IMG/VR virus record: IMGVR_UViG_3300021963_000194 | Location: 1-49,026 of that record | Reading direction: 5' to 3' (one strand) | Length of the DNA stretch: 49,026 nucleotides | Source of the DNA: a virus | In this document: piece after piece, positions 1 to 49,026 of the stretch | Numbering within the stretch: the stretch's first letter is position 1 | Layout of the letters: every line of letters begins with the position of its first letter | Position numbers and translations under genes: made by a program | The notes under the pieces: generated by a model | What the model was told of the DNA's origin: nothing | What the model saw: the letters and a program-made list of their open reading frames with translations, nothing else | The model's database searches: none

Positions 1-123
1 CCTAGCAGATAAACTGGCACTAGGCCACATAGGTATCTGTATACCAGAAGGAGTTGTAACCATCGGACCTAATAGACCACTTCCTTGTCTATTAGCTTCT
101 GAGATAATTTCTTTAAATTTCAT
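1..123 (-). CDS. Partial hypothetical protein, N-terminal 41 residues
   Basis: An open frame runs from an ATG at 123 to the window edge without a stop; only the N-terminus is visible. It begins MKFKEIISEANRQGSG and continues with a proline/glycine-containing stretch. I do not recognise the family. The start is supported by position rather than by a ribosome site: no clear Shine-Dalgarno sequence precedes it, but a late-type promoter core lies 21-28 bases upstream, as it does before other late genes in the window. This suggests a late gene, possibly virion-related. That is inference from the promoter only. Confidence 0.6.
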   Translation of the reverse strand, partial: MKFKEIISEANRQGSGLLGPMVTTPSGIQIPMWPSASLSAR

Positions 124-143
124 AAGATCATTGAATAATAATC

Positions 144-151
144 TATTTATT
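144..151 (-). promoter_or_regulatory. Candidate T4-type late promoter (AATAAATA)
   Basis: The minus strand reads AATAAATA, one base from the T4 late core TATAAATA. It lies between a terminator-like hairpin and the ATG at 123, giving a predicted leader of about 14 bases. The same core and spacing precede late genes elsewhere in this window. In AT-rich DNA the motif can occur by chance; the position between terminator and start is the main support. Confidence 0.5.
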
Positions 152-172
152 AAAAGTGAGCTAGAGCTCACT
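151..172 (-). terminator. Rho-independent terminator-like hairpin
   Basis: On the minus strand AGTGAGC and GCTCACT form a perfect 7-bp stem around TCTA, followed directly by TTTT. It would end transcripts coming through the GIY-YIG gene and the non-coding region before the late promoter at 144-151. A weaker stem (GCATT/AATGC at 175-195) lies just before it in the direction of transcription. Confidence 0.55.
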
Positions 173-250
173 TGCATTTCGCTACGCTCAATGCTTTTTT
201 CTAGAAGTAATTGTGCGAAGCACTTAATATATTATCCAGATCGTTCAGTC

Positions 251-280
251 ACACTTTGCCCAGGCCGGGCAAAGAAGTGT
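251..280. repeat. Strong inverted repeat in the non-coding region
   Basis: TTTGCCC pairs with GGGCAAA around the loop AGGCC. The stem continues with ACAC/GTGT after a three-base bulge (GAA). It is the most stable-looking hairpin in the gap and folds on either strand. Confidence 0.6.
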
Positions 281-451
281 ACATTATCCGAGTCGAACAT
301 GTGTCACCTAGCGTTACTGCATTACAGTGGCGGTCGTCCGGTACCACGAGCAGAGTCTTTATTACGACGGCGGTCTACTTGCATACGCTAACATGCCAGT
401 AAACGTGGGTTTTTCTCCCTCATTTCGCCTATTATTCTAAAACAACCAAAC

Positions 452-466
452 AGCAAGGGCTTTGCT
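452..466. repeat. Short inverted repeat in the non-coding region
   Basis: AGCAA and TTGCT form a perfect 5-bp stem around a five-base loop. It is one of several local hairpins in the 173-586 gap. Confidence 0.45.
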
Positions 467-586
467 ATCCTCATCCTTTCGGGTAGTGGTTGAGTACTCT
501 GGCGGCTAGAGATTTCCGTCCCTCTTATTATCGAGTTGGCGTGGGCACACGACTTTAGCTTGTGCTTGCTTATACCGCTTATGAGC

Positions 587-1012
587 CTATGATTTTAATA
601 TATGTGAGCCATGTACACGGACTGAGATCTGTCCGTTATAGTAATCTTTTGATTCTAGAACTTTGTGTGTAAATTGTTCTCTGGCCTCTATGTAAGAACA
701 TTCTGCTTTACTTTTACAGTAAAACATTATCTCTCGTTTGAAATTTTCTTTGCCTAGTGTCTCTATGTCTTTGCTTAATTCTATATTCGAACCGTAATAA
801 TCTCTCCAATCGGAGTCAATTTTGCTTCGAATTTTCTTTTTCTTTTTACTTCCGTTTTTTAATTTTACTGTTTTATATGTTGTTTTACTAAATTTGGCTA
901 ATTTTTTGCCTATATATTTTCTGCCTGTGGTAAGATTTGTAATTAGATATACAAACCCAACGCAATCTTCGGGCAGCGATTCAACGATTTCATTTTGGAA
1001 GTACCATGTCAT
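587..1012 (-). CDS. GIY-YIG family nuclease
   Basis: 141 residues. The N-terminal half has the GIY-YIG core in variant form, GFVY at 19-22 and KYIGKK at 32-37, followed by a lysine-rich insertion at about 47-64. The second half carries a candidate catalytic glutamate (E109 in YIEAREQ) and asparagine (N126 in YYNG). GIY-YIG nucleases cut one DNA strand per site using a metal ion. Close relatives occur as resident genes in marine T4-like phages, so a mobile homing role is possible but not shown: the gene sits 5 bp behind its neighbour in a normal operon and nothing looks interrupted. It is the last protein gene of the gp55-gp47-gp46 operon. The ribosome site is weak, so translation may be coupled to the preceding gene. 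Confidence 0.8.
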   Translation of the reverse strand: MTWYFQNEIVESLPEDCVGFVYLITNLTTGRKYIGKKLAKFSKTTYKTVKLKNGSKKKKKIRSKIDSDWRDYYGSNIELSKDIETLGKENFKREIMFYCKSKAECSYIEAREQFTHKVLESKDYYNGQISVRVHGSHILKS

Positions 1013-1017
1013 GGCAC

Positions 1018-1272
1018 TTAGTTATCATTGCTGCCTTCCGTCTTCTGCCTCTTTTGAGCCTGTCTTCTTGCTTCTTTTTCTGCTAGTTCTGCCTCTTTAA
1101 TCCTTGCCCACTCACGTACAATTACACGCTGATCTGAGCATAGTTCTCTAATTCTACTTAGACTTTGCCGTAGTTGTATAGAAGACCGTTTGGTCCTTTC
1201 TACTTCCCACTTTTGGTTTGCTTCGAAATAAGTTCGAAACGCACTCATTATATCATCATGCTTGCTGCTCAT
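1018..1272 (-). CDS. Small charged protein, function unknown
   Basis: 84 residues, rich in arginine, lysine and glutamate and predicted mostly helical, with an extended charged tail (about 59-84). It contains FRTYFEANQKWEVERTK near residue 12. Similar short basic proteins are common in marine T4-like phages and are sometimes labelled histone-like; I recognise the type but cannot assign a function. Its start overlaps the end of gp46 by 17 bp, so the two are probably translationally coupled. Its place between a recombination nuclease subunit and a GIY-YIG nuclease suggests a DNA-related role, which is inference only. Confidence 0.7.
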   Translation of the reverse strand: MSSKHDDIMSAFRTYFEANQKWEVERTKRSSIQLRQSLSRIRELCSDQRVIVREWARIKEAELAEKEARRQAQKRQKTEGSNDN

Positions 1273-3046
1273 CTAATACTTCAAGGTCGTTATCATAACT
1301 AGTAAACCCGTTTTCTTTAATTACTTTAAGAACGTTGTTTACTCTACCAATTAATTCATCTTTGTGACTGATCAAATATATGTTTTTGTTGCGTTCACGT
1401 GCCATTTTCTTTAGTACAGCCAATGCACTTTCAACGCCACTGGCATCTAAACCGTTGTCAATAAGCTCATCAATAAACAACAAATTAATATTTTGATATA
1501 GACTTTCCCATACATCACGGAAACTCCAGCTTAGTCCTAGAATCAAACGATTACGTTCACCGCGTGACAAGTTGTCAAAGTCTAAATCTTGTCCAAGCTG
1601 TGTAATTTCTACAGTAAGATCATTTAGGAATGTTACAGTGTGCGGTAGTCCCATTTTGTCAAGATAGTAAGTCAGCCTATTGTTTAAGTAGGCCAAATTC
1701 TGATCAATAATTTTTTTACGGATAAAACTGTCTTTGCTGGTCAGCAATTTTAACAGAAATTCTTGATGCTCTTTAAGATCATTCAAATCATTTACCTTAT
1801 CCCAACTAATTTCTTGTAGAGCAGTTTCACTTAGTTCATCAATTTGCTCTTGATAAGGATCTTGATCTGATTCTCTAGCAGTTATCTGTTGTTCGAGATT
1901 TTGAATTGTATTTCTATGATTGATAGCATCTTCTTCACGACTGTAAAACACTGTAGGTTGAACACCTAGTTCTCCTAGAGCATTAAGCGCATCTGTATTC
2001 TCCATCCACTGACCGTTAGTGGCCAACGCCTGTAGTGCTGCTTCTCGCAATGCTGTTTGCTTTTCTGCTAGCACTTGCTCGTGCTTTGCATCATGCATGT
2101 CTTGACCGCAGGCATAGCATTTATGATTTTCTAATTCTGCAATCTCTTTCTTTAATTTTTCAATTTGTTTAGTTTCTTTTGCTTCGTCTGCAACACAGCG
2201 AGCAATAAGTTTGTTAAGTTCGTCAATGGCTTTACGCTTTTGATTATACTCAGTTAAGTCTTTATGCGCTTGTAGTTCTGCAATAATATCTAATTGATTT
2301 AATTCAGACCACTGTAGAGCTAGAGCCTCAACATCTTCCTGGCGTTTCTTCAACCACATGTCTTGTCTGCGTTTTAATCCTGCAATACCTTCTTCAATTT
2401 TTTCGTTGGCTTTTTTTGTAGCTTCTATCTGAGCAGTTTCTTGAATTATATCGTCTTTAGTGATGCGAATAAGTTCTTTAAGAGCTTCTGCCTTCTCTGA
2501 AAGTAGAGTAATGCCCAGTAACTGTTCAATAATTTCACGCTGTTCTCCCGCCTTCATAGATAAAAACGGTTCTGTATAGGTGTTTAATGCAACAACGTGT
2601 TTGAACATGTCGTGGCTCATGCCTAGGATATCATCAAGATCCTTTTGTGTTTCTCGCATGTCGCCCTGTGCATCATCTGTTTCTTCGTTGGCCTGTTCTT
2701 GATCGTTGACAAAAAATCTTAGAACATTGGGCTTGCGGCCACGTTCAATACGATATTCTTGTCCGTCTTTTTCAAATGTCAGCGTGACCAACATATTTTT
2801 AACGTTGATCTTATTGATCAAGTTATCTTTTTTGATGTTAGTTAACGCTTGACCAAAGAGTGCAAAGCTCAAAGCATTGATAATTGTAGTTTTACCTGTA
2901 CCGTTGCGGCTTCCGCTGTCGTCTCCACCCTGATCTAAGTTCTCACCTAGTACAAGAGTCATCTGTTCTCGACAAAAGTTCACTGCTTGAGTCTGGTTAC
3001 CCACACTCATAAAGTTCTTTACGGTTAAATCTTTAATGCGAATCAT
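1256..3046 (-). CDS. 46: gp46 recombination nuclease subunit (Rad50/SbcC-like ATPase)
   Basis: 596 residues, near the usual gp46 length. It has the full split ABC-ATPase: Walker A GSRNGTGKTT at 45-54, a long coiled-coil middle (about 180-440) interrupted by a zinc-hook CYAC at 310-313, the ABC signature LSRGE at 493-497, Walker B NLLFIDEL at 521-528, and a histidine switch ISHKDE at 559-564. With gp47 it forms the Mre11/Rad50-like complex that resects DNA ends. In T4 this feeds recombination-dependent replication and late-phase DNA processing, and helps degrade host DNA. It overlaps gp47 by four bases (ATGA) and the following small gene by 17 bp, so all lie on one transcript. No key residue appears missing. 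Confidence 0.96.
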   Translation of the reverse strand: MIRIKDLTVKNFMSVGNQTQAVNFCREQMTLVLGENLDQGGDDSGSRNGTGKTTIINALSFALFGQALTNIKKDNLINKINVKNMLVTLTFEKDGQEYRIERGRKPNVLRFFVNDQEQANEETDDAQGDMRETQKDLDDILGMSHDMFKHVVALNTYTEPFLSMKAGEQREIIEQLLGITLLSEKAEALKELIRITKDDIIQETAQIEATKKANEKIEEGIAGLKRRQDMWLKKRQEDVEALALQWSELNQLDIIAELQAHKDLTEYNQKRKAIDELNKLIARCVADEAKETKQIEKLKKEIAELENHKCYACGQDMHDAKHEQVLAEKQTALREAALQALATNGQWMENTDALNALGELGVQPTVFYSREEDAINHRNTIQNLEQQITARESDQDPYQEQIDELSETALQEISWDKVNDLNDLKEHQEFLLKLLTSKDSFIRKKIIDQNLAYLNNRLTYYLDKMGLPHTVTFLNDLTVEITQLGQDLDFDNLSRGERNRLILGLSWSFRDVWESLYQNINLLFIDELIDNGLDASGVESALAVLKKMARERNKNIYLISHKDELIGRVNNVLKVIKENGFTSYDNDLEVLDEQQA

Positions 3047-4053
3047 AGGCTATTGTAAATTGCCAATAGTGTATTGGCTTTAAATTGTTCACTTTGTATG
3101 TTAATAATCTGTTTACTAACAATTTCGTCGACGCTTTCAAAGGCTTGTATGTCAATATTAGTGTTAACTTCGACATCTTTCTTTGCAGGAACTAGAGTCA
3201 ATTCACGAATATCATAGTCTTTCATAAAAGTTTCTTTGATAAAACTTGCTTCTTCGTAGCTAATGTCAATGTCTAAGGTTACTCTAAAGTGCATTTTAGA
3301 TTTGATTACTTTATCTGCACCATCGATCAGTTCGCTAAGTTTAATAGTTCTAAACTTGGGCTGGTCATCCCATGTGTGATATTCTGGCTGCTTGCCCCAC
3401 TCTAATATCATCATGCCACGTTCGTCGTCCCATGCATCTGCATAGTTGTGCGGAAAAGCATTACCAATATAGATAACATTTTCTCTTTGCTGGCGTTTAT
3501 GGAAGTGCCCACTAAAGCCTAGCTCAAAGTTTTTAAAATGTTTGAGCTGTATTTCACCGTGATCTGGCATTTGTACCATGGCATTCATATAGAACAAGGG
3601 CAATTCAAAGTGTCCAAAGCAATATCTTGCCTTTGACTTTTCTACTTTGCGCCATTCATCCCCTACTAGCCACGGACAAAGTAGAACATCGCCCATCGTT
3701 GTAGGTTCGTGAACAACAGTAACACCGGGAATATATTTGCCAAACTCAACTGAATGAATATCACGTTTGTCTTTATAGTATAAATCATGATTGCCAGGAA
3801 AAAAATAAAATTGATCAAACGCCTTACCTAGCTTTTCCAAAGCCCTAAGGCTATAGTCCATAGTAGTGATATTAAGACTATTTCGATTGTGATGCCAATC
3901 GCCCATAAAAATTCCAGTGTCACAACCTTCATCTTTAGCTTTTGCTATGTACCAATCAACAAAATCTAAACAATCTTGATTGTGTGTATGGCTATTACTT
4001 TTAAGACCAAAGTGTATGTCTGTAAAACAGGCAATTTTTTTAAATAAACTCAT
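3043..4053 (-). CDS. 47: gp47 recombination nuclease subunit (Mre11/SbcD-like)
   Basis: 336 residues, matching the family. Calcineurin-like metallophosphoesterase motifs appear in order: DIH at 12-14, GDWHHN at 51-56, GNHD at 87-90, GHFE at 147-150 and SGHFHK at 181-186. Together they bind two metal ions for exonuclease and endonuclease activity. The C-terminal part (about 240-336) is the variable region expected to contact DNA and gp46. The gene overlaps gp55 upstream by four bases and gp46 downstream by four bases, a stop-start arrangement that favours equal output of the two nuclease subunits. Confidence 0.96.
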   Translation of the reverse strand: MSLFKKIACFTDIHFGLKSNSHTHNQDCLDFVDWYIAKAKDEGCDTGIFMGDWHHNRNSLNITTMDYSLRALEKLGKAFDQFYFFPGNHDLYYKDKRDIHSVEFGKYIPGVTVVHEPTTMGDVLLCPWLVGDEWRKVEKSKARYCFGHFELPLFYMNAMVQMPDHGEIQLKHFKNFELGFSGHFHKRQQRENVIYIGNAFPHNYADAWDDERGMMILEWGKQPEYHTWDDQPKFRTIKLSELIDGADKVIKSKMHFRVTLDIDISYEEASFIKETFMKDYDIRELTLVPAKKDVEVNTNIDIQAFESVDEIVSKQIINIQSEQFKANTLLAIYNSL

Positions 4054-4874
4054 TCAGTACCTTCGTTAAATCTACTTAGACCAGCTTCGTACTCTCCACT
4101 GTTAGTTCTAGAGTAGCTAGGATTCATACCGTTAATTTCTAATATGTCGTCTCTAATGCCTTGATTACGTTTTTCTATGTTAATAATTCTTACAAAACTG
4201 TTAGTAACTGCCGCAGTGTAGTAGGCAAACGGGTTATCTGACTTTGATTCATCAAATTGTAGACCGATCTGTGTTAACTGTAGAATAGCCTGTCCCCGCA
4301 TTTCATCATTATAGGTGTAGCCTCTAACATTACCTCGGGTAGCATAGCGTTCGCAGAGTTTGATAAACATACGTGCTAGAGTATTTGTTATCTGACCGTG
4401 GTCTTTATTAAAAGATCCTGTGTCAACATCGCCCTTCCAATGACTTTTACCCACACAAACTAGCTCATCTTCTTCATTAAATTTCCAATGTTGGTATGGA
4501 GGAAAGTTAACTTTATCACGCCCGTCTGCTACGGTCTTTGGATTACGCTTTCTAACATTGTTTAATGGTATATGATCAAAGGTCATAATTCTAAACACAA
4601 CGTCTGTTTTGGCAATCTTCTTATAGTCAACTTCGCAGTCTGCTTGTTTGACTTTCTCGCCAGCAGATTTTCTTCGATCATACTCTTGATGTCCAAGTCG
4701 TTTGGCTCTTGCTCGTTTTGCTTCCGCTATAGTACGTATATTGATCTTATCTACACTGGGCAGTATAAGATCGTAGCGACTGTATTCTGGCTTTGTATAG
4801 CTTGAATACGTATTTTTTGAGCGGTGTATTTCTTCTAATATATCTTTATTGTTTAAGTAATTGACTTTAGTCAT
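4050..4874 (-). CDS. 55: gp55 late-transcription sigma factor, with N-terminal extension
   Basis: 274 residues. Residues about 160-247 match the gp55 sigma core, with YTYNDEMRGQAILQL at 186-200, FDESKSDNPFAYYT at 207-220 and IEKRNQGIRDDIL at 233-245, equivalent to sigma-70 region 2. gp55 directs the host core polymerase to late promoters of TATAAATA type, together with gp33 and the sliding clamp in T4. T4 gp55 is 185 residues; here an additional stretch of roughly 90-150 residues, rich in arginine and lysine at 50-75, precedes the core. I recall the same long form in pelagic myoviruses. The ATG at 4874 has AAGGA nine bases upstream, supporting this start. It is the first gene of its operon, under a consensus promoter. 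Confidence 0.9.
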   Translation of the reverse strand: MTKVNYLNNKDILEEIHRSKNTYSSYTKPEYSRYDLILPSVDKINIRTIAEAKRARAKRLGHQEYDRRKSAGEKVKQADCEVDYKKIAKTDVVFRIMTFDHIPLNNVRKRNPKTVADGRDKVNFPPYQHWKFNEEDELVCVGKSHWKGDVDTGSFNKDHGQITNTLARMFIKLCERYATRGNVRGYTYNDEMRGQAILQLTQIGLQFDESKSDNPFAYYTAAVTNSFVRIINIEKRNQGIRDDILEINGMNPSYSRTNSGEYEAGLSRFNEGTE

Positions 4875-4895
4875 TCTATGGGATCCTTATGTAGA

Positions 4896-4924
4896 ATTAT
4901 AAACTACTCTGATAATTTTGTCAA
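4896..4924 (-). promoter_or_regulatory. Consensus sigma-70-type promoter for gp55-gp47-gp46
   Basis: On the minus strand TTGACA (4924-4919) and TATAAT (4901-4896) are separated by exactly 17 bp, a perfect match to the bacterial housekeeping consensus. It sits 22 bp before the gp55 ATG. This would give strong early expression of the operon by unmodified host polymerase. Confidence 0.85.
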
Positions 4925-4931
4925 ATAAATA
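4924..4931 (+). promoter_or_regulatory. Candidate late promoter for the structural block (AATAAATA)
   Basis: AATAAATA lies six bases before the AGGAG ribosome site (4938-4942) of the gene at 4951. The predicted leader is only about 14 bases. It shares base 4924 with the -35 box of the divergent gp55 promoter, so polymerase bound at one site should block the other. Confidence 0.55.
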
Positions 4932-4950
4932 GAGTATAGGAGATACTCAA

Positions 4951-5928
4951 ATGGCAAATTTTGATTTAGGCGCGGGCATAAACACCATCATAGGAAGATC
5001 ACAATCTAATGGGTCGAATGCACAAGCGGCCTTTGGCCAACTAGGCACCAGTTCTAATGTAGGCATGCAACTTAGTTCTGCACTTAGTAATTTAGCTAAT
5101 CCAGCCAATTTAATCAGCAAAATTCGAAGTGTTAATCTTCCTGCTGGCGGAAACGTTATAGGAAAAATTACAGGAGCATCGGCTATGTTTGGCGGATCCG
5201 ATGCGAATAGTGATTGGCGTGTTAGACTAAGTGTACCAGGCGGAACAATTTTTGATTCTAGTGCAGTGTTTGCACCATTGAAAGCCGCAGGAGGCCTTGT
5301 ATTTCCTTATACTCCTCAAATTACTCTAGGATCAACGGCTAGATATGCCGGACTAGATCCAGTACATAATAACTATCCATTTCAAACATATCAAAGCAGT
5401 CAACCAGATGCAATATCAATAATAGCTCCTATGAATGTTGAAGATGCTGTACAGGCACAATACTGGATAGCTGCATTACATTTTTTAAGATCAGTTACAA
5501 AAATGTTCAGCGGAGAATCTAGCCCAGCGGGCAATCCTCCTCCTATACTGTCTTTAAATGGTTATGGTGAATATGTGTTTAAAAATGTTCCGGTAGTTGT
5601 TACTAATTTTCAAGTTTCATTAGATGCCGGGTCTGATTATATTTCTACAATATCAAGTGCATCTGGTGCCGGCGGACAGCTTAGTAATCTAATAAGCAAT
5701 ATACCAGGGGCACAGAATTTAAGTGCAGCTATTGGAGCAGGATCTAGCTTTTTAAATGCTGCACTTTCTTCTAATGGCGGCGCTCAAGGCGGTAGTCATG
5801 TACCAACTAAAAGTAGTTTTACTATTAGCCTACAGCCTATCTATAGTAGAGAAAGTGTTAGAACATTTAGCCTACAAAAATTTGTCAATGGAGATTACAT
5901 GACAAGTTCGGGATCGGGATACGTATAA
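4951..5928 (+). CDS. Baseplate tail-tube cap/initiator protein (gp48/gp54-like)
   Basis: 325 residues. The conserved middle (about 85-230) includes DWRVRLSVPGG, VFPYTPQITLGSTARY, HNNYPFQTYQSSQ, the YWIAALHFLRSVTKMF stretch and LNGYGEYVFKNVPVVV. This pattern belongs to the tube-like proteins that sit on the baseplate hub and start tail-tube polymerisation in T4-like phages. gp48 and gp54 are related to each other, and I cannot tell which one this is. The N-terminal 60 and C-terminal 60 residues are glycine-, serine- and alanine-rich and probably flexible. AGGAG is well placed for this start. It opens the late structural block and its stop shares an A with the next start (TAATG). Confidence 0.8.
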   Translation: MANFDLGAGINTIIGRSQSNGSNAQAAFGQLGTSSNVGMQLSSALSNLANPANLISKIRSVNLPAGGNVIGKITGASAMFGGSDANSDWRVRLSVPGGTIFDSSAVFAPLKAAGGLVFPYTPQITLGSTARYAGLDPVHNNYPFQTYQSSQPDAISIIAPMNVEDAVQAQYWIAALHFLRSVTKMFSGESSPAGNPPPILSLNGYGEYVFKNVPVVVTNFQVSLDAGSDYISTISSASGAGGQLSNLISNIPGAQNLSAAIGAGSSFLNAALSSNGGAQGGSHVPTKSSFTISLQPIYSRESVRTFSLQKFVNGDYMTSSGSGYV

Positions 5929-6227
5929 TGGCCAAATACACAGCAAAAAGTCCTTGGTTTAACACCAAAGTTAAAGATGATTATTTAGATATTTTATCTA
6001 TACGAACAGTTTCCGCAGAGCCTGACGATTTTTTATACACCATAGAAGCCCAGTACACCTATCGTCCAGACCTGTTAGCATATGATCTATATGGTGATTC
6101 TGCTCTTTGGTGGGTTTTCATCCAACGAAATTTAGATGTCCTCCAAGATCCAGTATTTGATTTTATCCCTGGCACACAAATTTATATTCCTAAAGGTAAT
6201 AGTTTGAAAACAATTTTAGGATTATAA
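5928..6227 (+). CDS. 53: gp53 baseplate wedge protein (short form)
   Basis: 99 residues. The signature region YRPDLLAYDLYGDSALWW (about 46-63) followed by LDVLQDPVFDFIPGTQIYIP (about 69-88) matches the LysM-like core of gp53, which joins neighbouring wedges to each other and to the hub late in baseplate assembly. T4 gp53 is about twice as long, so this is a compact version as in other marine T4-like phages. It overlaps the stop of the preceding gene (TAATG) and is followed after four bases by the next structural gene. Confidence 0.85.
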   Translation: MAKYTAKSPWFNTKVKDDYLDILSIRTVSAEPDDFLYTIEAQYTYRPDLLAYDLYGDSALWWVFIQRNLDVLQDPVFDFIPGTQIYIPKGNSLKTILGL

Positions 6228-6230
6228 TAT

Positions 6231-8690
6231 ATGCCATTTGATCTAAAAGAGACAGCCACTAATCTAGTCACTAAAGCTACTAATAAACTTAATAGCGCTG
6301 GACTAGCTAAAGACCTAGCAGCTAATTTTCCTCAATCTACAGCGCAACTTCAAGTTGCTGCTAATAAATTGCCAGGACAAGTTTCTAATTTTATAAAAGA
6401 TCCTCTTGGAGCTTTCAATGTTGATATTAGTAAGTTATTAAAAGCACCTTCTATGAGAGCTGCCACTACTTCAGTAGATGCTCTTCCTCCGTATCCTAAT
6501 GTGCTTAATGTTTTTGCTAGTTACACTTATATTTTTACGCTGTCAACTCTTAGTGACGAAGAAATAAATTTTCCTGATTCAACCTATAGAGCCACTGGAC
6601 CTAAAACAATCATTTGTAAGAGTGCCAATGGAGATCCATATAATAGAATACAAACAGAGTATGGACAGTTTGACTTTTTTATAGATAATTTTAACATGGA
6701 TAGTATCTATGGGTGGGACAAGACTACTCAAAATACCAGTGCTACTACTATGTCATTTGAAGTAACAGAGCCTTATTCAATGGGAATGTTTATTCAATCC
6801 ATTGCAGTTGCTTGTGAACGTTCTGGTCATAATGGATATAATGAAGCACCTTTCTTATTAACAATAGAATTTAAAGGGTTTACAGAACAAAACGAAGTAA
6901 TTGATCTTCCTCAATTTAAAAAATTTATTCCTTTTAAATTTCAAACCATAGACATGCATGTCACGGGCAAAGGATCTACATATAAAATTGAAGCTATAGC
7001 TTGGAATGATGGTGCTCATTCTGATAGATACACTAAATTAAAATCAGATGTTAGCATAAGCGGAAAAACAGTTCAAGAAGTTTTACAAACTGGCGAAAAT
7101 AGTCTACAGAAAGTTCTCAACGATTTTCAACAACTTCAAGTTAAAGATGGTACAATCAATGTAGCAGATCAAATTGTAATTTTATTTCCTATGGAAATTG
7201 CCAGCTCGTCTTCTACATCTAATTCTGGACCTAATCAGAAAGAAAATACCGCTACTGCTACAGCCAATCCTAGTAACACTGCAAATAACAATACACTGTT
7301 TCAAAAATTAGGTGTTGTAGAAACAAATATTGGTACAGTAACTAATCTTGTTCAAGATCCTAATAACTGTAATGCTATTGGTGCCAGTAGTATGGGCTAT
7401 AGTATTGTTAAAAAAGGAGACGCACCGTATCCTAAAGAAGAGCAAGTATACGACGAAGAAACAGATACTTGGATAGCTCAGCCTATAGATATTAATACTG
7501 GAAATCTTCAGTTTAAGCAGAGCGGTGATATTATTAATGCAATCAATCAAGTTATTCTACAAAGTGACTATGCAAGACAAGCACTTAAAAAAGAACAAAT
7601 TGATGATAATGGAATGATTCCTTGGTGGCGTATCGATACTGAATTTTATCAAATACCCAGCGAAGAAAATTATACCAAGACTGGCACTAAGCCAAGACTT
7701 GTAGTCTACAGAGTTGTACCTTATAGAGTACATTCTGGCAAGTTTATGCCTCCAAATACACCTGCGCCTGGATTCGATAACCTTAAAAGACAAGCCATTA
7801 AAGAGTACAATTACATCTATACAGGAAAAAATTTAGACATACTAGACTTTAATATAGAAATCAAAAGCGGATTTTATTCAAAATTTACTGCTACTAATAA
7901 CAATCAAAGTCAAGACGTAAAAGAACAAGCAAACAATAGTACTGTAGATGGAGAAAATGTAGAAAGTCCGCCACTTGAAGGACAGAAAAATCCGATAGTA
8001 GGCAGTACTGGTCTAAAAGTTCTGCCTGTAAGCACAGGAACTAGTACTGATAGACAAGGTGGAGGCGGTGCTGAAACTATTGAAACTAGGGTTGCTAGAC
8101 AGTTCTATGAAGCAGTTACAGAAGGTGCTGACATGCTCACTGTAGATCTTAAAATTATAGGAGATCCGTATTATATTGGAGATAGTGGATTAGGAAATTA
8201 TAGTTCTCCATCTAACACAGGATTCATTAATTTAAATGACACCGGATCTATTGATTATCAAACCAGTGAAGTTGATATTGTTGTTAATTTTAGAACTCCT
8301 ATTGACATAAATCAAAGCACAGGTATGTATGATTTTGCAGATTCAAAAACACTTATTAATTATTCTGGTTTATTTAAAATCAACACTATAAGTCATTCGT
8401 TCAGTAAGGGACAATTTATTCAAACACTACATTTAAACAGAAGAGGCATGCAAGAAGCCTACGAGAAAAATAAAGCTGATTATGCTACTAAATTTCCAGG
8501 CGCTGAAATCCAAGCAGATCCTGAAACAACAGATTCGCCAACACCTGGACCTTCAACTAATGCTGCAAGTCTAAGAGCAAATATAAATGCAGCAGGTTCA
8601 GAAACGGGCACAACTACTGTTGACAACAGCACTAATAGATCATACCAAGGCGTTCCTGGCGGCGACCGAGGAACAAGAGGCGGCGCATAA
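6231..8690 (+). CDS. Large baseplate structural protein, probably hub (gp27-like role)
   Basis: 819 residues. The N-terminal 60 residues are low-complexity. Residues about 80-275 form a conserved block (FFIDNFNMDSIYGW, EVTEPYSMGMFIQSI, EAPFLLTIEFKGFT). The C-terminal domain ends with SGLFKINTISHSFSKGQ and FIQTLHLNRRG (about 720-745), the ending typical of tube-like hub domains of gp27/VgrG type. Between gp53 and gp5 no separate gp27 gene is seen, so I infer that this protein supplies the hub ring on which the gp5 spike sits. The last 70 residues are a disordered threonine-, alanine- and glycine-rich tail. Structural role is well supported by position; the gp27 equivalence is inference. Confidence 0.65.
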   Translation: MPFDLKETATNLVTKATNKLNSAGLAKDLAANFPQSTAQLQVAANKLPGQVSNFIKDPLGAFNVDISKLLKAPSMRAATTSVDALPPYPNVLNVFASYTYIFTLSTLSDEEINFPDSTYRATGPKTIICKSANGDPYNRIQTEYGQFDFFIDNFNMDSIYGWDKTTQNTSATTMSFEVTEPYSMGMFIQSIAVACERSGHNGYNEAPFLLTIEFKGFTEQNEVIDLPQFKKFIPFKFQTIDMHVTGKGSTYKIEAIAWNDGAHSDRYTKLKSDVSISGKTVQEVLQTGENSLQKVLNDFQQLQVKDGTINVADQIVILFPMEIASSSSTSNSGPNQKENTATATANPSNTANNNTLFQKLGVVETNIGTVTNLVQDPNNCNAIGASSMGYSIVKKGDAPYPKEEQVYDEETDTWIAQPIDINTGNLQFKQSGDIINAINQVILQSDYARQALKKEQIDDNGMIPWWRIDTEFYQIPSEENYTKTGTKPRLVVYRVVPYRVHSGKFMPPNTPAPGFDNLKRQAIKEYNYIYTGKNLDILDFNIEIKSGFYSKFTATNNNQSQDVKEQANNSTVDGENVESPPLEGQKNPIVGSTGLKVLPVSTGTSTDRQGGGGAETIETRVARQFYEAVTEGADMLTVDLKIIGDPYYIGDSGLGNYSSPSNTGFINLNDTGSIDYQTSEVDIVVNFRTPIDINQSTGMYDFADSKTLINYSGLFKINTISHSFSKGQFIQTLHLNRRGMQEAYEKNKADYATKFPGAEIQADPETTDSPTPGPSTNAASLRANINAAGSETGTTTVDNSTNRSYQGVPGGDRGTRGGA

Positions 8691-10201
8691 TGGCACAAGA
8701 AATTAGATCAACGCAACAACCTACACCACAACCTGGACCATTTTTAGCTAAAGTTGTCAGCCATCTTGATCCAAATTATATGGGCGGGTTGCAAGTGGAA
8801 CTATTGAGACCTGTTGGTAATGAAAGCGGAGCAGAAGGTAACTTATTTCAAGTAAAGTATATGAGTCCTTTTGCTGGTCAAACCAGCGTAGACTACACAA
8901 GTAATAATAATGATTATAATGGCACACAAAAAAGTTACGGTATGTGGTTTATACCACCTGACGTTGGCTCTACAGTAGTTGTAATTTTCATTGATGGCGA
9001 TCCTAAACGTGGATTCTGGATCGGCTGCATATCAGACAACGACCAAAACTTTATGGTTCCGGGTGTTGCTGCTACAAAATATAATGTTGAAGGTACTTAT
9101 ACTAGATCACCTGTAGCAGAATACAATAAAAAACTTGCAGGAACTGCTGAATTAGACACAACAAAAATTAAAAAACCTCAACATCCTCTTGCAGAAAAAT
9201 TGAATACTCAAGGATTAATCAATGATGACATAAGAGGTATTACTACTAGTAGTGCTCGTAGAGAAACACCAAGTTCTGTATTTGGCATAAGCACTCCAGG
9301 ACCAATAGATAAACGGTCTGGTGCACCTAAAGGTAAAGTTGGAAAACTTAACAAGCAAGTCAATGCTTTTATTAGTAGGCTTGGGGGAACTACATTTGTT
9401 ATGGACGACGGAGATGACAAATTCCTTCGTAAAAAATCAGCTAAAGAAGGCCCTCCAGAATATGCTAGTATTGCTAACAAAGAAACTACAGGACAACCTG
9501 ACATTCCACACAACGAACTTGTAAGAATTCGTACTCGTACAGGACATCAAATTCTTTTACACAACAGTGAAGATTTGATTTATATCGGCAATGCTAGCGG
9601 AACTAGTTGGATAGAATTATCTAGTAATGGTAAGATTGATATCTATGCTGAGGACAGCATAAGTGTGCATACTAAACAAGATATTAATTTTAGAGCTGAT
9701 AGAGACATAAACTTAGAAGCAGTGCGTAATATTAACATTAAGTCTGGAGGTAAAACTCGCATGGAATCTGTGGCTAACACAGAGATTTATGTAGGAGCCA
9801 ACGGAAAAATTACGTGTAAAGCAGGGTTTGATCTTAATACTACTGGCGCAAATAAATTTACAGCCAGTGCAAATACTAATATTAAGAGTGGAGAACAACA
9901 CATTGAATCGGCTAGTCAGATTCATATGAATGGTCCGTCGGCCGCTACAGCAGCTTCTTTGACAGAAATGACCACTTTTAAATTACCAGATGAAAAAGAT
10001 GCTCAAACTTATACCAGCATAATGAAACGTATACCAACACATGAACCTTGGCCGCATCATGAAAATCTAGATCCTGCAAAATTTACAGCAGAGAAAACTA
10101 GCAGAGAAAATACTTCAGTGATTGAAACTCCCACAGCATGGAAAAAGTACACTACAACCACTGATACTTTTGAAAAAATTAAACCGCCAACTACTAGATA
10201 A
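8690..10201 (+). CDS. 5: gp5-like baseplate spike protein without lysozyme domain
   Basis: 503 residues. An N-terminal OB-fold domain (about 15-125, with MGGLQVELLRPVGN and GDPKRGFWIG) attaches to the hub. A linker follows (about 130-235). A VgrG-like region (about 250-325, HQILLHNSEDLIYIGNASG) leads into a run of short beta-helix repeats (about 320-420) of the type DINFRADRDINLEAVRNINI, forming the needle that punctures the outer membrane. The lysozyme domain of T4 gp5 is absent, as in cyanophage relatives, so cell-wall digestion must come from elsewhere. Its start overlaps the upstream stop (TAATG). Confidence 0.88.
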   Translation: MAQEIRSTQQPTPQPGPFLAKVVSHLDPNYMGGLQVELLRPVGNESGAEGNLFQVKYMSPFAGQTSVDYTSNNNDYNGTQKSYGMWFIPPDVGSTVVVIFIDGDPKRGFWIGCISDNDQNFMVPGVAATKYNVEGTYTRSPVAEYNKKLAGTAELDTTKIKKPQHPLAEKLNTQGLINDDIRGITTSSARRETPSSVFGISTPGPIDKRSGAPKGKVGKLNKQVNAFISRLGGTTFVMDDGDDKFLRKKSAKEGPPEYASIANKETTGQPDIPHNELVRIRTRTGHQILLHNSEDLIYIGNASGTSWIELSSNGKIDIYAEDSISVHTKQDINFRADRDINLEAVRNINIKSGGKTRMESVANTEIYVGANGKITCKAGFDLNTTGANKFTASANTNIKSGEQHIESASQIHMNGPSAATAASLTEMTTFKLPDEKDAQTYTSIMKRIPTHEPWPHHENLDPAKFTAEKTSRENTSVIETPTAWKKYTTTTDTFEKIKPPTTR

Positions 10202-10211
10202 GGATTAAATT

Positions 10212-10658
10212 ATGACTACAAACGCTAACTTATATGAAAAAATTGTGTTAATTCCACCTTACCAAGAGACTGAATTACCAGGGACTCAAACATACAAGGG
10301 GTTTAGTACAATCAGTTCTGCTAGCGAAAATTTTTCTTTGTTCGATCTTGAGTTGATCAAACAAGATTTACTAAATCATTTCCATGTTCGCCAAGGCGAA
10401 AGACTAATGAATCCTACATTTGGCACAGTTATATGGGACGCACTATTTGAACCTTTAACTGAAGATTTAAAACAAGTTATAACAAAGAACGTCACTGATA
10501 TTATTAATTACGACCCTAGAATAAAAGCTGATCAAGTCATAGTTACTGCTTACGAAAGCGGCATACAAATTGAATGTGTACTAACATACTTGCCCTATAA
10601 TATTAGTCAAAGTATGAGGCTCTCTTTTGATCAAAGCAACGGATTGTTAGCAGAGTAA
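10212..10658 (+). CDS. 25: gp25 baseplate wedge protein
   Basis: 148 residues, close to T4 gp25 (132). The conserved stretch SLFDLELIKQDLLNHF, then RQGERLMNPTFGTVIWD and LFEPLTEDLK (about 42-90), identifies the gp25/GPW family, whose fold resembles lysozyme but which acts structurally. gp25 joins the core bundle of gp6 and gp53 in the wedge and contacts the sheath start. AAGGA lies just before the ATG. It immediately precedes gp6, the standard order. Confidence 0.93.
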   Translation: MTTNANLYEKIVLIPPYQETELPGTQTYKGFSTISSASENFSLFDLELIKQDLLNHFHVRQGERLMNPTFGTVIWDALFEPLTEDLKQVITKNVTDIINYDPRIKADQVIVTAYESGIQIECVLTYLPYNISQSMRLSFDQSNGLLAE

Positions 10659-10679
10659 AATACGTAGTTAATGATAACC

Positions 10680-10687
10680 GATAAATA
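10680..10687 (+). promoter_or_regulatory. Candidate late promoter before gp6 (GATAAATA)
   Basis: GATAAATA lies in the 47-bp gap between gp25 and gp6, 18 bases before the ATG and eight bases before the AGGAA ribosome site. It matches seven of eight bases of the T4 late core. The spacing equals that of the other late sites here. Confidence 0.55.
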
Positions 10688-10705
10688 TTAAAAACAGGAA
10701 AAAGT

Positions 10706-13700
10706 ATGTCATCAACAGATAGACAAAATAGATTATTAGTAGCAGAAGATTGGAAAAAAGTATACCAATCTTTCCGCAATGCTGACTTCCAAAGTTACGA
10801 CTTTGAGAATCTACGTAGGACAATGATCTCCTACATTCGTCAAAATTACCCAGAAGACTACAACGACTACATTGAATCAAGCGAATACCTTGCCCTTATT
10901 GACCTTATTGCGTTCTTGGGCCAAAGCATAGCTTTCCGTGTTGACTTAAATGCTCGTGAAAACTTCTTAGAGCTTGCAGAACGTCGAGAAAGTGTTCTAA
11001 GACTAGCACGCCTACTCAGTTATAATGCCAAGCGCAACCAACCTGCAAACGGTCTATTAAAGTTTGCCAGCGTAAGAACTACTCAAGCAATTATAGATAG
11101 CAACGGCCGTAATATCGCAGGGCAACTTGTAGTATGGAATGATCCTGCTAACAGTAATTGGTACGATCAGTTTATTAAAATTGTCAATGCGTCACTACCG
11201 CAATCTAATCAATACGGGAGCCCAGAAGCGAAAGATACAATTTATGGCATACCGACAGAGCAATATCGTATTCAAGGTGTTAATACTGATGTACCTGTAT
11301 ACGCTTTTAACAAAGCAATTGACGGTAGGACTATGAGCTTTGAGTTAGTATCTACAGTGTTTTCTGGAGAAGATTATATCTATGAAGAAACACCGCGAGT
11401 AGGAAATCACCTAGCATTTTTGTATAGAGATGATGGCCGAGGCGCAGCGAGTCCTAACTCGGGATTCTTTTTACATTTCCGTCAAGGAACATTAAATCAA
11501 GGTACTTTTAGTATTACTCAGCCTAATAATAACGAGTCAATTGATATTGATGGTATTAATATTAATGATACAGATGTTTGGTTACATCGTTTAGATAAAA
11601 ATGGTCTTGAAGCAGAAGAATGGGCTAAAGTACCAAGTTTCGAAGGTAACAATGTTATCTATAACAGTCTAAAGAAAAACATAAAAAATATTTATGGAGT
11701 AGTTAGTAGAGTAGGTGACCGTGTAAGTCTAGTGTTCAGTGACGGAACGTTTGGAAATTTACCTTTAGGTTCTTTTAGGACCTATTATAGAACTAGTAAC
11801 GGATTAACTTACACAATTAATCCTAAGGACATGAAAGGTATCAGTGTAGATATTCCTTATGTGTCTAATGTAGGACAACGTGAAACACTTACAATTACTT
11901 TAAATCTTCAAACTACTGTTAATAATTCTACAGCAACAGAAAGTAATGACAATATTAAGGCTAATGCGCCTGCTACATATTATACTCAAAATAGAATGAT
12001 TACAGGTGAAGACTATAATATAAGTCCACTAAGTGTTAATCAAGATGTTGTTAAAATTAAAGCTGTGAATAGAACTAGCAGTGGTATTAGTAGATATTTT
12101 GATTTAAAAGATCCTACTGGAAAGTATAGTTCTACAAATTTATTTGCAGATGATGGTGTAATTTACAAACAGAATTATACAGAATCTTTTAGTTTTAGCT
12201 ATTTGTCAAGAACAGATATTGAAGGCATCGTCTATAATCAAATTATAGAATCTTTAAAAAATAAAAATTTAAGAAATTTCTACTATGAGAAATATTCAGT
12301 ATTGCCGTATGACAATTTAAACATCTTATGGCATAGAGTTACAAAAGAAACAAATGATTCTACAGGATATTTTGAGTCTGCAGATGATCAGTCAAAGTAT
12401 AAACTGGGATCTTATACAACTAGTAATCTAAAGTATATTCAAGTTGGTACTCTTATAAAATTTGTTGCTCCAACAGGAAAGTATTTTCAAACTAAAAATA
12501 ATAATGAGTTAGACATTATACCTAACACTGGGATACCATTAAACGGTTCTACTTCAATATGGGCATCTGTAGTTTCAATTACAGGTGACGGAACTGCAAA
12601 TAATACTGGAGTTGTAGCCTCAACAGGACTTGGACCTGTTGTTTTAAATCAAGTTGTACCCGGAGATCCGTTAAACGGTCTTGCAGCTCGTGTAAGTCAA
12701 GTAATACCAAAGTGGAGAACCGTAATTGATTCTAATGTAATTCTTACAATGGTAGATTTAATTTTTGCTAATAAACCATTTGGTTTAAGATATGCAATAG
12801 ATACAGCATCATGGGAAATTATTTTTGAAACTAATTTAGATTCTAAGTCAGAATTCAGCCTTGGTAAACAAGGTGATAATACTAATCAAAATTTAGATTC
12901 TAGTTGGTTATTACTGTTTACTACTGACACTGAAAAATACACAGTTACCAGTAGATTAATGCGTTATATATTTGAAAGTGAAAATAAAATTCGTTTCTAT
13001 TTTGATAGCACTGATAAAGTCTATGACGGCACTTCAAATTTAATAGTTAAAGATAAAATTAATGTTTTAAATATTAATACTAAGCCAGCTGATACTAATC
13101 CGTTAAGTTTAGACGTAACATGGGAAATCAACGACGACTATAAAGGGCTTGATGGATATAAAGATACTAAAAAAATTGAAATAGTTTTTGCTGACTCAAA
13201 CGATGACGGTATTGTTGATCGTCCAGATTTGTTTTTAACATTAGTAGCACCTCCTGCAATTACAGTTACTGATGCTGAAATTTTAAAATCAAAATATATT
13301 ATCCAAGAAAAATATACAATAGAACAAGGTCAAGAAGATTATAGATATGTAGATAATAGCGGAAGTATTGTAACTGTTTTAAGATCTGAACCCAACGCTT
13401 TCAATATTGAAAAAACTGATGGACAATATTTTTATTTTATTGATACAGATGTTGTTAAGAAATATAGTCTTACAACAGGAACGTTTATAGTATCTTTAGA
13501 TTATAAAGCCTTTTTAGGTAGAGATAAAATTAAATTTCAATATGTACATAGTGCAGATTATGAATCAAGGATTGATCCTGGATTAAGCAATATTATAGAT
13601 ATATTTGTTTTAAGTAAAACTTATGACATACAATTTAGACAATGGATAGCAGGTAGTAGAGACTATGAACCTTTACCTCCTAGCTCAGATAGTTTATATC

Positions 13701-14194
13701 AAACACTCGCACCAAAACTTAATTTAATTAAATCTATTAGCGATGAAATTATCTACCATCCTGTAAGATATAAAGTTTTGTTTGGACCATCTGCATCTCA
13801 AGATCTACAGGCTGTATTCAAAGTTGTTAAAAATTCAGCACAAGTATCAAGCGATAATGAAATTAAGGCTAACGTGTTAGCTGCGATTAATGAATTTTTT
13901 GCCTTAGAAAATTGGGACTTTGGAGACAAATTCTATTTTTCAGAAATGTCGACGTATGTCATGAACAGACTAGCACCATTAATTACTAATTTTATTATTG
14001 TACCAAAGTCAAGCAACTTAACATTTGGTAGTTTATTTGAAATATCATCTGAGTCTGATCAGTTGTTTATAAATGGTGCTTCGGTAGATGACATTGAAAT
14101 TATTACAAATATTACATCTAGCACTATAAAGGCATCTGGAGGCATTGTAATTGATCCTACAGCATTACTACAACAAAATATCACTAGCGCATAA
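10706..14194 (+). CDS. 6: gp6 baseplate wedge protein (long form)
   Basis: 1,162 residues. The N-terminus carries the gp6 hallmark, with NADFQSYDFENLRRTMISYI at about 25-44, YLALIDLIAFLGQSIAFRVD at about 61-80 and NARENFLELAERRESVLRLA following. gp6 dimers form the continuous ring that holds the wedges and switches the baseplate from dome to star. T4 gp6 has 660 residues; here some 500 are inserted or appended, mostly beta-rich sequence between about 330 and 1000. The C-terminal part (about 1020-1130, ALENWDFGDKFYFSEMSTYV) resembles the gp6/gpJ-type ending. AGGAA precedes the ATG. Confidence 0.9.
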   Translation: MSSTDRQNRLLVAEDWKKVYQSFRNADFQSYDFENLRRTMISYIRQNYPEDYNDYIESSEYLALIDLIAFLGQSIAFRVDLNARENFLELAERRESVLRLARLLSYNAKRNQPANGLLKFASVRTTQAIIDSNGRNIAGQLVVWNDPANSNWYDQFIKIVNASLPQSNQYGSPEAKDTIYGIPTEQYRIQGVNTDVPVYAFNKAIDGRTMSFELVSTVFSGEDYIYEETPRVGNHLAFLYRDDGRGAASPNSGFFLHFRQGTLNQGTFSITQPNNNESIDIDGININDTDVWLHRLDKNGLEAEEWAKVPSFEGNNVIYNSLKKNIKNIYGVVSRVGDRVSLVFSDGTFGNLPLGSFRTYYRTSNGLTYTINPKDMKGISVDIPYVSNVGQRETLTITLNLQTTVNNSTATESNDNIKANAPATYYTQNRMITGEDYNISPLSVNQDVVKIKAVNRTSSGISRYFDLKDPTGKYSSTNLFADDGVIYKQNYTESFSFSYLSRTDIEGIVYNQIIESLKNKNLRNFYYEKYSVLPYDNLNILWHRVTKETNDSTGYFESADDQSKYKLGSYTTSNLKYIQVGTLIKFVAPTGKYFQTKNNNELDIIPNTGIPLNGSTSIWASVVSITGDGTANNTGVVASTGLGPVVLNQVVPGDPLNGLAARVSQVIPKWRTVIDSNVILTMVDLIFANKPFGLRYAIDTASWEIIFETNLDSKSEFSLGKQGDNTNQNLDSSWLLLFTTDTEKYTVTSRLMRYIFESENKIRFYFDSTDKVYDGTSNLIVKDKINVLNINTKPADTNPLSLDVTWEINDDYKGLDGYKDTKKIEIVFADSNDDGIVDRPDLFLTLVAPPAITVTDAEILKSKYIIQEKYTIEQGQEDYRYVDNSGSIVTVLRSEPNAFNIEKTDGQYFYFIDTDVVKKYSLTTGTFIVSLDYKAFLGRDKIKFQYVHSADYESRIDPGLSNIIDIFVLSKTYDIQFRQWIAGSRDYEPLPPSSDSLYQTLAPKLNLIKSISDEIIYHPVRYKVLFGPSASQDLQAVFKVVKNSAQVSSDNEIKANVLAAINEFFALENWDFGDKFYFSEMSTYVMNRLAPLITNFIIVPKSSNLTFGSLFEISSESDQLFINGASVDDIEIITNITSSTIKASGGIVIDPTALLQQNITSA

Positions 14195-14205
14195 GCGGAG
14201 AATAA

Positions 14206-17200
14206 ATGAGTAACAATCAATCAGAAAACCCAGTTCCAATCTCAGGAAACAGAAAAAGAAAAAATTCTGAACTATTACCTAGATATTATAGAACTGATTC
14301 TAACAAAAAATTCATCCAAGCAACCATTGACCAGCTCACACAGCCTGGCGCCGTTAAAAAATTAACAGGATTTATTGGCAGACGAAATGCCAAGTCGTCT
14401 ACTACTAATGATATTTTTATTGAAGCTGCTAATATACAACGTCAAAATTATCAATTAGAACCTAGCATGGTTTCAAAAGACACACTTGACAATGTAAATT
14501 TTTATAAAGATTACATCGATTATATAAATCAACTAAGCGTATTTGGAGCCGATGTATCTAATCATGAGCGTCTTAATAGACAAGAATTGTATTCGTGGAA
14601 TCCACATATTGATTGGGATAAGTTTGTCAACTTTCAACAATACTATTGGCTACCATACGGTCCTCCAGTTATTAATGTCTACGGGCTTCAACAAAAAATT
14701 GAAAGTACATATACTGTAAACATCGACGATGCAGGTGGATATAAAGAATACATACTCACACCAAATGGATTGAATAGGAATCCAGCAGTAAAACTCTACA
14801 GAGGTCAGACTTACCATTTTGAAATAAACAGTCCTGGAGAACCTTTTAGTATTAAAACAGAACGTTCTGCTGGAGTAGATAATAGATATAACTGGGGTAA
14901 TGACACTGTTTATGCAGTTGAATCTGGGACTCTAACTTTTAAAGTTCCTGAAAAAGCTCCTAATGTTCTTTATTATGTCAGTGAAAATGATCCTAATTTA
15001 GGAGGAATTTTTAAAATATACGACATTAAAGAAAACACTGCCATTGATGTTGAAAATGAAATTGTAGGCAAAAAAACTTTTAAACTAGCTGATGGAACAA
15101 AATTAAGCAACGGAATGAAGTTACGATTCAAAGGTAACGTTACTCCTGAACAGTATAAGACTGGACTCTATTATGTTGAAGGTGTTGGAAAGAAAATACA
15201 ACTAATTTTAGAAAATGATCTAGAACTTATTAGTACCACTACAGATAGTTTTGAAGTACCGTTTGATGATTCGCCTTTTGATCAACAGTCTTTTGATATT
15301 GCAACAACCTTTAGTACATCTAAAGATTATATTGTGGTCAATAGAGGAAGCAAAGATAGAAATCCATGGGCAAGAAATAACAGATGGTATCATAAAAATG
15401 TTATAGAAACAAGCTATGCCGTCAACGGACAAATAGCAAGTTTAGATCAAGATGCTCGTGCTGTTCGTCCAATTATTGAATTTGAAGCAGGAATAAAATT
15501 ATATAATTTTGGATTAGAAGCTACAGTTGATGTTGATCTTATAGATACTTTCACGACAGATGTATTTTCGAATGTTGAAGGACAACCTGGATATGTAGTC
15601 GATGGCATTAATCTAGCTCAAGGCCAACGAGTATTATTTTTAGCAGATACTGATATTCTTGTAAAAAACAAAATTTATAGAGTAGAATTTATTAGAGTAA
15701 CACCTCCTGGTGAATCATTACAACGCCAGATACATCTAGTAGAAGACTCTACTCCAATAGAAAACCAATCCGTATTAATTAAGTACGGGGTTCAAAATCA
15801 AGGAATGACCTATTATTATAATGGTTCTACTTGGGTCAAAGGACAACAAAAAACAAGTGTTAATCAACCTCCTTTATTTGATGTAGTTGACGAAAATGGT
15901 TATAGCTATGGCGATATTACAATCTATGATGGTACAAGTTTCACCGGAACAAAACTGTTTTCATACAAAATTGGTAAGGGTACTAACGATAGCAAATTAG
16001 GATTTCCTTTATCATATAAGAATATTAATAATATTGGTGATATTGTTTTTAATTTTAATTTATTAAGTGACACGTTTGTCTATAAACGAGTAATTGATGT
16101 TAAAACACAGTCGATCTCTGTTGGAAAATTAGTTAAATTTGACAGTCTAACTGACATTTCTTATGTGTCGGGCTGGGAACGTAGTAGCGTTACTCGCTAT
16201 CAACCTATTGTAAGAATTTATAGGGATCCTGAAAAAACAAATAATTTTGATATTGACGTCTACGATAATATTAATGATCTTGTTGACCTTGAAGTTCGTG
16301 TTTATATTAACGGCAAGAGATTAGATCAAAAATATTGGGAAATAAAAGATGGTATTAGATTCAAATATGTTTATTTTAAAATAGACAGCATAAATGCTGC
16401 AGGTATTAATTATCAAACAACTGATGTTATAACATTAAAAACTTTTGCAGCACAAGCTAAAAATTCAAATGGATATTATGAATTACCAGTTAATCTTCAA
16501 AATAATCCAATGAATGAAAATCCTCTTGAATTTACATTAGGAGAAGTAATCGATCATGTAGATTCAATTATAGATAATTTAGATACATTTGACGGAGAGT
16601 ATCTTGGTGCTAGCAATCTAAGAGATCTAGGAAATGTCAGTCCTTACGGCACAAGATTTGTACAGCATGAAGGTGCATTACCTTTAGCCTTGTACCATCT
16701 TACAAATAAATCAAATAACATTATCAAAGCTCTAGAACAAGCAAGAGATGATTATGGTTCATTTAAAAGAACATTTATAAATTTAGCAGAAAATTTAGGA
16801 ATTGATGCAGACACAGTAGAATTTGTTGATTTAATTCTAAATGAAATTAATAAAAATAAACCTAAAACATCATCATATTATTTTAGTGATATGATTCCTA
16901 ACGGCTCAGCAACAACCACAAAAATAACTGTAGTTGATTATAGAACAAAAACTTATCCGTTAACAAATTCTTTTAATTTAAATGAACTGTCTTCAAAAGC
17001 AGTTTTAGTTTATATTAATAATAATCAAATTTTACATGAAATTGATTATACATTTAATCCTGACGGGTTTATTGTGTTAACCGACCGTGCAGAAGTATCT
17101 AACGATGACATCATCACCATAGTAGAATATGAAAGTACTGATGGTAGTTTTGTGCCAGCAACACCAACAAAATTAGGAATGTGGCCAAAATTTGAACCTA

Positions 17201-20200
17201 AGAAATATCTTGATAACAGTTTCCTAACACCTAGATATGTTATTCAAGGCCACGACGGCAGTGTAGTTCTAGCATATGAAGATTATAGAGATGACCTTCT
17301 TTTAGAATTAGAAAAAAGAATTTTTAATAACATTAAAGTGTCTTACAATCCTGATATTTTTGATGTTAATGAACTTATACCTCGTTACAGTCAAAATAAC
17401 GACTATTCTTTAGACGAATTTAATAAAATACTAGCCCCTTCTTTTTATCAATGGACTAGTTTGATTAATAGGGATTTTACAAAACCTTTATCTTATGATC
17501 AATATAATAGTCTGACTTTTAATTATAGAGGACTACCCGCTCCTGATGGCAGACCTTTGCCTGGATACTGGAGAGGCATTTATCGCTGGATGTACGATAC
17601 AGACCGTCCTAACATCTGTCCTTGGGAAATGTTAGGATTTAGTGTAATGCCATATTGGTGGATTGATCAATATGGTGCAGCACCCTATACTTCAGACAAT
17701 AAAGTTATGTGGCAAGATATTTCTGAAGGTATTATTAAAGTTCCAGGTCAACCAATTTATAGAAATCCTAAATATGTTAAACCTTATCTGATGGACCATT
17801 TACCTGTTGATCAAGATGGTAAAATTGTTAGCCCTGCAGAAAATACTTTAACCAGTGGAGTTATAACTGAAATAACAGGCCAAGATTTTATTTTTGGTGA
17901 TGTTAGTCCTGTTGAAAGTGCATGGCGTAGAAGTGCATACTATCCTTTTAGTGTAATTTCTACACTAATATTGATGTATCCTGCTAGAACAATAGGCTTA
18001 TTATTTGATCGTTCTAGAATTTATCGCGATGCATCCGATCAAATTGTTTATAAAGAAACAAAATTAAGACTTCGTTTGAAAGATATTGTAACACCTAGCA
18101 TTTATACTGATACTCAGCGAGTGCAGACTGCAGGACTTGTGAATTATGTTGTTGACTATATTCAACACGATAATCAAAAATCTCTTAACGAATACAAGTA
18201 TGATCTATTTTATAGCTCAATGCAGTTATCATATCGTGTAAGCGGATTCACAGAAAAAGAAAGATTTAATTTATTATTAGATTCTAAGAGTCCCACAGCA
18301 ATTGGAGGAATTTATGTACCTCAAGAAAATTATTCAGTAATTTTAAATTCTTCTAGTCCTATTAAAAAATTAGTTTATAGTGGTGTTATAGTAACACGAT
18401 TGTCTACAGGATATGAAGTAAAAGGCTATAGTAAATCTAGTCCTTATTTTTATTATTATGGATGGACAGCTCCTGGCTATAGTATAAATGTAGGAGGTAT
18501 AAGTGAATCGTTTGTTGAATGGTCACCAAATCAATTATATCCTAGTGGTAAAACAGTCAAGTATGGTACTAGGTATTATAAAGTTAAAGCGACTCATACC
18601 TCTAGCAATACCTTTGATTTATCTTATTACATGACATTAAACGGTTTACCGATTAATGGTGGTAGGGATGCCTTTATTAGAACTGCATGGGATAGAACTG
18701 AGCCTATTACTGTAGCCTATGGAACAAAATTTAAAACAATTCAAGAAGTAGTAGACTTTTTAGTAGGCTATGGAGAATATCTAAAAGATCAAGGATTTGT
18801 TTTTGACGATTTTAATAATAATTTAGGTGAAGTTACTAATTGGGTAACCAGTGCAAAAGAATTTTTGTTCTGGACTACACAAAATTGGTCAACTGGCGAA
18901 GACAAATGGAAAGATTGGTTACCGAGTGATAGTTACCAAGTGGGAGAAATTGTAAAGTTTAATGGAGATTATTACAAGGCCGATGTATTTGTAGAGCCTG
19001 GAGATATATTTGTAGAAAATGATTGGACGAAATTAGACGGTTTATCAACCGTAGGTGCGAGTGTGTTGGCAGTTAGTCCGTCTGCTAATGTTATAACTAT
19101 CTCTTCTGAATTATCAGTTGTTGACGATATAAAAGATCAATTTAATGTATACGAATTTTTTAAAGTTGACGGCACTAAAATAGATGAAGACTTAATAAAT
19201 TCTTATAGAGAAGACAATGAATTTTCATATTCTACAACTTCTGATGGAATATACGGAGCAGTATTTTATTTTGTACAAAAAGAACATATTTTATTATTAG
19301 ATAATAAAACTCTATTCAATGATACTTTATATGATCCAACTACAGGTTATAGGCAAGAAAAAATAAAAGTCTTGGGTTATGTATCAACAGGTTGGAACGG
19401 CGGATTTAATGTTCCCGGTTTTATATATGATCAAGCGGTAATAAAAGATTGGGAACCATGGATAGATTATAATCTAGGAGACACTGTAAAGTACAAAGAA
19501 TTTTATTATAGTGCAGCCGGTAAATTAGTTGGAACATCAGAGTTTATTAGCAATGAATGGATTAAGTTACCTAATAAACCAACTTCAAGATTATTACCTA
19601 ACTGGTCGTATAAAGCTGAACAGTTTACTGATTTTTATAGCCTAGACAGTGACAACTTTGACCTAGGGCAACAAAAAATTGCTCAACATTTAATTGGTTA
19701 TCAAAAGAGACAATATCTTGAAAATATTATAAAAGATGATATTAGCGAGTATAAATTTTATCAAGGTATGATTATAGAAAAAGGCACTCAAAATGTTTTG
19801 AATAAACTGTTTGATGTGTTAAGTGCTGACGATCGAGAAAGTCTAACCTTTTTTGAAGAGTGGGCAATCAGAGTAGGCCAATACGGTTCGATTAATGCAT
19901 TTGAAGAAATAGAATTTGAACTAGACGAAAGTCTGTTTAAAAATAATCCTCAGGCTATTGAACTAGTTAATACTGTAGATCCTGGTTTAGTAGATTTTGT
20001 TATTAGACAAACACCTAATGATATCTACTTAAAACCTTTAGCATACAATTCAAATCCTTGGCCTGTTAATAATAATTTTAGTCCTTATTTAAGAACACCT
20101 GGATATGTCAGAGCAGACGAAGTAGCTGCTAATGTAGATACACTGGCAGATCTGTTATCTTATGATATTACTAAGTTTACTGTGGGCGATTATGTATGGA

Positions 20201-23200
20201 CTACTTTTGAGTTACCACCAACCTACTGGAACATTTATAGGATCACTGACACTGGAAGCAGTGTAAGTTTATTGGAATATGAAGAAACAACACTTTCAAT
20301 AACAGTTGACACTGTGAATTATTTAGAAGTAGGCGACTACTTAGGACTCACTGGCATTGACAAGGTTCAAGGATTCTATAAGATTGATAATATTGACGGA
20401 ACTCTTATTACAGTCACTGCAACTATCGACAATTTTCCACAGTCTATAACTTATGAAGATATTTCTTTGTATTATTTTGACAGTCAAAAAATTGAAAATA
20501 TTGATGACATAGATTTAGAACTTCCTAAAAAAATCAAAGACAAAGAGTTGCTATGGGTAAACAACAACGGAAAAAATAAATGGTCTGTCTATGAATATAA
20601 CACAGTCTATTCTTACACCAATATTCCTAACAAGTACCCTTCATCAGATCTAAAATTTGGAAATGAATTAGCAATTGATTCTTTAGCATCTACTCTTGTA
20701 GTGTCGACAAATAAAGACAGTGTGATAATTTATGATCGTTTTGGATATAGTGCTCCTTGGTCAAGAAGTCAGACACTTAATCTTACATTTAATTTTACTG
20801 ATGCAGATATTGCATTCTGGCATGACACTTCTGCTGGATCATTTGGAAAAACTGTAGCTATATCTAAAGATAAAAACTGGCTAGCAGTTGGTTCTCCTTT
20901 GTCATCTAATGTATTATCTTTAGTAGGAGAATACAAAGCATCGCCTGACATTATAAAATCATCTATCTTATGGCAAATTGGAAGATCGGCAGACGATAAT
21001 CGTTATGTAAGATCAAAACAAGTAGATGATTATACTGTACACTATTATAAAACAGTGCCTCATGTTGTGGCCACAGTTGTTTCTACAGATAGTGCTTCTG
21101 CAAAAATAACATTGACAAATACTGCAGGTATGAAAGTCGGAATGCCAGTTGTGTTTGATGGTAATGCTTTTGGAAATATTGTATCAAATGTAGGGCCATA
21201 TTATGTTAAATCAATTGATATAGACGGTTATAGAATTACTATTAGCAAAACTGCTAATATCTATGCTAGTAATGTAGAAGCAAGTGTAGGTACTGCCTTG
21301 GCACTATCTACTGCAAAATTTAATTCTTCTTATCAAGGATTTTATCAAACAAATATTACCTATGTACTTAATGATATCGTTATGTACGACCATATACTGT
21401 ATAAATGTACAACTACATCTTCTACACAAGGTGATTTTATTTTAGCTGAATGGGTAGAGTATTCTATACCTTCTAGCACATTAACTGCCACAGTTGGAAA
21501 TTTAACCACTAATGCTACAGCTACATCTCCTCAAATTGACGGGGTTGATAGGGGGTATATAACTGTTGATACAACCAAAGGTATGGTTGTAGGAATGAAA
21601 GTTAGATTCATTGGTTCTGTATTTGGAGGACTATCTACTGCTCAAAACTATTATGTAAAGTCTATTAAAAACAATACAGTATTTACAGTAAGTGAAACTT
21701 TAGTAACATCGCCGACAGTTGATATAACTGGAGTAGCAGGCAATACTTGGGGTATTCCTAATAATCCAGGCGATCCATATGAAATGATAGAAGCAACTGG
21801 AAAAGTGACAGTATTGTTAAACAGTGCTTTCTCTTCAATAGTTCCGGAACATACAACTAGTACAGGATATAACTCAACAGCCTATAAGATGTATGGTAAT
21901 AATTCATTACAGTATATAGGTAAAACTAGTAACCTAACTAACCAAGGGATGGTATGTTTATACAATCGTAAATCATCAAATCAATATGATTTATACAGGG
22001 TTATATTATCTTCTAGTGCAACAGATAATGAAAAATTTGGATCAACTGTTGAATTTGCAGATGATAATAAACTTTTTATCTCAACACAGTCTGCAGACTT
22101 TTCTGCAAAACTATACCAATATGATTATACTATTGTAGATGATATCTTACAATGGAACACAGGAAATCTAGTAACTTCATCAGTCGCTGGCACGTATTTT
22201 GGCAAGACAATTAAAGCATCAAATGACGGCTCTACTATAGCAGTCACCTCATATGGTACTAACAGTGTTACGGTCTTAGGGAGTAACGGTCTAGTTATTG
22301 ATACAATTAATCCCGGAGTCACTAGTGCAGATTATAGTTTATCTGTTTCTAAAGACGGCACTTACATTGCTATAGGTAATAGAACCACTAATACCAATCA
22401 AGGTAATGTAAAAATTTATAAACTATCCGGCGCAGAATACATACTGTATCAAACAATTACTAGCAGATTACCAGAAGGATCTGAAGGATACGGAACTCAA
22501 GTATCGTTTATGAACAATGACGAAACACTTGTAATTTCTAGCGCCAACGGAGACAGCATAAAAGATGATGGTTCAATCGTAACTGATTCTGGAAGAATTG
22601 ATGTTTATGACAGATACTCAACCAAATGGGTTTTTGCAGAAAATTTAAAAACTGAAAATGTCGACGGAGATGACTATGGTTTACATTTAGTTGCCGCTAA
22701 TAATATTATTATCGCCAGCGCTATAAATGCAGTAGATGCTACATATACCTCAGGTAAATTATATTCTTATACCAAATCACCAAATACATATTCATGGTCT
22801 GCATTACGTACAGAAGCTGATAAAATTGACATTAACAAAATTAAACAAATATTTTTGTATAATAAAAAGACACAACAGTTAGTTTCTTACTTAGATATTA
22901 TTGATCCTATACAAGGAAAAATTGCAGGTATTGCAGATCAAGAAATTAAGTACAAAACATATTATGATCCTGCAATTTATACAGTAGGAACCGAAACGTT
23001 AAATGTTGATAACGGACAAGCCTGGACATCTTCTAATGTTGGTACTCTATGGTGGAACATGTCTAAAGCTAAGTTTTTAGACAGTTATAACGGTGATAGT
23101 GTATATAAGAATTCTACTTGGAATACATTGTATGAAACAGCTAGTATAGACATATACGAATGGGTATCATCTAGTCTGTTACCTGAAGATTGGGATGCTA

Positions 23201-26200
23201 TCGCAGATACTATAGAAGGGTTTACTGCTAATATAAGTGGTACAAGTTTATATGGAAATTCTGCTTACAGCATTAAACAGACATATGATACTGTTTCTAA
23301 GAGTTTTAGAAATACTTACTACTTCTGGGTAAAAAATAAAACTATAATACCAGAAGTTAAAGGAAGAAAACTATCTGCAAAGGATGTAGCAGACCTTATA
23401 GCCGATCCTAAAAATTATGGTTACAAATACATTGCGTTCACAGGAACTAATACGTTTAGTTTAGTAAATGTTGCAAACTTGTTAGAGCATACTGATGTAA
23501 ATCTTTACATTGAATACTGGACCATTGATGACACTGACATTAATAGTCATCATCAATGGAAGTTAATTAGTAATGATACAAATACAAATTTACCTATTAC
23601 TATTGAGCGTAAACTTATTGATAGCCTTTGTGGAAAAGACAGTAAAGGTAGACGAGTACCCGATGTAACACTACCACCTAAACTTAGATATGGTGTTGAA
23701 AATCGTCCTCGTCAAAGTATGTTTATTAATAGATACGAGGCATTAAAACAATATATTGAACGTGTAAATTCTTCACTACTTAAACATATTATAGTCGAAG
23801 AAAAAGATATTACATCTCTTAACAGTTTTGAAAAAGAACCTTCAACAATTCTTGGACAATATGATGTAGTAGTAGACTATGATACAGAATTAAGAACTAT
23901 TGGTATTACTGCTGTTAGGTATCCATCATTAACACCTATAATTGTCGACGGCAGAATAATAGACATTATTGTAAATAATCCTGGATCAGGATATGTTTAT
24001 GCACCTTATATTGACGTTGCTGGTTCTGGAATAAATGCAAAAATTAAAACTATTTTAAATGTTACAGGGGGAATATCCGGAGTTGTAATAGAAAATTCTG
24101 GTGAAGGTTACACCGAAGATACGACTGTATTAACTCTAAGACCGTTCTCTGCACTAGTACATTTTGATTCACAAGCACTTGATAGATGGAGCATCTATTC
24201 TTATGATTCAACAAGTTTAACATGGTCACGTGTAAAGAGTCAAAGTTATGATGTAAGACAATACTGGAATACTGTAGATTACTATAAAACAGGATATAGT
24301 CAATTCACACCTGCAAATTTCTCTCTAAATTCTGTTTATGAATTAGCCACAGTTAATATAGAGATTGGACAAATAGTTAAAATTAAAAACGTTGGTTCAG
24401 GCGGATGGTTATTATTAGAAAAATATGCAAATAGTACCAGTGCTGATTATACACAATCTTACAAAGTAGTTGGTAGAGAAAAAGGTACAATACAATTCTC
24501 TAGTAACTTATATAATTTTAGAAATAGTGGTATAGGTTATGATGGCCCCTCATTCGACGGAGACGGATATGATAATGCAGCAGAAGTTGAATTAAGAATT
24601 ATATTAGACAGCATTAAAAATGATATTCTTATAGATAATTTAAAACAAGATTATCTTGATGCATTTTTTGCGTGTTTAAGATATGCTTATAACGAACAAC
24701 AATATATTGACTGGGCTTTTAAAACAAGTTTTATTAAAGCTCAACACAATGTAGGAAGTTTAAAAGAAAAAGTTACATACAACAATGATAACTTATCTGA
24801 TTTTGAATCTTACATCAGTGAAGTAAAACCTTATAGAACAAAGATTAGAGAATTTATTAGTTCTTATACTAAAATTGATTCAGCCAAATCAGTTGTCACT
24901 GATTTTGATTTACCTCCGATATATGAAGATGGTAGATTTACAACAGTACCAGTGACAATAGTAGATAACCAAGTATTCAGCGAATCTGCACTTATTGAAG
25001 ATTATCCTTGGAAAAATTGGACTGATAATGTAGGTTTCCAAGTTACTGAAATTATCATTAACGATGGTGGATCTGGTTATATCAGCACTCCTACAGTGAT
25101 AATAGAAAGTAATAGCGGCACAGGAGCTACTGCTAGGGCATACTTAACAAATGGAAAAGTTGCAAGAATATCTTTGATTACTAACGGTAGCGGCTACTTA
25201 ACAGTGCCGACAGTTGTGTTCCAAGGAGGATTAGATTCTAATGGTGTAAGCGCAAGTGCAAGTGCTAGAATTGGTAGTAGTCTTGTAAGATCAAATTATA
25301 CTAGAATTAAATTTGACAGAGTTACTAGTCAATATTATATTACTGAACTGCAAGAAATTGAATCAGGCGAAACAGATTCTAAATTTATTGGAACAGGCAG
25401 TAAGACACAATTTATATTAAAATGGAGTCCTAGCATTAAACTAGCCGATTCAGAAGTTTTAATTGACGGAGTAGCAGCTCTTAGAAATTCTTACATACTT
25501 AGTAGCAAAAAAACTACAACTAGGGGATATACAAGTTACTATGGATTGTTAACATTCTTAACAGCACCAGCAAAAGGAGCTGTTATTAAAATTACCTACT
25601 TGAAAGATTATAATTATCTATCAGCTGCTGATAGAATTAATTGGTATTACAATCCTGGAACTAAAGAATTTGGTAAGCAACTAGGACAACTGATGCGCGG
25701 AGTTGACTACGGTGGTGTTCAAATTACTGGTTTAGGATTTAACATTGCACAAGGTTGGGGTAGTACTCCTTGGTTCTCAGACGGATGGGATTCACAAGAT
25801 CCTAATTTTGATGATTATATTATAACAGTTGGTGCTAATAGTAAACAGATTAATACAAACGCTATTCAAACATATAGTTATGGAAATGTAATTGAATTAA
25901 CTAATACAACTAACATTGAAGCAGGAAGACTATTAGAGTTTACAGGTTCTTCAATTGGAGGAATTGATGCAGGTAGTATCTACTATTGTGTATCTGTAAC
26001 ACCTAATAATCCTATTGCAATAAATTCTATAGGTAGAATAGGTACTAGTAAAATTACTTCTTTTAGAAGATTAGGGCTTGAAGATATTGCAGTAATTACA
26101 ACTGATAGACCTCACCGATTGTCATCTGGACAGTTAATTTCGATTGAGGGTATTGACTTGCCTGGATTTGATCAAGGAACGGTTGAAATTTATGCAGTAA

Positions 26201-29200
26201 GGGATGAATATGAATTTACGTATGTCAACCCTGGTGATGAAGTTATATTAACAGTTTCGTCTAGTCCTACTGTAACAGTTACAGGTTCAACATTCCCAAC
26301 CGGACCTTCAGAATTTACTGGAACAATCAATGACGGCATAACAACAAATCCTGGAAATGTATTAACTGTAACAGGGGTTGCATCGGGTACTCTTGCTATA
26401 GGACAAATTGTTTATGGTGCCGGAATACCAGATGGTACTTATATTCTTAGCTTTGGAACTGGTACTGGCGGCCTAGGTACTTACATATTGAATACTGATT
26501 CATTTGCAGTTACTAGCCAAACGATAAATTCTACAGCAGTAGTAACATTTTCATTTGCTGCCCTAGGAGTACCGATGGCTCAAGGATATAAATTTTTAGT
26601 CAGCGGCAACGGAAATGAAAACTACAACGGAGAATATGTAGGAACTGTTAGAACTTTATCAACTATTTGTCTAGCCTATCCTGAAGATCCTGGTATTTTT
26701 GGCATAGGGGATACAATAATTGAACCGTCGGGATTTGTGTCAGCATTAGTTCCAACAGTAACAGTTAAAACTAAAACACCTCATACTCTTGTCACAGGGA
26801 CAAAAGTTAATATTAATCCAGGAGTAGGACATAATGAGTACACTGAAAACAATGCAATTATAACAGTAATTGACAGTGATGAGTTTACTTACACAAGTCC
26901 AGGACTTTCATCTGAAACAGAGTTTCTTGCAAACGGTATAGTGACAGCAGTTTCTTCAATAACTGTCAGCAATGAAATAGCAGGATCTCTTGTAACTGTG
27001 ACAGATGATACAGGTTCTATGACAGTAAAAAATAAAACTTATCCGGTAGAACTTCCGTACACTCCTGAACAAGATGAACAAATTAATGTTTATTATAGAG
27101 CAGTGAACAATACACGCTATGTAAGAATAGATGATCCGTTTTATGTAGGTCAAGTTATTTTTACTAAACCAGATGTTGTAATGCAGACATTTATCGGCGA
27201 CGGAGAAACTAAGTCTATTGGTATACCAAATACTCTAACTGTACATTCTGGAGATAACTTTATTTTTAGAAAAATATACAGTGATGGATCTATTCGACCT
27301 CAAGAAAATGATTTTGATACTGAGCTAGTAGGCGGCGATTTAGCCTATAGCACTGCTACTGGTATCAGAGCAGATGATATAATTGTCGACGGTGATGATC
27401 TTATATCTCAAACAAATAGCGAAGGACCAGAAGAGTTTGTACCAGGACAAGTAACAGATGCCCTTGCAGTTAAAGTTTATACTAGACCAACTGATGGTTC
27501 TGCTAAAATGCTAGTTAAAAATTATGTGTATGATGGAATTAGAACAGTATACAATATTGGGCAAACACCAAACAGTCCAGATGCTGTAATTGTAAAACTA
27601 TCTACTCCTGATAGAGTGCTGGTGTCTAACGTAGATTATACAGTAGACTATCCTAACAAGACAGTGGTTTTAGATGCTGATGCAATTGGTATGATTGGCG
27701 GAGAAACGATAAGCATCATTAGTGCAGGTTTTAACGGATCTAACTTATTAGATATTGATTCCTTTGTAGCAGACGGCTCAACGAGTGAATTTATAACAAA
27801 AGCACCGTGGTCAAACACTCTTACATCATTAGTTTATGTAGATGGACAAGTGTTAGATTATGTGTTATTTAAAACTAATAGCAGTTATGAATCTGCTAAT
27901 GTAGTAGGTATTAGATTTGGATTAAATCTAACTGCCGGATCTGTTTTAAATTATGTTATTACATCAAGCAGCGAACAATCATACAGCGTAATGCAAAATG
28001 AAACGTTTGAAACAGACGGTATTGTCCAGTCATATCAATTAGTCAACAGGGTTGGAACATCTTCTCCGTTAGCTTCTAATATGCTAGTTATATCTGATAC
28101 AGGAACTGTATACCTACCGCCTATCAATGAATATTTTACCATTGATACAAAAGTAACTTACAAAATTCCAAAATCTAAAGTACAACCATTTAGTGTTACA
28201 GTTACTAGAGTAACTGCTTACATTGATGGGGTCGAACTAGATAAATTAACTGAATATTCTGTTTCTTTAGCAGGTGTTTCAGTTACTCTTAAAAAGTCTG
28301 TTCGTTCTGCTAATATTGGTAAACAGTTGACTATTAGTGTAGTTTATGAAAATAGTTACACCTGTGATGGTAATCTTATTCTTTTTGATACTGTGCCTGA
28401 TGCTGGACAAACTATTAGCGTTGTCAGTTTCTATAAACATGAAATTTTAGATATAAAACAAACATCTAGAACAGTAAGTTCCAATGTAACATTTCAACCT
28501 GAAGATTTAGAAATTTTTGATTATCTAAGTATATACGGGAATAATATTAAATTACCCCGTCCAGTAATTGACAGTAGTTATGTATGGTTAGTTAAAAACG
28601 GTAAATTGCTACGTCCTAATATTGATTATAAATTAAATTTAGATTTAACGTCTGTTTATCTAAATGAAGATCCTATAACTGACGATAAATTTGCTATAAT
28701 GACCTTTAGTAATAATATTGTTATTGATAGTTTTGCTTTCATGCAGTTCAAAGATATGTTAAATCGTGTCCATTATAAGAGACTGTTAGAGTCTAAACAA
28801 ACTACACTAGCAGCTGATCTTCATTGGAATGATATGACTATAACAGTGGATAGAGGATCAGTACTATCAAATCCGAACCCTTCAAAGAGATTGCCGGGTA
28901 TAATTGAAATTTTTGGCGAACGTATTGAATACTATAAGCGAGAAGGAAATACTCTAAGTCAACTTAGAAGAGGAACATTAGGTACAGGAGTTAGAGAAGT
29001 GTATCTAGCCGGAACACTAGTCCAAGATATTGGCAAAACTGAAACTATTCCATACAAGGATATAACTTATACTGAACAGTACACTGCTCTAGCAACATGG
29101 AAGTCTAATTTAAATTATCAAGTAGATGATGTTGTTAGTTACAATGGATACAGGTATGTATGTTCTACGGTTCATACTAGTGAAGCATCATTTGATTCTA

Positions 29201-30303
29201 CTAAGTGGACAAACACAGGATCAGATCTAGTTTACTCTTTTAGAGTTACTCCAACATTAGATACTACAACAGTAGGATTGAATAATTCTTGGTATAGAAA
29301 AACCACATTGGTTACTAAAACTGCACAAGAAGTTGAAGTAGGCAATTACTATGTCATTACAAAATTAGGAACAAGTGATTTTAGAATAATAGGTGCTTCG
29401 TTAAATGAAGTAGGTGTTAAATTTAAAGCCACTATGAGTGATATTCCTGCAGGCAATTTTGTGGCAGGAAATCAATATAAAATTTTAACAATTGGTCTTA
29501 CAAATTGGGTAGATGTTGGCGCAGCCAGCACAGCAGTAGTAGAAGGATCAATAGCTAACCTTACTCTTACAGTTGATACTGTTACTAGTGGTGAATTATC
29601 AGTTGGTACTTATATTACAGGAGAAGGAATTGTTCAAGGGACATATATTGTAGATTTTGTATCCGGTACTGGTGGTGAAGGAACATATACTGTTAATTTT
29701 AATCAAACAGTTGCAACTACTACAATCACAGGACAGCCAACCGTCGGAACAGTATTTACAGCCACAGATATCGGCCGCGGCGACGGTGTTGCTCAATGGA
29801 TGAAAGGCACGATTGGCACTGGAACTGTAAATTTAATCACATATCAAAGTGTTCCTAGCACCTACGGCCAAGCAAACGATATAGAAATGTTTGTTGGCGG
29901 ATATGATATAGAAGGCGAATGGATAACCAAATTAAGTTATAATGTTGGAGATATTGTAGTTGTAGGTAGCTATACTTACAAATGTAATACAGCACACGTT
30001 AGCAGCACTTCTTTTATAGATGATATTGATTATTGGGATTATTTTACAGGTCATATTAGGCTAAGCAAAATTCCTTATCAAGTACATAATGTGAGAAATC
30101 ATTATGAAAGTCCTGAAGGAGATGTGCGGTTTGAGGCTGAATTTAGTGTAGACGGCGAAAATAGTGCAGTTCGTTTAACAAACAGGCTAACAGAAGGAAC
30201 TAAGATTACTTTAGTTAAACGCACAGGCACATTCTGGGCAGATTTAGGTGCTAGTTTAGCTCATTCTAATAACCCTATTGCTAAGTTCATACGAGACAAA
30301 TAA
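14206..30303 (+). CDS. Giant modular virion protein, 5,365 residues
   Basis: One uninterrupted frame of 16.1 kb follows gp6 in the place of gp7/gp8. The N-terminal 1,450 residues have the look of large baseplate proteins of marine T4-like phages ([19 protein letters not shown] near 145; [19 protein letters not shown] near 1119; a [13 protein letters not shown] stretch near 1237). Then come modules: six CBM5/12-like segments (about 1436, 1566, 1746, 2379, 4965, 5236), an FG-GAP/beta-propeller-like region (about 2150-2845), [12 protein letters not shown]-type repeats (about 3250-3310 and 3610-3690), and two copies of a GTYI/GTGGxGTY module (about 4050-4110 and 5120-5180). I infer a baseplate or peripheral tail component that contacts the cell surface. 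CGGAG precedes the ATG. No gp7, gp8, gp9 or gp10 gene is recognisable nearby. Confidence 0.85.
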
Positions 30304-30320
30304 TACCAGATAACTGGATA

Positions 30321-30328
30321 GATAAATA
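30321..30328 (+). promoter_or_regulatory. Candidate late promoter before the tail-fibre region (GATAAATA)
   Basis: GATAAATA lies in the 46-bp gap after the giant gene, seven bases before an AAGAGAG ribosome site (30336-30342). It is in the same arrangement as at 4924 and 10680. Confidence 0.55.
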
Positions 30329-30349
30329 TAACATTAAGAGAGTTTTAAA

Positions 30350-30958
30350 ATGCAAAAAAAGGATTTTTCCGGAGTTCATTTAGAAGGTCATATTAAAATA
30401 TGGGATCCTTCTACTGATGAAGTTTTTGTCAACAAGCGTAATGCTATACATTACGAAAATATGAGTGTTGCTCTAGCAGAAAGTTTAGCTAATTCTGGGC
30501 AAGGATTTATATATCAAATGGATTTTGGTAACGGGGGAACTGCGGTAGATCCTACAGGTATTATTACATATCTGAGTACAAATACTACTGGCACTAACTC
30601 TAGCTTATATAACAGAACCTATTATAAAGTAGTTGACGATAGGTCTAGTACTAATATAGACCCAACTAGAAATTTTGTCGAATCTAGACACGTTACTGGT
30701 ACAAATTATACAGATATTTTTGTAACTTGTCTTTTAGATTATGGCGAACCTAGTGATCAACAAGCATTTGATAATACTACAGATAATGGATCCAGTTACG
30801 TATTCGATGAGCTAGGATTAAGATCATATAGCTCTACAGGTCAAAGTTTATTGCTGACTCACGTAATATTCCATCCTGTACAAAAAAGTTTAAACAGACT
30901 AATACAAATAGATTATACTGTACGTATACAGACTTTAACTGGTCTAGCAGGAGTATAA
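30350..30958 (+). CDS. Virion structural protein, tail-associated, unassigned
   Basis: 202 residues. The N-terminus (GVHLEGHIKIWDPSTDEVFV, then NKRNAIHYENMSVALAESLA, followed by FIYQMDFGNGG) is a pattern I recognise from tail proteins of diverse large phages: a short beta strand, a conserved NAIHxENMS segment and a helix. Exact function is unknown; a baseplate or fibre-attachment role would fit its location between the giant protein and the fibre genes. It has no signal peptide or membrane segment. The next gene begins one base after its stop, and its end contains the AGGAG that serves that gene. Confidence 0.75.
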   Translation: MQKKDFSGVHLEGHIKIWDPSTDEVFVNKRNAIHYENMSVALAESLANSGQGFIYQMDFGNGGTAVDPTGIITYLSTNTTGTNSSLYNRTYYKVVDDRSSTNIDPTRNFVESRHVTGTNYTDIFVTCLLDYGEPSDQQAFDNTTDNGSSYVFDELGLRSYSSTGQSLLLTHVIFHPVQKSLNRLIQIDYTVRIQTLTGLAGV

Positions 30959-30959
30959 T

Positions 30960-33131
30960 ATGAGTTATCAAGTTAAATTTACTGAAACTAACAACCCTGC
31001 AAAACAGACAATTACAGTTGAAGATCAAACACTAAATCAAGAAACAGCAGTTACATTTGTAGGCAAAAATTTTCCAGGATATGGGTCATACATAGCTGAA
31101 AATTTCCTACATTTGATGGAAAATTTTGCCAACAATACTGCTCCATCAAATCCGGTACAAGGACAACTTTGGTATGATAACAGTGCCGGAGAATATCAGT
31201 TAAAGGTATGGGACGGTTCTACATGGTCGGCTACCGGCGGAATTAAAAAGTCTTCAAGCGCACCTACAAATCCTAACAATGGCGATTTATGGTCGGACAC
31301 CGCTAATCAACAGATTAAACTTTATAATGGATCAACTTGGATTTTAGTAGGACCGGCATTTAGTGCAGGTGCTAAAACGGGACCTGAAATTGAAACAATA
31401 ACCGATACATCGGACAGCGCCAATAGTGTTATTACATTTTGGGTTGGCGGAACAAGAACTGCTATTGTAAGTAAGACAACATTTACACCTAAAACAACCA
31501 TTGCTGGTTTTAAAGAAATTAATAAAGGAATTAATTTATCATCAACTGATGCTATTAATTCGTCTGCTCCTATAAAGTATTGGGGCACAGCACAAAAAGC
31601 AAATGCTCTAGTTGTTAGTAATGTTGCAGTTGATGCTAGTAATTTTTTACGCAGTGATAAAGAAACACCTAGTGCAGTTAGATTTAGCGTTAGAACTAAT
31701 GATGGAGTACAAATAGGTAACGATTTATCTTTTGTATTAAGAGTTGACGAAGGCAAGGCTGTTTTATGGAATAAAACATCAGGTTCGAGTATTGATTTTA
31801 AAATTACAAATAATGACGGTGAACGCACTGTTTTTAGAGTAGACAGTTCTGAGTGCGTTGGAATTAATAAAACTGATCCGCAACAAGCATTAGACGTTGC
31901 TGGAAACATTAGGTCAGACAGTAGATTATTGATAACTGGTACACAAGATGCTACAACCTTAACATCTGGAAGTATCAATACACTCGGCGGAGCAGTAATT
32001 ACTAAATCTTTAAGAGTTGGTGAAAATGTACGAGTTAATGGTGTATTGTATGTTGATAGAATTGACGGGCAAGGAACACCTATTGTCGGCGCTGCCCTAA
32101 TGCCAGGTAGTTCAGAAGCAGCTGGAAAATATGATATTGGTACAGAAGCTATTCCGTTTAGAAATGCCTATGCAAATTATTTTTATGGAAACTTTAACGG
32201 AACATTTTCAGGCACACTAGCAGGTAGTACAATCGCTGGATCAGCAAACAAACTAGTTAGTTCAACTACGTTTAACATGGAAGGCGATGTATCTTCCGAC
32301 GGGTTTAGTTTTAATGGGCAAACAGTCGGAGGTGTATCGACTTTCACAACCACACTAAGTTCTAATCTTATCACTAATAAGGCAGTATTAGAAGATCCTG
32401 TTACATTCAGCACCAAAGTTTTAGCCACAGACGAATTACTAATTTATCGTCCGAATACTGTAGGTCTAAAGAAAACAACAAAAGAAAAATTTCTTGACGG
32501 TGTTGCACTAGTACCAGTTGGTGCAATTATGCCTTATGCAGGCGCAACAGCACCGAGTGGGTATCTTCTTTGTGACGGTAGCGAAATATCAAAAGCTACA
32601 TATAGTTTATTATATTCTAAAATCGGTGATCTTTACAAAGGTGCTGGCAATTTAGTAGGTGCCGGAACGTTTAAATTACCAGATTTAAGGGGTAGATTTC
32701 CCCTTGGTAAAGATAATATGGATAACACTACGTTACCAGATATTACTACACAAGATTCCGTTGACAGTCCAGTACCGATATTGGTAAATGCAGGCGGAGG
32801 AACAGCAGGTAGAGTAACCGAAACTGCTGGTAGCTCTTTAGGTTCTGGTTCTGGTTCTGCTACAAAAACTTTAACAGTAAATAATCTCCCTGAACACAAA
32901 CATACATTAAACGGAACAACCGGTGGACAGTATGGAGCTATTGGCGGGCTCGGGTTGACAGACCCAGAAGCTGTTCTTACAGATGGACTAGGCGGGGCTG
33001 TAGACGGGGCAAAATTGTTGAGAAACAGCGGCGGAGTAGAAGTTGTTTCAGGAAGTTTAGGAACAGCACTAAATGTAATGAATCCGTTTTTAACAATTAA
33101 TTATATCATTTATACTGGTGTTACATCATGA
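30960..33131 (+). CDS. Tail fibre-like protein with collar domain (paralogue A)
   Basis: 723 residues. The N-terminal 125 residues form a module shared with the next two genes: GKNFPGYGSYIAENFLHLME, then GQLWYD, GDLWSD and a closing LVGP. The middle is beta-rich, with VGINKTDPQQALDVAGNIRS (about 302-321), as in tail spikes and fibres. A phage tail collar domain starts near 518 (VPVGAIMPYAGATAPSGYLL, then CDGSEISKATYSLLYSKIG and KLPDLRGRFPLG). The C-terminal 70 residues (NNLPEHKHTLNGT onward) probably form the receptor-facing tip. It overlaps paralogue B by four bases (ATGA). Confidence 0.85.
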   Translation: MSYQVKFTETNNPAKQTITVEDQTLNQETAVTFVGKNFPGYGSYIAENFLHLMENFANNTAPSNPVQGQLWYDNSAGEYQLKVWDGSTWSATGGIKKSSSAPTNPNNGDLWSDTANQQIKLYNGSTWILVGPAFSAGAKTGPEIETITDTSDSANSVITFWVGGTRTAIVSKTTFTPKTTIAGFKEINKGINLSSTDAINSSAPIKYWGTAQKANALVVSNVAVDASNFLRSDKETPSAVRFSVRTNDGVQIGNDLSFVLRVDEGKAVLWNKTSGSSIDFKITNNDGERTVFRVDSSECVGINKTDPQQALDVAGNIRSDSRLLITGTQDATTLTSGSINTLGGAVITKSLRVGENVRVNGVLYVDRIDGQGTPIVGAALMPGSSEAAGKYDIGTEAIPFRNAYANYFYGNFNGTFSGTLAGSTIAGSANKLVSSTTFNMEGDVSSDGFSFNGQTVGGVSTFTTTLSSNLITNKAVLEDPVTFSTKVLATDELLIYRPNTVGLKKTTKEKFLDGVALVPVGAIMPYAGATAPSGYLLCDGSEISKATYSLLYSKIGDLYKGAGNLVGAGTFKLPDLRGRFPLGKDNMDNTTLPDITTQDSVDSPVPILVNAGGGTAGRVTETAGSSLGSGSGSATKTLTVNNLPEHKHTLNGTTGGQYGAIGGLGLTDPEAVLTDGLGGAVDGAKLLRNSGGVEVVSGSLGTALNVMNPFLTINYIIYTGVTS

Positions 33132-35242
33132 GCAGCTATACAATAAACAAAACAGACGGATCTATTTTAACTGATAATATTCCAGATGGAACAGTTGACA
33201 CAACAGCTACTGATTTAACTTTAATCGGCAAAAATGCAGTCAACTATGGAGAAGCATTTAACGAAAACTTCGTCCATCTATTAGAAAATTTTGCTAACAG
33301 TTCTTCTCCTCCTAATGCTCTAGTAGGACAACTATGGTATGACACTGGTGATAATAGATTAAAAGTTTATACCGGTAACGGATTTAAAGTTACAGGTGGT
33401 ACAATTTTATCTTCAAGCGCACCATCAAATGCTATTGCAGGAGACATATGGATAGACACTGTTAACCAACAGTTAAAATTTTATGTAGACAATACAACTT
33501 ATGTGCTAGCAGGTCCTGCTTACACTGCCGACCAAGGTATATCTGGTATTCAAATAGTTTCTGTATATGATACAGCAGAAAAAGAACACACTATTGGTTT
33601 ACTATATATTGCTGATTCACTAATTGGTATTTTTAGTAAAGATGCATTCACCCCATCTCCGGCTATAAGCGGCTTCACAGGCGACATAGTTAAAGGGTTT
33701 AATTTAGGAAATGCAAGCGGATTATCTTTTGATGTTCCGGTTACAAGTGCAACACAATTAATTGACAACGAAAACAACATTTATATTCCCGACGACTTTG
33801 TTAAAACTTCAGGAAGCTCGGTAATTTCATACGATGCTGGTTATCAAGCTACCCTTACTATACAAGGTGACAATCCTTTAATATTAGGTAGTAGTGAAAA
33901 TACCGAAATATCATCAGAACCAAACGAATTTAAAATTAGGGGTGTTGGGCAGAATCAAAGTATAACTTTTGAATCTGATACCACAGAAGGATATAAAGGT
34001 TTAAAAATTTACAACCCTGGAGTTAGAATCGCCGGTGTAGCTTCAGCTGTAGGTGATGGAACAACTTTGGTGCTAACCTACGGAAATTTAGTCGATGGAG
34101 CAGTTGAAGAAATAGTTGAACCATACCAAGTTGGAGATGAGATAGATATTTACTACTACGGAATACCAGGTTCAGTATCTTCTAGACAGTTATTAGAAAC
34201 AGCAACAATCACAGCTATAACTACCTCTACAGTATCAGTAACAAGTACTCTTTCCGGACTCAATACTTATGTTGACCCTTCGGATCCTTTGTATAACACT
34301 CAATGGGACGGGGAAGTAAGAAAATCTGTTTTACCTAGAATTGGAATATTAGTTGAGAATCCTTTAGTAGAACTCGATCTTAATGGTAGGGGATTATTTA
34401 GATCTGATATTAGAGTTAGAGGCGCAGCCACAGTTGAAGGAAATCTAACAGTTTTAGGTACAACAACAAGTATCACGACAACTAATACTACGATCAAAGA
34501 TAATACTATCACACTTAACGACGGACAAGCTACACCTGGCATTGATGCAGGATCAGCAGGTATTGAAATTGACAGAGGCCCAACTAATAATTTAGCTACT
34601 TGGTATTTTGTTGAAGATACAGTATCTTGGACTAGTAATTATTATGTAGATTTAAAACCAATTAGTGGTTTGTTAAACTTAGAATATAGAATCGAAGGAG
34701 CTTCGGTTTTATCAGCTGATCGTTTAGGAACTGGAGTTGTAAATAGTAGTTTAACATCGGTTGGCACGTTAGTAAATCTAAGAGTTGACAATATATATGT
34801 TAACGATAATATAATCATATCAGATACAGGCGTAGTTAGTGTAGGCAATTGTCAAATATCTAATGTTGCAACGACAGCTTATGATTCTAGTTCTCCCCCA
34901 CAATTAGTTGATGTTGGAAAAGCTAATAATGCAGTTAATAATCAAACAATGCAGAATTATACTGCCGGATTGCCGCTACAATTCAGCTTAGAACTTACTA
35001 ATGCATTAGGGGGTGATCTCGACGACGGGGATGTTATAACACTATTAACTGATACTTTTCCTGTAGACGATCATGCTTTAGGTACAAAAATTTATGTTCA
35101 CTGTACTAAAACTACTATGAATTTTGATGGAATTACCGTAACACCGCAGGTAGCCAGGTATTTACGAGTATATGTTTTAGTTTCAGGCTCTCCCAATAAT
35201 TGGTATTGGGACACAAGTTACAATATAACTTACGGATTTTAA
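33128..35242 (+). CDS. Tail fibre-like protein (paralogue B)
   Basis: 704 residues. The shared N-terminal module is clear (GKNAVNYGEAFNENFVHLLE, GQLWYD, GDIWID, closing LAGP by about 140). The middle holds beta-rich sequence, and VRGAATVEGNLTVLGTTTSI (about 430) and SVGTLVNLRVDNIYVNDNI (about 543-561) resemble shaft repeats of tail fibres. There is no collar domain. The C-terminal 120 residues differ from both paralogues, consistent with a separate receptor-binding or attachment role. It is translationally coupled to A through the ATGA overlap. Confidence 0.8.
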   Translation: MSSYTINKTDGSILTDNIPDGTVDTTATDLTLIGKNAVNYGEAFNENFVHLLENFANSSSPPNALVGQLWYDTGDNRLKVYTGNGFKVTGGTILSSSAPSNAIAGDIWIDTVNQQLKFYVDNTTYVLAGPAYTADQGISGIQIVSVYDTAEKEHTIGLLYIADSLIGIFSKDAFTPSPAISGFTGDIVKGFNLGNASGLSFDVPVTSATQLIDNENNIYIPDDFVKTSGSSVISYDAGYQATLTIQGDNPLILGSSENTEISSEPNEFKIRGVGQNQSITFESDTTEGYKGLKIYNPGVRIAGVASAVGDGTTLVLTYGNLVDGAVEEIVEPYQVGDEIDIYYYGIPGSVSSRQLLETATITAITTSTVSVTSTLSGLNTYVDPSDPLYNTQWDGEVRKSVLPRIGILVENPLVELDLNGRGLFRSDIRVRGAATVEGNLTVLGTTTSITTTNTTIKDNTITLNDGQATPGIDAGSAGIEIDRGPTNNLATWYFVEDTVSWTSNYYVDLKPISGLLNLEYRIEGASVLSADRLGTGVVNSSLTSVGTLVNLRVDNIYVNDNIIISDTGVVSVGNCQISNVATTAYDSSSPPQLVDVGKANNAVNNQTMQNYTAGLPLQFSLELTNALGGDLDDGDVITLLTDTFPVDDHALGTKIYVHCTKTTMNFDGITVTPQVARYLRVYVLVSGSPNNWYWDTSYNITYGF

Positions 35243-35248
35243 TAAATA
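35241..35248 (+). promoter_or_regulatory. Candidate late promoter before fibre paralogue C (AATAAATA)
   Basis: AATAAATA overlaps the stop codon of paralogue B and stands four bases before AAAGGGG, the ribosome site of paralogue C. Because it is so close to the gene end, chance in AT-rich DNA is a real alternative. Confidence 0.4.
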
Positions 35249-35266
35249 ATACAAAGGGGTTAATCA

Positions 35267-36796
35267 ATGCCTTACAGCATTAATAAAACAAACGGTGATT
35301 TGCTTGCAACAGTAGCAGATGGCACAATAGATCAAACATCTAGTCTAAAGCTAGTTGGAAAAAATTACGCTGGCTACGGCGAAATTCAGAACGAAAATTT
35401 TATCAGATTGTTGGAAAATTTTGCTGATAGCAGTCCTCCAAGTAAAAAAATTACAGGACAAATTTGGTACGATAGCTCAGTTTCCCCAGGAAAATTAAGA
35501 TTTTATGATGGCTCTACTTTTAGAACTGTCAACGGGTCAACAGTAGCAACATCAGAACCTTCAGGCCTTGGAATTGGAGATTTTTATTGGAATTCTAGTA
35601 CACAGCAATTATATGCTAGTAATGGTGATAATACATTTACTCTAGTTGGACCGCAGGGTGCTGCAGGTGCTGCTATTACTGAAATGCGTACTAGAACTGT
35701 TGTAGATGATGCAGCAGCAGAACACACTGTTGTTGAGGCAGTGGCTTCTGGTACAGTTATTTTTGTTATATCTAGTGATGATGAATTTACATTAGGGGCA
35801 GCTGAACAAGATGCTTACAATAATACATTTGATACTATATATAAAGGAGTAACACTTATAAACACAGGATCCGCACAAAGTGGCGCCACTGAAACTGTTC
35901 ATAGGTTTCATGGTACAGCAACTTCTGCAGATGGTTTTAATGTAAGTGGTATCTTTGTTGGCGCAGACAAATTTGTTAGAAATGACGAAGCAACAACTTT
36001 TGAAGGTGTAGTAAATTTTGCAGATCCAGGATTTCAAGTAGGAACAACTCCTCAACTTGAAGTAAAAATTGAAAATTCAAATCTGCCTATTGTACAAAAC
36101 ATTGTAGGGGATACTATTCAATTTAGAACTAAATTGGCTGGTATTATGACTAATAATATTAAGTTATCGGGTAGAGATCTATTACCGGTCACTGATGCAG
36201 TCAGCAAAATAGGTAATTCATCGCTAGGATTTACCGAAGTTTGGGCAGATAATTTCTATGGAACAGCCACTCAATCTGATAGATTGCAAGTCGATGGTGG
36301 ATCTTATCTATTAGCCGACACTGCTAATACTGTTAATACTGTAGCGGCACGTGACAGCGCAGGAGATATCTATGCTGTTACCTTCAGAGGTAATGCAATA
36401 TTTGCAGATGAAGCTGACTTGGCAGAGAAATACCTTGCCGATGCAGAATACGAAGTAGGTACTGTACTAATGGTAGGTGGAGAACAAGAAGTAACTGCAT
36501 GCCAACCTGGATCAAGAGCATTTGGAGCTGTGAGTGCAGCGCCCGCTTACTTGATGAATCAAGGTCTAGCTGGTGGCACACCGGTCGCTCTTAAGGGTCG
36601 AGTACCAATAAAAGTTCTTGGACCAGTACAAAAAGGTGATAGACTAGTTGCTTCTAGTAATGGATGCGCAGGTGCTGCCCGTTTATTATTAGTAGGCACT
36701 CCTGTAAGAGCAAGTAGTTTTCCAGACACGTTTGCAATAGCACTTGAATCAAGTAATGATGCTGGTGTGAAGCTTGTAGAAGCAATTATTATATAA
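35267..36796 (+). CDS. Tail fibre-like protein (paralogue C)
   Basis: 509 residues. The shared N-terminal module appears again (GKNYAGYGEIQNENFIRLLE, GQIWYD, TLVGP by about 125). The C-terminal 140 residues are different: ADEADLAEKYLADAEYEVGT (about 379-398), then GAVSAAPAYLMN, and GRVPIKVLGPVQKGDRLVAS. This ending is widespread in fibre proteins of cyanophages and pelagic phages and resembles the C-terminal chaperone/protease-like domains of some tail spikes, although I cannot assign catalytic residues. Three paralogues with one kind of N-terminus and different C-termini suggest a common attachment site with diversified tips. Confidence 0.8.
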   Translation: MPYSINKTNGDLLATVADGTIDQTSSLKLVGKNYAGYGEIQNENFIRLLENFADSSPPSKKITGQIWYDSSVSPGKLRFYDGSTFRTVNGSTVATSEPSGLGIGDFYWNSSTQQLYASNGDNTFTLVGPQGAAGAAITEMRTRTVVDDAAAEHTVVEAVASGTVIFVISSDDEFTLGAAEQDAYNNTFDTIYKGVTLINTGSAQSGATETVHRFHGTATSADGFNVSGIFVGADKFVRNDEATTFEGVVNFADPGFQVGTTPQLEVKIENSNLPIVQNIVGDTIQFRTKLAGIMTNNIKLSGRDLLPVTDAVSKIGNSSLGFTEVWADNFYGTATQSDRLQVDGGSYLLADTANTVNTVAARDSAGDIYAVTFRGNAIFADEADLAEKYLADAEYEVGTVLMVGGEQEVTACQPGSRAFGAVSAAPAYLMNQGLAGGTPVALKGRVPIKVLGPVQKGDRLVASSNGCAGAARLLLVGTPVRASSFPDTFAIALESSNDAGVKLVEAIII

Positions 36797-36808
36797 GGAA
36801 TTAAAGAA

Positions 36809-37765
36809 ATGGCAACAATTTCAGCAGCGACATTTAACGCTATTCAAAAAAAAGCAGCAGCAGTTCTTGGTACAGGTGGTACTAATCCAGCAACTGATTT
36901 AGCAGACTCGAGATATGGCTACGGCCAATCATTGGCCAGCTCGGCCGTAACAGCTGGTAGCATTATTCGTGCTTCAAGCTGGATTAATTTAAGAACTGAT
37001 TTAGCAAAAGCACGAACAAAACAGATCGGATCAGTAGGCACTGGTACAGGACAAGGTCCTGCATGGGCTAACTTGGTTACGATTGCTAGCGGTACAGTTA
37101 TTTCTAATGCTATCGTAACACAGTATCAAGGTGTTGCTAGTGCAGTTGTAACTGACAGGTTCCTAGCAGCCGGTTCACAACTAGGCAGTTCTGCAGTAAC
37201 ATCTACCAGATCTACTGCATGGGGTACAACTTTAACAGCTCCATCTATCACACATGTGGCTAGAGTTACACTAACAGACACTGTGCAAGCTAGATATTTC
37301 TTCAATGCAGGCGGAAAAATTAATTACACAGCTAGTTTGGCCAGTGGTGTTGTAAACAACAAATACACAGCATGGGTTAATACATTATCTGGTATGGGTA
37401 CCTTAACATTTGCTGTTAATCAAAGTAGTTCTACATTTGGAGCATTTACTGTTACACGCAGCGGAGCAAGCGGTACTACTAGTAGCATTACACTGTCGGG
37501 TGTTAATCAAACAATTTATACTAGTACTCAAAGTGCTCCTTATGCTCTTAACACATTTACTGTTCAGGCGAGATATGTTACTACAAGTCCGTATGTAATT
37601 GAACTTACAGCAACATTAACTGACGGAGACTTAGGCACTCAAACTGGTATTGGCCCAGCGATTGACGAAGTTCTAAGCGGTACAATTACAAGTACCTTTA
37701 CAGTTACTCCAATTCAAGGTGCATTTGCAATCACTCCAACGATTGCTAACCAAACAACTCTGTAA
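36809..37765 (+). CDS. Fibre-like virion protein
   Basis: 318 residues, very rich in threonine, serine, alanine and glycine. The N-terminal 75 residues (FNAIQKKAAAVLG, YGYGQSLASS, IIRASSWINLRTDLAKART) look helical and match a family found beside tail fibres in marine T4-like phages. The remaining 240 residues look like repetitive beta sandwich (for example TLTFAVNQSSSTFGAFTVTR near 200). It is probably a virion surface or fibre component; the exact role is unknown. AAGGA and AAAGAA precede the ATG. Confidence 0.7.
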   Translation: MATISAATFNAIQKKAAAVLGTGGTNPATDLADSRYGYGQSLASSAVTAGSIIRASSWINLRTDLAKARTKQIGSVGTGTGQGPAWANLVTIASGTVISNAIVTQYQGVASAVVTDRFLAAGSQLGSSAVTSTRSTAWGTTLTAPSITHVARVTLTDTVQARYFFNAGGKINYTASLASGVVNNKYTAWVNTLSGMGTLTFAVNQSSSTFGAFTVTRSGASGTTSSITLSGVNQTIYTSTQSAPYALNTFTVQARYVTTSPYVIELTATLTDGDLGTQTGIGPAIDEVLSGTITSTFTVTPIQGAFAITPTIANQTTL

Positions 37766-37784
37766 CCAGAATTAGTTATCTATC

Positions 37785-37822
37785 ATCTCCCGCTGAGATA
37801 ATTACACTATACAGCGGGAGAT
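37785..37822 (+). promoter_or_regulatory. Long hairpin hiding the ribosome binding site of the next gene
   Basis: ATCTCCCGCTG (37785-37795) is an exact inverted repeat of CAGCGGGAGAT (37812-37822), giving an 11-bp stem with a 16-base loop. The GGGAG ribosome site of the gene at 37826 (37816-37820) lies inside the 3' arm. Folding would block initiation. No T-run follows the stem, so it is a poor terminator. Confidence 0.7.
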
Positions 37823-37825
37823 CTC

Positions 37826-38173
37826 ATGGACGAGCAATTAGAAAAAGCATTTCAAACAGCCAATTATATGGCTACTCTGACAAATCAACGTAATGCAGCG
37901 TTTGAAGAATTTCAACAAAATTTAATTTATTATGTAAATGGTTCTAGTTTTCATATCACACTAGAACTAATTTCATTTGTAAAATCGATTATTGATGCAG
38001 GAAGTTTGAACTGTATACTAATAGACATTAATCAAATACCAGTTAATATTGAAAATATAAAAACTTTTCATGAAGAAATATCATCTCAATATTTTAAAGC
38101 CAGTAATGAATACTTTTCTAAGTACTCCGAAATCAAATCTAAACGTAGAATTCAGGATTTAATTTCAGTATGA
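37826..38173 (+). CDS. Conserved hypothetical protein
   Basis: 115 residues, probably mostly helical at both ends with a short central beta segment (CILIDINQIPVNIENIK, about 67-83). Similar proteins of this size lie downstream of tail fibres in marine T4-like phages, but no function is known to me. Residues 3-30 and 86-110 could form a helical pair. The start is fixed by GGGAG five bases upstream, which is buried in a hairpin. Its stop overlaps the following glycosyltransferase-like gene by four bases (ATGA), suggesting coupled translation and hence that the hairpin could set the level of the whole cassette. Confidence 0.7.
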   Translation: MDEQLEKAFQTANYMATLTNQRNAAFEEFQQNLIYYVNGSSFHITLELISFVKSIIDAGSLNCILIDINQIPVNIENIKTFHEEISSQYFKASNEYFSKYSEIKSKRRIQDLISV

Positions 38174-39009
38174 GCAAGGGTGTTCTTTTATTTGCTCAAA
38201 ATAACCCTGATATTGACTATGTTCAGATGGCTATTTTTGCCGCAGATCGAATCAAAAAATTTTTAAATGTTTCTGTTACACTTGCTACAGACAATAGGGA
38301 TTACATTGAGAGAACGTACCCAGAAAAAATTAATGTATTTGAACATATTATAGATATTAATTCATCATATGTTCAAAAAAAACAATTTTATGATGGATCT
38401 ATTACTAATAAAGTTCTGCCATGGAAAAATTTCACTAGAGCAGATGCATATGACATAAGCCCATATGACGAAACAATAATAATGGATGTAGATTATATTT
38501 TAAATTCTGATAATTTAAATCAAGTTTGGGATTTAGAAAGTGATCTTGCTATATATAAAACAGGTTACGATCTAGCACAGTGGCGCGATACAAGTAGTTT
38601 TGAATATTTTAATCAATACACAATACCTTTTTATTGGGCAACAGTTTTTTATTTTAAAAAAACATCTTTAGCTAAATCTTTTTTTAAAATTGTACAACAC
38701 ATTAGATATAATTGGGCCTACTATAGGCTACTTTATGCAATTGGACCAAGTAGTTTTAGAAATGATTATGCTTTTAGCATAGCTATTCATATGTTAAATG
38801 GTAGCACCGGTGCTAGTTTAATAAGTTCATTACCTGGAAAATTGTACTATACACGTGATAGGGATGTACTAGTGTCATCAACAGATACGTCAATGACTAT
38901 GCTAGTTGAAAAACAAAATTATATTGGAGAATATACTCTAATAAAAACTGATAATTTAGATATTCATGTTATGAACAAGTATAGTTTAGCGAGATGTATA
39001 AATGAGTAA
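38170..39009 (+). CDS. Glycosyltransferase-like protein (pair 1, copy A)
   Basis: 279 residues. It has the layout of a GT-A fold: an N-terminal nucleotide-sugar half (VLLFAQNNPDIDYVQMA), then SPYDETIIMDVDYIL with a D-x-D metal site at 106-108. It is a paralogue of the next gene: both begin MSKG, share AQN...IDYV, and have SPYDETI before the D-x-D motif. The C-terminal half is divergent and aromatic-rich. Donor and acceptor are unknown; modification of fibre proteins or of host surface glycans would fit the location. It has no membrane segment. Confidence 0.72.
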   Translation: MSKGVLLFAQNNPDIDYVQMAIFAADRIKKFLNVSVTLATDNRDYIERTYPEKINVFEHIIDINSSYVQKKQFYDGSITNKVLPWKNFTRADAYDISPYDETIIMDVDYILNSDNLNQVWDLESDLAIYKTGYDLAQWRDTSSFEYFNQYTIPFYWATVFYFKKTSLAKSFFKIVQHIRYNWAYYRLLYAIGPSSFRNDYAFSIAIHMLNGSTGASLISSLPGKLYYTRDRDVLVSSTDTSMTMLVEKQNYIGEYTLIKTDNLDIHVMNKYSLARCINE

Positions 39010-39838
39010 AGGTTTTTTAGTTTTAGCACAAAACAGCGAAGGCATAGATTATGTAAGACAAGCCTATGCACTTGCATTATCAATTAAAAAAACACAGTCA
39101 ACATATTCTGCTATTAGTATTATCACTAATGATCAAGTACCAGAACAATATCTAGCAGTGTTTGATCAAGTTATTCCAATTCCTTGGAAGGACCATGCAG
39201 AAGAATCTGCATGGAAAGTTGAAAATAGATGGAAATTCATCCATGCTTCACCGTATGATGAGACTATCGTATTAGATACAGATATGATTGTCTTAGATGA
39301 TCTAGTATCTAAATGGGAATTATTATCAAATCACGAAATATTTTTTGCATCGTCTGTAAAAGATTATAGAGGAAATATTGTTTCCAATGAATTAAATAGA
39401 CAGGTGTTTGTTTATAACGATCTTCCAAATGTTTATTTTGGTTTTCATTATTTTAAAAAGACACCAGAAGCTTTTGCTTTTTATAAAACACTTGAATTTA
39501 TTGTTAATAATTGGCAAACAACGTATAGCAAATTAACTCCTAAGGCTAAACAAAGATGGTTAAGTATGGACGTTAGTGCCGCTATAGCTTTAAAAATTAC
39601 TGGAATGGATGATGCAGTAGTGCAACCAAGATTAAATGTATCATTTGCTCATATGAGACCTAACATTCAAGGATGGCCTACGGTACATGATAGTTGGGTT
39701 AATGCATGTGACTATTATTTTAATGACGAATTTGAATTTTACGTTAACCAATACAGACAAACAGGTATTTTTCATTATATAGAAAATGAATTCTTAACAG
39801 ATGATATAGTTACATACTTGGAGAAGATCAATGAATGA
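39002..39838 (+). CDS. Glycosyltransferase-like protein (pair 1, copy B)
   Basis: 278 residues. It shares its plan with the preceding gene: FLVLAQNSEGIDYVRQAYAL near the start, SPYDETIVLDTDMIVLDDL at 83-101 with the D-x-D motif DTD at 92-94. The C-terminal half has a histidine-containing segment (VSFAHMRPNIQGWPTVHDSW near 211-230) of the kind that binds metal or donor in GT-A enzymes, so this copy looks catalytically more complete than copy A. It overlaps the previous gene by eight bases and the next by eight, within one translational unit. Confidence 0.78.
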   Translation: MSKGFLVLAQNSEGIDYVRQAYALALSIKKTQSTYSAISIITNDQVPEQYLAVFDQVIPIPWKDHAEESAWKVENRWKFIHASPYDETIVLDTDMIVLDDLVSKWELLSNHEIFFASSVKDYRGNIVSNELNRQVFVYNDLPNVYFGFHYFKKTPEAFAFYKTLEFIVNNWQTTYSKLTPKAKQRWLSMDVSAAIALKITGMDDAVVQPRLNVSFAHMRPNIQGWPTVHDSWVNACDYYFNDEFEFYVNQYRQTGIFHYIENEFLTDDIVTYLEKINE

Positions 39839-40478
39839 AGAATATGAAGATTTAGAAGTTGAGTTTGATCTAACTCCTGAAGAACTTGCTGAAATTGAAG
39901 CATCTTTAAAATTTAGTAATACAAGATATGTGTACTTTGATAAAGTAACAGGTGATATTTTATCTATTACTGATCGACAGAATTCTAATATAGAAGTACC
40001 TTGCTTTGAAATTAATAGTGAGGATCTCAGCAGTTTAATCCCTAGCGGGGAAAGTACTGCACAATTTAAAGTAGTTACTGATGTAAATAACAAATTTGAT
40101 ATTGTTCCTAAAATTGTTACTTTAAATTCTAAGTCGTCAACATTAATTTTAATACCCCAAACGGATAATCCAGCTACTATTACTATCTTAAACGACATTG
40201 AAAATAAAAATTGGGTAATAGTATTAGATGAGGAAGAAAAACAACGATTACATAATGCTGTTGCCAACTATATGAAACAAGTTTATGTTACATCTCAAGA
40301 AAACAAAAATATTTTATACAGAGTATTTAATGTTGATTTAAATGAATTAATTGCCAAAGGATCAGTTACTGTTCCGCACGAAATGATAGTAGAATCAATT
40401 ACTTCTAAAATAAGATTGTTTACTATCAAATTTTTTGATTCATATGCATTAAAGGAAAAATATGAGCCAAAAGTTTAA
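39831..40478 (+). CDS. Conserved hypothetical protein in the glycosyltransferase cassette
   Basis: 215 residues. The first 20 are strongly acidic. Residues about 30-45 (TRYVYFDKVTGDILSITDR) resemble the opening of proteins found next to tail-fibre genes in marine phages. The middle (70-130) looks beta-rich and the end helical (EEEKQRLHNAVANYMKQVY, then the conserved-looking YRVFNVDL). There is no recognised catalytic motif. Its overlap with glycosyltransferase-like genes on both sides (8 bp upstream, 17 bp downstream) indicates co-expression, perhaps as a fibre assembly or accessory factor; that is inference. Confidence 0.65.
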   Translation: MNEEYEDLEVEFDLTPEELAEIEASLKFSNTRYVYFDKVTGDILSITDRQNSNIEVPCFEINSEDLSSLIPSGESTAQFKVVTDVNNKFDIVPKIVTLNSKSSTLILIPQTDNPATITILNDIENKNWVIVLDEEEKQRLHNAVANYMKQVYVTSQENKNILYRVFNVDLNELIAKGSVTVPHEMIVESITSKIRLFTIKFFDSYALKEKYEPKV

Positions 40479-41382
40479 AATAATAGATTTTGATATTATA
40501 TATCTTAGTTACGACGAACCTAATGCTGAAAAAAATTATGCAGACTTATGCAATAAAGCACCTTGGGCTAAACGTGTACATGGAGTTAAAGGTAGCGATG
40601 CTGCCCATAAAGCCTGTGCTAAATTAAGCGAAACAGATAGATTTATTACAGTTGACGGTGATAATATTGTTCGTGAAGAATTTTTTAATCAAGAAGTTGA
40701 CTTTGATACAAATAAAGATTTGACAAAATGTGTAATTTCTTGGGCAGGATATAACGCTATAAATGGTCTTATGTACGGAAACGGTGGACTGAAGTTGTGG
40801 CCAAAGGAATACGTGTTAAACATGAAAACGCATGAAAACGCACCTGCTGACGATCCTAATGCCCAAGTTGATTTTTGTTGGGATGCTGAATATATTCAAA
40901 TGAATGCTTGTTATAGCAATGTGCATAACAATGCTAGTCCATACCAAGCATGGCGTGCAGGATTCCGTGAAGGCGTTAAGATGAGTTTAGATAGGGGTGT
41001 AACAGTAGACCCTGGCACATTTATTAATCAAATCCATTGGAAAAATTTGCATAGACTTGTAACATGGATGAATGTTGGCATGGATGTACCAAATGGAGTA
41101 TGGGCAATACTTGGATCAAGGCAAGGTTGTTACATGACAAACTTTGATAAATCATGGGATTATGTAAACGTAAGAGATTTCGATCACCTAGATACAATTT
41201 GGAATTCATTATCTGCTAAAACAGACGATGAAGCTTTACAAGAAGCAGAACGTCTAGGAGTCGAATTGAAATCACGACTAGATTTACCTATTAGTATACT
41301 TGATGCAAATGCCAGTAAGTTTTTTAAAATGGTGCATGTTGATTATACAAGATTAGATTTTAAAGTATTGGACAAAGAATAA
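40462..41382 (+). CDS. Glycosyltransferase-like protein (pair 2, copy A)
   Basis: 306 residues. It opens with IIYLSYDEPNAEKNYADL, then KRVHGVKGSDAAHKACA and FITVDGDNIV at 61-70 with the D-x-D-like DGD at 65-67, the pattern of GT-A family proteins common in large marine phages. Further conserved stretches are LMYGNGGLKLWPKE and SPYQAWRAGFREGVK (about 158-172). The same two stretches recur in the next gene, showing paralogy. The likely role is transfer of a sugar to a virion or host glycan; the substrate is unknown. It is translationally linked to both neighbours. Confidence 0.75.
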   Translation: MSQKFKIIDFDIIYLSYDEPNAEKNYADLCNKAPWAKRVHGVKGSDAAHKACAKLSETDRFITVDGDNIVREEFFNQEVDFDTNKDLTKCVISWAGYNAINGLMYGNGGLKLWPKEYVLNMKTHENAPADDPNAQVDFCWDAEYIQMNACYSNVHNNASPYQAWRAGFREGVKMSLDRGVTVDPGTFINQIHWKNLHRLVTWMNVGMDVPNGVWAILGSRQGCYMTNFDKSWDYVNVRDFDHLDTIWNSLSAKTDDEALQEAERLGVELKSRLDLPISILDANASKFFKMVHVDYTRLDFKVLDKE

Positions 41383-42467
41383 TGTTTTACGATATTGTGT
41401 TTTATCATCAGAAAGATTTCCCCGAGTATAAACTTAATTGGTTAAAGGCAAAATATCCAAAGTCTAAAACTATTCAAGTTGATAAAGAATTTAATTACGT
41501 TATATACGCTAAAAGACTTCAAGCTCAAATTAATACAAAAATGTTTTGGCTTATTCCTGCTGACATAGGCATGTCTAAAGATATGCAGCATTTTACAATT
41601 CCTAAATGGGACGAGTCATATGTACATCACCAGCTATTAAAGTATTCAAATTTATTTTTAATTCCTAAAGACTATAAGTTTACAGATGATGAGTTTGAAA
41701 AAAACTTTTTTAATAATGTAAAGTTTATTGACTTTGGTGTATTTTATAATAAGTTATATGATGTATTCTTTTTGTCATATAAAGAAAAAAATGCAGATAT
41801 AAATTTTCAACATCTGTTAACAAAATATCCACATGCAAAACATATAAAAAATATTAAAGGTATTTTTAATGCTCATTTTTGTGCAGCCGTTTCTAGCTCT
41901 ACAGATTTTTTCTGGGTAGTTGATGCAGATGCAGAGATAGCTGAAGATTTTAATTTCGATTATGAAGTGCCAAGCTGGGACTTTGACGTAGTCCATATTT
42001 GGCAAAGTAAAAACAGAGTTAATGACTTAATCTATGGTAATGGCGGAGTAAAACTTATTCCTAGACACTTAATACTTCAAGCTAGCAGAGACAGTGTAGA
42101 CGTAACTACTAGTATCGGCGCAAATATTAAGATTATGGAGCAAATAAGTAATTATAATACTTTTGACACTAGTCCTTTCGCTAGCTGGAGAGCTGCATTT
42201 AGAGAATGTGCTAAACTAGCAAGTGCAGTAATTGATCGACAAGTTCAGTTAGAAACAGATAAGCGTCTTGCTGCATGGTGTACTAGAGGTAAGAAAACAA
42301 CCTACGGACAATATATTGTAGCAGGTGCGATTGCCGGAAGAAGATTTGGATTAGATAATAAACAAAATCCAGAAGGACTTCGTAAGATTAATGACTGGGC
42401 TTGGTTAGAAGGTAGATTTAATCAGTACTTATTAAGTCTGAAGCAAGCGGAAATACAGTCGCAATAA
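41382..42467 (+). CDS. Glycosyltransferase-like protein with internal duplication (pair 2, copy B)
   Basis: 361 residues. The active-looking copy is in the second half: FFLSYKEKNADINFQHLL (about 129-146), HAKHIKNIKGIFNAHFCAA, then FFWVVDADAEIAEDF with DAD at 181-183, and LIYGNGGVKLIPRHL and SPFASWRAAFRECAK as in the preceding gene. The first 120 residues repeat the opening of the fold (DIVFYHQKDFPEYKLNWL, MFWLIPADIG) but lack a D-x-D motif, so they look like a decayed duplicate domain. The last 50 bases run into the oppositely oriented thyX gene. Confidence 0.75.
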   Translation: MFYDIVFYHQKDFPEYKLNWLKAKYPKSKTIQVDKEFNYVIYAKRLQAQINTKMFWLIPADIGMSKDMQHFTIPKWDESYVHHQLLKYSNLFLIPKDYKFTDDEFEKNFFNNVKFIDFGVFYNKLYDVFFLSYKEKNADINFQHLLTKYPHAKHIKNIKGIFNAHFCAAVSSSTDFFWVVDADAEIAEDFNFDYEVPSWDFDVVHIWQSKNRVNDLIYGNGGVKLIPRHLILQASRDSVDVTTSIGANIKIMEQISNYNTFDTSPFASWRAAFRECAKLASAVIDRQVQLETDKRLAAWCTRGKKTTYGQYIVAGAIAGRRFGLDNKQNPEGLRKINDWAWLEGRFNQYLLSLKQAEIQSQ

Positions 42468-43104
42468 CCGAGGCACAGGCCTTGGCAACTTCTTGATGTT
42501 CTTTTTGTGTGCCGTTAGCACTGCGTAGTTCTATAAAATGTATCCAACTACGCAGTGTGCCGTTCATATATAACCGGCTTTCCATCATACCTTCGGGTAG
42601 TACAGCACGAGCCTGTTCTTTAGCAATACCATGATCAATGGCCCACTGGTATGCTTCTTTAACTGCATATAACACTCGTTGTTGAGCACGTTCCCACTCT
42701 GTGGCTAGAATACGTGATTCTGGAGTGTCTTGTACAACATCGATGCTGTTCTGTCTATTTTTTGGATCTTGTAATCTTGCTTCTCTAAGGACAAAATTAA
42801 GATCTTTAGTAGGATCTGCATAACGTTGGCTAAATTCTTGGAAACTAAAACTTCTGTGCCTTAAAATTTGCCTTGCAATATCTCTTGTTGTAGTAATCTC
42901 AATACAAGCACTAACCATTTCTAAAGGACTCCAGTGCTGATGTTTGATTAGATATCTAATTAGTTTTTCACTAGTATCAGTATTAAGTTGATTACTTGGA
43001 TTAGATACTCTAGCACAATAAGCAATTAACTCTTGAGCATCAGAAATTCCCTGATCAAAAAATTCTTCTGTTGGTTGACTATATGACAGTAATCTGACTT
43101 TCAT
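42418..43104 (-). CDS. thyX: Flavin-dependent thymidylate synthase ThyX
   Basis: 228 residues, standard length. The signature RHRSFSFQEFSQRY at 82-95 fits RHR-x7-S with S92. The C-terminal part has AVLPEGMMESRLYMNGTLRS and HFIELR, the conserved substrate-binding end. ThyX makes dTMP from dUMP using methylenetetrahydrofolate, FAD and NADPH, supplying thymidine for phage replication. It is the last gene of the right-hand minus-strand operon and starts one base after the stop of the preceding small gene. Its 3' end overlaps the convergent glycosyltransferase-like gene by 50 bp. Confidence 0.96.
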   Translation of the reverse strand: MKVRLLSYSQPTEEFFDQGISDAQELIAYCARVSNPSNQLNTDTSEKLIRYLIKHQHWSPLEMVSACIEITTTRDIARQILRHRSFSFQEFSQRYADPTKDLNFVLREARLQDPKNRQNSIDVVQDTPESRILATEWERAQQRVLYAVKEAYQWAIDHGIAKEQARAVLPEGMMESRLYMNGTLRSWIHFIELRSANGTQKEHQEVAKACASVIATVFPLASDLISTD

Positions 43105-43425
43105 TTATAATTTCTTTTTCTTTAAAAATTTTGCAGTGGTTTTTATTATATCGCTTTTGACTTTTTCAGTGTTTATCTGAAAGTCAATGTTATCGATATT
43201 TTCCTCATAGGTGACAAATATTTCTTGGATCTCCTTTTCAAAAGAATCCCAGTTATTATTCTTACCGTTTTTCGTTACATCAATTTCCCAAACTTTGCCA
43301 TCTTTAAATGTCACACTGATAGTATGTAAATATTTTAGCGGTACTACGTTGAGATTTATCTCCCCGAATACCTCAGGCCAGTGTGCGATGACATCTTTAG
43401 GAAAATTTCTTCCTTTTAATGTCAC
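43105..43425 (-). CDS. Conserved hypothetical phage protein
   Basis: 106 residues. The N-terminal part (KGRNFPKDVIAHWPEVFGEI, then VVPLKYLHTISVTFKDGKVW) resembles a family of small proteins conserved in marine T4-like phages; no function is known to me. The C-terminal 40 residues are charged and helical and end in a lysine run. It lies between thyX and a 208-residue protein, overlapping the latter by four bases, so it belongs to the same transcript. Confidence 0.72.
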   Translation of the reverse strand: MTLKGRNFPKDVIAHWPEVFGEINLNVVPLKYLHTISVTFKDGKVWEIDVTKNGKNNNWDSFEKEIQEIFVTYEENIDNIDFQINTEKVKSDIIKTTAKFLKKKKL

Positions 43426-44048
43426 TTTTCTTTTTTCTTTATTGGACTTAGTTCTTCGGCTTCTTTTCTTAAAATAGCGGCCTGCTTGTATAAACGATCT
43501 GCTTCACTGCGTAGTTTAGAAGCTTTCTGTTCCGGAGTCATAGAGCTATCTGCTAAAACTTCTGCTTGTCTTTCTTCAACAGTTTTAGTAACATCTTCGC
43601 CTTGTTTTGGACTTATGTCCTTAGCAGATGCTATTTCTTTAACTTCTGATCCTTTAGTATCCTTAGTTTGAATAGCTAATTGATCGACAGTTAGACCTCG
43701 TTGTTCGGCAATAATCTGGTTTAACTCAGATAACAAAATTTTCATCTGAGTATTAGGAGTCATTTCAATTTGACTAGTGGATACTTTAATTAATTTTCCA
43801 TTAACATGTAGGTTAGCCAACATGATACTTCCGTCGGGAAAATTAGTTCTTGCCATTACTTCCGCAAATTCATTTGCATCTTGTCCTGCCGTGCTGTTTA
43901 CTAAGTTAATAATTGCATCGTGTTGTGCATCAGTTAGGCCTTCTGTCGGGACAATTAAGCAATTACTAGAATCTCCGGGCAATGTTCTATAGGCTACTAG
44001 ACATTTACGTCCAGTACCAACAACTCTACCTACATGTTTTAATTCCAT
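43422..44048 (-). CDS. Conserved hypothetical phage protein
   Basis: 208 residues from the ATG at 44048. An upstream ATG at 44093 would add 15 residues, but 44048 has GGAG six bases upstream and the protein then begins at the conserved-looking MELKHVGRVVGTGRKCLVAY. The first 130 residues look like a compact domain (SNCLIVPTEGLTDAQHDAII, FPDGSIMLANLHVNGKL). The C-terminal 80 residues are a charged coiled coil with a lysine-rich tail. I recognise relatives in pelagic T4-like phages but no function. It starts two bases after the stop of the preceding gene in the operon. Confidence 0.72.
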   Translation of the reverse strand: MELKHVGRVVGTGRKCLVAYRTLPGDSSNCLIVPTEGLTDAQHDAIINLVNSTAGQDANEFAEVMARTNFPDGSIMLANLHVNGKLIKVSTSQIEMTPNTQMKILLSELNQIIAEQRGLTVDQLAIQTKDTKGSEVKEIASAKDISPKQGEDVTKTVEERQAEVLADSSMTPEQKASKLRSEADRLYKQAAILRKEAEELSPIKKKEK

Positions 44049-44049
44049 A

Positions 44050-44298
44050 TTATGCTCCAGTTTTTTCTTTTGATGCTTCGGCTTGTTTAGCAACTGCTTC
44101 TAAAAACGAAGCTAGTTTTTCATAAACTTGACCTACTGCAACCATTTCAGTACCTGGTTTAAAGGCACCTCTTGAACTTGCAACATCAATAATTTGTTTT
44201 AATGCGTTTAGATCATTGATATTTAAATCAGCGCCTTTTTGTTGAGCAGGTTGAGCGGTTTCTGCTGCTGCTGGTTGGTTCTGTACTTCTTCTGTCAT
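44050..44298 (-). CDS. Small conserved phage protein
   Basis: 82 residues. An alanine- and glutamine-rich flexible N-terminus (1-22) is followed by a conserved helical block, NINDLNALKQIIDVASSRGA (26-45), then KPGTEMVAVGQVYEKLASFL. This block is widespread among small proteins of cyanophages and pelagic phages; function unknown. A strong AAGGAG lies four bases before the ATG, the best ribosome site in this operon, so the protein may be abundant. The 39-bp gap upstream contains no clear promoter. Confidence 0.75.
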   Translation of the reverse strand: MTEEVQNQPAAAETAQPAQQKGADLNINDLNALKQIIDVASSRGAFKPGTEMVAVGQVYEKLASFLEAVAKQAEASKEKTGA

Positions 44299-44337
44299 GA
44301 CTTCTCCTTTAGAAATAAAATACGTATATAATTATCA

Positions 44338-44619
44338 TTAAGATAAATGTGGACAGGCAATTCTGAAGAAACTTAGTTCTTTTTCAGCTTCAAATCCGAT
44401 CCTAGTAACGTAAACAAGATTATTATTTGCGTCTAGTTCTAACGCCTGTCCTATGTAGTATCGACTGTTCAAACTATTAAAAATCCAGTTATCTAATTGT
44501 TTTATAAAATTAGGGGTATATTTTGGAAGACTAGTATAGTAAAAATGAAACGCAGGAAAATCTACCTTGCGTAGGTCAAAGTAATTTAATGGATTAGGCT
44601 TACCGTTTTTAATAGCCAT
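44338..44619 (-). CDS. Conserved hypothetical phage protein
   Basis: 93 residues, aromatic-rich. It begins MAIKNGKPNPLNYFDLRKVD and ends with VYVTRIGFEAEKELSFFRIA, a pattern I associate with small conserved proteins of marine T4-like phages. There is no membrane segment and no catalytic motif. Its start touches the stop of the methyltransferase-like gene (shared base 44619), so translation is probably coupled. Confidence 0.72.
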   Translation of the reverse strand: MAIKNGKPNPLNYFDLRKVDFPAFHFYYTSLPKYTPNFIKQLDNWIFNSLNSRYYIGQALELDANNNLVYVTRIGFEAEKELSFFRIACPHLS

Positions 44620-45173
44620 TATTTGTGTCCAATTATCATATATCTAGTATATTCAGGAAATTTAAGTTCACCTTCAAACAACATTGTTTTTAGAGGAAAC
44701 ATAGATTTAAAATGTGCAAGATCTTGAGGGCGTTGTACATGGTCTTCTATATCTAAATCGTTACCTTGAAATAAACACAAGAATCCTTCGGGGATATTTT
44801 CATACCACTGGTTACTGGAAAAATGTTCTGTAGATGTATTAATGACAGTATTAGTGCCATCAGAAAAGTCTACAAGATTAGCATCCATAGGAAGGCTTTT
44901 AAACGACCATTCCTTCATTTCCCATGTGTTATTAATAACATTAGCCACTGAACATACAGAGGGGTTAATATCGTAACTGCGACACCATTCAATCATTTGT
45001 CGCCCTCTTGATTTTAAAATAAAATGTAGCAACCCATACCATCCACCTAGAATGCTAATTCTAAGAATATGAGTATGAGCTACAACACGTTCTAATTCTT
45101 GTGCCGCCCAAATTTTACTTTCAACTTGTCCGGCACTGAAAGAATCAACTTCTAATGGTACCGTTCTGTTCAT
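44619..45173 (-). CDS. SAM-dependent methyltransferase-like protein
   Basis: 184 residues from the ATG at 45173. A longer frame reaches 45251 but its additional 26 residues do not look conserved and overlap the upstream gene more. The glycine motif ILGGWYG at 41-47, RSYDINPSVCSVAN at 65-78 (acidic residue after the second strand) and NTVINTSTEHF at 108-118 follow the order of class I methyltransferases. The family is common in pelagic phages; the target is unknown. The ribosome site is weak (GGGGGA well upstream), so coupling to the overlapping VWA gene is likely. Confidence 0.7.
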   Translation of the reverse strand: MNRTVPLEVDSFSAGQVESKIWAAQELERVVAHTHILRISILGGWYGLLHFILKSRGRQMIEWCRSYDINPSVCSVANVINNTWEMKEWSFKSLPMDANLVDFSDGTNTVINTSTEHFSSNQWYENIPEGFLCLFQGNDLDIEDHVQRPQDLAHFKSMFPLKTMLFEGELKFPEYTRYMIIGHK

Positions 45174-46341
45174 AATATGCGTAAGTCCCCCAAGGCGGAA
45201 CAATTTTATCGTTGCCATGAATAATGAATACTGTATCACAGTAATTTTCATCGCCCCAACTACCCCAAGGATAACCGTCTGTAAACATGATAAACTTTTT
45301 AGGTTGAATATCGTGCTCTTTCATATATTCCCAGTTAGCATCAAATTCAGTTCCGCCACCGCCGATAACTTCATATTCCATGATATCGTTACTACCAGTG
45401 CCATCAAAATCTGCTTCGTTATACACTCGAGTATCAAAACACCATAATTTAATCTTATAGTCTTGGTACTGATCCATAATACCTTTTATTTCTGCAATAA
45501 AATCTTTGGCTTGCTTATCTGAGATACTACCACTCATATCAATACCGATACAGATATCAATCGTTTCGTCGTAGTTAGTACCTGGAAGAATAGCACTCAT
45601 ATGCCAGCCCTTGCGATTAGGACGAATAAATGTGTAGTCGTTCTTAATAGTACTTTGAATTTGTTGACGCAATATTTCGCGCCAATTCATCTTTGGCTCA
45701 GTTAGTTCTTTGATCATTCGTTGGATATTAGCAGGAACGTTACCTGCACCTGCCGCATTGGCTGCTTGTATAGTAGCCTCACGAATTTCGTCTCTGATTT
45801 GTTTAAGTTCTTCTTTAGAATATTGTGGTTTTCCGTTGCCGTTGCCGTTATCGTCACCGTCGGACCAATCGATATGCTCGTCAAGTAATTGACCTAAGGC
45901 AGCTAAACTTTTTTCATCTTCTTCTTCAAAGATTTCATCATAAATTTGTTCTGCAGGTTTACCATAATGTTTTGGATCATGGAAAATTTTAATGTCTTTG
46001 GGACTTGTTCCAATTCGATCACGAACTAATTGACCATTAACAGTATAGTCAACTGCGGCATTCCAAATTGCTTTATTTCTGCCTTCGCTACGAGACATAT
46101 GATCAAATACATTGTGTAGAATTTCGTGTGCTACTACAAACTCGACTTCTTTAGTGCTTAGTTTTTCAAAAAATTTTCGATTGTAGTATAGATGACGTCC
46201 GTCAGTAGCCGCTGTAGGGCACCAATCGCTACCGTCCATAATTTTAAGACGAGTAGCCATATTGCCAAAAAACGGATGACGTAGTAGCAAGCCAACGCGA
46301 GCTACAATAATTTTGTCAATTACTGGATCAATGTGTGACAT
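45145..46341 (-). CDS. Metallopeptidase-like/VWA domain protein
   Basis: 398 residues. The N-terminal domain has a zinc-site HEILH at 72-76 within FVVAHEILHNVFDH, as in the putative metallopeptidase domain that often precedes VWA_2 domains. An acidic, asparagine- and glycine-rich linker (about 158-172) follows. The C-terminal VWA-like domain has a complete MIDAS set: DMSGS at 268-272, a threonine at 331 after GGGG, and aspartate 355 in FTDG. Such proteins act with MoxR-type AAA+ ATPases to remodel or activate a target. The matching ATPase gene lies directly upstream. AAGGAA precedes the ATG. The phage substrate is unknown. Confidence 0.85.
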   Translation of the reverse strand: MSHIDPVIDKIIVARVGLLLRHPFFGNMATRLKIMDGSDWCPTAATDGRHLYYNRKFFEKLSTKEVEFVVAHEILHNVFDHMSRSEGRNKAIWNAAVDYTVNGQLVRDRIGTSPKDIKIFHDPKHYGKPAEQIYDEIFEEEDEKSLAALGQLLDEHIDWSDGDDNGNGNGKPQYSKEELKQIRDEIREATIQAANAAGAGNVPANIQRMIKELTEPKMNWREILRQQIQSTIKNDYTFIRPNRKGWHMSAILPGTNYDETIDICIGIDMSGSISDKQAKDFIAEIKGIMDQYQDYKIKLWCFDTRVYNEADFDGTGSNDIMEYEVIGGGGTEFDANWEYMKEHDIQPKKFIMFTDGYPWGSWGDENYCDTVFIIHGNDKIVPPWGTYAYYEQNGTIRS

Positions 46342-46370
46342 TTTAGTTCCTTCGTTTACTGTATGTATAT

Positions 46371-46399
46371 ATTATAACACCTCCCGAAGGAGGTGTCAA
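46371..46399 (-). promoter_or_regulatory. Consensus sigma-70 promoter with a hairpin filling its spacer
   Basis: On the minus strand TTGACA (46399-46394) and TATAAT (46376-46371) are separated by exactly 17 bp, a perfect consensus match. The spacer contains nearly all of an 8-bp inverted repeat with a TTCG loop (46377-46396). It would drive the VWA, methyltransferase, small-protein and thyX operon, with a leader of roughly 25 bases. Confidence 0.8.
46377..46396 (-). terminator. Stable UUCG hairpin between the ATPase and VWA genes
   Basis: ACACCTCC and GGAGGTGT form a perfect 8-bp stem closed by C(UUCG)G, an exceptionally stable tetraloop. It lies 21 bp after the ATPase stop. The bases that follow are TATAATATAT rather than a T-run, so termination may be partial. 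As DNA it is also a dyad between -35 and -10 and could instead be an operator. Confidence 0.6.
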
Positions 46400-46416
46400 A
46401 TGATATAATTTTTAGA

Positions 46417-47514
46417 TTAACGTTCGTGTTTTTCTGTAGCCTGTGCAATGTACTTGCCAAACTTACCATGGAACTCATCAAAACACTCGATCTCATCTGG
46501 ATCCAATGGCAACTTGTATTGGCTTAGACTCAATTTAGTGCCCATAACAACCAACTCAGTTTCAAAGTTATTCATCATAAATTCAAAAAAGTGATTGACC
46601 TGTTTGTTCCAGTCTTTGGCTTTTTTGTCAGCGGCATCTTTCAGTTCATAACACAAACTAGTAACCAAACTGTATTGAGCAGAGATTTCTTTGGTCTTAA
46701 TCTCTTTAACTTTACCCTGCAAAATATCTGTAGGATTAGGCATCTTGCTTGATACTTTGCGGTGTGCCATAAACTTAATGCCCAAGCCTTCACCAACGGA
46801 ACCACTAATCAAATCTGACAGTGTATCTTCTTCGGTATCATCATCCATTAACAATTCGCTAACAAAGCTCCAACTACGAGGTGTAGCAAATGCACGTGAA
46901 CCAGATTTTGGATCAAAGTCGTACAAGTCCTTTTTAGAGAAAGTTAAATAGCCGACTACATCCTTATGAATACGATTGTCAGTGGCCCATTGTGCCCAGT
47001 CATCAAAATCTACTTGCATCTCCAAGTGAACAAACCGGTTGGCCAACGGAGCAGGCATGCGATAAGTTACGCCCTTGTCAGTTTCACGGTTACCAGCTGC
47101 CACCATTACAACGTTATCTGGCAACTTATAAGTACCAACACGACGATTTAGAATAAGTTGATAAGCTGCCGCTTGCACACTAGGTGCCGCAGAGTTCATT
47201 TCATCCAAGAATAGGATAATTTGATTATGCTCTTTTGCCATTGCATCATCTGGCAATTCGCTAGGAGGAGCCCAAACCATTTTGCTAGTGTTTGAGTCAA
47301 AGTATGGAATACCTTTAATATCAGTAGGTTCCCACAAGCTCAAACGAACGTCGATGACATGAGCATCTAACTCGGCACCTAGTTGTTTGATAATATCTGA
47401 TTTGCCAATGCCCGGAGGTCCCCAAAGAAACAACGGACGTTTATTTTTAAAAGCCTTGCGTAGACCTTTCATAGCACCTTTTGGGCCAACTGTACGAGAA
47501 ATGATTTCGCTCAT
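46417..47514 (-). CDS. MoxR-type AAA+ ATPase
   Basis: 365 residues. Walker A GPPGIGKS at 32-39, Walker B ILFLDEMN at 100-107, sensor 1 AAGNR at 139-143 and a candidate arginine finger at R160 (LANRF) place it in the MoxR branch of AAA+ proteins. The C-terminal 170 residues are helical and presumably form the lid and partner-binding part. MoxR ATPases form hexamers and work with VWA proteins to mature or insert cofactors into protein complexes. A metallopeptidase/VWA protein is the next gene. It appears to be transcribed alone, from a perfect consensus promoter to the hairpin at 46377-46396. Confidence 0.9.
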   Translation of the reverse strand: MSEIISRTVGPKGAMKGLRKAFKNKRPLFLWGPPGIGKSDIIKQLGAELDAHVIDVRLSLWEPTDIKGIPYFDSNTSKMVWAPPSELPDDAMAKEHNQIILFLDEMNSAAPSVQAAAYQLILNRRVGTYKLPDNVVMVAAGNRETDKGVTYRMPAPLANRFVHLEMQVDFDDWAQWATDNRIHKDVVGYLTFSKKDLYDFDPKSGSRAFATPRSWSFVSELLMDDDTEEDTLSDLISGSVGEGLGIKFMAHRKVSSKMPNPTDILQGKVKEIKTKEISAQYSLVTSLCYELKDAADKKAKDWNKQVNHFFEFMMNNFETELVVMGTKLSLSQYKLPLDPDEIECFDEFHGKFGKYIAQATEKHER

Positions 47515-47557
47515 AAAATTCCTATCTTGTTAAAAAAATTGCTATCACTGTCCTAGT

Positions 47558-47586
47558 ATTATATGACAATAATTCTATTCTGTCAA
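47558..47586 (-). promoter_or_regulatory. Consensus sigma-70-type promoter for the MoxR ATPase
   Basis: On the minus strand TTGACA (47586-47581) and TATAAT (47563-47558) are exactly 17 bp apart. It lies 43 bp before the ATG of the ATPase in a 92-bp gap, giving a leader of about 36 bases. A perfect match is unlikely by chance in one short gap. Confidence 0.85.
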
Positions 47587-47606
47587 CAGCTTGTTAGCCA
47601 AAAATT

Positions 47607-47996
47607 TTATTCTTGCGTTTTTAAATTATTGATGGCTTTGATGATGCCAAGTTTTCGTATGTCGTCCGAAAACATAAAAAGTTCAAAACTTTTACGTTCA
47701 GAGAATACTGTGATACTTTTATTGGTAAGATAGTATGGACAGTCGATGTATCTGTCCAAAAAGATTATTGTTTGCGGGCTAAGTTCGATTGGTTCGGTAA
47801 AAGGAATTTCATATTCTTTTAAATTTAGTTCTCCAACCAAAAATTCATAACCTTGATCAGTAAGACGTAAACCGCCCGAATCTTTTGATCTGTTGTTTTG
47901 CCACCACGTTCTAGTATACAGCTTTAGATTGGCAGCATCTGCACTTTTGCCCCATTCTTTTAGAAACATAGTAGTATATGTTTCTTTGCTTATCAT
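47607..47996 (-). CDS. Conserved hypothetical phage protein
   Basis: 129 residues. The segment LKLYTRTWWQNNRSKDSGGL, then RLTDQGYEFLVGEL (44-57), resembles a winged-helix turn. FLDRYIDCPYYLTNKSITVF (about 79-98) is a second conserved-looking block. I recognise relatives in pelagic and cyanophage T4-like genomes but not the function; DNA binding is possible. It overlaps the upstream 94-residue gene by four bases. Confidence 0.7.
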   Translation of the reverse strand: MISKETYTTMFLKEWGKSADAANLKLYTRTWWQNNRSKDSGGLRLTDQGYEFLVGELNLKEYEIPFTEPIELSPQTIIFLDRYIDCPYYLTNKSITVFSERKSFELFMFSDDIRKLGIIKAINNLKTQE

Positions 47997-48277
47997 TTTA
48001 TAATTTCGCCCTGTGTTAATTTTACAACTTGAAAGTCTTGACAGCCAAATGTCAAGTTCAATTTCTTAGCAAGATTATGTGCATGACCAGGATTTGAAAA
48101 ACTTACTTTTTTATATTTAGGTCCAGGATAACTGGTTAAACTGTTAGAACTTTTCAAATTAAATGGCTCGCCTTTATAAAACACCGCCCAAATAGCATCT
48201 GCTTCTAAGATCTGCTCGCTCTTATAAGTTTTCTTATTAATATGCTCTAATAATACGTTTGGCTTGGGCCTTGACAT
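47993..48277 (-). CDS. Small conserved phage protein
   Basis: 94 residues, basic, compact. It begins MSRPKPNVLLEHINKKTYKS and contains AIWAVFYKGEPFNLKSSN and YKKVSFSNPGHAHNLAKKLN; related small proteins occur in marine T4-like phages, function unknown. Its ribosome site (AAGG) sits at the edge of a 9-bp hairpin whose arm reaches the first base of the ATG, and a late-type promoter lies immediately upstream. This suggests expression mainly late in infection. Confidence 0.68.
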   Translation of the reverse strand: MSRPKPNVLLEHINKKTYKSEQILEADAIWAVFYKGEPFNLKSSNSLTSYPGPKYKKVSFSNPGHAHNLAKKLNLTFGCQDFQVVKLTQGEIIK

Positions 48278-48305
48278 ATATGCGTCCTTGATAACTACGC
48301 ATATA
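48277..48305 (-). promoter_or_regulatory. Hairpin over the translation start, removable by late initiation
   Basis: TATATGCGT and ACGCATATA form a perfect 9-bp stem around an 11-base loop in the minus-strand RNA. The 3' arm covers the bases between AAGG and the ATG at 48277. A transcript starting at the adjacent late promoter would begin near 48298 and lack most of the 5' arm. Confidence 0.6.
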
Positions 48306-48311
48306 TTTATC
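48304..48311 (-). promoter_or_regulatory. Candidate late promoter (GATAAATA)
   Basis: GATAAATA reads on the minus strand directly after the stop of the upstream gene, with a predicted start about six bases downstream, inside the hairpin at 48277-48305. It has the same core as the sites at 10680 and 30321. Confidence 0.55.
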
Positions 48312-48312
48312 C

Positions 48313-48561
48313 TTATTTCGTGCCAAATCCACCACCGTCCATGGCAACTGTTATAGTGTCGTTACCACCGGCTTTTAACAATTCTTGAAGCATTACTTCA
48401 TAATCTTGTGTTAATTTTGCTAGAACTTCTGTTAGTGCAAAGCTGATATTTTTTGCCTGTTTCATATCTAGTCTTATTTCTTTTTGTTGACTAGCATCTG
48501 CAATTTTAACTTGTTGTATAAACTGTTGTATGGCAATGGTGTTAATAGGATCATTTGACAT
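48313..48561 (-). CDS. Small hypothetical phage protein
   Basis: 82 residues, predicted helical: INTIAIQQFIQQVKIADASQ, then RLDMKQAKNISFALTEVLAK and LTQDYEVMLQELLKAGG. It ends in a short glycine-rich tail. No function is recognised. The start overlaps the upstream gene by 11 bp. The heptad-like leucines and isoleucines suggest a coiled coil or small oligomer. Confidence 0.65.
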   Translation of the reverse strand: MSNDPINTIAIQQFIQQVKIADASQQKEIRLDMKQAKNISFALTEVLAKLTQDYEVMLQELLKAGGNDTITVAMDGGGFGTK

Positions 48562-49024
48562 TTGATAATACCTGTTTCATTTCTAATTCACTAGTAAATG
48601 GACCTTTAAAAGGGTATCTTTCAATGGTGATAAGTTTAGGACAAAAACTCTTTACCCATCCTTTGTCGAATTTAATTATATAGTACCCTGCACAATATAA
48701 ACTTTTACTTGCAGAACTTTTTGTGAATAATGGTAATTTCTGTCTTACATCAAACATACTATTGTAAGGTGTACAACTAGTAGGAAATCCGTGACATTCA
48801 TTTATTTCGACTGAAGTAATTTTTGTTTTGATCTTAGGTAAAAAGAAATTTTTGCCAAATTGTTTAGTCAATTCTTCTTTTTTACTGAAGTAAATTTCGC
48901 CATCTTTATTACTCAACATAAACTTGTTGTTTTCTTTTTTGTGTAAAGTGGCAATTTTTTCTCCGTTCATTTCAACGATCCAAAATTTACCATCGACTAT
49001 CGGCTTAGCATATAATTCTGTCAT
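48551..49024 (-). CDS. Conserved hypothetical phage protein
   Basis: 157 residues, basic and probably of mixed alpha/beta type. It begins MTELYAKPIVDGKFWIVEMN and has two regions that look conserved: ITSVEINECHGFPTSCTPYN (about 69-88) and KSLYCAGYYIIKFDKGWVKS (about 106-125), each with a cysteine. Related proteins occur in marine T4-like phages; function unknown. The ATG lies two bases from the window edge, so its ribosome site and promoter, and a possible longer start, cannot be seen. Confidence 0.65.
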   Translation of the reverse strand: MTELYAKPIVDGKFWIVEMNGEKIATLHKKENNKFMLSNKDGEIYFSKKEELTKQFGKNFFLPKIKTKITSVEINECHGFPTSCTPYNSMFDVRQKLPLFTKSSASKSLYCAGYYIIKFDKGWVKSFCPKLITIERYPFKGPFTSELEMKQVLSNVK

Positions 49025-49026
49025 TT

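Follow-up and report, generated by a model that had tools for sequence, protein, structure and literature searches.

Polynucleobacter-1 appears to be the first third of a large pseudoknotted RNA of T4-like aquatic phages

A gene-free gap in a gene-dense phage genome

Why does a phage genome in which genes are otherwise closely packed keep some 400 nucleotides free of them? The DNA analyzed here (the window) is a 49,026-bp virus record from IMG/VR. An initial annotation, made from the sequence, had noted a gene-free gap of about 410 bp, and this agrees with the gene list, in which the gap is 409 bp (positions 178 to 586) and the next largest is 92 bp. The G+C content of positions 241 to 420, put at about 51%, was counted at 51.1% compared to 35.0% for the whole window, and no other 180-nt stretch of the window is as rich in G+C. 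The genes of the window are T4-like and include gp46, gp47, a late sigma factor, and a SegE-type GIY-YIG nuclease; a single 5365-aa open reading frame (14206 to 30303, plus strand) lies in the structural gene region of this T4-like phage. The gap is, as had been described, downstream of a recombination operon, with gp47, gp46, and the SegE-like gene preceding it. The gene that follows lies on the same strand as the RNA described below.

587 to 1012, minus strand: SegE-type GIY-YIG endonuclease gene (PF19835, 115.7 bits), directly upstream of the RNA
1256 to 3046, minus strand: gp46 (SbcC-like) of the recombination operon (phrog_77, E value 7.5e-101)
1 to 123, minus strand: start of the next gene, from its open reading frame compared with the downstream sequence of relatives; the ATG at 123 is the likelier start, and the alternative ATG at 177 falls within the RNA tail
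144 to 152, minus strand: T4-late-promoter-like box TAATAAATA for the next gene, from sequence

No credible gene had been seen in the gap, and its small plus-strand open reading frames indeed lack any Pfam family. Two of these (131 to 391 and 211 to 402) were rejected as protein coding, having no Pfam match and an opposite strand that evolves by compensating base changes. ARAGORN found neither a tRNA nor a tmRNA in the gap, nor any elsewhere in the window. The strong inverted repeats that had been reported are present as hairpins, but plain folding of the two strands was no better than that of shuffled sequence (z = -0.57 and -0.68, no excess stability); pseudoknotting of much of the fold is the probable reason. 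Thus, hairpins alone are insufficient to make the case for an RNA.

Rfam match and extent of the RNA

A search against Rfam identified RF01718 (Polynucleobacter-1) on the minus strand at 570 to 440. The match covers model positions 1 to 141 of 141 and exceeds the gathering threshold; no other Rfam family was detected in positions 1 to 1000 of the window at E values up to 5. The initial annotation had read the gap as a structured phage RNA that fits no family. The structured RNA is borne out by covariation (see below), but the statement on families is wrong for the 5' third and right only for the 3' part, which is outside all Rfam models.

Almost certainly, the gap contains a minus-strand RNA gene that runs from about 588 to 150. 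Its 5' end is near 588 to 578 and its 3' end is at the terminator, for a length of roughly 430 nt. The terminator-like hairpin that had been placed at the end of the block is present at 154 to 173, but the left end of the block, drawn at 173, was set too short, and the RNA therefore extends slightly beyond it.

150 to 588, minus strand: whole RNA gene, the block conserved in relatives from the stop codon of the upstream nuclease gene to the terminator hairpin; ends approximate
440 to 570, minus strand: Rfam RF01718 part (80.9 bits, gathering threshold 37, E value 2.2e-17)
303 to 406, minus strand: 3' pseudoknot domain, not in Rfam; its own covariance model, R1, scores 110.5 bits in the window
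152 to 173, minus strand: terminator-like hairpin (173 to 154) and short U run, from sequence

Copies of the RNA in relatives have the Rfam part followed by a well-conserved second half beyond the Rfam model. As judged from these sequences, RF01718 is only the first third of the molecule; the model is without the 5' strand of helix P1 and the whole 3' half (pseudoknot domain, repeats, and tail). Polynucleobacter-1 was listed in 2010 by Weinberg et al. as a probable RNA that is probably cis-acting (RNA "y", cis "y", switch "?"), with Burkholderiales and fresh water or estuary given as its sources (PMC2864571). In contrast to that description, the RNA found here is a phage RNA with a terminator and is not evidently the leader of the next gene. 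What Rfam holds as 141 positions, once considered probably cis-regulatory, is now part of a 430-nt, multi-pseudoknot RNA of large aquatic phages.

Compensating base changes and pseudoknots

Relatives were collected from IMG/VR as relatives of gp46 and by pattern scans of viral contigs, and 52 sequences were re-aligned out of a larger first alignment (alignment A1). The structure has 81 pairs in 16 helices, with 93.9% of cells paired in the 52 sequences. Compensating changes among relatives, which had been named as the check on an RNA, were found in abundance: 60 of the 81 pairs changed on both sides, as high a number as was reached in 0 of 500 shuffles, and there were 565 double-changed cells versus 154 in shuffled alignments and 61 to 92 when partners were slid. 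The sequences whose covariation gave the structure overlap with, and are largely the same as, those counted here, which favors the structure in these counts, but the margin is large. These results strongly support a structured phage RNA.

502 to 578, minus strand: helix P1, 578-574 with 506-502; P1 and the helix crossing it are 98.1% and 96.5% paired, each with double-sided changes in 4 of 5 pairs
545 to 570, minus strand: hairpin P2, 565-561 with 549-545; 5 of 5 pairs changed on both sides
443 to 492, minus strand: helix P3, 492-487 with 448-443; 100% of cells paired; encloses hairpins 482-475 and 469-449
375 to 402, minus strand: hairpin H7, 402-393 with 384-375; 10 of 10 pairs changed on both sides
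308 to 391, minus strand: 7-bp pseudoknot of the H7 loop UUAGCGU (391-385) with 314-308; 7 of 7 pairs with double-sided changes, 99.4% paired
317 to 368, minus strand: crossed helices P8 (368-364/337-333), P9 (353-350/320-317), and P10 (347-343/331-327), from covariation; 98.5, 90.4, and 100% paired, with double changes in 3, 4, and 2 pairs
254 to 274, minus strand: hairpin CUUUGCCC-GGCCU-GGGCAAAG between the repeats, from sequence; helix 16, 79.1% paired and loosely aligned
213 to 223, minus strand: tail hairpin GUGCUUCGCAC; a similar hairpin is at the same place in most relatives
174 to 194, minus strand: tail hairpin GCAUUGAGCGUAGCGAAAUGC; a similar hairpin is found in relatives

Crossing helices form at least four pseudoknots. 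P1 (578-574/506-502) crosses 513-508/500-496. The Rfam model does not include the 5' strand of P1, and the 3' strand of P1 is in the loop of the crossed helix. P2 (565-561/549-545) is crossed by a 3-bp pairing (570-568/559-557) in which two of three pairs have double-sided changes, giving a small pseudoknot. H7 (402-393/384-375) crosses 391-385/314-308, and P8 (368-364/337-333) crosses both P9 (353-350/320-317) and P10 (347-343/331-327). Inside P3, helix 469-464/454-449 is paired in 99.7% of cells.

A sequence resembling AGGC(N)AAA is present at 588-575 and 433-420 (minus strand), positions that correspond to the 5' start and to the stretch before the GGG/CCC hairpin; it recurs in many relatives with this type of RNA (type A).

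Distribution among large phages

The carriers of the RNA are a family of large T4-like aquatic phages in which it is common. Where a gp46 locus extends far enough downstream, R1 nearly always finds a match. Of 16 large viral contigs (71 to 356 kb), 15 have a single match each, and the sixteenth (L274) carries the second RNA type described below. An assembly chimera, which would have undone the annotation's reading, is ruled out because the identical slot holds the block in more than 100 contigs.

Among the named phages in INPHARED, none matched the window block or either RNA type at the DNA level, and neither RF01718 nor R1 was found in the stretches fetched from the nearest gp46 relatives there (PA5oct, Phosso, and Atu_ph07). 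A pattern scan of bacterial genomes gave one match, in a 4.5-kb phage-like contig (L204) of a Bacteroidetes metagenome-assembled genome; given how strict the pattern was, the lack of other bacterial matches carries little weight. This contig has the 3' part of the RNA beside phage structural genes and is probably a misbinned phage contig. Six further contigs (L007, L015, L017, L030, L045, and L072) terminate within segE or shortly behind it, at the expected start of the RNA, perhaps as a result of assembly breaks at sequence shared between co-occurring phages.

A second RNA in the same slot

Three loci (L041, L058, and L066) have no type A match and instead have another conserved block after segE, which ends in the same kind of 3' module. 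This type B RNA was found by pattern scan in at least 120 stretches of viral contigs.

L041, 4360 to 5000; L058, 3270 to 3950; L066, 6280 to 6900; and loci from L205 on: type B RNA, conserved block behind segE

Its conserved blocks are AAGGTTGGCGGGCCAG, AGGAACGAAGC, and GTCGACGTAGGTTGGGAAAGGTCAGAGCCC. Type B has its own covarying helices and is mostly different from type A, the 3' module being common to both. An Rfam search of type B in 11 loci gave no match; this sister RNA has no Rfam entry. AGGCAAA is also found at the start of the type B RNA.

A 7-nt motif whose two copies change together

The 3' module in the window contains GGAUAAU twice, at 289-283 and 237-231.

281 to 295, minus strand: repeat copy 1, CGACUC-GGAUAAU-GU, from identity covariation with copy 2
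229 to 243, minus strand: repeat copy 2, CGAUCU-GGAUAAU-AU, from identity covariation with copy 1

In the first alignment, three column pairs varied yet were identical to each other in 69 of 69 sequences. The scans used patterns that allow the copies to vary independently, with part of the type B copies coming from a fixed-motif scan, and the two copies were identical in 296 of 297 pairs representing 17 versions, with one dissimilar match (CCATAAG/GTATAAC) set aside as chance. When the motif was left out in building a type A tree, about 52 changes were counted for each copy, always jointly with the other, a count that errors in the tree can inflate. On supported branches, independent pairs agreed in 16/16, 9/9, 6/6, and 4/4 cases. 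Distant copies obey the identity rule by eye with other motifs, such as AGUCAAG in L183 and GAGAAA in L145. Simple gene conversion between the copies was rejected, as the flanks stay different (ACUC/AUCU and G/A).

Because the two copies always change together, some common reader of both is probable. No complement of the motif was found at a consistent place within 700 nt, which removes a pairing partner in cis; the alignment contains no third column that covaries with the motif; and the motif is enriched neither elsewhere in the window nor near the loci of relatives, so that a promoter-like reading of the repeats was also discarded. These findings point to a partner in trans or to direct contact between the two copies, which may occur. 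The lock-step of the element could reflect two identical docking sites for a fast-changing partner or a contact of like strand with like. It is possible, though somewhat doubtful, that a single superfamily of large phage RNAs, so far undescribed, unites types A and B; its mark would be the shared 3' module with the lock-step 7-nt element, and the lock-step would reflect a recognition mode that is not known from other RNAs.

SegE was rejected as the reader, since none of its residues tracks the motif (largest phi, 0.47). A small basic protein is encoded between gp46 and segE (1018 to 1272, minus strand) and has counterparts in L041, L058, L066, and L089. It has no Pfam or PHROG match, and one of its residues weakly tracks motif position 0 (phi, 0.60; n = 59); it is a candidate RNA- or DNA-binding partner.

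Possible function of the RNA

We lean toward the view that large T4-like phages make the block as a separate, terminated noncoding RNA of about 430 nt, which serves as a docking scaffold acting in trans. Action in trans, rather than control of the neighboring gene, is probable; docking at two sites is a tentative mechanism. The RNA would be transcribed with or behind the gp47-gp46-segE genes and would fold into a compact scaffold that displays both motifs as identical docking strands. A single partner, be it a protein dimer, two protein copies, or two copies of an RNA, would bind both strands. We infer the exposure of the strands, the partner in trans, and the abundance of the RNA, which the annotation had also suggested. 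The duplicated motif offers a concrete handle, predicting that matched double mutants work and single mutants fail, and could be used as bait for the partner.

To our knowledge, few large phage RNAs of such a kind are known. The functions of GOLLD and ROOL are poorly understood, and their hallmark is an RNA-only homo-oligomer (cage). GOLLD is a large pseudoknotted phage RNA, as is the RNA described here, and has a conserved 3' part and a more variable 5' part; ROOL is likewise a large, ornate phage RNA with multiple pseudoknots and is tied to no known protein (PMC12286853). However, neither gave a covariance-model match (for GOLLD, in positions 1 to 1000 of the window to an E value of 5). In addition, GOLLD is often near tRNA genes, whereas there are none in the window and 38 related loci, which also sets the RNA apart from ROOL; it is about half as long as GOLLD and shorter than ROOL. 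GOLLD and ROOL are thus the nearest analogues in kind, and by matches and tRNA context the RNA is a member of neither. It is most likely a stable noncoding RNA of the phage, similar in kind to GOLLD and ROOL and bearing two identical docking strands; in the infected cell it would serve as a scaffold or decoy, much as has been suggested in broad terms for those two RNAs.

The RNA starts at the segE stop codon or within it, the 5' strand of P1 overlapping or adjoining this codon, and no promoter was identified for the RNA; it could therefore be processed from the mRNA or be a piece of its 3' untranslated region. With a terminator at the RNA end, this would also suit a structured 3' untranslated region that only stabilizes or terminates the recombination-operon mRNA. 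This seems rather unlikely, because stability would need far less than 400 nt with several pseudoknots, unvarying loops, and repeats that change in concert, and the RNA is also found behind unrelated genes (L089, L145, and L186).

The RNA mostly starts 10 to 30 nt after segE, whether the pair adjoins gp46 or is kilobases away (nhmmer and tblastn), and in almost every locus a nuclease-like gene, mostly segE, precedes it. A structured guide RNA following a nuclease gene has a precedent in the reRNA of IS607 TnpB (RAGATH-18) (PMC11061315), and SegE might use, or be controlled by, the RNA in a ribonucleoprotein as TnpB does with reRNA or IscB with omegaRNA. Such a role is unlikely. Unlike in the TnpB and IscB systems, the adjacent gene is of the SegE_GIY-YIG type and exchangeable: in L089 and L145, a gene for a different protein (a putative PD-(D/E)XK-type nuclease, from its sequence) takes its place, and in L186 an unrelated gene precedes the RNA, with segE 1.8 kb away. 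Moreover, there is no variable guide segment, the 3' end being the conserved tail and terminator, and SegE residues do not track the motif.

A riboswitch-like leader of the downstream gene, which is how Polynucleobacter-1 was originally classified (PMC2864571), is quite unlikely. In its favor, the window and 46 of 147 type A loci have a same-strand gene as the sole downstream neighbor. However, the RNA in relatives is followed by conserved tail hairpins, a terminator-like stem, and then either a T4-late-like box with a gene or a convergent gene, which counts against a leader. A stem of at least 7 bp was found 40 to 240 nt after motif copy 2 in 144 of the 147 loci, and the box precedes 32 of the 46 same-strand genes. 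In another 34 of 147 the sole neighbor is convergent, so that the RNA cannot be the leader of the next gene there.

It is very unlikely that the block acts as DNA, for instance as a replication origin that carries iteron-like repeats and is primed by its own transcript. In favor of this, a single initiator binding direct repeats would make them change jointly, the position is beside recombination genes, and T4 origins are reported to use R-loops (PMC3016281). Against it, there are only two repeats, the motif is unenriched elsewhere, and RNA base pairs are kept by compensating changes over most of the length.
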